Position numbers and translations under genes: made by a program
The notes under the pieces: generated by a model
Told to the model about the DNA's origin: nothing
The model's database searches: none
Seen by the model: the letters and a program-made list of their open reading frames with translations, nothing else
DNA from: Sphingobacteriales bacterium
GTDB taxonomy: Bacteria > Bacteroidota > Bacteroidia > Sphingobacteriales > Sphingobacteriaceae
Assembly (NCBI GenBank): GCA_015655115.1
Contig: JAATFQ010000214.1
Location: 1-44,316, forward strand
Reading direction: 5' to 3'
DNA length: 44,316 bases
Shown here: positions 1-44,316 of the stretch, one piece after another
Layout: each line of letters begins with the position of its first letter
Numbering within the stretch: position 1 is the first letter of the stretch

Positions 1-163
1 GCGATTAAAACCTACCATTTTTTTGGGAATTGGCCTCCTTTTTTATGCACTATTTTTCAAACGTTTTGGACAGCTGTGACATTCAGTATTAAAATTTATC
101 TTTTCAATAGGTTTAATTTCTTTTTCTATTAAAAGCATTCAATCTCTGAAACCAGAATGCTTA

Positions 164-284
164 TTGGCAGAGCCGGTTGGCAGATCAGATTGGCAGATCA
201 GAATATATAGAATTAGGTTCATAATTGTAAAATCGCCCGTAGCTATACCTTAAATCAATCTGCCAAATTATTACCTTTGGCAGA
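164..284. repeat. TTGGCAGA repeat cluster, putative operator
   Basis: The 8-mer TTGGCAGA occurs in direct orientation at 164-171, 177-184, 190-197 and 277-284, and inverted (TCTGCCAA) at 259-266. The copies at 177 and 190 belong to a perfect 13-bp tandem duplication (177-202). The inverted copy and the last direct copy form an 8-bp inverted repeat with a 10-bp spacer. It overlaps the -7 promoter element at 272-279, and its last base is the A of the ATG of the next gene. This placement suggests an operator or a start-codon hairpin; the function is inferred. Confidence 0.55.
272..279 (+). promoter_or_regulatory. -7 promoter element TACCTTTG
   Basis: Perfect match to the Bacteroidota -7 consensus TAnnTTTG. 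It ends 4 bp before the ATG at 284, so transcription should begin at or next to the start codon. No clear -33 TTTG is present about 20 bp upstream. Confidence 0.5.
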
Positions 285-517
285 TGAGCTATAAAATAAG
301 CAGGTTTGATATCAACTTTAAAGGGAAATCTATTGCTGTGGCTGTACATACGGTTACAGAAGCAGAGGAAACCAGCCACATTATTTCCGTAGAGGATTAT
401 GAGAATTTCGAGATCAGATCAGACAGGAACAACAACTGGGTGGCTGACGGCAACCCGGGTATAAGTACTGATTTACTGGCACTGATCATCGATCAGTATA
501 AAGCAATACTGGCTTAA
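284..517 (+). CDS. Small orphan protein, 77 aa
   Basis: I do not recognise this family. The 77-residue product begins MSYKISRFDINFKGKSI, has no signal peptide or membrane segment and looks like a small soluble cytoplasmic beta-rich protein. It contains a polar stretch around residues 45-55 (RSDRNNNWVADGNPGIS) and a helical C-terminus. Support for its being real comes from a perfect -7 promoter box just upstream, a repeat cluster that overlaps its start, and a second small same-strand gene 41 bp downstream with its own promoter. With the -7 box only 4 bp from the ATG, its mRNA is probably leaderless. Confidence 0.6.
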   Translation: MSYKISRFDINFKGKSIAVAVHTVTEAEETSHIISVEDYENFEIRSDRNNNWVADGNPGISTDLLALIIDQYKAILA

Positions 518-530
518 TGAATATTTTCTA

Positions 531-538
531 TAGCTTTG
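531..538 (+). promoter_or_regulatory. -7 promoter element TAGCTTTG
   Basis: Perfect TAnnTTTG element 20 bp before the ATG at 559, predicting a leader of roughly 15 nt. The -33 element is not evident. Confidence 0.45.
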
Positions 539-558
539 CAAACCAATAAGAGAGAGAC

Positions 559-816
559 ATGGCAGTATTGCACAGAAAAGAAGAGAAAATAGAAGTAGTA
601 TTAAGTAAGCTTCCAAAAGAATATACTGACAAACAGTTTGTCGATACGTTTATACAGTTGTATTCTAAAGATTGGGGAAAGATCAAAGCCAATTACATCA
701 AACATTCTCAGGATAAATTAGAAGGGGCAATTATCAAAATGCCTAAGCCTGAATTGTATTTAAAGAATATACTGACAGTGTATCTTGAAAATTTGAAGAA
801 CGATAATTTAAGTTAG
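559..816 (+). CDS. Small orphan protein, 85 aa
   Basis: I do not recognise this family. The 85-residue product is highly charged and predicted helical, with no signal peptide or membrane segment. It resembles small Bacteroidota proteins of unknown function. A perfect -7 box lies at 531-538, a purine-rich AGAGAGA stretch precedes the ATG, and a strong terminator follows 22 bp after the TAG stop, so this looks like a complete monocistronic unit. The stop is TAG, which bears on the dnaA observation at 8692. Confidence 0.6.
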   Translation: MAVLHRKEEKIEVVLSKLPKEYTDKQFVDTFIQLYSKDWGKIKANYIKHSQDKLEGAIIKMPKPELYLKNILTVYLENLKNDNLS

Positions 817-838
817 GCTGATTCAATCCCAGATATCC

Positions 839-881
839 GCCATGCCGATAAACATAAAGCTTACCGGCATGGCTATTTTTT
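839..881 (+). terminator. Rho-independent terminator
   Basis: Perfect 9-bp stem GCCATGCCG (839-847) / CGGCATGGC (865-873) followed on the plus strand by TATTTTTT. It ends transcription of the 85-aa gene and sits between convergent genes, reaching the stop codon of the helicase gene on the other strand. Confidence 0.8.
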
Positions 882-2787
882 AGCAGTCCATAAACTCCCA
901 GGCACTTTTATAGGCCCCAATTTGTTCAGCATAGCCGATAAAATCAGTATAAAAGGATAAGCGTGATAAGGTTGCGCTGTCTCCTATAACTACCAGTTTT
1001 TTCCGTGCACGTGTCATTGCAACATTCATTCTTCTGGTATCTGCCAAAAACCCTATTATTCCCTCGCCATTGCTGCGCACCATGCTGATATAGACAATAT
1101 CGCGCTCCTGCCCCTGGAAACTATCTATGGTATTAATCGTAATTTTCCCGGCATAAGGCTGTAATTCCGCAGCATGAAGAAACAGATCTTTGAGCACCAG
1201 TACCTGCTGCAGATAAGGGGAAATAATCCCTACAGTAGGAAAATTTTCCAGGGTATGAATTGCACACAGCTCATGTACAAGCTGCGTCAGATGGCTCAGC
1301 AACAATGCAGCTTCATCCGGATTGACAGCACTGGTGCCTTCAGCTTTTTCTTCATATCCTGTTCCTGCCGTGTCGATAAAGGTAAGTGGCATGTCCTCCG
1401 CAAAAAGCTGGTGATGAGCTACAGTATCATGGGCTTTCAGCTTGTTTTCATAAAACACATGAGAAGAATACTGCATGATCTTTTCATTCATCCGGTACTG
1501 TTCTTCCAGAAGGGTAACGGCCCCGGGATGAAGCGTCACACATTTTTCCAGCAGCGTGGTACTTAAGCCTTTTTTCGCCGCTTCGCCGGACTTGATGGTA
1601 GGCGGTAACTGACAGTGATCTCCGGCAAAAACTACCTTTTCGGCTTTAAGCAGCGGTATCCAGCATGCAGGCTCAAGTGCCTGCCCTGCTTCGTCAATAA
1701 CCACGGTACCATATCTGCGGTTACGTATGGTATAATGATTGGAGCCTACAAGAGTTGCGGCAATAACCTGTGCTTTATTTAGGAGGTCTTCAACCATATA
1801 TTGCTCTATATCACCTACTTCTTTACCGATCTTCCGTGCTTCATTGAAAAGAGCCCTGCGTTGTTCCTGCTCGGCCTTGCCAAAATTCCGTTTATACTTG
1901 TGTGCCATGTTCTTATATTCCAGGCCTTGCTTTTTCAAAGCTTTCAGCTGCTTCATTCCGCTATGACCAGACAGTTGATGGTCTAGAGTAAGCGACATCA
2001 GCGGGGCTGAAACTTTGGCGGGATTTCCAATACGGATAACGGAAATGCCCTCGGCAGCTAACTTTTCACTGAGGAGATCTACTGCGGTATTACTTGGCGC
2101 AACAACCAGTATCTGTTGATGTTCCTGTTTGATCAGGGCCTTAACAGCCTGTACAAGAGTAGTAGTTTTCCCGGTTCCCGGCGGACCATGGACAATAGCA
2201 AGTTCATTAGCTGCCAGGATCTGATCCACCGCTCTTTGCTGTGCCTGGTTTAACCGGGGGTTGACATACTTAAATACTGCTGGCTTAAAGCCGGGAGATG
2301 CTGCTCCGGTAAGTATCTTACTCAATCGTGGTTCTTCATTATCCTTAACCGCATCTGCAGCAGATTTCAATGCAGCCTGCATTTCGTCATAGCTGTTGTT
2401 ATCAAAAAGCAGGTCTATGCCCAGCTTTCCGTCGGATGTCCAATCCGGCAATTCATCGGTACGCAGTGTAATTTTGATCCTGTTGCCGCTGATGTACCCT
2501 ACTACACCTTCCAGCCGGTCTGTGTTGGGATCGTGATTTGAAAACAGAACTACCGAAGCCCCAAAGCGGAACTGATGCGAAAGATCCTGATGCGTAGTCC
2601 GCTCCAGCTCTACTGAAAGGTAATCGCCCCTGCTCATTTCTGTACCCCTGATGGCTATAGGATACCAGCTGAGTCCATTGGCCCTGCGATCTGTAACTGA
2701 AGTCGACCGTGTGAGCCTGAGATACGAGCTAAGGTCTTCCTCACGTTCTATTTTGATCAGCTCAAGCAGGTTTTTAAAATATTCCAT
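880..2787 (-). CDS. SF1 helicase, UPF1/IGHMBP2-like
   Basis: Superfamily 1B DNA/RNA helicase of the UPF1-SMUBP2 group, 635 aa. The N-terminal ~170 residues form the beta-barrel-like region of the family. Walker A GPPGTGKTTT is at residues 201-210, motif II is VVIDEAGQA near 363-370, motif III is VVFAGDHCQLPPT, followed by EEQYRMN, and the C-terminal AAA_12 half has TIDSFQGQERDIV and NVAMTRARKKLVVIG. All nucleotide-binding motifs are intact, so it should be an active ATPase. Substrate and pathway cannot be read from sequence; Bacteroidota homologues are usually annotated only as AAA-domain proteins. It lies 28 bp downstream of the HAD gene on the same strand, so co-transcription is likely. Confidence 0.92.
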   Translation of the reverse strand: MEYFKNLLELIKIEREEDLSSYLRLTRSTSVTDRRANGLSWYPIAIRGTEMSRGDYLSVELERTTHQDLSHQFRFGASVVLFSNHDPNTDRLEGVVGYISGNRIKITLRTDELPDWTSDGKLGIDLLFDNNSYDEMQAALKSAADAVKDNEEPRLSKILTGAASPGFKPAVFKYVNPRLNQAQQRAVDQILAANELAIVHGPPGTGKTTTLVQAVKALIKQEHQQILVVAPSNTAVDLLSEKLAAEGISVIRIGNPAKVSAPLMSLTLDHQLSGHSGMKQLKALKKQGLEYKNMAHKYKRNFGKAEQEQRRALFNEARKIGKEVGDIEQYMVEDLLNKAQVIAATLVGSNHYTIRNRRYGTVVIDEAGQALEPACWIPLLKAEKVVFAGDHCQLPPTIKSGEAAKKGLSTTLLEKCVTLHPGAVTLLEEQYRMNEKIMQYSSHVFYENKLKAHDTVAHHQLFAEDMPLTFIDTAGTGYEEKAEGTSAVNPDEAALLLSHLTQLVHELCAIHTLENFPTVGIISPYLQQVLVLKDLFLHAAELQPYAGKITINTIDSFQGQERDIVYISMVRSNGEGIIGFLADTRRMNVAMTRARKKLVVIGDSATLSRLSFYTDFIGYAEQIGAYKSAWEFMDC

Positions 2788-2815
2788 TATAACAATTTAG
2801 TACCTGATATAGCTA

Positions 2816-3481
2816 TTAGATCAGTTCATTCTCTATCAAATAATTTGTAGCCTCTTCGAAATTGAGGAATATTTTATCAGCAGCAGACAGTTTCTCATGG
2901 TCTTCCGGATTGGCCTGAATTATATAGCATACTAATCCGGCAGCTTTTGCTGCACGCAGGCCATTGAGCGTATCCTCGAATACCAGGCACTCTTCTTTCC
3001 TGAACCCTACTTTTTCTACCGCAAGGTTATAAGATTGCGGATCGGGCTTGCTGCGCTCCACATCCGATCTGGTAACAAGTATATCAAGGTACTTAGCCAG
3101 TCCATTGTTCTTCAGCATTTCATCTACATCGGCTCTTTTACTGGCGGTCACCAAAGCCATCACAAGGCCCTTTTTCACAAAGTAATCAAGGCTGTTCTGT
3201 ACAAAAGGCATCAGTCCGATCACACTGGTCTTTAAACGCTCTACATTCAGGTCTTCCTTGCGGGAAGTAAGCTCTTCCAGGGAGATAGCGATATCATAAA
3301 GTTCTTTTATCCTGACGGCATTTCCTGCAGGTGGTATGCCTGCATAATTTTTAAGGAAATCGTCATATTCGAGTTGTACATCCGATTCAGCAAGTAATTC
3401 GTTCCAGGTACTAAAGTGAAAGTGCTCTGAATCTACAAGTGTACCATCCAGATCAAATAGAAGTGCTTTAAATTTCGCCAT
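2816..3481 (-). CDS. HAD-IA family phosphatase/phosphoglucomutase-like
   Basis: HAD superfamily subfamily IA hydrolase, 221 aa, resembling beta-phosphoglucomutase or sugar-phosphate phosphatases. Motif I is LLFDLDGTLVDSE, motif II the VTASK stretch in the middle, motif III/IV the SKPDPQSY and VFEDTLNGLRAAKAAG segments; a helical cap lies between. I chose the ATG at 3481: the longer reading frame would need a TTG lying inside the -7 box at 3488-3495. The substrate is not deducible. It is the first gene of a likely operon with the downstream helicase; a house-cleaning phosphatase role is only a guess. Confidence 0.9.
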   Translation of the reverse strand: MAKFKALLFDLDGTLVDSEHFHFSTWNELLAESDVQLEYDDFLKNYAGIPPAGNAVRIKELYDIAISLEELTSRKEDLNVERLKTSVIGLMPFVQNSLDYFVKKGLVMALVTASKRADVDEMLKNNGLAKYLDILVTRSDVERSKPDPQSYNLAVEKVGFRKEECLVFEDTLNGLRAAKAAGLVCYIIQANPEDHEKLSAADKIFLNFEEATNYLIENELI

Positions 3482-3487
3482 ATAGGA

Positions 3488-3495
3488 CAAATTTA
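3488..3495 (-). promoter_or_regulatory. -7 promoter element TAAATTTG
   Basis: Perfect TAnnTTTG on the minus strand, ending 6 bp before the ATG at 3481. It supports that start over an upstream TTG and predicts a leaderless or nearly leaderless transcript. Confidence 0.5.
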
Positions 3496-3620
3496 AAATT
3501 ATTTACCATGATTGAACTATCCTATTCAAATGCTTGCTTTGATATGATGTGTATCTGCTCCTCATTAAGGCAATAATGAGGTGGGATAGATGAAGCAGAT
3601 AGCTGAGCAACAGGTAAGCT

Positions 3621-3657
3621 AACAAAAAAGGACCCCGGCAATTAAGCACGGGATCCT
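3621..3657 (-). terminator. Terminator of the glycine-rich protein gene
   Basis: Arms AGGACCCCG (3629-3637) and CGGGATCCT (3649-3657) pair with one internal mismatch. On the minus strand the hairpin is followed by a run of six T, about 110 bp after the stop at 3768. Confidence 0.65.
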
Positions 3658-3767
3658 CTTATTAATTCATATAGTCTGACCAAATATACGTGCTTTTAAA
3701 AGCTACGGATTTTTACAGGTCATTTTTTTTCAATAATGCCTCTAAAAGAGGATCAAAGAGCTGTTTG

Positions 3768-4772
3768 TTAAAGGCCAACCACTCTGTAGGTCGTCGTTGT
3801 ACCATCATTTACTTCTTCATAATAAACATGATCTGGTGAAACATAATATTTTGCACCTTTCAGCAGCACTTCATTACTGCCCTCTGGCAATTCATTTACA
3901 ACATCCCCTATTTTAGGTGCATTGTCCATATCTCCATCGGTATTCAGCACCCCATCCTTACCTGCAACAACGTAAACAGTTTTTCCGTCTGCATTTTCTG
4001 ATACGGTGTAATAAACACCTTTATACTCATAAAATGTTTGTCCGTTGATTACTACTTCAGTGGCATCTTCAGGTAACTGAAGTATTTCTCCACCCACTGG
4101 CGGGTCAACTACTTTATACTGATTATCATATTGTCTGTAGAATAAACCTCCGGAATAATAGAACTGGTCTGTCCCAAACATAAATGAATAATAACCGAAA
4201 GGCAATACACTAAAACCGAATCCCAGATATGGCCTGTAATAGTTATAATATCCATAATTAGGGCGGCCATAAAAACCATAACCTGGCCTGCCATACCCTG
4301 GTCTGCCATATCCGCCTCTTCCATACCCTGGCCTTCCATAACCTGGTCTGCCATATGCACCTCTTCCATAACCAGGCCTTCCAGCTAGTCTGCTGCCTCC
4401 AAACCGCTGTTGCGACCTGGAAACATTCCCGGGGTTGCCCCTGCCTATATTGCCACTACTTCTGCCAGGACCAACATTTCCTCTGCTGATAGCCGCACTG
4501 CTTCGATTAACGTTTCCGCTGCTCCGGCCAATACTTCCACTTCCTCTGCTCATTGTAGCTCCGCCGCCGCTGCTTCGGCTTATGCCACCGCCGCCACCAC
4601 CTCTGCTACTCATACCGCCGCCACCTGCACTGCCACCCCGGCCTCCGCCGCCGCCACTACTTCCTCTACCACCGCCACCGCCTCGTTGTGCATAAGCACT
4701 TTCCGATATTAATCCGCCAGCAATCATAAAGAAAGCTGCAACGATTAACGACTTATATTTTAATGCTTTCAT
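3768..4772 (-). CDS. Secreted glycine-rich protein, DUF6515-like
   Basis: Exported protein of 334 aa. Residues 1-29 form a signal peptide ending SAYAQ. Residues ~30-125 are a low-complexity Gly/Ser/Arg region and ~126-175 a run of GRPGYGR-type repeats. A Tyr-rich core follows (YNYYRPYLGFGFSVLPFGYYSF), then a C-terminal part with repeated beta units ending in YYVS/YYTV-like motifs (FYEYKGVYYTV, KYYVSPDHVYYEE). By memory this matches DUF6515, a family of unknown function common in Sphingobacteriaceae; it is probably surface or periplasmic. The gene lies 163 bp downstream of an ECF sigma gene on the same strand, so it may belong to that regulon. A terminator follows at 3621-3657. Confidence 0.85.
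   Translation of the reverse strand: MKALKYKSLIVAAFFMIAGGLISESAYAQRGGGGGRGSSGGGGGRGGSAGGGGMSSRGGGGGGISRSSGGGATMSRGSGSIGRSSGNVNRSSAAISRGNVGPGRSSGNIGRGNPGNVSRSQQRFGGSRLAGRPGYGRGAYGRPGYGRPGYGRGGYGRPGYGRPGYGFYGRPNYGYYNYYRPYLGFGFSVLPFGYYSFMFGTDQFYYSGGLFYRQYDNQYKVVDPPVGGEILQLPEDATEVVINGQTFYEYKGVYYTVSENADGKTVYVVAGKDGVLNTDGDMDNAPKIGDVVNELPEGSNEVLLKGAKYYVSPDHVYYEEVNDGTTTTYRVVGL
4260..4382. repeat. Imperfect tandem repeats coding GRPGYGR
   Basis: Within the glycine-rich protein gene the plus strand repeats units such as CCATAACCTGG and TCTGCCATA, encoding serial GRPGYGR/GRGGYGR blocks. Such tracts are prone to slippage and length variation. Confidence 0.7.
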
Positions 4773-4934
4773 AATTAATTAGTATCAATTTGTGTGTATG
4801 ACTGATAAAACACCTAAAGGATTATTAAAGTTAGGGTTTTTAATACAAAGGTGACATCAAAATGATATGCAGCAAAAAAATGTGCGATGATAGCTTAGAC
4901 AATGGCGTTAATGGTATCCAGCATGCGTAATATC

Positions 4935-5531
4935 TTACTCGAAATGTCCGCGCAATATCAAAATAGCATACCTGATCTTTGATTTTACAGACCCCAGTGG
5001 CATCTGTAGCTGATCAGAAACTTCTACCTGTGTATATCCCTGAAAATATACCATGTCAAGTATTTGTTTCTGGCTCTGCGGCAAAACATTAATCAATTCC
5101 CTGATACCTATAGTATCCGTGTTGTAATAAACCGGATTATATTTTTCGACATGTAGTGTAGCTACATCAATCTCTGTTGTCTTTAAACATTTTGCACAGG
5201 CTTGCCCCCTCAGGTAGTCAATTGATGTGTTGCGTGCTACCCTGGCCATCCAGGTAAAAAGCTTGCCTTTCTCCGGATCATATTTATGAATCGACTTCCA
5301 TATTTTCACAAAACTCTCCTGTAAAATATCCTCTGCTATGTCATCAAATTTGATAACTTTTAGAATAATCCCCAGCAAAGAAGGAGAATACATTTTATAA
5401 AGCTGATGAATGCATGAGTTATTACCTGCTTTAATCGCTTCAATCAATTCGTGTTCTGACATATCCTGATGTAGTATTTCTACACTCTTATTGATATGAA
5501 TCTTCGATATTTCCGGATGTAATCCTACCAT
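4935..5531 (-). CDS. ECF-type sigma-70 factor
   Basis: Extracytoplasmic-function sigma factor, 198 aa. Region 2 includes EDILQESFVKIWKSI and FTWMARVARNTSIDYLR (core binding and -10 recognition); region 4 includes LPQSQKQILDMVYFQGYTQVEVSDQLQMPLGSV-type helix-turn-helix sequence. The longer frame starts at a GTG (5561) that falls inside a perfect -7 box, so I placed the start at the ATG at 5531, leaving a leader of about 25 nt. A further ATG (DMSEHELIEA) downstream is possible. No anti-sigma gene follows, which is unusual for ECF genes; the next gene is the DUF6515-like secreted protein. Confidence 0.9.
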   Translation of the reverse strand: MVGLHPEISKIHINKSVEILHQDMSEHELIEAIKAGNNSCIHQLYKMYSPSLLGIILKVIKFDDIAEDILQESFVKIWKSIHKYDPEKGKLFTWMARVARNTSIDYLRGQACAKCLKTTEIDVATLHVEKYNPVYYNTDTIGIRELINVLPQSQKQILDMVYFQGYTQVEVSDQLQMPLGSVKSKIRYAILILRGHFE

Positions 5532-5560
5532 AAATAAATTATTAATTAAAAGAAACGACA

Positions 5561-5568
5561 CAAAAATA
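5561..5568 (-). promoter_or_regulatory. -7 promoter element TATTTTTG
   Basis: Perfect TAnnTTTG on the minus strand, 29 bp before the ATG at 5531. It rules out the GTG at 5561 as start of the sigma gene. Confidence 0.45.
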
Positions 5569-5733
5569 TAATAGAATTAAATCTTTAACCCGTTTAAGGG
5601 GTATTCATTTCATTCATTTTAATTCACAAAACAATAAAAGAGCACAAATAGCTGAATATTAATATTTAAAGCCTATAAAATGAATTTTAGAAAAATATGG
5701 CACTAGAATAACTTTCTTAATTGAAGATGACGC

Positions 5734-5741
5734 TATATTCG
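5734..5741 (+). promoter_or_regulatory. -7-like element TATATTCG
   Basis: TAnnTTCG variant of the Bacteroidota -7 box, ending 4 bp before the selO ATG at 5746. The spacing predicts a leaderless transcript. Confidence 0.35.
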
Positions 5742-5745
5742 TTTT

Positions 5746-7320
5746 ATGGAAAGCTTAAGCACCAAAATTTTTAAAAATGAGTTTGCTGATATGTTTGAAG
5801 GCGATGTTAGCGGACAGCTAAACCCGAGGCAAACCCCCGGAGTTTTTTACGCAAAAGCAATCCCCACTCCCGTAAAAGCACCACAGCTGTTAGCCTGGTC
5901 TGAAGAACTGGCCGGCGAGCTGGAAATTGCTGAGCCTGATGAAACGGATGTTGATATATTGGCAGGAAATTTCATCTCAGCATCCATGTTCCCCTATGCC
6001 GCCTGCTACGCCGGGCACCAGTTTGGTAACTGGGCAGGCCAGCTGGGCGACGGAAGAGCCATAACACTGGGAGAATGGACTACAAGTAAAAATCTGGTAT
6101 ATGAAATGCAGTTAAAAGGTGCCGGACTTACGCCCTACTCGCGCAGAGGTGATGGCAGGGCTGTGCTGCGCTCTTCTGTGAGGGAATATCTGATGAGTGA
6201 AGCCATGCACTATCTTGGTATACCTACAACAAGGGCACTGAGCCTCGTTTCAACAGGAGATATGGTGCTGCGCGATATGTTTTACAATGGCAATGCGGCC
6301 TATGAACCCGGAGCAATAGTGATGCGGATTTCGCCAAGCTTCTTACGTTTCGGGAATTTCGAGATACTTGCCGCAAGACAGGAACATGAGCATCTTCAGC
6401 AACTGGCAGACTGGACAATTAAAAAGTTTTACCCTCATCTGGAAGCAGATAAGGAGTTTACAGCGCATCAAAAAATTATTGCATGGTATAGCGAAGTGGT
6501 AGAAAAAACAGCATCGCTTATGGTAAACTGGCGCAGGGTAGGTTTTGTGCATGGAGTAATGAATACCGATAATATGTCTATACTGGGTCTCACCATTGAT
6601 TATGGCCCATTCTCTTTCCTTGATGCCTTTGATCCTGATTTTACACCAAATACTACAGACCTGCCAGGGCGCAGATATGCATTTGATAAACAGCATACGG
6701 TTGCCTACTGGAACCTGGGATGCCTGGCAAGTGCGATCGCTCCGCTGCTGAAAACCACAGAAGAACTAGTTACTGTCCTGGAGGCTTATCAGGAGATTTA
6801 TTATGATAAATATTATGCTATGATGGCCAACAAGCTTGGGATAGACCAACGAGAGGATGGCGACAGCGGCTTAATAGATGCCTTTGAGCAAATGCTGGCA
6901 ACGGTAAAGCCAGATATGACTATCTTCTACCAGCTGCTTACCACCATGCCACTCACCCTTGTTCATCAGGAAGAGATATTGTCCTATTTTAATCCCTGCT
7001 TCTATAGTCAGCCCAGCGATTCGGAAGCCTTTTTTATGCTGATCAATACCTATCTGGAACGGATCGCGGCAAATACCTCTTCAGCAGAAAGTCGCCTCAT
7101 AAAGATGCGCGCAAACAACCCACGTTTTATATTAAGGAATTATATGCTTCACGAGGCTATAGGTAATCTGGAGAAAGGCGACAACCGTTTATTTATGAAA
7201 TTGAAAACTGCCATGCAACAGCCCTATGATGTTATTGATGATGAGGATGAGTTTTTTAAATTAAGGCCACAATGGGCAGACGACCAGCCCGGCAGTTCTA
7301 CCTTGTCCTGCAGCTCCTGA
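5746..7320 (+). CDS. selO: SelO/YdiU protein adenylyltransferase
   Basis: Pseudokinase-fold protein of the SelO (UPF0061/YdiU) family, 524 aa, full length. Known members transfer AMP from ATP to Ser/Thr/Tyr of target proteins in redox-stress responses. Family hallmarks visible are YAGHQFGNWAGQLGDGRA (residues ~88-105), the LKGAGLTPYSRRGDGRAVLRSS stretch just after, VHGVMNTDNMSILG with the catalytic-loop Asp/Asn, and DYGPFSFLDAFDP (metal binding). The protein ends in SCSS: the Cys near the C-terminus corresponds to the selenocysteine of eukaryotic SelO, and cysteine is the usual bacterial form. The ATG lies next to a -7-like box. The gene stands alone. Confidence 0.95.
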   Translation: MESLSTKIFKNEFADMFEGDVSGQLNPRQTPGVFYAKAIPTPVKAPQLLAWSEELAGELEIAEPDETDVDILAGNFISASMFPYAACYAGHQFGNWAGQLGDGRAITLGEWTTSKNLVYEMQLKGAGLTPYSRRGDGRAVLRSSVREYLMSEAMHYLGIPTTRALSLVSTGDMVLRDMFYNGNAAYEPGAIVMRISPSFLRFGNFEILAARQEHEHLQQLADWTIKKFYPHLEADKEFTAHQKIIAWYSEVVEKTASLMVNWRRVGFVHGVMNTDNMSILGLTIDYGPFSFLDAFDPDFTPNTTDLPGRRYAFDKQHTVAYWNLGCLASAIAPLLKTTEELVTVLEAYQEIYYDKYYAMMANKLGIDQREDGDSGLIDAFEQMLATVKPDMTIFYQLLTTMPLTLVHQEEILSYFNPCFYSQPSDSEAFFMLINTYLERIAANTSSAESRLIKMRANNPRFILRNYMLHEAIGNLEKGDNRLFMKLKTAMQQPYDVIDDEDEFFKLRPQWADDQPGSSTLSCSS

Positions 7321-7341
7321 TCCAGCGAACACATAGCCGCA

Positions 7342-7371
7342 TTAAAAAGCCCCGAATCAGATTCAGGGCTT
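7342..7371 (-). terminator. Terminator of dnaA
   Basis: Stem AAGCCC (7347-7352) / GGGCTT (7366-7371) extended by GAATC/GATTC. On the minus strand it is followed by TTTTTAAT, as expected for dnaA; on the plus strand (selO side) there is no clean T-run. Confidence 0.7.
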
Positions 7372-7431
7372 CATTATTGATGATGAACACCAATTTTCTT
7401 ATTATAAATCAAAATGACCTGAATACTTGAC

Positions 7432-8862
7432 TTAGTTCATTTTCAATTTCTTCTGGATATCGGTTACATAACCTTTAAACTTCTTATCGGTATCGATCAG
7501 GTCTTCTACCGTCTGACAGGCATAAATAACCGTAGAATGATCGCGTCCGCCATAAAAAGCACCTATACTTTTTAATGAAGATTTAGTCAGGCTTTTAGAC
7601 AGGTACATAGAGATCTGCCTGGCCTGTACAATCTCACGTTTACGTGTCGGAGATTTAATCATATCTACCGGAACTTCGAAATACTCGCATACCAATTGCT
7701 GTATATAGTCCATTGATATTTCCTTAGTCGTATTTTTAATAAAGTTCTTCAGCATTGACTTCGCAAGAGGCAGGTCAATATCTTTCTTGTTCAGTGTAGA
7801 CTGCGCCAGCAGGGAAACCATAGCCCCTTCCAGCTCACGCACATTATTATCAATATGCTGTGCTACATACTCCACCACTTCTGTAGGGAGTTCAATACCG
7901 TCACTATACATTTTCTTTCTCAGGATCGCAATACGCGTCTCCAGATCAGGAATCTGCAGATCTGCAGAAAGACCCCATTTGAAACGGCTTAACAAACGCT
8001 CTTCCACACCCGACAAATCTTTCGGTGCTTTATCTGAGGTGATGATGATCTGCTTGCCCGACTGGTGCAGGTGATTGAAAATATGAAAGAAGATATCCTG
8101 TGTTTTTTCTTTTCCGGCAAAGTTATGCACATCATCCATGATGATCACATCCATCGCCTGGTAAAAATTCACAAAATCATTTATAGTATTATTCTTTAAC
8201 GATTCGACAAACTGCTGGCAGAATTTTTCGCAGGATACATAAATCACCAGCTTATCGGGTAAACTACGCCTGATCTCATTGCCTATAGCCTGCACCAAAT
8301 GCGTTTTACCTAACCCTACAGCACCGTAAATCATTAATGGATTAAATGATGTCGCCCCGGGTTTCGCGGCAACAGCGAAGCCCGCAGAGCGCGCCAGACG
8401 ATTGCAGTCGCCCTCCACATAATTTTCAAATGTGTAATTAGAATTCAGCTGGGGATCCACGTTTAATTTTTTTAAACCTGGTATTACGAAAGGGTTTTTA
8501 ATGTCTTTATTGATAGCTACCGGAACCGGCATCGATTGTGATTTAGATGCTGCCCCGTTTCCATTTGATGGCATACTTGTAGTATAAGGTGAACCGCTAT
8601 TGGAGGATTTGTCTACCACGATATTATATTCCAGGCGACCTTCTTCTCCGAGCTGTTGTTTAACAGTTTTACGCAAAAGCCCAACATAATGCTATTCCAG
8701 CCATTCATAGAAGAATAAACTGGGAACTTGTACAGTCAAAATATGGCCTTCCAATTTTAGGGCTGAGATCGGTTCGAACCAAGTTTTAAAACTTTGGGCC
8801 GGGATGTTATCCTTAATGATTTGGAGACAGTTATTCCATACTTCGCTACAAGTTTTTTGCAT
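7432..8862 (-). CDS. dnaA: DnaA replication initiator, in-frame amber at codon 57
   Basis: Chromosomal replication initiator; it binds DnaA boxes at oriC, melts DNA and loads helicase. Reading from the ATG at 8862 gives domain I ([14 protein letters not shown], then the [16 protein letters not shown] stretch and SLFFYEWLE), then TAG at 8692-8694, then [10 protein letters not shown] in the same frame and the rest intact: Walker [10 protein letters not shown], Walker [20 protein letters not shown], and domain [15 protein letters not shown]. Without the stop it would be 476 aa, normal for Bacteroidota. The remainder after the stop is open from a TTG at 8676 (414 aa) or an ATG at 8574 (380 aa), both lacking domain I. 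A single G-to-T change of a Glu codon, or a sequence error, explains it. A possible promoter with TAATTTTT lies just upstream. Confidence 0.9.
8692..8694 (-). other. In-frame TAG inside dnaA
   Basis: Plus-strand CTA reads TAG on the dnaA strand between codons for ...FYEWLE and HYVGLL.... From memory of Sphingobacteriaceae DnaA this position is Glu (GAG or GAA). Frame is preserved on both sides, so this is a nonsense substitution and not an indel. Confidence 0.9.
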
Positions 8863-9070
8863 AGTTATTCTAAAAATTATCAGTATTTTAAATCAAAAAC
8901 AACGAGACACGATCTGCCGAATTGGGAGGGCGAAGATCCAAAAAATTACCAACATTTTAAGATAAAATCTCACCTATTTCTTAAGTTGCTCAGAAGCACC
9001 TAGATATGATTTCAATTTCGGGGACCGTTGTTAATAACTAAATTGAACAACATGGTTATCCAGGGAGAAT

Positions 9071-9100
9071 AAACCGGGTTAGCTAACGGCTACCCGGTTT
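9071..9100 (-). terminator. Probable terminator of fabV
   Basis: Perfect 9-bp stem AAACCGGGT (9071-9079) / ACCCGGTTT (9092-9100), beginning 7 bp after the fabV stop. The following minus-strand sequence TTTATTC is only moderately T-rich. Confidence 0.55.
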
Positions 9101-9107
9101 ATAGCGG

Positions 9108-10298
9108 CTATACTAAGCCAGAAATTTCTACTACTTCATTTACATCTGCCTCATAGTCAATGCCAGCGACATCAAACCCGAACAGGTTCATAAAATCTTT
9201 TTTATACCCTTCAAGATCTCCGATTTGCGGAAGGCTTTCTGTTGTAGCTTCCGGCCACAATGCAGCTACCTTAGCCTGAATATCTTCGCGCATTTCAAGA
9301 TCGTCTACACGGATTCTTCCCTTCTCATCTGTAGGTACAGGTTTACCTGTATATAACCTTTCGCTGAATAAACGCTGCATCTGCTCAATACAACCTTCAT
9401 GAACGCCTTCTTCTTTCATTATTTTATAGAGCAATGAAATATATAAAGGGATCACAGGAATAGCAGAACTCGCCTGGGTAACCAGGGCCTTATTCACAGA
9501 AACAAATGCACTTCCGTGAAGATCCTTCAGCTTGTCGTTGATCACGAATGCTGTTGCTTCTAAATTGTCTTTAGCACGCCCGATCGTTCCTTTACGATAC
9601 ACGGCCTCAGTGAGGGATGGACCGATATAAGAATAAGCTACCGTAGTTGCTCCTTCAGCAAGCAGGCCGGCAGCTTTCAGATCGTCAATCCAGAATCCCC
9701 AGTCTTCACCACCCATTACAGCAATGGTGCTTTCAATGTCTTCTTCATCCCCGGGCTGAATGGAAATATCAGTTACAATGCCAGTATGAAAATCTACTGT
9801 TTTATTGGTAAACGGTTGTCCGATAGGTTTCAATGTAGAATTATATACTACCCCGGTTTTCGGATGTGTCCTCCGTGGCGAAGCCAGGCTATAGATAATC
9901 AGGTCAATCTGCCCCAGGTCGGCCCTGATCAGGTCCATTGTCTTTTGTTTAATCTCGTCAGAGAAGGCATCGCCATTGATACTCTTCGCATATAAACCGG
10001 CCTTATGTGCCTGTTCTTCAAAAGCGGCAGTGTTGTACCAGCCTGGTGAAGCAGTTTTCTCTGGTGCAGGCGGCTTTTCAAAATATACACCTATAGTGGA
10101 TGCATCTGATCCAAAGGCGCTGGTGATTCTTGAGGCAAGTCCGAATCCTGTTGAAGCACCGATAACAAGTACTCTTTTAGGACCAGCAATCGATCCTTTT
10201 GATTTAACGTAGTTAATTTGATTGACAACGTTTTGCTCACACCCTGTCGGATGAGCAGTCAGGCAAATAAAGCCACGTATTCTAGGTGCAATAATCAT
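9108..10298 (-). CDS. fabV: FabV-type enoyl-ACP reductase
   Basis: Trans-2-enoyl-ACP/CoA reductase, 396 aa, full length; it performs the last reductive step of fatty-acid elongation with NAD(P)H in the cytoplasm. FabV signature is clear: N-terminal MIIAPRIRGFICLTAHPTGC, the cofactor-binding VLVIGASTGFGLASR (residues ~43-57), SLASPRR near 138-143, and the catalytic Y-x8-K as Tyr234 to Lys243. Enzymes of this type are generally less sensitive to triclosan than FabI. A perfect -7 box lies 19 bp before the ATG. The stop codon is TAG. Confidence 0.96.
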   Translation of the reverse strand: MIIAPRIRGFICLTAHPTGCEQNVVNQINYVKSKGSIAGPKRVLVIGASTGFGLASRITSAFGSDASTIGVYFEKPPAPEKTASPGWYNTAAFEEQAHKAGLYAKSINGDAFSDEIKQKTMDLIRADLGQIDLIIYSLASPRRTHPKTGVVYNSTLKPIGQPFTNKTVDFHTGIVTDISIQPGDEEDIESTIAVMGGEDWGFWIDDLKAAGLLAEGATTVAYSYIGPSLTEAVYRKGTIGRAKDNLEATAFVINDKLKDLHGSAFVSVNKALVTQASSAIPVIPLYISLLYKIMKEEGVHEGCIEQMQRLFSERLYTGKPVPTDEKGRIRVDDLEMREDIQAKVAALWPEATTESLPQIGDLEGYKKDFMNLFGFDVAGIDYEADVNEVVEISGLV

Positions 10299-10317
10299 AT
10301 AATGGTTTTAATTTTGC

Positions 10318-10325
10318 CAAAAGTA
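10318..10325 (-). promoter_or_regulatory. -7 promoter element TACTTTTG (fabV)
   Basis: Perfect TAnnTTTG on the minus strand, 19 bp upstream of the fabV start at 10298. It indicates that fabV has its own promoter although pepD is only 46 bp upstream. Confidence 0.5.
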
Positions 10326-10344
10326 GGCAATTCTTTTTTATTTA

Positions 10345-11799
10345 CTATTTTACGGGTATTTCCTTTAACACAGATGTTAAAAATACCCAGAATTTTTGAA
10401 CTGATGAGATCTGTACGCATTCATCCGGAGAATGTGCCCCATGAATAGTAGGACCGAAAGAAATCATGTCCATCCCTGGGAAATGTGCACCCAGGATACC
10501 ACATTCTAATCCGGCATGACAAGCTTCAACTTTCGGCTCTTTGTCAAAGTTACTACGGTACAGCTTCACCATTAACCGCAGAATATCTGAATCCGGATTA
10601 GGTTTCCAGCCGGGATAGTCGCCCCCCTGGGTTACGCTGCAACCCATATTTTCAAAAGCGGCGCTTACAGCATGGGCTACATCGTCCTTTGTACTTTCTA
10701 CACTGCTGCGCTGTAATGACTGGGTAATAAATTCTCCGTCTTTTACAATTACCCTGGCCAGGTTGGTAGATGCTTCTACAAGATTGTCAATATCGGGACT
10801 CATCCTGAATACTCCGTTTGGCAATGCGTAGATCGCATTAACGATTTTTATAAAATCAGCTTTCCCCATTACCTGCTGGGGCAGACTTGTTTCTGTTACA
10901 GTAAGCGTTAATGATGATTCAATGGTATGGTATTCTTCTTTTAAAATTGTTGCAAAGGTATTGCAGTAGGCTAAGAATATATCTTTCTGGCTGTTTGGCA
11001 CTGCCACTACTGCTGTAGCTTCACGCGGGATGGCATTTCTTAAACTTCCGCCATCAACACTGCCGAGTTGCAGTGCAAAAGATTTTAAGGCTCCATATAA
11101 TAAACGGTTGATGAGCTTATTGGCATTTCCACGGCCTTTATGAATGTCCATACCCGAGTGCCCACCCATCAATCCTTTGATAGAAATGGTAAAAGCCGCA
11201 CTGTCTTCAGCAACAGGTTCCAGAGAATAGGCATAAAATGTATTGGTGTCTATGCCACCTGCACAGCCTATAGTCAGCTCATCATCTTCTTCAGTATCCA
11301 GATTTAAGAGTATAGTACCACTGAAATTTGCAGGATCCAGCTGCATGGCTCCTGTCATGCCGGTCTCCTCATCAATGGTAAACATGGCTTCTAACGCCGG
11401 ATGTACGATAGTTTCATCAGCCAGTAATGCCATGATAGCCGCCACTCCAATACCATTGTCGGCCCCCAGAGTAGTACCTTTCGCCCTCACCCAGTCGTCC
11501 TCAACCAACATTTCGATACCCTGCACATCAAAATCAAAATCGGTGTCTCCGTTTTTCTGATGTACCATATCCAGATGCGACTGTAACACTACTGTCTTCC
11601 TGTTCTCCATACCTGCCGTTGCGGGCTTTTTGATCACCACGTTACCTGTACGGTCGCACACTGTTTCCAGTCCTAATTGCTGACCGAAGGCCATCATAAA
11701 AGCGATTACTCTTTCTTCTTTTTTCGATGCGCGGGGGATGGCGTTTAAATTGCTAAAGTTACTCCAGAGCTCCTGGGGAGCTAAATTTTTGACTTCCAT
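10345..11799 (-). CDS. pepD: PepD-like aminoacyl-histidine dipeptidase (M20)
   Basis: M20C metallopeptidase (Xaa-His dipeptidase/beta-alanyl-histidine dipeptidase type), 484 aa from the ATG at 11799. Metal-site motifs are visible: QSHLDMVHQ with His/Asp, GTTLGADNGIG with Asp, DEETGMTGA with the catalytic Glu, NLDTEED, and the C-terminal GPTIHGAHSPDE with His. The central lid domain (GLMGGHSGMDIHKGRGNA) is typical. An in-frame ATG at 11844 gives 15 extra residues without homology; typical members start close to LxPxxLWxxF, so I prefer 11799. Cytoplasmic; cleaves short peptides. It precedes fabV, which has its own promoter. Confidence 0.93.
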   Translation of the reverse strand: MEVKNLAPQELWSNFSNLNAIPRASKKEERVIAFMMAFGQQLGLETVCDRTGNVVIKKPATAGMENRKTVVLQSHLDMVHQKNGDTDFDFDVQGIEMLVEDDWVRAKGTTLGADNGIGVAAIMALLADETIVHPALEAMFTIDEETGMTGAMQLDPANFSGTILLNLDTEEDDELTIGCAGGIDTNTFYAYSLEPVAEDSAAFTISIKGLMGGHSGMDIHKGRGNANKLINRLLYGALKSFALQLGSVDGGSLRNAIPREATAVVAVPNSQKDIFLAYCNTFATILKEEYHTIESSLTLTVTETSLPQQVMGKADFIKIVNAIYALPNGVFRMSPDIDNLVEASTNLARVIVKDGEFITQSLQRSSVESTKDDVAHAVSAAFENMGCSVTQGGDYPGWKPNPDSDILRLMVKLYRSNFDKEPKVEACHAGLECGILGAHFPGMDMISFGPTIHGAHSPDECVQISSVQKFWVFLTSVLKEIPVK

Positions 11800-11890
11800 T
11801 AAAATGTTATAAACAGAATTACGGTTGATTACCAGCAACTCCATATTTAAATATTAAATTATGAACCGACGAAATTAAGAATAATAGCAC

Positions 11891-12511
11891 TTATATTCTC
11901 GCAATTGTTTTACCAAGATACCAAAACAAATAACTAAAAAAAGGGGCAGCGATAATATCGGCTGTATAATGCACATGCTGAATAAGTAACAATACCGCTA
12001 AAATGAATGTAGCCACAAAGGCGATCCGCTTTTCCCACTTGTTCTCAAGGCATAATGCTACCAGGCACAAGGTAGCGGTGTGACCGGAAAAAAACAGGTC
12101 TTTCGTAATCACATTTGAGCCATAAAAAAAAATAGAAAATGGGTCATGCAGGTGCATCAGTCCTACCGGTGGCTCCAGAGGAATAATGGAGATAGTGATC
12201 ATCCTCGCCAGACATAGAAAAACATAGCCCCACAATGCAGTAATGCACATAGTGGATTGTCTGATCACACGCCAGAAGAAAAATCCCGTAATAGGATATA
12301 AAAGCATGAAAATATACGTGGAAACATCATAAGAAGGTATCCTGTTCAGCAGCGCATCATTGATTAAAACGCCATTTCTATGCTGTATAAAAAGGAAAAA
12401 ATCTGGTATGAAAAACAGAATTACCGACAGGCATATTACCCCTAAAAAGAACTTCACGCGAAAAGCCGGATAATCCCATGCTACTTGCCAGGGTAATGTT
12501 TTAGATTGCAT
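11891..12511 (-). CDS. PAP2_C / sphingomyelin-synthase-like membrane enzyme
   Basis: Integral membrane protein of 206 aa with about six hydrophobic segments and no signal peptide. The active-site pattern matches the sphingomyelin-synthase-like branch of PAP2 (PAP2_C) rather than classical PAP2 phosphatases: SGHTA with His144, and HYTAD with His181 and Asp185, giving the H-H-D triad; upstream, RMITISIIPLEPP resembles the family's R-x3-T...LPxP motif. Sphingobacteriaceae make sphingolipids, so a head-group transfer to ceramide, or lipid phosphatase activity, is plausible; neither can be proved here. The gene has a -7 box and a palindrome just upstream, and is divergent from the L,D-transpeptidase. 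Confidence 0.8.
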   Translation of the reverse strand: MQSKTLPWQVAWDYPAFRVKFFLGVICLSVILFFIPDFFLFIQHRNGVLINDALLNRIPSYDVSTYIFMLLYPITGFFFWRVIRQSTMCITALWGYVFLCLARMITISIIPLEPPVGLMHLHDPFSIFFYGSNVITKDLFFSGHTATLCLVALCLENKWEKRIAFVATFILAVLLLIQHVHYTADIIAAPFFSYLFWYLGKTIARI

Positions 12512-12532
12512 TGATGAACAAATGGTTTGTTG

Positions 12533-12550
12533 TTTGTTGCAACAAATATA
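12533..12550 (-). promoter_or_regulatory. Promoter with overlapping palindrome
   Basis: Minus-strand TATATTTG (12543-12550) is a perfect -7 box for the PAP2_C gene, 31 bp before its ATG. A 14-bp perfect palindrome TTTGTTGCAACAAA (12533-12546) overlaps the box and the predicted transcription start, as an operator would. Confidence 0.45.
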
Positions 12551-12652
12551 AGTCTTGAATTAATACAACAGCTATTTTTTGGATTAAATTGTGATTAAAA
12601 TGACGGATGATACAAATTTTGCTATATTTCAATATCACTACCTATACACATA

Positions 12653-14257
12653 ATGAAGTCAAAATCATACATCGTCCTTTTAATAGCTTCCTCTCTTCTA
12701 TTGCTGACCTGCAAACAAAAGCAACCGCCAAAGATTGAAAGGGACCAAACTATTACCCCCAAAAATGCAGTGACAAAACTATATGTCGACAGTGCGCAGA
12801 TGGAAAAATTTATTGTCAGTCAGCAACTCGAAGACAGCTCCGCCACGCGCCTGCGCAATTTTTATAACAGCCGCAATTTTCAATTTGCCTGGCTCTCAGA
12901 AACCGGGCTTGCAGAACAGGCAAAGATCTTTTATGAAATGGATAAACAGTATGTGGCCGACTCCGGAGACAGCACCATGGTAGACCAGCAGCTTTTCAGT
13001 AAGCTCACAACGCTGATAGACAAAGACACTGCTATACTAAAACCTACACCTGCAATGGCCGACTTTGAACTGCGGCTGACGCAGCACTTTTTTAAGCTGG
13101 TAGCCTACTCTTACGCAGGAAAACTGGACCCTGCTGCACTGCAGTGGTACATCCCCAGAAAAAAAGTAAATGCTGTAGCCCTACTGGATTCACTGGTAGC
13201 AAAAAAGAATGTGCCATTTGAAGAGTGGGAACCAGTGAACAAATACTACCAAACATTGCATACAGCTTTACTGAACTGGTATAAAATCAAGCAGCGCGGG
13301 AACTGGAAACCGCTGCTAATGGACAGGTCCAGGTACAAAGAAAAAGATACAGGAATGTTCATATCCGGTGTCAAAAAACGATTGGCAGACTATGGCAGTC
13401 TCCCTGCTGCGGATAGCAGTACTATTTTTAATGAAGACTTAACAGCGGCCATAAAAAAGACCCAGCAACAGTTTGGCATCAGACAAAGCGGATATATCGA
13501 TGCCACCTTGCTGAAAGCGCTGAACGTACCTGTGGAATACAGGATTGAACAGCTGCTGGTGAACCTGGAACGGATGAAATGGATGCCGCAGCCTACCACA
13601 AAAAAACTGATACTGGTTAATATACCCGAATACCGCCTGCATGTATTTGAAGATAAGGAACAGGTGCTGGCGATGAATATCGTGGTCGGTAAGGCTGCCA
13701 ATAAAACGGTCATCTTCAGCGATGAACTTAAAAATATTGTCTTCAGCCCTTACTGGAATATTCCGCCCAGTATTGTCCGTGCCGAGATCTTGCCCAATAT
13801 GCGCCGTAATGGGAACTACCTGACACAAAAGAATATGGAAAAAACCGGGATGAGCGATGGCCTGCCAACGATCAGGCAAAAACCCGGCAGGACAAACTCA
13901 CTGGGACGTGTAAAGTTCCTTTTCCCGAATAGTTACAATATTTATTTACATGATACACCAGCGAAGGCACTTTTTGCAGAACAGACGCGCGCATTTAGCC
14001 ATGGCTGCATCAGGGTGGCAGAACCTAAAAAACTGGCCGCATATTTATTGAAAGACAGACCTGAATGGACGGCAGAAAAAATTGAAAAAGCAATGAGCGC
14101 AAAAAAAGAAACATGGGTAACGCTGAAAGATCATGTTCCTGTTTTTATTACCTACTTTACCGCATGGGTAGATCAATCCGGCGCACTGAATTTCAGAGAC
14201 GACCTGTATGGCCACGACAAAAAAATGAAAGAGCAGTTATTTAAGCCAATGAAATAA
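12653..14257 (+). CDS. L,D-transpeptidase, YcbB/LdtD-like lipoprotein
   Basis: Peptidoglycan L,D-transpeptidase, 534 aa, forming 3-3 cross-links or related bonds in the periplasm. A lipoprotein signal ends LLLLTC with Cys20 as lipidation site. The central helical region (to ~230) corresponds to the scaffold of YcbB-type enzymes, a peptidoglycan-binding-like segment follows at ~230-290, and the YkuD catalytic domain is at ~318-470 with YLHDTP and FSHGCIRVAE; Cys452 is the nucleophile. Lipid anchoring of a YcbB-type enzyme is common in Bacteroidota. TATATTTC at 12623-12630 may be its -7 element. It is convergent with the two-component genes downstream. Confidence 0.93.
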   Translation: MKSKSYIVLLIASSLLLLTCKQKQPPKIERDQTITPKNAVTKLYVDSAQMEKFIVSQQLEDSSATRLRNFYNSRNFQFAWLSETGLAEQAKIFYEMDKQYVADSGDSTMVDQQLFSKLTTLIDKDTAILKPTPAMADFELRLTQHFFKLVAYSYAGKLDPAALQWYIPRKKVNAVALLDSLVAKKNVPFEEWEPVNKYYQTLHTALLNWYKIKQRGNWKPLLMDRSRYKEKDTGMFISGVKKRLADYGSLPAADSSTIFNEDLTAAIKKTQQQFGIRQSGYIDATLLKALNVPVEYRIEQLLVNLERMKWMPQPTTKKLILVNIPEYRLHVFEDKEQVLAMNIVVGKAANKTVIFSDELKNIVFSPYWNIPPSIVRAEILPNMRRNGNYLTQKNMEKTGMSDGLPTIRQKPGRTNSLGRVKFLFPNSYNIYLHDTPAKALFAEQTRAFSHGCIRVAEPKKLAAYLLKDRPEWTAEKIEKAMSAKKETWVTLKDHVPVFITYFTAWVDQSGALNFRDDLYGHDKKMKEQLFKPMK

Positions 14258-14288
14258 ACCGGCATAATTTGCGAGACCAGATCTGTGC

Positions 14289-14918
14289 TTAAATATGATG
14301 TTCATTGGCAAACTTGATCAGTTCGCCCACGCCCTGCAGGTTTAGTTTACGGTAAATGTTCTTGCGGTGCGTTTCTATCGTATATACACTCAGTCCCAAT
14401 TGCATAGATATTTGTTTATTGCCGATCCCCAGCTTAATCAACTTAATAATCTCTATTTCTCTGGCAGACAGCTTTAACTCATTGGCAAAGGCATCCTGTT
14501 GCCAGGCGGGAGGCTGCGATTCATGATGAAAGCGTAAATCAAAGCTGATACCGCCATTAACAATAGTCATAATTTTTTCTTTCAACAGGGGGGCTGTAAT
14601 ATCTTTTAATAAAAACCCCTTTATGCCATCATCCTTTGCTGCCGTAATTACTTTAGCATCAAAATACATACTCAAAAACACGACCTTAATATCGGGCATA
14701 CGCTGCCTTATTTTTTGTGCAGCCTCCAGTCCGTTCATATGGGGCATATTGATATCAAGAAGTACTAAATCGGGTGTAATCGAATTCAACACCTGCATTA
14801 ACAGCTTGCCATTGGCCACTTTTGCAACCACTTCAAAATCAGGCACACTGTTTAATATTTGCTCCACGCCATCGGCAAATAACAAATGATCGTCTGCAAT
14901 AATTATTTTAGTATTCAT
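14289..14918 (-). CDS. LuxR/NarL-family response regulator
   Basis: Response regulator, 209 aa from the ATG at 14918. Receiver domain at ~1-120 with IIIADDH acidic pocket, phospho-acceptor Asp55 in LVLLDINMP, and Lys in FLLKD; C-terminal LuxR-type HTH around LSAREIEIIKLIKLGIGNKQISMQLGLS. It overlaps the 3' end of the kinase gene by 11 nt, indicating translational coupling, so the kinase is its likely partner. The longer frame from 14957 adds 13 residues lacking similarity to receivers and was not used. Targets are unknown; the palindrome at 16904-16931 is a candidate autoregulatory site. Confidence 0.93.
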   Translation of the reverse strand: MNTKIIIADDHLLFADGVEQILNSVPDFEVVAKVANGKLLMQVLNSITPDLVLLDINMPHMNGLEAAQKIRQRMPDIKVVFLSMYFDAKVITAAKDDGIKGFLLKDITAPLLKEKIMTIVNGGISFDLRFHHESQPPAWQQDAFANELKLSAREIEIIKLIKLGIGNKQISMQLGLSVYTIETHRKNIYRKLNLQGVGELIKFANEHHI

Positions 14919-16869
14919 TAGGTATATTTTTGAGCTTATTTTCTTTAGGTATTTCAATAATGATTGAAGTACCTGCAGGACTGTCGTCTATAGTGATCTT
15001 GCCATTTAAAAATTCGGTACGGGAGTATATGTTTTTCATGCCTATTCCTTTTGTGCCGCTTGTTGTACTTCCGCCTATACCGTTATCCTCCATCATCACA
15101 ATAATCTCAGTGCTGGTCATTAAAAGCTGTATGGTTGCCATACTGGCCTGTGAATGTTTTAGTGTATTATTAATCATTTCATTAATAATACGGTATATGG
15201 TAATAGAGAATAAATTTTCAATTTCTTTCTCATTACCCTCTGTGATTAAAGTAAAATGGATATCGCCGATCATATTCAGCTCATCCACTCGATTTTCCAG
15301 AATACGAAAAATACCCATCTCTGTAAAATCCTGGGGCAGGATATTGTGCGAAATGTTTCTTAAATCATTGATCGCCTTACGGCTGATATCAATACTCTTT
15401 TCATAGTGGAGCTGGCTTTCCCTGGTTTTTATTTCCTGATTTTCGGGTACATTGCTAATGTGCAATAGAAGTGTGCCAAGGGTAGAACCTACGTCGTCAT
15501 GAATATCCTGAGCGATCCGTTTACGTTCCCCTTCCTGTGCTGCCACAACTTCCCGCATAGACAATAACTGCTGCTGTAAAAGGCTCTGCTGCAGTTTTTG
15601 TTTTTCATTTTTATAGAGGTTGTATCTGTAAATGATTCCCATAAAAATGATTATAGCTTCTACAGTCAGCCCGATCTGGATATCATTCGGCATAGATTGC
15701 ACACTGCTGTTTAAACCTCCGCCAAGCATATGAAAGCAATATTTTAAGATACCTAAAGCAATAAAACCTTCGCCTACCAAAAAAAACCAGGCCTCTTTCA
15801 CTTTTTGCATCAGTTTCTCAATGATAGCCAGGTAATACAAGGTGGCGAGGCAAATTGTGGCACCAATAAATACATATACATAAATTTCATGAAGATCTGT
15901 ATGCCCTTCATACCAATAATGGGTACTGAAACAGGCTATTGGCAGGATATAAAAGAGGTAGGTTAGCCAGTCTATGCTTTTTTTAAAGCGGCTGTTCTGC
16001 CCGGTAATGTTTAAAAAAGAGGTAATCAGTTTAGTCATCATAATGAAACTGAAACTGGTACTGATACTGATAGACATGGTGGTGAGGAACGGATGATTTG
16101 GATACAGGTATTGAAAATCGAGCGACAGGCTGCAATACATCCAATATAGCATTGCCAGCACATATAAGGTGTATATGAGGTGGATCTTTTCTTTTAAAGA
16201 GAGGTATAAAAAAATATTAATAATGATGCTAAACACCATGATACCAGATAGCAAACCAAAAAACAGGTACTCTTTTTTTTCTACCACCCTAAAGCTGTCA
16301 TCATCAACTAATGTAGGAAGGATATTCAGGTTAGAACCTTTGTTGTCTACCAGTACCAAAAAAGTACCGGCACTTTGGTTACGTAACGATATGGGGAAAA
16401 CAATATCATAATATTTGTATGGCCGCTCGCCAAATTTGAGAGTCATGCCCGATTGTGCCATCAGTTTATATCCCGTATCGGTCCGGCAATATAGCTGCGC
16501 TATCTTTAACCATGGCTGATGGAGCTGAAAATAAAAGACTCCATCCGTAGCCTTTTCATTTTTCAGGGTGAAAAGCAACCAGTAATAGTTATCGGTAATG
16601 CCTGCATTAATGGCATTTGCTGGATAAAGCTTTTCAAATGACTTGGTATGTGTCAGCTTTGCTATTTCCTTTATTGCAATTTTATTCGGGTTTTTATAGT
16701 AATACAGGTGTTGGTTGATGGAATAAATACCGGCTTGTTTGATATGCAAGGTATCAGCAGCTGACTGCGCTCTCGCCCCTCCCGCGCAAAAAAGCAAGAC
16801 TATAAGCTTGATGAATCTGCCGGGCAGGCGCTTTCGGATTAAAGAAACAGGAGTGAACAGGTCTTGCAT
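14908..16869 (-). CDS. 7TMR-DISM sensor histidine kinase
   Basis: Membrane sensor kinase, 653 aa. From the N-terminus: signal peptide ending GGARAQ, periplasmic 7TMR-DISMED2 domain (~40-195), seven transmembrane segments (~200-415), a short coiled coil, then a HisKA_3 dimerisation domain with His457 in RIAQDIHDDVGSTL and an HATPase_c domain with the N-box NEMINNTLKHS and the Gly box EDNGIGG. 7TMR-DISM sensors are thought to bind carbohydrate-like or diverse small ligands; the ligand here is unknown. I chose the ATG at 16869; the longer frame begins at TTG without support. The gene overlaps its regulator by 11 nt, and a perfect 28-bp palindrome lies 34 bp upstream. Confidence 0.93.
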   Translation of the reverse strand: MQDLFTPVSLIRKRLPGRFIKLIVLLFCAGGARAQSAADTLHIKQAGIYSINQHLYYYKNPNKIAIKEIAKLTHTKSFEKLYPANAINAGITDNYYWLLFTLKNEKATDGVFYFQLHQPWLKIAQLYCRTDTGYKLMAQSGMTLKFGERPYKYYDIVFPISLRNQSAGTFLVLVDNKGSNLNILPTLVDDDSFRVVEKKEYLFFGLLSGIMVFSIIINIFLYLSLKEKIHLIYTLYVLAMLYWMYCSLSLDFQYLYPNHPFLTTMSISISTSFSFIMMTKLITSFLNITGQNSRFKKSIDWLTYLFYILPIACFSTHYWYEGHTDLHEIYVYVFIGATICLATLYYLAIIEKLMQKVKEAWFFLVGEGFIALGILKYCFHMLGGGLNSSVQSMPNDIQIGLTVEAIIIFMGIIYRYNLYKNEKQKLQQSLLQQQLLSMREVVAAQEGERKRIAQDIHDDVGSTLGTLLLHISNVPENQEIKTRESQLHYEKSIDISRKAINDLRNISHNILPQDFTEMGIFRILENRVDELNMIGDIHFTLITEGNEKEIENLFSITIYRIINEMINNTLKHSQASMATIQLLMTSTEIIVMMEDNGIGGSTTSGTKGIGMKNIYSRTEFLNGKITIDDSPAGTSIIIEIPKENKLKNIPNEY

Positions 16870-16903
16870 AACGCGGTACAAAGTACAATGATAAACCAAA
16901 TCC

Positions 16904-16931
16904 CGGTCATACCCAATATTGGGTATGACCG
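16904..16931. promoter_or_regulatory. 28-bp perfect palindrome, putative operator
   Basis: Half-site CGGTCATACCCAAT (16904-16917) is followed directly by its exact reverse complement (16918-16931). It lies 34 bp upstream of the 7TMR-DISM kinase start and 24 bp before the PorP/SprF remnant. There is no T-run on either side, so an operator fits better than a terminator. The binding protein is unknown; the cognate LuxR-type regulator is one candidate. Confidence 0.6.
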
Positions 16932-16954
16932 TCAGAAATTGTATGGTGTAGTGA

Positions 16955-17392
16955 CAGACTTATATTGACGGTGATTTTGGAATGGCATACACCTCTGAAA
17001 GGTTCAGGATTGATGCAGCCCTTCCCAATCTTAAAACCTTTTTTAAAAGAGAAGATCAAATAAAATTAGCAGATGTCAGCACTTTTTATACTGCAGTAAG
17101 TTATCTGCTGCCGCTAAACCAGGGGTTGGATGGGATAGATGTGGAACCGAAACTGGCTTACCGTGGCTTTAAGAAAATCGATGACATCTGGGATCTGGGT
17201 ACGCAGCTCACAGTTGCAAACAGGCAGATTCTGTTCACTACGATGTACCATAGCACCAAATCTACCAGTTTTGGATTAGGCCTTAACTACAAAAAGAAAT
17301 TCCTGATCAATGGCTTTTACTCTACCCAGACCTCTTCGCTTAATTCCTATAGCAACGGTACATTCGAAATTAATTTGAAGGGAACTTTTTAA
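16955..17392 (+). pseudogene. PorP/SprF family C-terminal remnant
   Basis: Only the last ~145 residues of a PorP/SprF-type type IX secretion membrane protein remain; full members are about 300 aa with a signal peptide. The visible part has the beta-barrel pattern, ending in TSSLNSYSNGTFEINLKGTF. Family-like sequence continues upstream of the first ATG (16982) as TYIDGDFGMAYTSERF and stops abruptly at in-frame TAG-TGA at 16949-16954; the sequence before that contains the palindrome and no coding similarity. An open frame from 16982 codes for 136 aa but has no signal peptide, so export is unlikely. I interpret it as a 5'-deleted gene. Confidence 0.75.
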
Positions 17393-17458
17393 ATAAAGAC
17401 CAAAATATGAATTGCTTTTATGACCATGCACTACTGAATTCAAAATTTAAAGTTTGAG

Positions 17459-18022
17459 ATGATGGCCAAAACATCTATGTTTATACCAGATATCAGCAAC
17501 CAGATGAGTGTTAGGCTAAGAAATATTTGTATCCTGTTAATGGTTTTAGTGAATGCCGGTTGTGACCAGCTCACAAAAAATGTAGTACGCGAGCATCTTG
17601 ACTTCGGACAAACGGTCCACATTATCGGCAGCAACTTTATTTTGTTAAAAACAGAAAATTCAGGCGCCTTTTTGAGTGCTGGAGATCATTTACCAGCTAC
17701 ATTGAAATTCATCTTCCTAATGTTGCTCCCTTTAATTGCCTTATTTTTTGGGGTATATTTTTTACTTATCAATTACCACTTGCCGAAAATACTGATCATC
17801 GGTGTATGCTTCATTATCGGCGGCGGATTAGGCAACTTGTTTGATAGAATGTTTTATGGCACAGTGACAGACTTTCTTCATATTGATTTCTATTTTATCA
17901 AAACAGGGATATTTAATCTTGCAGACGTCTCGATTCTGATTGGAATGGGAATGTTGCTGATCAACGTATACCTGAGGCAAAAACAGAAAATGCAAGTTCA
18001 TGAGGATGAAGAAACTGAATAA
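17459..18022 (+). CDS. lspA: Lipoprotein signal peptidase II
   Basis: Inner-membrane aspartyl protease that cleaves prolipoprotein signal peptides after lipidation, 187 aa. Four hydrophobic segments are visible. Family motifs are DQLTKN (Asp36), TENSGAFLS, GGGLGNLFDR followed by TVTDF with catalytic Asp138, and FNLADVSI with catalytic Asp156. The N-terminus carries about 20 extra residues before the first membrane segment, so translation may start at Met16; the charged C-terminal tail HEDEETE is also long. It may be a paralogue of the housekeeping lspA, which I cannot check here. The next gene is a secreted prolyl isomerase. Confidence 0.93.
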   Translation: MMAKTSMFIPDISNQMSVRLRNICILLMVLVNAGCDQLTKNVVREHLDFGQTVHIIGSNFILLKTENSGAFLSAGDHLPATLKFIFLMLLPLIALFFGVYFLLINYHLPKILIIGVCFIIGGGLGNLFDRMFYGTVTDFLHIDFYFIKTGIFNLADVSILIGMGMLLINVYLRQKQKMQVHEDEETE

Positions 18023-18127
18023 ACAATTGAAAATGCTGTTCCACAAATTAAAAATTCTGCTGAACTTAAAAATAAATCCTGATCAGAATACCTAAACTGA
18101 TTAAAATATCGTAATTACATCATATTT

Positions 18128-18829
18128 ATGCAAATGAAATCTTTACCCCTCGCCCTATCCATCCTGTGCTTAGCTATGTTCGCTAAGGCTCAGTCATCTT
18201 TGGTACAGCTATCTACAAATATGGGAAATATCACTGTGGTCTTATACGATGAGACGCCAAAACACAGAGACATGTTCCTGCAAAACATCAGGAAAGGATT
18301 ATTTGACAAAGCACAATTTAACAGAGTCATAAAATCCTTTGTATGCCAGGGTGGCGAACTTGATGATACCATCCTGCACAGGGAAAAGCTTCATCCCAAG
18401 ACCCCATTACAGCGTATCCCTGCAGAAATCATGCCCTCATTAATCCATAAAAAAGGAGCACTGGGAATGGGCAGAAATGATAATCCTGAAAAAAGCTCAT
18501 ATTTAAGCCAGATTTACCTGGTAGAAGGAAAAATACAAACAGATGCCCAGCTGGATGCAATAGAAGAAAAAAAGGGTATGAAATATTCTCCTCAACAGCG
18601 TGAAACCTACAAAACCATAGGCGGGATACCACGTCTGGACAAGGATTATACCGTCTTCGGCGAGATCGTTGAAGGTCTAAACACAGCGGAAGCCATCAAT
18701 GCTGTAGCAACAAATAAAGATGACGTTCCGCTAAAACCTGTAGTATTTACTCCGAGGATACTCTCCAAAAAAGAGGCCATTCAATTCTTTAAAAAAATGA
18801 AAATTGAAGTCCCTGCAACTCAACACTAG
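18128..18829 (+). CDS. Secreted cyclophilin-type peptidyl-prolyl isomerase
   Basis: Periplasmic cyclophilin-fold PPIase, 233 aa. Signal peptide ends FAKAQ at residue ~22. The domain runs from VQLSTNMGNITVVLYDETPKH to the end, with the active-site arginine in FDKAQFNRVIKSFVCQGGE and GALGMGRNDNPEKSSYLSQIYLV in place of the usual GxxSMA and FFI motifs. An insertion at ~130-160 (DAQLDAIEEKKGMKYS) is characteristic of Bacteroidota forms. Several canonical substrate-pocket residues are changed, so activity may differ. It likely helps fold exported proteins. The stop is TAG. Confidence 0.9.
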   Translation: MQMKSLPLALSILCLAMFAKAQSSLVQLSTNMGNITVVLYDETPKHRDMFLQNIRKGLFDKAQFNRVIKSFVCQGGELDDTILHREKLHPKTPLQRIPAEIMPSLIHKKGALGMGRNDNPEKSSYLSQIYLVEGKIQTDAQLDAIEEKKGMKYSPQQRETYKTIGGIPRLDKDYTVFGEIVEGLNTAEAINAVATNKDDVPLKPVVFTPRILSKKEAIQFFKKMKIEVPATQH

Positions 18830-18849
18830 CTCTTTCAAGCTAAATGTAC

Positions 18850-20103
18850 TTATGATTTTTTGCTCAGTATCGCTGCCAGCTCTGCTCTATCCTCTTCCTC
18901 CAGGTCCAGTATCCCCTCCAGAATAGATGGCATCAGGTTACGCTGATTGGAAATAAGTACTGCATCAAGTAAGGTAACCACAGTTTTCTTTTGGTCTAAA
19001 CTCAGATTATTAAATAGCTTGGGCTGAATCTCATATATTGCTCTCAACAAAGTGGAAAGCTCATTTTTACCTTTCCTGCCTTCAGGCAACAGGCCATCTT
19101 CCTTATATTTCTCAATAAATTTATAAGAATGTTCTTTTAAAAAGGGCTTTCTTCTTGCCCTTAACAGCTCATTGACTTGTTTATTCATAAACTTATACTC
19201 AGGAGAAGATTTAGAGCGGTTATACAGCCTGATCTGGGTGTCAAATTCAGACCCCATGAAATCAAAGTCTGTAAAAAACTCACTTTCCACATAGACACTG
19301 TGAAAGTATTCATCTGCTTTTTTATTGAGCGTTGTATACTCTTTATGCTGTTCTTCGCCTTTTTCATTGATAAAATAAGCCTTTGAAAGCTCTCTGTGCA
19401 GGGATTCTTTCCATTGTACAAATTTCAACTTAAAGGTTGTCCGCTCATTGTACCTCAAAACGATATTATCCTCGTAATCCAGGATATTGTCAGTGTAGCT
19501 GAGTCGTTCACCATTAATGAGAATAGTATACCCCCTGCCTTTATTCAACTCCAGGAACCAGCAGAACTCGGATTTTAAATAAGGAATAATTTCCCTGACC
19601 AGCACATCTTCAGAAATCCTGACATTGGAAAACAAAACTTTTGTACCAGTAGTCTTCATTAAGGCACGATCCAGTAAACTGGCTTTGTAATTATTTAATG
19701 CCGCAACTCCTATTTGTATTTTAGCACTTTTTAGCATGCCACTCTGTTCAAAGGTAGTCTGCCACTCTGCATCATCTGCAAACTTGAAAAAAGTTAAGCG
19801 CCCAACTCCGTTTTTACCGTGCATTACGGACCTGTTCTTATTGACAGCTATTTGCAGCGCTTTCTCAGACTCATAAAAAGGATCGAATTTTACTTTTAGG
19901 CTTTTATAGTTAATACCATATCCATTGTCAATAACTTCAAGATGATCGATAAATCCCAATGCATTAGCGGAATAAGTAATCTCTACCTTATTTGCTTTAG
20001 CATCAAAACCATTCCATATATATTCTGCAAGAGCTTGTTTTTCGTTGTAATTTTTTAGTACTTTTTGAATACCGTTTGAGGTAATATTTACGTTATTGGC
20101 CAT
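18850..20103 (-). CDS. GHKL (HSP90/MutL/MORC-like) ATPase
   Basis: Protein of 417 aa with an N-terminal HATPase_c_3 fold. ATP-site residues: Glu27, Asn31 and Asp34 in LAEYIWNGFDAKANKV, VIDNGYGI (Asp59, Gly61), and the lid loop MHGKNGVGRLTFFKF at ~94-108. A second alpha/beta part resembling a transducer follows at ~200-320. The C-terminus (from ~360) is a helical module rich in Leu and acidic residues, ending LEEEDRAELAAILSKKS. No nuclease or other effector domain is seen. Related ATPases occur in defence loci and as orphans; the role here is unknown. It is transcribed divergently from a DUF1842-like gene; TAATTTCG at 20123-20130 is a possible -7 element. Confidence 0.8.
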   Translation of the reverse strand: MANNVNITSNGIQKVLKNYNEKQALAEYIWNGFDAKANKVEITYSANALGFIDHLEVIDNGYGINYKSLKVKFDPFYESEKALQIAVNKNRSVMHGKNGVGRLTFFKFADDAEWQTTFEQSGMLKSAKIQIGVAALNNYKASLLDRALMKTTGTKVLFSNVRISEDVLVREIIPYLKSEFCWFLELNKGRGYTILINGERLSYTDNILDYEDNIVLRYNERTTFKLKFVQWKESLHRELSKAYFINEKGEEQHKEYTTLNKKADEYFHSVYVESEFFTDFDFMGSEFDTQIRLYNRSKSSPEYKFMNKQVNELLRARRKPFLKEHSYKFIEKYKEDGLLPEGRKGKNELSTLLRAIYEIQPKLFNNLSLDQKKTVVTLLDAVLISNQRNLMPSILEGILDLEEEDRAELAAILSKKS

Positions 20104-20432
20104 AGCAGATTAAGATAAGGCGCGAAATTAAAGAATATTTTAACCTTTTCTGCCCAGGACCGTGGTTCCGGCAGCGAGAAAGAGATGAGTAATTGATAAT
20201 CAAATCATAAAAATTAATATTCAGGTTCTAATTCAGGCAAAGTATTGTTCAATATAAATTAGCCCCGGACAGGTACACCGTATAAACATCATACTTATTA
20301 TTGGTATTTATACGATTTAACATAAACAAATTACATTCTACTCAGTATAAACCCTTGATTTTTAAAAGAGACCTATTGACCCGAAAAATTTGACATTTAT
20401 CTTGCTATTTTTATATATATAAGAATATATAT
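20104..20432. other. Divergent intergenic region
   Basis: AT-rich, 329 bp between the GHKL ATPase and the DUF1842-like gene. It holds a possible minus-strand -7 element at 20123-20130 and a strong plus-strand promoter near 20389-20423. No small gene or structured RNA was recognised. Confidence 0.5.
20389..20423 (+). promoter_or_regulatory. Strong promoter, TTTGACA with TATATATA
   Basis: TTTG (20389-20392) matches the Bacteroidota -33 element and sits 19 bp before a TATATATAAG tract. The same bases also read as TTGACA with TATATA at a 16- or 18-bp spacer, i.e. an E. coli-like sigma-70 promoter. The tract continues as alternating A/T up to the ATG at 20433. Confidence 0.5.
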
Positions 20433-20894
20433 ATGAACGGAATTGACTTGAATAACGCACCATTTTTATTGTCGCTAACCCTATTAAACCTGGATATCCA
20501 ATCGCCTGTTCTATTTCTTCATCTTCTGATCAATCCCTCCAGCAGATTGATAACGGGCAACTGTGAGCTTTCAATACCTACCTATGAAACTACAAAGACA
20601 CAAAAAATGGATATTACTGGTGGCTACAGGTATTCAGCAGACAGACAAAAAGAAAGCCAGTATTTTGTAAGTCTGAAGGGTATGAGCAGCTATCACCAAG
20701 GTTCATCAGAGGTTAAAATAACAATGGCTATTAACCAGGAATGGAAAAAGGGAAAAGCAAGTTACAAATATATGCTAAACGAAAAATGGGAAACAATGAA
20801 CAATGTATATTTAAAAATTAAAATCGCTCAACCCTATATTGTACCATCCTCTGTGCTTGATATTCCGCCGGTACACAATGTACAAGGTAGATAA
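20433..20894 (+). CDS. DUF1842-like small protein
   Basis: Protein of 153 aa without signal peptide. From memory the layout matches DUF1842: a hydrophobic opening LSLTLLNLDIQSPVLFLHLLINPSSRLITGN-type strand pair, a variable middle, and the closing INQEWKKGKASYKYML motif. The function of DUF1842 is not known to me. It is expressed from a strong-looking promoter, divergent from the GHKL ATPase, and is followed by a possible small RNA and terminator. The association with the ATPase is by position only. Confidence 0.65.
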   Translation: MNGIDLNNAPFLLSLTLLNLDIQSPVLFLHLLINPSSRLITGNCELSIPTYETTKTQKMDITGGYRYSADRQKESQYFVSLKGMSSYHQGSSEVKITMAINQEWKKGKASYKYMLNEKWETMNNVYLKIKIAQPYIVPSSVLDIPPVHNVQGR

Positions 20895-20964
20895 AATAAG
20901 AAAATATGACGAACAACATAATCTAACCATGATAACAGTCATTTTTTAATGCCGTATTGTAAGA

Positions 20965-21048
20965 TACATTTGCATTGTCAATTTATTCTTATGCCAATGG
21001 ATATTGGTTATAATCAGGGGCTGTTCCAGGAAGTTCAGCCCCTTTTTT
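20965..21048 (+). ncRNA. Putative small RNA, ~70 nt
   Basis: A perfect -7 box TACATTTG (20965-20972) is followed after ~45 bp by a strong terminator (stem GGGGCTG 21017-21023 / CAGCCCC 21036-21042, then TTTTTT). The predicted transcript from about 20977 contains a second small hairpin CCAAT-GGAT-ATTGG. No -33 element is clear. Alternatively the hairpin is simply the terminator of the DUF1842-like gene, and the -7 box is chance. Confidence 0.3.
21017..21048 (+). terminator. Rho-independent terminator
   Basis: Perfect 7-bp GC-rich stem GGGGCTG/CAGCCCC followed by six T. It ends the DUF1842-like transcript and/or the putative small RNA. Confidence 0.8.
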
Positions 21049-21147
21049 ATTTCCTAAAAACCGGGATTTCCATATCCTGATACCCTCCCTCTTTACTGCT
21101 TCTTCTCTGCTAACAAATTAGCTAAAACAAATACCAATCCTTATGGT

Positions 21148-21155
21148 TATTTTTG
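21148..21155 (+). promoter_or_regulatory. -7 promoter element TATTTTTG (msrB)
   Basis: Perfect TAnnTTTG, 23 bp before the ATG at 21179. Its position excludes the upstream in-frame ATG at 21143 as the start. Confidence 0.5.
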
Positions 21156-21178
21156 TTCACACAGAACAATCATATTTC

Positions 21179-21628
21179 ATGGATACTTTAAATACAAATA
21201 ACCCATACTACTCACGTACTGATCAAACAAAACTTGATATTGATAATTCAGAATGGAAAAAGATCCTTCCTGCAGATTTATATGCGGTATCACGAGAGCA
21301 AGGTACCGAGCGCGCCTTTACTGGTCAGTACTGGGACAGCGAAGAAATCGGGACATACTACTGTGCCGTTTGCGGAAATCAATTATTTAAGTCAGATGCC
21401 AAGTTTGCAAGCAGCTGCGGATGGCCAAGCTTCTTCGAGGCTGTAAAACCCAGTAGCGTAATTTATAAAGAAGATATCAGCTATGGCATGCGCCGGATAG
21501 AAGTTACCTGCGGCCGCTGTGATTCGCACCTGGGACATATTTTTAACGACGGACCTGCACCCACTTATAAAAGGTTTTGCATGAACTCTGTGTCACTGGA
21601 GTTTGAACCCGATGCAAATTTATTGTAA
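21179..21628 (+). CDS. msrB: Methionine-R-sulfoxide reductase MsrB
   Basis: Reduces methionine-R-sulfoxide in proteins, 149 aa from the ATG at 21179. Two zinc CxxC pairs are present (CAVCGNQLF and CGRCDSHLGH), the SSCGWPSFFEA motif, and the catalytic Cys in RFCMNSVSLEF. There is no signal peptide, so it is cytoplasmic. The upstream ATG at 21143 lies before the -7 box and is not used. The gene stands alone, followed 93 bp later by the HD gene. Confidence 0.96.
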   Translation: MDTLNTNNPYYSRTDQTKLDIDNSEWKKILPADLYAVSREQGTERAFTGQYWDSEEIGTYYCAVCGNQLFKSDAKFASSCGWPSFFEAVKPSSVIYKEDISYGMRRIEVTCGRCDSHLGHIFNDGPAPTYKRFCMNSVSLEFEPDANLL

Positions 21629-21694
21629 CCTGCTTAAGAATAGGAATAACACCATGGCCCAAAGCCTGTTTATACTAAAAATAATATTTTTATA

Positions 21695-21711
21695 TACTAA
21701 TTTTTTTAGTA
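21695..21711. promoter_or_regulatory. Inverted repeat before the HD gene
   Basis: TACTAA (21695-21700) and TTAGTA (21706-21711) are separated by five T, 11 bp before the ATG. TATTATTG (21710-21717) is one mismatch from a -7 box. The repeat may be an operator; it is too AT-rich for a terminator. Confidence 0.25.
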
Positions 21712-21721
21712 TTATTGTATT

Positions 21722-22588
21722 ATGATTAAAGTAAACGATCCTATCTACGGAACATTCGAACTTCCGAGGTTATTTGAAGATTTATTGCAGACCGCAGCCG
21801 TACGCAGATTAGAGGCAATACACCACAGCGGTGCTATTTTCCTGGTAAACCCTGACCTTTCCCACAACAGGCTAAGCCATTCCATTGGTGTATTATTGCT
21901 GATCAGAATGCTGGGAGGCTCCGAACTGGAACAGGTTGCGGGATTACTGCATGATTTATCGCACACCGCATTTTCACACGTCGGAGATTATGTTTTCAAT
22001 AATAAAGAAGAAGATTACCATGAACACCTGTTCGAAGCTGTACTGGTTAACTCTGAAATCCCAGCAATACTGGAAAAATACGGCTATACTCAAGCACAGG
22101 TATTAAGTGGTAATTTCAGCATCCTTGAGCAGCCATTACCATTGCTGTGTGCAGACAGGCTCGATTATACCTTAAGAGATGCAATGCATGCAAAAATAAT
22201 TACCCGGCAGCATGCACAATCTTTTCTGAATGCTGTTATTGTACAGGATGGTATGATTGTAGTAAAAAACGCAGCTTATGCAGACTGGATAAATCATATT
22301 TTTAAAAGATTAAATAAGGAAGTATTCAATGCTCCGCTATATGTATATGCTAACCAGCAACTCGCCATGCTGATCAGGGATTTTTTAGACAAAGGGATGC
22401 TTGCTGAATCCGACTTAATGAAGGACGACACATTTCTATTAAATAAAATCAGGAGTTCTCCTGATGGATATGAAGGAATAAAAGCAATTAAGCAACATAC
22501 AGGCTATACTGATTTCTTAAAAAAAGGAGCCAACATCAGTATTAAATCCAGGCATCTGCTTGCTCCTGTACTGAATCTGAGCAATTAA
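21722..22588 (+). CDS. HD-domain phosphohydrolase, SAMHD1-like
   Basis: Metal-dependent HD phosphohydrolase of 288 aa. Metal ligands are His53 (NRLSHSIGV), His77-Asp78 (AGLLHDLSHTAFSH) and Asp145 in LCADRLDYTLRD. The order H...HD...D and the following helices match the deoxynucleoside-triphosphate triphosphohydrolase/SAMHD1 group. It is shorter than typical dGTPases (about 400-500 aa), so substrate is uncertain; nucleotide hydrolysis is the best guess. Cytoplasmic, no extra domain. Confidence 0.85.
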   Translation: MIKVNDPIYGTFELPRLFEDLLQTAAVRRLEAIHHSGAIFLVNPDLSHNRLSHSIGVLLLIRMLGGSELEQVAGLLHDLSHTAFSHVGDYVFNNKEEDYHEHLFEAVLVNSEIPAILEKYGYTQAQVLSGNFSILEQPLPLLCADRLDYTLRDAMHAKIITRQHAQSFLNAVIVQDGMIVVKNAAYADWINHIFKRLNKEVFNAPLYVYANQQLAMLIRDFLDKGMLAESDLMKDDTFLLNKIRSSPDGYEGIKAIKQHTGYTDFLKKGANISIKSRHLLAPVLNLSN

Positions 22589-22660
22589 ATTAAAGAATCC
22601 TGTTTTCATTATTATTATTCGTAAATCTTTATTATTTTACATAATGATGAAACCATTACG

Positions 22661-23074
22661 ATGATGAGCAAATCAAACAGAAGAAAATTCATTGGATCTG
22701 CAGCAGTCATTGCAGCAGGAACCCTAGCCGCAACAGCTATGCCTTTAACAACTACAGAAAAAAAATACCCGGTAGTACATCATGTGTTCTTCTGGCTGAA
22801 AAATCCAGGCTCTCAGGCAGAGCGTGATCAACTGATCGCCGGTGTGAAGTCATTGGCTAAAATTGAAACCGTTGGTGAGCTGCATGTAGGTATACCCGCG
22901 AGCACAGAAAAACGTGATGTGGTAGATAACAGCTGGGCAGTATCTGAGTTAATGCTATTCAGCGATCTTGCAGGACAGGCAACTTACCAGACACATCCAT
23001 TACACCTTGAATTTATAAAAAACTGCAGTCACCTTTGGGACCGTGTCGTGGTTTATGATTCCGTCGAGGTCTGA
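22661..23074 (+). CDS. Tat-exported Dabb (stress-responsive A/B barrel) protein
   Basis: Protein of 137 aa. The N-terminus NRRKFIGSAAVIAAGTLAATA is a twin-arginine-type export signal. The mature part is a Dabb ferredoxin-like barrel: VVHHVFFWLKNPG, then GVKSLAKIETVGELHVGIPA, LMLFSDLAGQATYQTHPLHLEF and the ending VVVYDSVEV. Dabb domains often dimerise and their ligands vary; the function is unknown. Translation may start at either of the two adjacent ATG codons. Confidence 0.88.
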   Translation: MMSKSNRRKFIGSAAVIAAGTLAATAMPLTTTEKKYPVVHHVFFWLKNPGSQAERDQLIAGVKSLAKIETVGELHVGIPASTEKRDVVDNSWAVSELMLFSDLAGQATYQTHPLHLEFIKNCSHLWDRVVVYDSVEV

Positions 23075-23097
23075 TAAAGAAACGTTGTTATATAATC

Positions 23098-23138
23098 AAA
23101 AAACCTGCCGGTTATAGAACAATTCCTATTACCGACAG
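23098..23138 (-). terminator. Terminator of the arsR-OYE operon
   Basis: Arms CCTGCCGGT (23103-23111) and ACCGACAGG (23130-23138) pair with one mismatch; the minus strand continues with a T-run (23098-23102). It lies 35 bp after the OYE stop. Confidence 0.65.
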
Positions 23139-23172
23139 GCATATTATCTATTCAGCGCTATGAAGCAGCAAA

Positions 23173-24276
23173 TTATAATACCAATTCTGCGAGCGCGGCT
23201 TTAGTATAACCTTTAAGCTCATCGGTACGGCCTTCATGAATTTTACGTACCCAGTTTGGATCAGATAGTAGCGGACGTCCGACAGCAACAAGGTCAAAAT
23301 CACCCCTATCCATTCTTCGCAGCAACTCATCCAATGAGGCAGGATCAGAGCTTTCACCGGCAAAGGCAGCAAGAAACTCTCCTGTTAAACCTACAGAACC
23401 TACGGTAATCGTAGCTTTCCCTGTAATTTTCTTAGCCCATCCTGCAAAGTTCAGATCAGACCCCTCAAATTCAGGCTCCCAGAAACGGCGCTGTGAACAA
23501 TGAAAAATATCTACACCTGCATCAGCCAAAGGATTCAGCCATGCCTCCATTTCCGGAGCTGTAGGCGCAAGCTTGTAATTATAATCAGCAGGTTTCCATT
23601 GTGACAAACGGATAATAATGGCGAAATCCTCACCTACCTGTCTCCTTATTTCTTTGATCACCTCAATTGCAAAACGGCTGCGTTCCGGCAAGGTTTTCCC
23701 TCCATAAATATCTGTACGGTCGTTGGTGCCCGACCAGAAAAACTGATCGACCAGGTATCCATGAGCACCATGGATTTCCAGGCAGTCGAACCCAAGTCTT
23801 TTGGCGTCTGCGGCTGCACGGCCGAAAGCAGCAATAGTATCCGCAATATCCGCCTCAGTCATTGCCTTTCCATTTGAAAACCCCGGCCTGTTTAAGCTGG
23901 AAGGCCCTTCAAAAGGTGAGCCTGGCACCCATCCTGAATGGTGATTGTCCATTATGCCCATATGCCAGATTTGCGGGCCCATTTGCCCACCGGCCTCATG
24001 TACATTATTAATTACATTCTGCCATCCGTTCAAAGCCTGCTCTCCGTAAAAATGAGGGATATTCCTATCATTTGATGAAGATACGCGGTCAATTACTGTA
24101 CCTTCAGAAAGAATTAACCCTACTTCTCCTTCAGCTCTTTTTCTGTAATAAACAGCTACTTCCGGAGTCGGCACACCATCAGGTGAAAACGACCTCGTCA
24201 TCGGTGCCATTACAATTCTATTTTTAATATTTAGTGACTTAAGGCTAAATGGCCTGAATAAACTAGCTGTGCTCAT
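23173..24276 (-). CDS. Old Yellow Enzyme family ene-reductase
   Basis: FMN-dependent NAD(P)H:flavin oxidoreductase, 367 aa, related to NemA and 12-oxophytodienoate reductase. It reduces activated C=C bonds, for example of reactive enals or quinone-like compounds. The barrel starts FRPFSLKSLNIKNRIVMAPMTR; EIHGAHGYLVDQFFW with the NDRTDIYGG stretch is the OYE signature, and VAVGRPLLSDP near the end binds phosphate of FMN. It starts 10 bp after an ArsR regulator, so the two form an operon that is probably induced by electrophile or metal stress. Confidence 0.93.
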   Translation of the reverse strand: MSTASLFRPFSLKSLNIKNRIVMAPMTRSFSPDGVPTPEVAVYYRKRAEGEVGLILSEGTVIDRVSSSNDRNIPHFYGEQALNGWQNVINNVHEAGGQMGPQIWHMGIMDNHHSGWVPGSPFEGPSSLNRPGFSNGKAMTEADIADTIAAFGRAAADAKRLGFDCLEIHGAHGYLVDQFFWSGTNDRTDIYGGKTLPERSRFAIEVIKEIRRQVGEDFAIIIRLSQWKPADYNYKLAPTAPEMEAWLNPLADAGVDIFHCSQRRFWEPEFEGSDLNFAGWAKKITGKATITVGSVGLTGEFLAAFAGESSDPASLDELLRRMDRGDFDLVAVGRPLLSDPNWVRKIHEGRTDELKGYTKAALAELVL

Positions 24277-24286
24277 ATTGATTATT

Positions 24287-24586
24287 TTATAATTCTTTTT
24301 CTATTATTTTAGTAAGCGCTGCGAATGCAGCTTCATTCCTTTTGTAGTATGTCCACTGCCCTACCCTTGTAGATTCTACCAGTCCGGCGCGTTGCAGCGT
24401 TGACAGGTATTCTGATATCGTAGATTGTGTAAGCCCGGCTTTCTGCTGGATCTGCCCAACACATACGCCATTCTCGAAACCATAAACCTCCTGCTCAGGA
24501 AAATTGAGCTCCGGGTCCTTTAACCACTGCAAAATTTGTAATCTTGATTTATTGGATAAAGCTTTAAAGATTTCTAATTGATCCAT
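24287..24586 (-). CDS. ArsR-family transcriptional repressor
   Basis: Winged-helix DNA-binding repressor, 99 aa from the ATG at 24586. It begins MDQLEIFKALSNKSRLQILQ, with the recognition helix around AGLTQSTISEYLSTL and the wing ending VGQWTYYKRN. One cysteine (VCVGQ) lies just before the recognition region; a metal or thiol sensing site is possible but not shown. The longer frame from 24622 would start upstream of the -7 box and is rejected. An inverted repeat covering the promoter suggests autoregulation; the OYE gene is co-transcribed. Confidence 0.93.
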   Translation of the reverse strand: MDQLEIFKALSNKSRLQILQWLKDPELNFPEQEVYGFENGVCVGQIQQKAGLTQSTISEYLSTLQRAGLVESTRVGQWTYYKRNEAAFAALTKIIEKEL

Positions 24587-24590
24587 ACCA

Positions 24591-24617
24591 CAAATATATA
24601 TCGGTTTTTTCCGATAT
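24591..24617 (-). promoter_or_regulatory. Promoter/operator of the arsR-OYE operon
   Basis: Minus-strand TATATTTG (24591-24598) is a perfect -7 box ending 4 bp before the ATG at 24586, so the mRNA is probably leaderless. An inverted repeat ATATCGG-N6-CCGATAT (24598-24617) sits directly upstream of and abutting the box; this is the usual layout for an ArsR operator. Confidence 0.6.
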
Positions 24618-24772
24618 CCCAATATAGGACAACAAATGACGATAAACTGATATAAGAAAGAATGAGAAAATTGCCTGAAAAATTATGTTAATGCCTGATA
24701 ATGATCTTATCTGATAAATCCACCTATGTATATACTCATCAAGGTCTTTACGGTTAATATAACAGGATTAAC

Positions 24773-24780
24773 TACATTTG
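24773..24780 (+). promoter_or_regulatory. -7 promoter element TACATTTG (pfkB-type gene)
   Basis: Perfect TAnnTTTG, 40 bp before the ATG at 24821, predicting a leader of about 35 nt. Confidence 0.45.
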
Positions 24781-24820
24781 CTGACCGTTTCAATTTATCA
24801 TGAACAAAAATCAATAACAC

Positions 24821-25699
24821 ATGTACGATATCTGTTGCATAGGACATCTCACTTTAGATAAAGTAGTTACACCAACTACCAGCATACACATGGCCGGAGG
24901 GACATCATTTTACTTCTCCAACGCTATCCGCAACATGGATGTCAACTATTGCCTGGTAACCGCAATAGCGGCTACAGAAATGAAATCTGTTAGTGACCTT
25001 CGGGCAAACAACATCAAAGTAGAAGTATTGCCCAGTGCACACACCGTATATTTTGAAAACATCTATTCCCACAACCTTGACAACCGTACGCAAAGAGTTT
25101 TGCAGACTGCAGATTCCTTTACAGTAGAACAGCTTGAAAACACGGATGCTAAGATATACCACCTGGGCCCTCTTCTTGCCGATGATATGCCACTGGATCT
25201 GATCAGGTACCTGTCAGAAAAAGGGAAAGTATCCTTAGATGTTCAGGGATACCTGCGCAAAGTTGAAGATACACATGTACTCGCTATAGACTGGGCGGAT
25301 AAAAAAGAGGCACTACAGTATGTTTCTATTTTAAAGGCCAATGAGTCTGAAATGGAAGTGCTTACAGGCTCGGCGGATATCCGCAAAAGCGCACGTATTT
25401 TACACCAATGGGGAGTAAAGGAGGTTGTAATCACGCTGGGCAGTAAAGGGGCTGTCATCTTCGACGGAACAGAATTCTATGAAATCAGGGCCTATCGGCC
25501 TAAAGCAGAAATTGACGCAACAGGCTGTGGCGATACCTATATGGCTGGTTACTTATATGAACGGATTAAAGGTAAAGGTATTCAGGATTCGGGAGAGTTT
25601 GCTGCTGCCATGGCAAGTTTAAAGATCGAAGCATCGGGCCCATTTACGGGTACAGAGGATGATGTAAAGGCAAAATTAGCCACAACAACTAACGGATAA
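24821..25699 (+). CDS. PfkB-family carbohydrate/nucleoside kinase
   Basis: Ribokinase-type kinase of 292 aa. The N-terminus CCIGHLTLDKV and GGTSFYFSNA (substrate-side Gly-Gly) and the C-terminal DATGCGDTYMAGYLYE, with the catalytic Asp, define the family; ITLGSKGAVIF is the nucleotide-binding strand. Substrate is not predictable (sugars, nucleosides, inositol-like). The gene is monocistronic, with its own -7 box upstream. Confidence 0.9.
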   Translation: MYDICCIGHLTLDKVVTPTTSIHMAGGTSFYFSNAIRNMDVNYCLVTAIAATEMKSVSDLRANNIKVEVLPSAHTVYFENIYSHNLDNRTQRVLQTADSFTVEQLENTDAKIYHLGPLLADDMPLDLIRYLSEKGKVSLDVQGYLRKVEDTHVLAIDWADKKEALQYVSILKANESEMEVLTGSADIRKSARILHQWGVKEVVITLGSKGAVIFDGTEFYEIRAYRPKAEIDATGCGDTYMAGYLYERIKGKGIQDSGEFAAAMASLKIEASGPFTGTEDDVKAKLATTTNG

Positions 25700-26052
25700 A
25701 TAAGGGACATATAAAAGGTTTAATTTTTATATGCCCCAGATTTGGGAGTGAACGTTAACTGCAGCTATACTGCTTTTCCGTTAGCCTTGAAGATTAAAAT
25801 AGGTAGCTGTTTGTTAATACTAAATAGATATTAACCGAATATAGATGGTAATTATCCAGATACCTATTTTTTTACACCAACTGCCCTTTTACAGGGATGA
25901 AATGGCTTTTTGGCATACTTTTCGAACTATACCCTCCAGATAGGAAAGCCATTTTTGTAGCCTGTTTTTAAATATATATACCTAATTTCGCTGCCTTTAA
26001 CTTTGAAGAGCAACATATGCTCCATTTGCCATTACCATAAGAATTGACACAC
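25700..26052. other. Intergenic region with hairpins upstream of maeB
   Basis: About 350 bp without a gene. It contains a hairpin just after the kinase stop (GGGACATATAAAA 25704-25716 with TTTTATATGCCCC 25724-25736, imperfect), a 10-bp inverted repeat AAATGGCTTT/AAAGCCATTT (25900-25909 and 25945-25954) followed by TT, and a perfect -7 box TAACTTTG (25998-26005) for maeB. The hairpins may be terminators or leader elements. Confidence 0.4.
25998..26005 (+). promoter_or_regulatory. -7 promoter element TAACTTTG (maeB)
   Basis: Perfect TAnnTTTG, 47 bp before the ATG at 26053. Confidence 0.45.
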
Positions 26053-28356
26053 ATGACTAAAAGCACCAATCGCAAACAAGATGCCCTTGACTATCATTCT
26101 TCGGGCAGGCCCGGTAAAATTGAAGTAGTACCTTCAAAACCTACAAACTCACAACGCGATTTAGCATTAGCCTACTCGCCTGGTGTAGCAGAGCCTTGCC
26201 TGGAAATTGCCAGGAATCCGGAAGAAGTATATAAATATACCGCAAAAGGTAACTTAGTAGCTGTGATCAGCAATGGCACCGCAGTATTGGGATTAGGAAA
26301 TATCGGCCCTGCTGCAAGTAAACCTGTAATGGAAGGTAAAGGTCTCCTATTTAAAATATTTGCCGACATCGATGTATTTGACCTGGAAATTAATGCTACT
26401 ACGGCCGACGAGTTTGTGAACGTTGTAAAAGCATTGGAGCCTACTTTCGGTGGTGTGAACCTCGAAGACATTGCAGCGCCAATGTGTTTTGAGATCGAAA
26501 GCCGCCTCAAAGCCGAAATGAATATCCCGGTGATGCACGACGATCAGCATGGTACAGCTATCATTACCAGTGCAGCGCTGATCAATGCCTGCGAAATACA
26601 GCGCAAGAAACTCGAAAAAATAAAGCTGGTGGTCAGCGGAGCAGGTGCCGCCGCAGTTTCCTGCATTAAGCTCTACCTGCACCTGGGTGTAAAAAAAGAG
26701 AACATGCTGGTATTTGATAAGGATGGCATTGTCAATAGCTCCCGCACAGACCTTGATCCTATCCGCATGGAATTTGCTACATCAAGGACCGATATCAGTA
26801 CCCTGGCACAGGCAATGAAAGATGCCGATGTGTTCCTGGGCCTGTCTGCCGGCAATATTGTATCCGCAGAAATGATCCAGTCGATGGCTAGAAACCCTAT
26901 TGTTTTTGCCCTGGCCAATCCGGATCCGGAGATTGCATATGATATCGCCATCAACTCGCGTAAAGATATCATTATGGCTACAGGCAGATCCGACTTCCCT
27001 AACCAGGTGAACAATGTACTGGGCTTCCCTTATATTTTCCGCGGTGCGATGGATGTCCGCGCGACAACGATCAACGAGGAAATGAAAATTGCCGCTGTTA
27101 AAGCGATTGCAGCATTGGCAAAGCTGCCTGTTCCCGAAGCAGTAAACCTGGCATACGACTCGGCAAACTTAAAGTTCGGCAAAAACTATATCATTCCTAA
27201 GCCTATCGACTCGCGGTTAATCAGCATTGTTTCCAGTGCGGTTGCCAAAGCAGCGATGGACTCTGGCGTTGCCCGTAAACAGATTACCAACTGGCCTGCC
27301 TACCAGGAAGAATTACAGATCAGGCTGGGTGCTGACGATAAAATACTGAGGAACATTGCCAGCAAGGCAAAAGCTGCCCCAAAACGTATTGTTTTTGCTG
27401 AAGCAGATAATTATAAAATCCTTAAAGCTGCCCAGATTGTTAAAGATGAAGGTATTGCAACCCCAATTCTGCTGGGAAATGTACTGAAGATCAATAAGAT
27501 CCTGCTGGATTATGATATTGATCTTTCCGGAGTGGAAATCATTGACCCCCTGGAAGTGGAAGCACCCAATGCAGAGCAGTTTGCACAGCACTTATACCAG
27601 AAACGCCAGCGCCGTGGTATTACGCTTTACGAAGCACGCAAGCTGATAAGAGACAGGAATTATTATGGATCGAGCATGGTGGAGTTTGAACATGCTGATG
27701 CCTTGATTTCCGGATTAACGAAAAACTATAAGACTACCTTAAAACCCGCACTGCAGGTAATAGGTACCAGATCCGGGGTAAAAAAGATTGCCGGTATGTA
27801 CATGATGCTGACCAAAAAAGGGCCTGTATTTTTAGGCGATACAACGGTAAATCCTGATCCTTCGGCATTGGATATGGTCGACATTACGGGAATGATTTCG
27901 GAGACAATTAAAGGTTTCAATATTGTACCTAGAATAGCGCTGCTGTCTTACTCTAATTTCGGGGGTAACGACGGACTGATTCCGGAAAAAACACGTAATG
28001 CTACAGCGCTGCTCAAAGCGAAATACCCGGATATGATCGTCGATGGCGAAATGCAGGCTAACTTTGCCATGAATGCAGAGCTACTGCAAGGCAACTATCC
28101 TTTTTCTACACTCAGCGGAAGTCCCGCAAATACGCTGATCTTCCCCAACCTGGAATCTGGAAACATAGCATATAAATTATTACAGGAATTAGGGAATGTA
28201 GAGGCTGTAGGCCCTATATTACTTGGTCTGAACAAACCAGTACATGTATTGCAGATGGATAGTTCGGTAAGGGAAATCGTCAACATGGTTACCATTGCCG
28301 TGGTAGATGCACAATCAAATAAACTGCGCAGTACCAAATCAGGCAGCAAAAAATAA
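26053..28356 (+). CDS. maeB: NADP-dependent malic enzyme with PTA-like domain
   Basis: Converts malate to pyruvate and CO2 with NADP+, 767 aa, in the cytoplasm. The malic domain starts SGRPGKIEV and has YSPGVAEPC, the [10 protein letters not shown] metal site, and the NAD-binding [13 protein letters not shown]. From ~430 a phosphotransacetylase-like domain follows ([33 protein letters not shown]), as in all MaeB-type enzymes; it is usually regulatory, responding to acetyl-CoA, not catalytic. The ATG at 26053 replaces a TTG at 26044. Monocistronic, with a -7 box at 25998. Confidence 0.96.
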
Positions 28357-28373
28357 GCAAGGATAATCAGTTG

Positions 28374-28424
28374 TGGCTTCAAAAGCATAATCCTTAACAG
28401 GGAATATACTTTTGAAGCCATTTT
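28374..28424 (+). terminator. Terminator between maeB and the ABC genes
   Basis: Perfect 12-bp inverted repeat TGGCTTCAAAAG (28374-28385) / CTTTTGAAGCCA (28409-28420) followed by TTTTAATT. It lies 17 bp after the maeB stop and 6 bp before the end of the convergent ABC gene. Confidence 0.7.
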
Positions 28425-28426
28425 AA

Positions 28427-30187
28427 TTAGCTGGTCCTTCTGCCATGCATCAGTTTATCTACGGCATCTTTAAATGACCCTGCACGGGTAACCTCGCCAG
28501 AGTTAATAAAGAAAATCTCATCGGCATTCTCAATGGTATTCAGCCTGTGTGCAATAATCACCAATGTAGTTTCCTCAGGCAGCTGTGCCAGGATCAAATC
28601 AAGTAATTGCTCTGTCAGTGTATCAATATTTGCCGTTGCCTCATCAAGAATAAGCAGTTCAGGCTTGCGCAGCACTGCCCGCATAAACGCGACGAGCTGT
28701 TTCTGTCCCAGGCTCAGGCTATCGCCCCCTGAGGAGACAAGAGTATCCAGCCCTTTTTCAAAAGAAACCAGCAGCGCCTCCAGTCTGGCCGCCTGAAGCA
28801 CTTCCAGAAACTGCGCATTGCTGAAATCCGCATACTGGTCATTGCTGTACAGGATATTCTCTTTGATGGTCCCCGTAAACAGGAAAGGCTCCTGCAGAAT
28901 AAAGCCGATCTTTTCCGCTCTTTCTGCCGGTGTGTATGAACGGATATCCCGGCCTTTCAGCAGTACTTGTCCCGCTATGGGATCGTATAAACGTGCCATA
29001 ATAGAAGCCGTAGTAGTTTTACCACCCCCTGTTGGCCCTACCAGTGCATATGTTTTTCTGGACTCCAGCGTAAAGCTGATGTTGTGCAGGATCTCTTTTC
29101 CTCCCGGATAACCGAAATGTACATCTTTAAACGCCATTACTGCTGTTGATGCCGTCTGACCCTGATCTTCAGCAACAGGCAAATTACTTTCCAGCGTCAG
29201 GATCTGGGAAATACGGTCCCAGCCCGCAAGGGCCACCTGGAAGCTGGTCCACAGTGTAGCCAGCTGCCGCAATGGATTGTAAAAATTTGTTGCATATGAA
29301 AGATAACTTACCAGCAGCCCTACGGTGAAATTACCCTCCGCAATCAGAAAAATGCCATAAGAAAGTACTGTCAGCTGCGCCAGACTGGAAAATAATCCGA
29401 ATACGGGTAAGAAGATATTGTTGGCCAGCCCCGCTCCTATTGCCGTCTGGTAATTATGCCTGTTGGCCAGATCAAAGCGTTTCCTGAAGTAATCGCGCCT
29501 GTTAAAGGCAATGATCACCTTAAAATTAGTCAGGCTCTCCTGTATCTCAGCACTCATTGACCCCGCACTTTTCAGGTTCTGTGCATTCCGCTGCTTCACC
29601 CAGGGTGAGATTGCCCTCGTAAATATCAAAATAAATACTGCCGGGATTAATGTAGCCAGCCCCAGCTTCCAGTTGATCACCAGTAAAAATATACCTGCAC
29701 CGATCATAGTCACAATACTCCCGATAAACTGCATCAGCGCCTGTGAGAAAAACTGGTTCAGCTTATCGGTATCATTGTTCACCCTCGAAATCAGGTCGCC
29801 TGCCTTGTTTTCATTAAAAAAGGCAACAGGCAGCTCCTGTATTTTATTAAAAATAGCATTCCTAAGCGTAAGGATAATCCGTTGTCCCACACCCCCCATC
29901 AGCTGTGTATGGAAATAACTCGTACCCAGCGCAACCAGGTACATACCCAGCAATATCCCGGCAAACACAAGCACACCATGGAACTGTTTAGTCTGTATAT
30001 ATTTATCGATTGTATAGCCAATCAGGAATGGCCCCAGCAGGTTAAGTGAGGAGTTGATCAGGATAGAACAAAGTGCGATAGTCAGGTTTTGTTTTTCTTC
30101 TGATACCAGGTCCAGTAAGCTCTTCAGTCCTGAGATAGTAGATACTTTTTTCTCCCTGGCAGGCTGGCTGTTTAGATTATAATTCAT
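28427..30187 (-). CDS. ABC exporter half, consensus ATPase domain
   Basis: Half-transporter of a type IV ABC exporter, 586 aa: six transmembrane helices (~30-320) then a nucleotide-binding domain. Walker A GPTGGGKTTT, Q-loop FILQEP, Walker B LLILDEATANID with the catalytic Glu, and switch His in IIAHRL are all consensus. Its signature is non-canonical, LSLGQ instead of LSGGQ. Together with the upstream partner it makes a heterodimer with one good and one degenerate ATP site. The ATG at 30187 overlaps the partner's stop by 11 nt (translational coupling); the longer frame from 30226 is unlikely. Substrate unknown; drugs, lipids or peptides are possible. Confidence 0.94.
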   Translation of the reverse strand: MNYNLNSQPAREKKVSTISGLKSLLDLVSEEKQNLTIALCSILINSSLNLLGPFLIGYTIDKYIQTKQFHGVLVFAGILLGMYLVALGTSYFHTQLMGGVGQRIILTLRNAIFNKIQELPVAFFNENKAGDLISRVNNDTDKLNQFFSQALMQFIGSIVTMIGAGIFLLVINWKLGLATLIPAVFILIFTRAISPWVKQRNAQNLKSAGSMSAEIQESLTNFKVIIAFNRRDYFRKRFDLANRHNYQTAIGAGLANNIFLPVFGLFSSLAQLTVLSYGIFLIAEGNFTVGLLVSYLSYATNFYNPLRQLATLWTSFQVALAGWDRISQILTLESNLPVAEDQGQTASTAVMAFKDVHFGYPGGKEILHNISFTLESRKTYALVGPTGGGKTTTASIMARLYDPIAGQVLLKGRDIRSYTPAERAEKIGFILQEPFLFTGTIKENILYSNDQYADFSNAQFLEVLQAARLEALLVSFEKGLDTLVSSGGDSLSLGQKQLVAFMRAVLRKPELLILDEATANIDTLTEQLLDLILAQLPEETTLVIIAHRLNTIENADEIFFINSGEVTRAGSFKDAVDKLMHGRRTS

Positions 30188-31916
30188 ACTGATTGGTGCT
30201 TTGCTGAGAGTTAAAAATCTGCACATATTCCGGACTATTGTCCATCAGCTGCTCATGCGTGCCGGCAGCTAATTTTTCGCCCTGCATCAGGAGTATAATT
30301 TGTTCATATTGCGCTATGGCGGCAATTTTTTGCGTAACGGAGATCAGCGTTATCCCCGGATAATTGTCACCGATATTCTTCAGGATCTTCCGCTCTGTCT
30401 GAAAATCCACACGGGCAGTAAAATCATCCAGCAGCAAAATCTTAGGCTCAATTGCCAGGGCACGGGCAAGCATAATACGCTGCTTCTGTCCCCCGGAAAG
30501 ACTCAGCCCCCTTTCAGAAACTACTGTATTTAACCCTTCCGGCAGCTCATCAATAAAGTCTTTCAGCTCAGCGGTAGCAATAGCCTTAGCAAGCGACACA
30601 TCCGTGACCAGGTCGCTGAAGGCAATATTTTCACGGATGCTCATATTGAACATGATACTATCCTGGAAAACAAAACCCACCTGGCTATGAAAGGTTTCGC
30701 TATGGTAAGCATTGATAGGCTTCCCATCAAACAGCACCTCCCCTTTTGAAGGGTTAATCAGCCCCGTAAGCAGATACAGCAGCTGGGTTTTTCCTGCTGC
30801 AGTAGGCCCGATCACAGCGATTCTGGCCCCTGGTTGTATGGAAATAGAGATATCCTGCAAAGCAGGCTTCTGCCCATAATTTACCCATACATCTTTCAGT
30901 TCTATTGCGCCGGTAAGCTGCAGTGCCTGTGTGCCTGCTTCAGGTAATTCATCCTTTTCCAGCACCTGCCTGATCCTGTTATAAGAAGCTGTGGCCTGTG
31001 CAATAACATTGCTCATAAAGCCAATCACCAGGATAGGAAAGATCAGTAAAGCCAGGTAACTGTTAAACGCAGCAAAATCACCCAGGGTCATCCTGCCATT
31101 GATCACAAAGTGACCACCCAGAACCAGGATGGTTAACCCAGCCATATTTGCTGTAAAAATAATAATGGGAATAAGCCAGGCAAAAAGGCGGAGGATGCTC
31201 AGCCCGATATCCTTTGCCTGGGTACTGGCACTCACAAACTTATCATATTCCAGCAATTGAGAATTGATTACACGGATCAGTGCAGCCCCCAGGATACTCT
31301 CATTGATCACCTTGTTCAGCAGGTCAATCGCTTCTCTGCTCTTTTTGAACAGCACCTTAACCTTACCCAAAACAACATAGAAAGCCCCTCCGATAATAGG
31401 GATAATCGCAATGATCGTGAGTCCGAGTTTCCAGTTGATGGCCAGCAGCAGCACGCTGGCGCCAATAATTATAAAAAGAGACGAAACAATGGAAACAATA
31501 GCCTGCGATACAAAAAGTTTAATAGAGTCAATATCAGCAGTTAAATTGGTCAGCAGTTTTGAAGGGTGGGTTTCTTCGATAAAAGCAAAGCTTTGCCTTG
31601 ATATTTTCTCCGCCACTCTTGTCCTCAGATCCCTCGCAACACGCTCAGAAGCATAGGTCTGCACAATGCTCTGCAGGTAACTGAAAATGAAGATAACCAC
31701 CGAGACGGCGGTAAATTCTATGATCATTACCTTATAGGAAAAGGTGCCGCTGCCGTAGGCATCAATCCCGCGGCCGATAAGCTTTGGCAGCAATAAGTTG
31801 AGCCCATTGCTAACCAGTGCAAAAATAATCAGAAAAGCAATCATGCCCGAATAGGGCTTCAACAGGCCGAAGATGCTGCTACCACCCTTTTTGTCACTTT
31901 TAGTTTGTTTTTTCAT
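30177..31916 (-). CDS. ABC exporter half, degenerate ATPase domain
   Basis: First half of a heterodimeric ABC exporter, 579 aa: six transmembrane helices (~20-310), then an NBD. Walker A GPTAAGKTQ and signature LSGGQKQR are normal, but Walker B reads LLLDDFTARVD with Asp in place of the catalytic Glu, and the switch His is Gln in ISVTQKI. This is the degenerate-site pattern known from TM287, BmrC and LmrC-type subunits. The consensus site is then built from this signature and the partner's Walker motifs. I took the ATG at 31916 over a TTG at 31931. TATCTTCG at 31967-31974 is a weak -7 candidate. Confidence 0.94.
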   Translation of the reverse strand: MKKQTKSDKKGGSSIFGLLKPYSGMIAFLIIFALVSNGLNLLLPKLIGRGIDAYGSGTFSYKVMIIEFTAVSVVIFIFSYLQSIVQTYASERVARDLRTRVAEKISRQSFAFIEETHPSKLLTNLTADIDSIKLFVSQAIVSIVSSLFIIIGASVLLLAINWKLGLTIIAIIPIIGGAFYVVLGKVKVLFKKSREAIDLLNKVINESILGAALIRVINSQLLEYDKFVSASTQAKDIGLSILRLFAWLIPIIIFTANMAGLTILVLGGHFVINGRMTLGDFAAFNSYLALLIFPILVIGFMSNVIAQATASYNRIRQVLEKDELPEAGTQALQLTGAIELKDVWVNYGQKPALQDISISIQPGARIAVIGPTAAGKTQLLYLLTGLINPSKGEVLFDGKPINAYHSETFHSQVGFVFQDSIMFNMSIRENIAFSDLVTDVSLAKAIATAELKDFIDELPEGLNTVVSERGLSLSGGQKQRIMLARALAIEPKILLLDDFTARVDFQTERKILKNIGDNYPGITLISVTQKIAAIAQYEQIILLMQGEKLAAGTHEQLMDNSPEYVQIFNSQQSTNQYEL

Positions 31917-32006
31917 CGTAATGCTGAGCAAAGGCCCAATTAAAGCTGGTCAATCTGCAGCGATTACGAAGATAAGACAAATTATGCCCGAATTTGAACA
32001 GTATAT

Positions 32007-32297
32007 TTATTCACCTGTATGCTGAGCTATAGCCCTGCCGATATGCTGTGCATGCTCGCCTTCGAGGATAATCCTGACCTCATCTTCAGCACCATTATAT
32101 TCATACATCCGCGTTTCAAGGTCAGGCGTTAAATCAGTCACAGATACTGCTTCCCAACTTTCGCCATCACCTTTAGGCCCAATGGCGCCTACCAAGCCTC
32201 CGTTATAGAGGATCTTATAAATTTTATCTTCCTCAGGATGAATATTAAGGTCAAACTTCTGACCGTCTAAACTGACAATAATATTAAATGGATCCAT
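32007..32297 (-). CDS. Small orphan protein, 96 aa
   Basis: I do not recognise this family. The 96-aa product begins MDPFNIIVSLDGQKFDLNI and is acidic, without a signal peptide or membrane segment. It has alternating strands, a GAIGPKGDGESWEAV loop in the middle, and a His-rich C-terminus (EGEHAQHIGRAIAQH). Codon use is like its neighbours and the reading frame is open and compact. It sits alone between the ABC operon and dcp, separated from dcp by 235 bp of AT-rich DNA. Confidence 0.6.
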   Translation of the reverse strand: MDPFNIIVSLDGQKFDLNIHPEEDKIYKILYNGGLVGAIGPKGDGESWEAVSVTDLTPDLETRMYEYNGAEDEVRIILEGEHAQHIGRAIAQHTGE

Positions 32298-32532
32298 AAT
32301 TTGTGATATTTATTAGTCTAACAGTATAATCGAAAAAATTGTTTGCGTCATCAGTCGCCAATAAAAGAATTTATCTGTTAAACATGTAATATTTTAAAAC
32401 TCTTTTATTTTATTATTGTAATTTCAACCGGTAAATAGCCTGTCGGCATCTATAATTATCATTAAAAGGCAGTCTATAAATACTCTTATATTACTTAACA
32501 TCCATAAAACAACCTATAAACATCCCTTTAAT

Positions 32533-34674
32533 ATGAAGAAACTGTTTGTAATGCCTTTAATAGCGCTGGTGGCCGTTACCGCTTCCTGCGGAAATAATGA
32601 AAACAAAGGTGAAGGCGGCAACGATGCTGCAAGCTCAAATCCTTTTGCCAATGCAAGTGTACTGCCTTATCAGGCACCCGACTTTGAACAGATAAAAGAT
32701 GCCGATATACAGCCGGCAATGGAAGAAGGCATGACTATTCAGCTGGCGGAAATGAAGAAAATTGCCGATAACGCTGCAGCCCCTACTTTTGACAATACCC
32801 TGGTAGCGATGGAAAAAAGCGGGCAGCTGCTTACGCGTGTTGCCGCGGTATTTAACCTTTTGACCGGAGCAAATACAAATCCTGATCTGCAAAAGCTCCA
32901 GGAAGAAATCGCCCCCAAACAAGCGGCCCATCAGGACGCTATCTATCTGAACACAAAATTGTTTAAGCGCGTTGAAACAATCTATAATAAGCGCAACTCC
33001 CTGAAACTGGATCCCGAATCTTTACACCTTGCTGAATACTATTACCAGCAGTTTACCCTTGCAGGGGCTAAACTGTCTGACGAAGATAAGTCTGCATTAA
33101 AAAAACTAAACGAAGAAGAAGCTTCCCTGAGTGCCAAATTCTCCAATTCACTGCTTGCTGCTAATAAAGCAGGGGCACTGGTTGCAAATGAGGAGAAAGA
33201 GCTGGCTGGTTTACCGAAGGGAGAGCTTGATGCTGCCGCACAGGGAGCAAAAGCGAATAAAATGGAAGGCAAGTGGCTGCTGCCGCTGCAGAATACCACA
33301 CAACAGCCTGCATTGCAATCTTTGTCTGACCGCGTAACGCGTGAAAAACTGTTCAATGCCTCCTGGAACCGTACAGAAAAGAATGATGCCAATGATACCC
33401 GTAATACAATAGTACGTATCGCTGAAATCCGTGCAGAGAAAGCCGAATTAATGGGTTTCGCGAACTATGCAAGCTGGAAATTACAAGATCAGATGGCTAA
33501 AACACCAGCAGCTGTCGATGCATTCTTTGCGCAGCTGGTCCCTTCGGCTACAGCGAAAGCAAAAGCAGAAGCAGCAGATATACAGGCAGAAATAGACCTG
33601 CAAAAAGGGGGATTTAAATTAGCCCCCTGGGATTGGAACTATTATGCAGAAAAAGTGCGCAAGAAAAAATACGACCTGGATGAATCGGAGATCAAACCTT
33701 ACTTCGAGCTCAATAAGGTGCTGGAAGACGGTGTTTTTTATGCCGCTACACAATTATATGGAATTACATTTAAAGAGCGCCACGACCTTCCTGTGTACCA
33801 GAAAGAGGTTAGAGTATTTGAGGTGTTCGATAAAGACAATTCTACTATTGGTTTGTTCTATTGCGACTATTTTAAAAGGGACAATAAAAATGGCGGGGCA
33901 TGGATGGGGAACATGGTGAACCAATCTAAATTATTTGGCACTAAACCTGTGATCTATAATGTATGTAATTTCACTAAACCTATAGCAGGGCAGCCCGCAC
34001 TGATCAGTTTCGATGATGTGACCACAATGTTCCACGAATTTGGACATGGCCTCCATGGCCTCTTCGCCAGTCAGCAGTACCCTTCGCTTTCCGGCACCAG
34101 TGTTGCACGTGATTTTGTAGAGTTCCCTTCCCAGTTTAATGAACACTGGGCATTGGATCCTAAGGTATTGAATAACTATGCTAAACATTATAAAACCGGG
34201 GTAGTGATGCCGGCATCACTTGTAGATAAAATTAAAAAGGCGGCGACTTTTAACCAGGGATACAGGCTTACAGAACTTCTTGCGGCAGCATCGCTGGATA
34301 TGCAATGGCATCAGCTCAAGGCTGGGGCAGACTTAAGAAAAACAGATGATTTCGAAAAAGCGGCATTGACAAAAACAAAGCTTAATCTTGCGGAAGTACC
34401 GTCACGTTACCGTACAAGTTATTTTTCACATATCTGGGGCGGCGGGTATGCGGCGGGATATTATGCCTATCTGTGGACAGAAATGCTCGATGACGATGCC
34501 TATTCCTGGTTTGAAGAAAACGGAGGCTTATCGCTTAAAAATGGACAGCGTTTTCGCGACATGATTCTGTCGCGTGGCAATACAGAAGACTATGGCAAAC
34601 TTTTCCGTGATTTCAGGGGTCATGATCCTAAGATTGAGCCTATGCAAAAAAACAGAGGTCTGACGTCAAAATAA
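32533..34674 (+). CDS. dcp: M3 peptidyl-dipeptidase (Dcp-like) lipoprotein
   Basis: Zinc metallopeptidase of family M3, 713 aa. A lipoprotein signal ends VTASC (Cys19) followed by a Ser/Asn/Gly linker, so it is anchored in the periplasm or outer membrane. The helical N-terminal domain precedes the catalytic site HEFGHGLHG at residues 501-509; the usual third ligand region follows, and the C-terminal SYFSHIWGGGYAAGYYAYLWTEML motif contributes substrate contacts. Removes dipeptides from the C-terminus of oligopeptides. The call dcp rests on overall length and motif; other M3 oligopeptidases are similar. Confidence 0.94.
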   Translation: MKKLFVMPLIALVAVTASCGNNENKGEGGNDAASSNPFANASVLPYQAPDFEQIKDADIQPAMEEGMTIQLAEMKKIADNAAAPTFDNTLVAMEKSGQLLTRVAAVFNLLTGANTNPDLQKLQEEIAPKQAAHQDAIYLNTKLFKRVETIYNKRNSLKLDPESLHLAEYYYQQFTLAGAKLSDEDKSALKKLNEEEASLSAKFSNSLLAANKAGALVANEEKELAGLPKGELDAAAQGAKANKMEGKWLLPLQNTTQQPALQSLSDRVTREKLFNASWNRTEKNDANDTRNTIVRIAEIRAEKAELMGFANYASWKLQDQMAKTPAAVDAFFAQLVPSATAKAKAEAADIQAEIDLQKGGFKLAPWDWNYYAEKVRKKKYDLDESEIKPYFELNKVLEDGVFYAATQLYGITFKERHDLPVYQKEVRVFEVFDKDNSTIGLFYCDYFKRDNKNGGAWMGNMVNQSKLFGTKPVIYNVCNFTKPIAGQPALISFDDVTTMFHEFGHGLHGLFASQQYPSLSGTSVARDFVEFPSQFNEHWALDPKVLNNYAKHYKTGVVMPASLVDKIKKAATFNQGYRLTELLAAASLDMQWHQLKAGADLRKTDDFEKAALTKTKLNLAEVPSRYRTSYFSHIWGGGYAAGYYAYLWTEMLDDDAYSWFEENGGLSLKNGQRFRDMILSRGNTEDYGKLFRDFRGHDPKIEPMQKNRGLTSK

Positions 34675-34739
34675 GCAGAAAATGTGTTAAAACAAACAAC
34701 AGCTATAAAAATAACAGAGATTTTATACCTTACATTTAA

Positions 34740-35102
34740 TCATGCCGGAACATTAAGCATACTTTTGACACAACCGGATAACTGATAAAAGTTCAATGGA
34801 TCTACTAAACATTCATTACTGTTGTCAACAGAAAACAGCTCATTTTGCTGGCGCGACAGAAAGATTAAAGGCAAGTCATTGATTTTTTTATCCCTGCGTA
34901 TTTCATCTTTGATTTTCGTAATATTTAAATCACGTTCCAGAAACCCGATTATCGCCAGATCGGGTTTCCTGCTATAAAAAAAGTCATCAACATCAGTCCA
35001 TGAATGACAAACATCAACATCATAACATTGATGGATGAAGATCATCTCCAGCATGTCGGCCATATCCCTATCGTTATTGACAATTAGTATTCTATACTGC
35101 AT
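34740..35102 (-). CDS. Degenerate stand-alone receiver domain
   Basis: Protein of 120 aa with the length and strand order of a CheY-like receiver (YRILIVNNDRDM, then KPDLAIIGFLERDL, PLIFLSRQ), but the key residues are lost: the phospho-acceptor Asp is Gly53, the acidic pair near residue 9-10 is Asn-Asn, and the conserved Lys-Pro after the last strand is Asp-Pro. It should not accept phosphate. Pseudo-receivers can act as protein-protein or regulatory modules. The gene lies 128 bp downstream of a LuxR-type regulator, at the end of the signalling cluster that begins with the CheBR fusion. Confidence 0.75.
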   Translation of the reverse strand: MQYRILIVNNDRDMADMLEMIFIHQCYDVDVCHSWTDVDDFFYSRKPDLAIIGFLERDLNITKIKDEIRRDKKINDLPLIFLSRQQNELFSVDNSNECLVDPLNFYQLSGCVKSMLNVPA

Positions 35103-35230
35103 ACCTACGATTTAATGTATAATAACAAATAAACCGAACAATACTATAGAAATAGTTATTGATTCAAAAACGTATAAATACGGAAAAAAACAGGGGCAAC
35201 TACCTGAAAAAACATAAAACCTGATTTGAT

Positions 35231-35881
35231 TTAATGGACAATGCCGCTTAACACGGCAAACCTGATCAGTGCCGCGGTATTGCGGGACCCGGTTTTTTCT
35301 ATCAGGCTTTGCCGGTGCCCTTCAATAGTTCTTTTGCTGATAAATAATTTATCAGACATTTCTGCATTGGTCAGTCCTTCGGCAACGAGGTGGAGAATCT
35401 CAATTTCCCGGCTGGAGAATTCGATGTTATTACTAACGGCAGCAGCTGCCGGAACAGAGGAATTAATCAGTGTGTCGAGCATCCTGATCGAAAGCTCAGC
35501 ACATATATATTTGCCGCCGGTGTGTACGTGCTTCAGAGAAAACAGGAGCTCATCGGCACTCACATTTTTCAATAAATAGCCGTAAGCACCTTCAGTAAAA
35601 GCCTGGGATACATATTTTTCATTATCCAGCATAGACAAGATGACTACCCGTATATCAGGGCTGACTATCTTCAGTTGTTTAATCAGCATAATCCCGTCCA
35701 GCTCCGGCATATTGATATCGGCGAGTACGATATCCGCAGAGATACCTGCAGCTATCAGATCAATAACCTCCCTCCCATTTACAGCCTCCGCAACAATACT
35801 GATGTCTGTGTCCGCCTCAAGCAGCATCCGTATCCCGTTGCGTACAATATTATGGTCTTCGGCCAAGATTACTTTTAACAT
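35231..35881 (-). CDS. LuxR/NarL-family response regulator
   Basis: Response regulator, 216 aa from the ATG at 35881; the TTG at 35890 is not needed. Receiver at ~1-120 with LAEDHN, phospho-acceptor Asp55 in IVLADINMPELDG and Lys in YLLKNVS. A LuxR-type HTH is at the C-terminus (FSSREIEILHLVAEGLTNAEMSDKLFIS). The upstream PAS kinase, 183 bp away on the same strand, is the likely partner. Target genes are unknown; the downstream pseudo-receiver may be one. Confidence 0.93.
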   Translation of the reverse strand: MLKVILAEDHNIVRNGIRMLLEADTDISIVAEAVNGREVIDLIAAGISADIVLADINMPELDGIMLIKQLKIVSPDIRVVILSMLDNEKYVSQAFTEGAYGYLLKNVSADELLFSLKHVHTGGKYICAELSIRMLDTLINSSVPAAAAVSNNIEFSSREIEILHLVAEGLTNAEMSDKLFISKRTIEGHRQSLIEKTGSRNTAALIRFAVLSGIVH

Positions 35882-36064
35882 ATTCTCCAATTTAATTATT
35901 CAATGAATTACAGGCAACATATATACAATAAAAACTGCGGCATTCAGCTCTCCATCAAACGTAGCGAGTAATCTCGACACAGCACTTATGCCATCTGCTG
36001 ACGCATCTATTGTGATCATATTTGTAAGCTCTTTGGTCTTAATTCAGCATCTCGTTTTATCAGG

Positions 36065-37681
36065 TCAGGATCTCTGGTAATTAAAAGTAATGGTCACTAT
36101 TAAACCATTTCCGGCGCTATTTGTAAAATTGAGATGGCCATTTAAAAGGTACACCCTGTTTTTTATGCCACTCAATCCCGACCCACTCCTGTATGCATCC
36201 TGAACATCGGTCTTCAATCCTTTGCCGTTGTCACTAACAACGATGACCACATTGTTGTTTTCAATATTTACCCTGATCTCAGCGTGTGTAGCCTTTGCAT
36301 GTTTAATAGAATTGCTGATCAGTTCCTGGATCATTCTAAAAACATTAAGCTGCGTTTCGCTGCTCAGCGTATCAGCAGCCTCATCAATAAAAGTATCAAT
36401 GCTAAAAAGCGGCGTACTGGTACGCTGCGCCATTTCTTTAATTCCGGCTACGAAGCCAAAATCTTTCAGCACCGAGGGCGTAAGCTCATAAGAAAGCTGC
36501 CTGATCTCACGGATAGCCTGGTCCAGCAACTGATTGATATTCTTAAAATCACTATTTATATTTTTTGTACGCTGCAAATTCTCCAGGTTTAACCTGATTC
36601 CGTAGAGAATCTGGCAAACACTGTCATGGAGCGCCCTGCTGATTGCATTGCGCTCTTTTTCCTGCGCAGTGAGCGTAGTAGAAAGCACCAGCTTCTGCTG
36701 ACTGTTCCGCAGTGATTCTGACTCCATGGCGAGGACTTTACGCTCGGTAATATCCATTAAGATCCCCGCAAAGTAAGTCCTGTCATCGAGCGATTTCACC
36801 TCATGCCCTTTCGCAGAAATATATTTAACCTGGTTATCACCAACGATCAGTTTAAACTCCAGATCAATTTCCTTAAGCTCATTAGCGGCCCGCATCAGCA
36901 TATGCCGCACAATAATCTGATCATCCGGATGGATACAATCGATCAAAGCCTTAATGGTGCCTGTAAACTTCCATTTATCTATACCCATAATATTGAAACT
37001 ATGGTCGTCCAGAAACACCCTGTTAGTGCCAAAGCCAATCGTCCAGGTACCCGTAGCAGAGGCCTTGAGCGTCATTTCAAGCCGCTCTGTAGTATCTTTC
37101 AATACCTGCTGTGCATTTCGGCTTTCTGTAATATCGATTATAGCAATATAATACTTCACCTCAGTAGAAATCATGCTGGAAATTGCCCGGCCTTCTATAC
37201 GGGTATAGATCACTTGCCCGTCTGGCAATAACAGTTGTATTTCGGCACTCTGTTTACCATCGCTGTTCTGCATCTTATGCAGAAAATTATAAAAACGTTC
37301 CCAGGACTGCTTTGCAATAAAGCTCTGGAACCTTTTATGAAGAATTGCTTTTTTAGAACTGTTCAGCAGGTCTACCCCATTCTGGTTAGCCTCTTCAACT
37401 ATCCCCAGGTAATCCAGAATAAAATAGCCCACAGGGGCAAGATTATATAAGCCTACAAACTTGGCTCTTTCATTGTCGAGTGTCACATATGAGGCCTTCA
37501 GCTCATCATTCTGCATTTCCAGTTCCAGCTGATATACCTGCAGTTCATTTAAGAGAATATTGATCTCATCTCCGGAAAGCCTCGTTTCCGGCGAAAGTGT
37601 ATTGCCCTTCATCAGTTCTACCGCCCGCTGACGCAGCATAGATGGAATTTTAGATTTCCCTGCGTTTTTATCACTTTCCAC
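36065..37681 (-). CDS. Soluble PAS-domain histidine kinase
   Basis: Histidine kinase without membrane segments, 538 aa, so it reads a cytoplasmic signal. An N-terminal coiled region (QVYQLELEMQNDELK) precedes PAS-type domains at ~70-195 and ~200-315. A HisKA_3-like dimerisation domain follows with His352 in SRALHDSVCQILYG, and an HATPase_c domain with NSIKHAKA and SDNGKGLK. Its start overlaps the end of the CheB-CheR fusion by 11 nt, so expression is coupled. Signal not known; redox, gas or small ligands are typical for PAS. Confidence 0.93.
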   Translation of the reverse strand: MESDKNAGKSKIPSMLRQRAVELMKGNTLSPETRLSGDEINILLNELQVYQLELEMQNDELKASYVTLDNERAKFVGLYNLAPVGYFILDYLGIVEEANQNGVDLLNSSKKAILHKRFQSFIAKQSWERFYNFLHKMQNSDGKQSAEIQLLLPDGQVIYTRIEGRAISSMISTEVKYYIAIIDITESRNAQQVLKDTTERLEMTLKASATGTWTIGFGTNRVFLDDHSFNIMGIDKWKFTGTIKALIDCIHPDDQIIVRHMLMRAANELKEIDLEFKLIVGDNQVKYISAKGHEVKSLDDRTYFAGILMDITERKVLAMESESLRNSQQKLVLSTTLTAQEKERNAISRALHDSVCQILYGIRLNLENLQRTKNINSDFKNINQLLDQAIREIRQLSYELTPSVLKDFGFVAGIKEMAQRTSTPLFSIDTFIDEAADTLSSETQLNVFRMIQELISNSIKHAKATHAEIRVNIENNNVVIVVSDNGKGLKTDVQDAYRSGSGLSGIKNRVYLLNGHLNFTNSAGNGLIVTITFNYQRS

Positions 37682-40586
37682 TTCTTTGTTCCCTGAAGGT
37701 TAACACAAATACCAAACGTTCCTTTACATCCCCCCTATCTAACGACTGGATTTTTATAAATATATCCTTAGGGCCGGCGCCCTGAAAATCATGATGTATA
37801 AAAAACTCTGCCTCTTCATTATCAAGAGCTGACAGCATATTATCCAGCTTATTCGTTTTCCACCTGTTCTGTGCCACCTCCATAAAAGACCGCTCTTTAA
37901 TATCCTGCTCTTTGATATTAAAAAACTGGCTGAAATATTTATTCACTACCAGTACTTTCAGGTCCCTGTCTATCAATACCGCCGGATCAGGTAAAAGATC
38001 AATCATTACCTGTGCATAAGTCAGCAGGTTTCTGAGTTTAATTTCCATAGCCTTCACCGGGGTAATCCTGGTAAAGGTGACTACTGCCCCATTGATAAAG
38101 TTATCCATAGTACGGTAGGGCATAATTCTTAAGTTATACCAGTCACCATTTTTAGTGCTTACTTCCAGCTCCTTGCCCGACAGTCTCTCTATCACCTCAC
38201 GGATAGAATCCTCCAGTAAAGGGTAATCAAAGTTAGACACGATATGTGTGATAGACCTTCCCAGATCAGAAGGAATCACATTGAATAGCTTGGTTACCTG
38301 TGGTGTAAACCGTAAAATATTCAGCTGATTGTCCAGAAAGATAGTCCCTATTTCAGTATTATCCAGCAGGTTCTTCATATCATTGTTCAGCTGCGTCAAT
38401 TCCTCAGCTTTATTCTGATACTGGAGGTTAATTGTCATCAGCTCTTCATTCAGAGACTGCATTTCCTCTTTCGTAGTCAGTGCTTCTTCATTAGTACTTT
38501 GCAGCTCCTCATTCGTGCTCTGCAGTTCCTCATTAGTAGATTTCAGTTCCTCCAGTGAGGTTTCCATCTGTTCAATAGTACTGTGTAACTGATGTTTGGT
38601 ATAGATCAGTTCTTTCTCCAGCTCCTGTACTTCATCGCCCTTCAAAGGATCCACAGCCCTGACCGTGCGGCTTTTTTTCTTCAGCGGCCCATGATCATAA
38701 AAAGTGACCAGCAATAAATCCTGCAATGGCTCTTCAGTAATATAGTCTACCCGGAAGCCTATGGTAAACACCTGGTTATTTTCTTTAATTTTTATTTCGG
38801 CAACTTCTATCTTATCCTTTTGCTCCCATGCCTGGTGCAGGGCGTTGCCCAGCACATACTTTATCTCCTCTTTTGCCAGGCGGTGGATATTAAATATGGC
38901 TTCGCCCGAGTTGATCTCCATAAAACTGCCCGTTTTACCATTCACATAAAGAATATCACCTCTTTCATTCAATAACAACGACGGCGGGGCAAAGTTATCG
39001 AGCAGAATCTTATGGAAGATATCTGCGACAGGGTTTTTTAGTGTTTTAACAGAAGTTGCTTTCAGGCTTTTGGTATGCTGATTAGCCACGTTAAATGGGA
39101 AATCCAGCGTTTTATGCATAGTGGCAGACCCTTCTTTTTTCCTGAACAGCTTCCATTTAGGATCTAAAGTCACAAAGCTCTCATGGAAAATACCAACAGA
39201 CTCTGCCGGTCCCAGGAACAGGATTCCAGGTTCATTTAATGAATAATGAAATACAGGAATGATCTTCTTCTGCAGTTCAGCAGTAAGGTAGATCATCACA
39301 TTTCTGCAGCATAACAAATCCAAACGCGTAAAAGGTGCATCTTTAATCAGGTTGTGCTGAGCAAATACAATCATTTCACGTACTTCCTTTTTCACTACAT
39401 ACCCATCATTTACTGTAATAAAAAAGCGCTCCAGTCTTTGCGGGGACACTTCAGAAGCGATATTTGAAAAATAGCTGCCCGACCTGGCATGATCTATGGC
39501 CTGTGGGTCCAGATCTGTAGCAAAAATCTGCAATTTGGGGATTTTGGAAATGTGCTTAGACTCATAGTATTCTATCAGCAACATGGCAATAGAATAAGCT
39601 TCCTCGCCAGTAGAACATCCCGCAACCCAGACACGTACAGGCTCGTCTTCTTTTTTGTGATCGAGCAGGACATTTAAATGTTTTTTAAGGCTTTCGAAAG
39701 AAGGCTGGTCCCTGAAGAATTTGGTTACACCAATCAGCAGTTCATTGAATAGCGCCAGTATTTCCGAGGGGTTCTCTCTGATAAAATTAATATAATCCAA
39801 ATAATCATGAAGCTGGTGGAAGGCAATTCTTCTTTCTATCCTTCGTACGATAGTATTTTTTTTATATAATGTAAAGTCATGCCCGGTATGCGAGCGCAAT
39901 AACATCAGGATCTTTTGTATATGTGTTTGCTGCGTATTATTCAGAAATGAGTCTGGGTGTTCCTCTGATTCCTGAAGCACAGGATGGTTGAGGTACTGGA
40001 TCAGCTTAACAGGCATATCCTCTGGAACAAGGATATAATCTGCCATATTTGTTTTGATCGCTGCCGTTGGCATACTGGGGTATTCCGCTGTTTGCGGCTC
40101 CTGCACCATCGCCATTCCAAGTCTTTCCTTAACCATTCTCAGTCCGGTTTCTCCATCGGCACCCATTCCGGAAAATATGATGGCAACAGCCTTACTGCCC
40201 TGATCTTCGGCCAGGCTCTGCAAAAAATAATCTATAGACATATGCGCACCTTTATAGCGCGATGCTTCCATGAGTAATAAACGGCCATTATGTATGCCCA
40301 TATCTTTTCCCGGTGGAATAATATATACCTTATCAGGTTCCACAAGTGTACCATCTACAGCTTCGGTAATTTTCATGCCTGTTACGGGCTGTAATAAACC
40401 TGATACATCCATATTGTGTGCAGCATCTAAATGCATGATAATAACGAAGGCCATTCCGTTCTTAACAGGCATGTGCAGAAAGAACTTCTCAAAAGCATTA
40501 AAAGATCCGGCAGAACCTCCCATACCTATAATTGGGAAAACGGCCTCCCTTTTATTGATTTCTATATCAGTTATAATTTGATTCAT
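37671..40586 (-). CDS. CheB-CheR-PAS fusion protein
   Basis: Single chain of 971 aa. CheB methylesterase domain at ~15-200 with triad Ser25 (GMGGSAGS), His52 and Asp144 (MGADGETG); no CheB receiver domain is present. CheR methyltransferase at ~225-500 with SAM motif WVAGCSTGEEAYSIA. A PAS-like region follows (~535-630), then a coiled coil at ~650-735 with STNEELQ repeats, then two more PAS domains. No chemotaxis receptors or CheA/CheW are in the window, and the next genes are a PAS kinase and regulator. Such fusions in Bacteroidota probably act in signal transduction independent of flagellar taxis. It is coupled to the kinase by overlap. Confidence 0.93.
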   Translation of the reverse strand: MNQIITDIEINKREAVFPIIGMGGSAGSFNAFEKFFLHMPVKNGMAFVIIMHLDAAHNMDVSGLLQPVTGMKITEAVDGTLVEPDKVYIIPPGKDMGIHNGRLLLMEASRYKGAHMSIDYFLQSLAEDQGSKAVAIIFSGMGADGETGLRMVKERLGMAMVQEPQTAEYPSMPTAAIKTNMADYILVPEDMPVKLIQYLNHPVLQESEEHPDSFLNNTQQTHIQKILMLLRSHTGHDFTLYKKNTIVRRIERRIAFHQLHDYLDYINFIRENPSEILALFNELLIGVTKFFRDQPSFESLKKHLNVLLDHKKEDEPVRVWVAGCSTGEEAYSIAMLLIEYYESKHISKIPKLQIFATDLDPQAIDHARSGSYFSNIASEVSPQRLERFFITVNDGYVVKKEVREMIVFAQHNLIKDAPFTRLDLLCCRNVMIYLTAELQKKIIPVFHYSLNEPGILFLGPAESVGIFHESFVTLDPKWKLFRKKEGSATMHKTLDFPFNVANQHTKSLKATSVKTLKNPVADIFHKILLDNFAPPSLLLNERGDILYVNGKTGSFMEINSGEAIFNIHRLAKEEIKYVLGNALHQAWEQKDKIEVAEIKIKENNQVFTIGFRVDYITEEPLQDLLLVTFYDHGPLKKKSRTVRAVDPLKGDEVQELEKELIYTKHQLHSTIEQMETSLEELKSTNEELQSTNEELQSTNEEALTTKEEMQSLNEELMTINLQYQNKAEELTQLNNDMKNLLDNTEIGTIFLDNQLNILRFTPQVTKLFNVIPSDLGRSITHIVSNFDYPLLEDSIREVIERLSGKELEVSTKNGDWYNLRIMPYRTMDNFINGAVVTFTRITPVKAMEIKLRNLLTYAQVMIDLLPDPAVLIDRDLKVLVVNKYFSQFFNIKEQDIKERSFMEVAQNRWKTNKLDNMLSALDNEEAEFFIHHDFQGAGPKDIFIKIQSLDRGDVKERLVFVLTFREQRSGK

Positions 40587-40919
40587 GACCTCGTTTAATG
40601 AAAGTACAGGTATAAAGTTAAGTCTAATAAATTCTATTTCTATAACATCCTTAAATAATCAATCAGATAAAAATAACATATACCTGCGCAGGAGTAATTA
40701 ATTTTCGAGGGTTACAACAAAGCAGGCTATTTGCTATAGTCAGCATTTTAATCATTGCAAATTGAGACTGTTTAATCACGATTAAATTCAAAGCAGCATA
40801 TTTTATTTCCAATGCCAAAAAGAAACAGCTTTGTTAAAACATGTTAATGTTATTTCTAGCGCTATTTAATGCGTTATATTCGAAATAATTAACTTTTTAT
40901 ATCCCCTAACAATACCTGC
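40587..40919. other. Divergent intergenic region
   Basis: 333 bp between the CheBR cluster and the outer-membrane gene. It holds two short inverted repeats, TTTAATC-AC-GATTAAA (40771-40786) and AACAT-GTTA-ATGTT (40838-40851), and a plus-strand TATATTCG -7-like element at 40875-40882. No gene was recognised. Confidence 0.45.
40875..40882 (+). promoter_or_regulatory. -7-like element TATATTCG
   Basis: TAnnTTCG variant, 37 bp before the ATG at 40920; the same octamer precedes selO at 5734. Confidence 0.3.
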
Positions 40920-43379
40920 ATGGCCAAAACAATTATAGCCTCATTGTGTCTGATCATTATATATCTGATGGCCTTACCGATGGTCAGCGCACAAAACACA
41001 AAATCAAATGGAAATATACAGGGGACTATCCGTAATGAGCAGCAAAGTCCGGTTTCTTACCTGCCAATCAGCCTCTATAATGCCGCAGACACCCTGCTCA
41101 TTAAAGGCACACTGACTACAGAGACTGGCTCTTTTACCTTTAATGGCCTTGCAGCTGGCATCTACCTCATCGCGGCCGGTTCAGCAGCAGGAAAGCCCAT
41201 ATTCCATGGCCCCTTTGTACTTACAGATGCGGCCTCTACCCTTCCAACCTTAAACATAACCCTCCCACAACAAATCAGGCAGCTGAACACGGTAAATATT
41301 ACCGGCAGGAAGGCACTTATAGAAAGGAAGAACGACAAGACAATCATCAATGTCGCTAACAGCATTCTTGCTGCAGGCAATACGGCTATGGATATCCTTG
41401 CTAAAGCTCCGGGCGTAAGCGTAGATCAGGAAGGCAATGTTAGCCTGCGCGGTAAACGGGGAATAAATGTCATGATAGATGATAAAGTAAGTTATCTGTC
41501 TACCGCCCAAATGGCAGAAATGCTGAGGTCTACCAGTGGCAGTTCCATACAGTCCATCGAACTCATCAGCGGCCCTTCAGCAAAATACGATGCTGCCGGC
41601 AGCGGTGGTATCATCAACATCAAATTAAAGAAAAACAGCAGCTATGGCACCAATGGAACGCTCACCGCAGGCGCCGGATATGGCCTCTTCTATAAAAGCA
41701 ATGCTGGCTTAACCCTGAATAACCGTAGTAAAAACCTCAATATCTTCGGACTTTACAATTATTCCAACAACAAAGACACCGAATATCTGAACATCAACCG
41801 CAGCAGTAGTGCCGGTGAAGAGGCCACCTATTTCGGCCTTCAGGGCCGTGATATCTACCTGAGGAAAAATAACAGTTATAAAATAGGTGAAGATTACTAT
41901 TTAAATGATAGGAATATCCTCGGTTTTGTAATAAATGGGTACCACAATAACAATACTATTGACGCACAGTACAAAACATTGATCGGCAGCCAGCCCAATC
42001 TGACAGACTCCTCCATAACTGCATTCAATCCCGGTAAAAGCAAATACAACAACATCAGCTATAATCTCAATTATAAATCGGTAATCGACACGGCAGGCCA
42101 GGAGCTTAACTTTGATGCCGACTATTCACAATTTCACAGCAGCAACGAAATAGTGTACAACAATACATTTGAGAATGCCAGCGGCACCACCTACAGAAAC
42201 CCTTATATCTATAAAAATGCAACACCATCTACGGTAAAAATATGGACCGGAAAAGTAGATTACAGTCTGCCGCTATCAAAAAAAACGAAGCTTGAAACAG
42301 GGGCAAAAAGCAGCTATGTACGCACAGATAACGATTTCCAGTTCGAGGACTACAACGAAGGCATGTACAAAAATGATCCGCTGAAAAGCAACCGTTTTAT
42401 CTATAAGGAATCCATTTACGCCGCGTATGTTAATCTGCAAAAAGAATTAAATAAAACCACCATACAAGCAGGGCTAAGAGCAGAGCTTACCCATTCTGAA
42501 GGCAATGCCGTCAATAGTCAGCATTTGGTAAAGCGCAGTTACCTGAATTTCTTTCCCAGTATTACGCTTAACCAGCAACTCAGCGCAAACAATGAAGCAG
42601 GAATTTCTTATCACCGCAGGGTTGACAGGCCTGATTATCAGTCACTAAACCCCTTTATATATTATACAGATCTTTATACCTTTTACCAGGGAAACCCACT
42701 TTTGAATCCGCAATATACCAATGCATTCGAGCTGACCTATAACTATCAGAAAACGCTGAATATTACACTGGGCTATAGCCATACCAGCGATGTAATTACC
42801 ACCACTCTGGCAAGCGACACTATAAAAAAGACCTTATTGATCACTGATCAGAACCTTGCGGAACAGGAGACCTATAACCTAAATATCACGCGTCCAGCAG
42901 TCTTTAGTCCGTGGTGGAGTACCACAAACGATGTTACGCTTTATTATAATAAATACAGTTCTCCCAACCTGATGGGCGCTCCTTTCGACAGCCATAAACT
43001 ATCCTATATTCTCAATACTACACAGACCTTTCAAATCAATAGTACCCTGAATGCAGAGCTTACTGCGATATACCATTCTTCACAGGTATATGGCACCTAC
43101 GCTGTAAAACCGCTATATGGGATCGACTTAGGCATCAGTAAATCCTTTGCCAATAACAGGGCAAATGTAAAAATTGCGGCGAATGACGTGTTTAATCTGC
43201 AAAAAGCAAGAATCAGCAGTGCCATTCCAATGCAGGACTACAGGCTTTATCAAAAGCCAGAAAGCAGGGTATTCCGGTTAACCTTCAGCTATAACTTTGG
43301 CAGCACACTGATCAAAGCCATGCGCGACCGTTTAAACGGTGCCGAGGCAGAACAAAGCAGGGTAAAAACAGGAAATTAA
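40920..43379 (+). CDS. Outer membrane beta-barrel (OMP_b-brl_3) receptor-like protein
   Basis: Outer-membrane protein of 819 aa with a signal peptide ending LPMVSAQ. A carboxypeptidase-regulatory-like domain (~30-120, IQGTIRNEQQSPVSYLPISLYN) is followed by a TonB-type plug (~130-240, MDILAKAPGVSVDQEGNVSLRG, SGPSAKYDAAGSGGIINIKLK) and a barrel of the OMP_b-brl_3 type to the end (final strand FRLTFSYNFG, plus a short charged tail). No SusD-like partner follows, so it is not a classical polysaccharide utilisation pair. Substrate unknown. A strong terminator lies 70 bp downstream. Confidence 0.92.
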   Translation: MAKTIIASLCLIIIYLMALPMVSAQNTKSNGNIQGTIRNEQQSPVSYLPISLYNAADTLLIKGTLTTETGSFTFNGLAAGIYLIAAGSAAGKPIFHGPFVLTDAASTLPTLNITLPQQIRQLNTVNITGRKALIERKNDKTIINVANSILAAGNTAMDILAKAPGVSVDQEGNVSLRGKRGINVMIDDKVSYLSTAQMAEMLRSTSGSSIQSIELISGPSAKYDAAGSGGIINIKLKKNSSYGTNGTLTAGAGYGLFYKSNAGLTLNNRSKNLNIFGLYNYSNNKDTEYLNINRSSSAGEEATYFGLQGRDIYLRKNNSYKIGEDYYLNDRNILGFVINGYHNNNTIDAQYKTLIGSQPNLTDSSITAFNPGKSKYNNISYNLNYKSVIDTAGQELNFDADYSQFHSSNEIVYNNTFENASGTTYRNPYIYKNATPSTVKIWTGKVDYSLPLSKKTKLETGAKSSYVRTDNDFQFEDYNEGMYKNDPLKSNRFIYKESIYAAYVNLQKELNKTTIQAGLRAELTHSEGNAVNSQHLVKRSYLNFFPSITLNQQLSANNEAGISYHRRVDRPDYQSLNPFIYYTDLYTFYQGNPLLNPQYTNAFELTYNYQKTLNITLGYSHTSDVITTTLASDTIKKTLLITDQNLAEQETYNLNITRPAVFSPWWSTTNDVTLYYNKYSSPNLMGAPFDSHKLSYILNTTQTFQINSTLNAELTAIYHSSQVYGTYAVKPLYGIDLGISKSFANNRANVKIAANDVFNLQKARISSAIPMQDYRLYQKPESRVFRLTFSYNFGSTLIKAMRDRLNGAEAEQSRVKTGN

Positions 43380-43449
43380 AAATATTTGTGCCCACACACA
43401 ATAATAACTTTATTATAACGCTTATGTATATGAGAGCGTTAATTAGATG

Positions 43450-43489
43450 GCGGGGATAGTTCTTTCGAATTATCCCCGCTTCTTTTTTA
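43450..43489 (+). terminator. Rho-independent terminator
   Basis: Perfect 9-bp stem GCGGGGATA (43450-43458) / TATCCCCGC (43471-43479) followed by TTCTTTTTT. Ends the outer-membrane gene; the convergent cysN gene stops 68 bp later. Confidence 0.85.
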
Positions 43490-43556
43490 TTTATAGGTAT
43501 TTTAAGTTATATCTGTTTACGTTGCAGTATAAGTATGAACCGCTAGAAATCATACA

Positions 43557-44316
43557 TTAATCAACCACAGCTCTAAACATCAGTGCTCCAACGGTTAAGT
43601 TGGTACGGCTATCAATTAATATGGCAGAGCCATTCGCTTTATTTTCCGTATACAAATCAAAAGCCAGGGCTTCGGCAGTTTTAACCACCACACGACCAAT
43701 ATCATTCAGCTTAAAGTCGTATGCATCTTCCTTCTCCAAAGTATTGATGTTCACTTTATATAAAATTTCCCTCACTTTACATTTAGTGATTTTGCTGTTA
43801 TGCTGCAGGAAATAAGTGATAGTATCATCCATTGGCTTATTATCCATCCAGCACAGGTCGGCTTCTATCAATTGAGAACTTTGCGGCAGATGGTTTGCAT
43901 TTACAAGCACATCGCCCCTGCTGATATCGATATTATCCTTCAGGTGCAGCGTTACCGACATACCAGCGATCACCTCATCAGGCTGCTGGTCGTATACTTC
44001 AATTTTATCAATTACAGAACTGTTGCCAGAGGGCAATACAGTAACCCTGTCATTCACTTTAAAGGTGCCGCTCAGTACTCTTCCAGCATAGCCGCGATAG
44101 TCATGCAGCTCATCCGTTTGCGGCCTGATAACCCATTGCACAGGCATTCTGGCAAAGTCAGATGTCTGGTTTTCTGTAGTCTCTACCGTCTCCAGGAAGT
44201 CGAGCAGATTGGTGCCCGTATACCATGGCATATTTGGTGAAAAGCTCACCACATTATCCCCTTTCAGGGCACTTACAGGAATAAAAGTCACTTCCTTCAG
44301 GTTCAGGCTGGCAGCA
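43557..44316 (-). CDS. cysN: Sulfate adenylyltransferase subunit 1, C-terminal part
   Basis: GTPase subunit of ATP sulfurylase (with CysD), which activates sulfate to APS for assimilation. Only the last ~253 residues are in the window; the frame runs open to the edge (preceding residues AASLNLKEV then TFIPVSALKGDNVV). The end of the G domain (PVSALKGDNVV), the linker PWYTGTNLLDFLE, domain II (MPVQWVIRP, RGYAGRVLSGTFKVNDRVTVLP) and domain III are visible, with no APS-kinase domain at the C-terminus. This is a partial gene by window truncation, not a mutation. The cysD gene is expected beyond the edge. Confidence 0.93.
   Translation of the reverse strand, partial: AASLNLKEVTFIPVSALKGDNVVSFSPNMPWYTGTNLLDFLETVETTENQTSDFARMPVQWVIRPQTDELHDYRGYAGRVLSGTFKVNDRVTVLPSGNSSVIDKIEVYDQQPDEVIAGMSVTLHLKDNIDISRGDVLVNANHLPQSSQLIEADLCWMDNKPMDDTITYFLQHNSKITKCKVREILYKVNINTLEKEDAYDFKLNDIGRVVVKTAEALAFDLYTENKANGSAILIDSRTNLTVGALMFRAVVD

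Follow-up and report, generated by a model that had tools for sequence, protein, structure and literature searches.

DnaA is normally encoded by a single gene. In the window analysed here, a stretch of 44,316 nucleotides from a Pedobacter genome bin, a dnaA frame is interrupted by an in-frame TAG codon, which the initial annotation described as a break in the essential initiator gene. The locus raises the questions of whether the stop codon is real, which dnaA gene carries it, and how its presence could be tolerated.

Results

A TAG codon takes the place of an invariant Glu codon

The interrupted gene, referred to here as dnaA2, lies on the minus strand (Table 1). Translation of its frame (8862..7432) confirms that the amber codon is present in the contig: the frame begins with ATG, meets TAG at codon 57 and is then open until the TAA at 7432-7434. 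With the TAG entered as X, the translation comprises 476 residues with matches to the Pfam profiles DnaA_N (residues 6-68), Bac_DnaA (139-300) and Bac_DnaA_C (385-452), all above cut-offs. Thus, all three DnaA domains are present in one frame, which is interrupted at codon 57. Domain III contains the Walker A and Walker B motifs.

Table 1. Features of the dnaA2 locus in the window
Feature	Position	Strand	Basis
dnaA2, accessory dnaA paralogue; 476 codons, broken by TAG at codon 57	7432..8862	-	translation, Pfam, neighbourhood, tree
In-frame amber codon TAG replacing an invariant Glu codon (codon 57)	8692..8694	-	translation, comparison of dnaA frames
Domain I (DnaA_N), broken by TAG	8659..8847	-	67.3 bits, one TAG inside
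Domain III, AAA+ ATPase (Bac_DnaA), with Walker A and Walker B	7963..8448	-	212.6 bits, alignment
Domain IV, DnaA-box-binding helix-turn-helix (Bac_DnaA_C)	7507..7710	-	103.7 bits
TTG, candidate start; first possible in-frame restart past TAG, would give 414 aa lacking most of domain I	8674..8676	-	ORF 7432..8676
ATG, codon 97, candidate start; first in-frame ATG past TAG, product without domain I	8572..8574	-	Met-97 in translation
Intergenic leader of dnaA2, aligns with orthologues; TTATTAACA where P. cryoconitis-type copies carry a TTATCCACA DnaA box	8863..9107	-	alignment, box search
Trans-2-enoyl-CoA reductase gene, conserved upstream neighbour	9108..10298	-	neighbourhood comparison, Pfam
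M20-family peptidase gene, conserved upstream neighbour	10345..11844	-	neighbourhood comparison, Pfam
PAP2-family phosphatase gene, conserved upstream neighbour	11891..12511	-	neighbourhood comparison, Pfam
SelO protein adenylyltransferase gene, conserved convergent neighbour on the other side of dnaA2	5746..7320	+	neighbourhood comparison, Pfam

The frame was compared with 81 distinct reference dnaA frames, aligned in 84 rows because three genes were entered twice, i.e. 31 frames of the canonical gene (dnaA1), 15 of dnaA2, 14 of dnaA3, 11 of a fourth accessory group and 10 from other genera. The 81 frames share 245 invariant columns, and the window copy deviates from these solely at Glu-57. 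Because this Glu is invariant in the reference frames, the TAG matches a single base change from a Glu codon. The proposed origin from such a codon agrees with a wider comparison covering 117 further distinct dnaA frames of Pedobacter, including the incomplete copy on contig C54 described below: codon 57 is GAA in 73 of them and GAG in the other 44. Among the 13 other distinct dnaA2 frames, GAG occurs in 10 and GAA in 3. An internal TAG was found in the window copy only, among the matches listed (144 dnaA matches in 118 genomes), and an in-frame stop is present in none of the 15 dnaA2 orthologues.

The interrupted gene is an accessory paralogue

The bin (4.89 Mb in 294 contigs, 80.9% complete and 0.39% contaminated) contains three dnaA genes according to profile searches: dnaA2 of the window and, each on a short contig, C197:1507-2931 and C54:5054-6076. 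The copy on C197, dnaA3, is complete. The copy on C54, dnaA1, runs off its contig after 341 codons, is undamaged up to there, and has no deviation at the 170 invariant columns that it covers. The domain I frames of both genes are intact. Thus, a second dnaA in the strain, which had been proposed as one way to account for the stop and for which a search of the genome had been suggested, does exist, and there is also a third. A break in the essential initiator gene is not supported: the window copy is an accessory paralogue and the canonical dnaA is on C54, where its sharing of an organism with dnaA2 rests on binning.

These assignments are based on gene neighbourhoods and phylogeny. Among the other dnaA2 loci, the PAP2, M20 peptidase and enoyl-CoA reductase genes are upstream in 11 of the 12 for which this region is available, and the SelO gene is downstream in 11 of 13; the window copy has this same arrangement. 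C54, by comparison, shows the upstream genes of single-copy Pedobacter dnaA (families F3 and/or F7), as do 24 of the 25 other class-1 loci for which the upstream region is available. The canonical neighbourhood and tree position are both found for C54 and neither for the window copy. Because C197 carries only one other, transporter-like frame, the dnaA3 class of its copy rests on the trees.

With ten sequences of other genera as the root, the protein tree recovers Pedobacter dnaA as a single clade (support 99), within which a dnaA1 group (31 rows, support 89) is set apart from an accessory group (42 rows, SH-aLRT 99) that includes the window copy, dnaA3 and the fourth set. This topology points to duplication of dnaA inside the Pedobacter lineage. 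At the base of the accessory group, the window copy and the dnaA2 copies of MR2016-24 and L105 are unplaced, and dnaA2 is not recovered as a separate supported clade. The DNA tree places the window copy and locus L011 in an open group together with dnaA3. In both trees, dnaA1 of C54 is separate from dnaA1 of the other species with three dnaA genes, with low support. The fastest-changing copy in the set is a dnaA3-like gene (L164, G014:C404) with nine deviations at otherwise invariant columns.

The canonical gene on C54, presumably the essential one, and dnaA2 are alike in domain order, length, and ATPase and DNA-binding motifs, and are identical at 304 of 340 residues over the available part of C54. 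Eighteen positions distinguish the dnaA1 and dnaA2 classes (conserved at ≥90% within each). Unlike dnaA1, dnaA2 has a different neighbourhood, a position in the accessory clade and the TAG. The orthologues of dnaA2, which are found in P. cryoconitis, P. hartonius, P. antarcticus, P. westerhofensis, Pedobacter sp. L105, MR2016-24, MC2016-15 and others, are 93-96% identical to it at the protein level and mostly have its neighbourhood; the in-frame stop sets the window copy apart from them.

Multiple dnaA genes are conserved in a part of the genus

Among 145 Pedobacter genomes surveyed for dnaA matches at E ≤ 1e-100, three genes were found in 16, two in 22, none in 1 and, among the matches listed, a single one in 106. 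Thus, 38 of the 145 genomes have two or three full-length dnaA genes, and these have conserved neighbourhoods. All 88 sampled genomes from other genera of the order have a single dnaA. The 15 genomes with a dnaA2 orthologue all have further dnaA genes, with three copies in 14 and two in the fifteenth, G006. In the latter (a single contig of 4.80 Mb; loci L133 and L134), dnaA2 and dnaA3 were the only matches and dnaA1 was not found; for the gene usually located upstream of dnaA1, the only match was a relative of 36% identity. This could be explained by a large deletion or by missing sequence. We considered G006 as a genome that lives without dnaA1 and set this idea aside: the assembly is 84% complete and gave no RF1 match over the cut-off, so that missing sequence is equally likely.

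The upstream region of dnaA2 and the location of dnaA relative to the origin

A search of the 600 bases upstream of dnaA2 in the window, allowing one mismatch, gave no TTATCCACA-like site. We rejected loss of this DnaA box as a sign of decay because four relatives (L141, L015, L017 and L019) share TTATTAACA, and the change is thus not specific to the window copy. Nearly all dnaA1 loci listed have two upstream sites, a TTATCCACA-type box near -175 and another site near -91, and most accessory copies outside the subclade of the window copy have a box near -160 to -180. The recurrence of these boxes suggests that the copies may share autoregulation. Within 8863-9107, one stretch (about GGATCTTCGCCCTCCCAAAACGGCAG in the orthologues) is more conserved than the other intergenic sequence of the leader.

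A location of dnaA2 at the origin was also considered and rejected. In two single-contig relatives, in which GC skew was sampled coarsely (20 samples of 20 kb per genome), the cumulative minimum is near 4.9 Mb (G019) and 4.4 Mb (G006); the dnaA copies are at 0.0, 2.43 and 2.85 Mb in G019 and at 2.22 and 2.80 Mb in G006, so that no copy is at the minimum in either genome.

The lesion in dnaA2 is very young or an artefact

Against 13 orthologues, dnaA2 of the window has a mean pN/pS of 0.045, within the range of 0.029-0.050 of the orthologues themselves, and, not counting the TAG, five amino-acid changes are private to it (six to the MR2016-24 copy). Domain I, before and around the TAG, has a pN of 0.034 and is as conserved as in the orthologues and as the remainder of the gene. 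Neither pN/pS nor the alignment revealed further decay beyond the TAG. As judged from these substitution patterns, purifying selection acted on dnaA2 up to the tip of the branch. A rough hand calculation took the neutral rate over the branch to be 0.54 changes per site or more; a gene evolving neutrally for a fraction f of the branch would then be expected to accumulate approximately 590 f amino-acid changes. With five observed, f is under about 2% and, therefore, the loss would be young. Because dnaA2, TAG aside, evolves like its orthologues, the lesion appears to be either very recent or an error in the consensus.

A second lesion affects domain I of dnaA3

In dnaA3 on C197 (L010, about 2760-2800, minus strand), one of two consecutive Phe codons has been lost by removal of 3 bases from a TTCTTC repeat. 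The affected column 50 is invariant in all 81 reference frames. In an alignment to E. coli domain I (2e0g), column 50 corresponds approximately to Phe46 and column 57 to Asp53, both in helix 3 by position. Phe46 of E. coli DnaA is a contact for DnaB and DiaA, as stated in a passage of a review (PMC5448010). Of the 245 invariant columns, 34 fall in domain I; both lesions being in this domain would be a coincidence of about 2%, a pattern noticed after the fact and a lead only. The loss of the Phe codon would fit a relaxed demand on domain I of the accessory proteins. It is conceivable, and in our estimate a long shot, that the three Pedobacter DnaA proteins, with their shared DNA-binding and ATPase parts, split the work of initiation, and that both accessory proteins here are losing domain I, dnaA2 by the stop at codon 57 and dnaA3 by loss of the Phe at or next to the position of E. 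coli Phe46, and are changing from initiators that load the helicase to regulators that bind origins or promoters.

Discussion

Based on the TAG, the presence of three paralogous dnaA genes in the bin, the neighbourhoods of these genes and the past constraint on dnaA2, we suggest a recent nonsense mutation tolerated through redundancy, a scenario to which we give an even chance. In this scenario, the window gene would be the dnaA2 gene of a Pedobacter clade that retains three dnaA genes, in which the Glu codon at position 57 has recently changed to TAG. Translation would end after 56 residues, within domain I, and full-length DnaA2 would not be made; at most, a restart at the TTG (8676) or the ATG (8574) would give a fragment with the ATPase and DNA-binding parts and without domain I. 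Because dnaA1 on C54, and perhaps dnaA3 on C197, would provide initiator activity, the loss of DnaA2 would be tolerated. Three elements of this scenario are inferred, namely that the TAG is a true mutation rather than a consensus error, that dnaA1 is sufficient and that the full-length protein is absent. It has to be weighed against the absence of other decay in the gene, the low number of nonsense mutations in the bin, the location of the end of dnaA1 beyond codon 341 outside the contig, and the reliance on binning for placing C54 in the same organism.

A single wrong base in the consensus would be expected to give the identical sequence, and this counts against a recent mutation. The TAG could be an error of sequencing or of the consensus, or a minor allele that entered the consensus of a metagenome-type bin, with dnaA2 intact in the organism. 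We rank a recent loss ahead of this explanation, which follows close behind and is a real possibility. It is in line with the draft state of the bin (294 contigs, 80.9% complete), the lone base change inside an otherwise constrained gene and the occurrence of the TAG in none of the 15 orthologues. To judge the integrity of the bin, the frames of relatives were aligned to 0.62 Mb of it, giving 51 matched stretches, of which two antisense ones were dropped (L009 5378-5833, opposite dnaA1, and L319 6383-6874, opposite a 701-aa frame) and the remaining 49 were taken as genes. As dnaA2 alone among these 49 contains an internal stop, nonsense mutations, whether true or erroneous, are not abundant in the bin; the 48 further genes, which together with dnaA2 amount to approximately 19,000 codons, argue that nonsense errors are infrequent, a result compatible with a single wrong base as well as with none. 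The second lesion, the in-frame loss of 3 bases in the repeat of dnaA3, is also atypical for a base-call error. The alternative that the TAG is functional or bypassed in part, by restart at the TTG or ATG or by low-level readthrough to the full-length protein, is unlikely, even though both in-frame starts are present and domains III-IV are intact. According to a passage in a review, E. coli DnaA lacking domains I-II can open oriC in vitro but does not support viability in vivo when it is the only DnaA (PMC5448010); the in vitro activity is compatible with a restart product. By contrast, domain I of dnaA2 is conserved as in its orthologues (pN 0.034) and would thus have been in use until very recently.

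Reading of the TAG as an amino acid, through an amber-suppressor tRNA or reassignment, is scarcely credible. Its one attraction is that RF1 (prfA) was not found in the bin, whereas 9 of the 10 relatives compared have a match above the cut-off. However, RF2 is missing too, and RF2-type matches are present in 10 of 10 relatives; because the relatives have both factors, their absence reflects missing bin sequence and not biology, and we rejected the absence of RF1 as a sign of reassignment. The sole RF-1-family (PF00472) match in the bin is in a 177-aa frame at C126:18110-18466. A suppressor tRNA, which the initial annotation had asked to be looked for, did not emerge: none of the 27 tRNA genes found in the 81%-complete bin, from which many isotypes are missing, has a CUA anticodon (150 of 213 first-look candidates were scored). 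TAG also serves as a normal stop here, as had been supposed, since it terminates 4 of the 34 selected main ORFs of the window as well as dnaA3 on C197, and an internal TAG is present in none of the 14 other aligned genes of the window. For instance, the TAG at 9108-9110 coincides with the end of the homologues, with 396 of 396 residues in the alignment. Thus, neither a CUA tRNA in this incomplete bin nor avoidance of TAG as a stop codon marks dnaA2 as a recoded or suppressed gene.

A stop codon within a redundant paralogue is an ordinary finding. Of more interest than the TAG are the three conserved DnaA initiators in a Pedobacter clade, i.e. in a free-living genus in which the accessory genes form one clade, have kept their chromosomal places and are under strong purifying selection (pN/pS of 0.03-0.05 for dnaA2). 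If a recent nonsense mutation is indeed the cause of the TAG, the bin analysed here would provide an example from nature of the loss of one dnaA. Why several initiators are kept is directly testable by gene removal in the culturable P. cryoconitis and P. hartonius.

More than one dnaA gene has been described in other bacteria. According to passages of a 2011 survey, 40 of the 1,067 complete genomes covered carry two dnaA genes, with Chlamydia, Parachlamydia, Fibrobacter, Desulfovibrio, Salinibacter and one Pedobacter among them (PMC3080875), and Acidaminococcus fermentans is described in part of another report as having two adjacent dnaA genes (PMC4403523). Among the matches listed from a search of the open-licence PMC literature, no paper on three dnaA genes in Pedobacter was found. 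In the passages of the 2011 survey, the maximum is two dnaA genes per genome (PMC3080875), whereas the Pedobacter clade described here has three, in conserved places.
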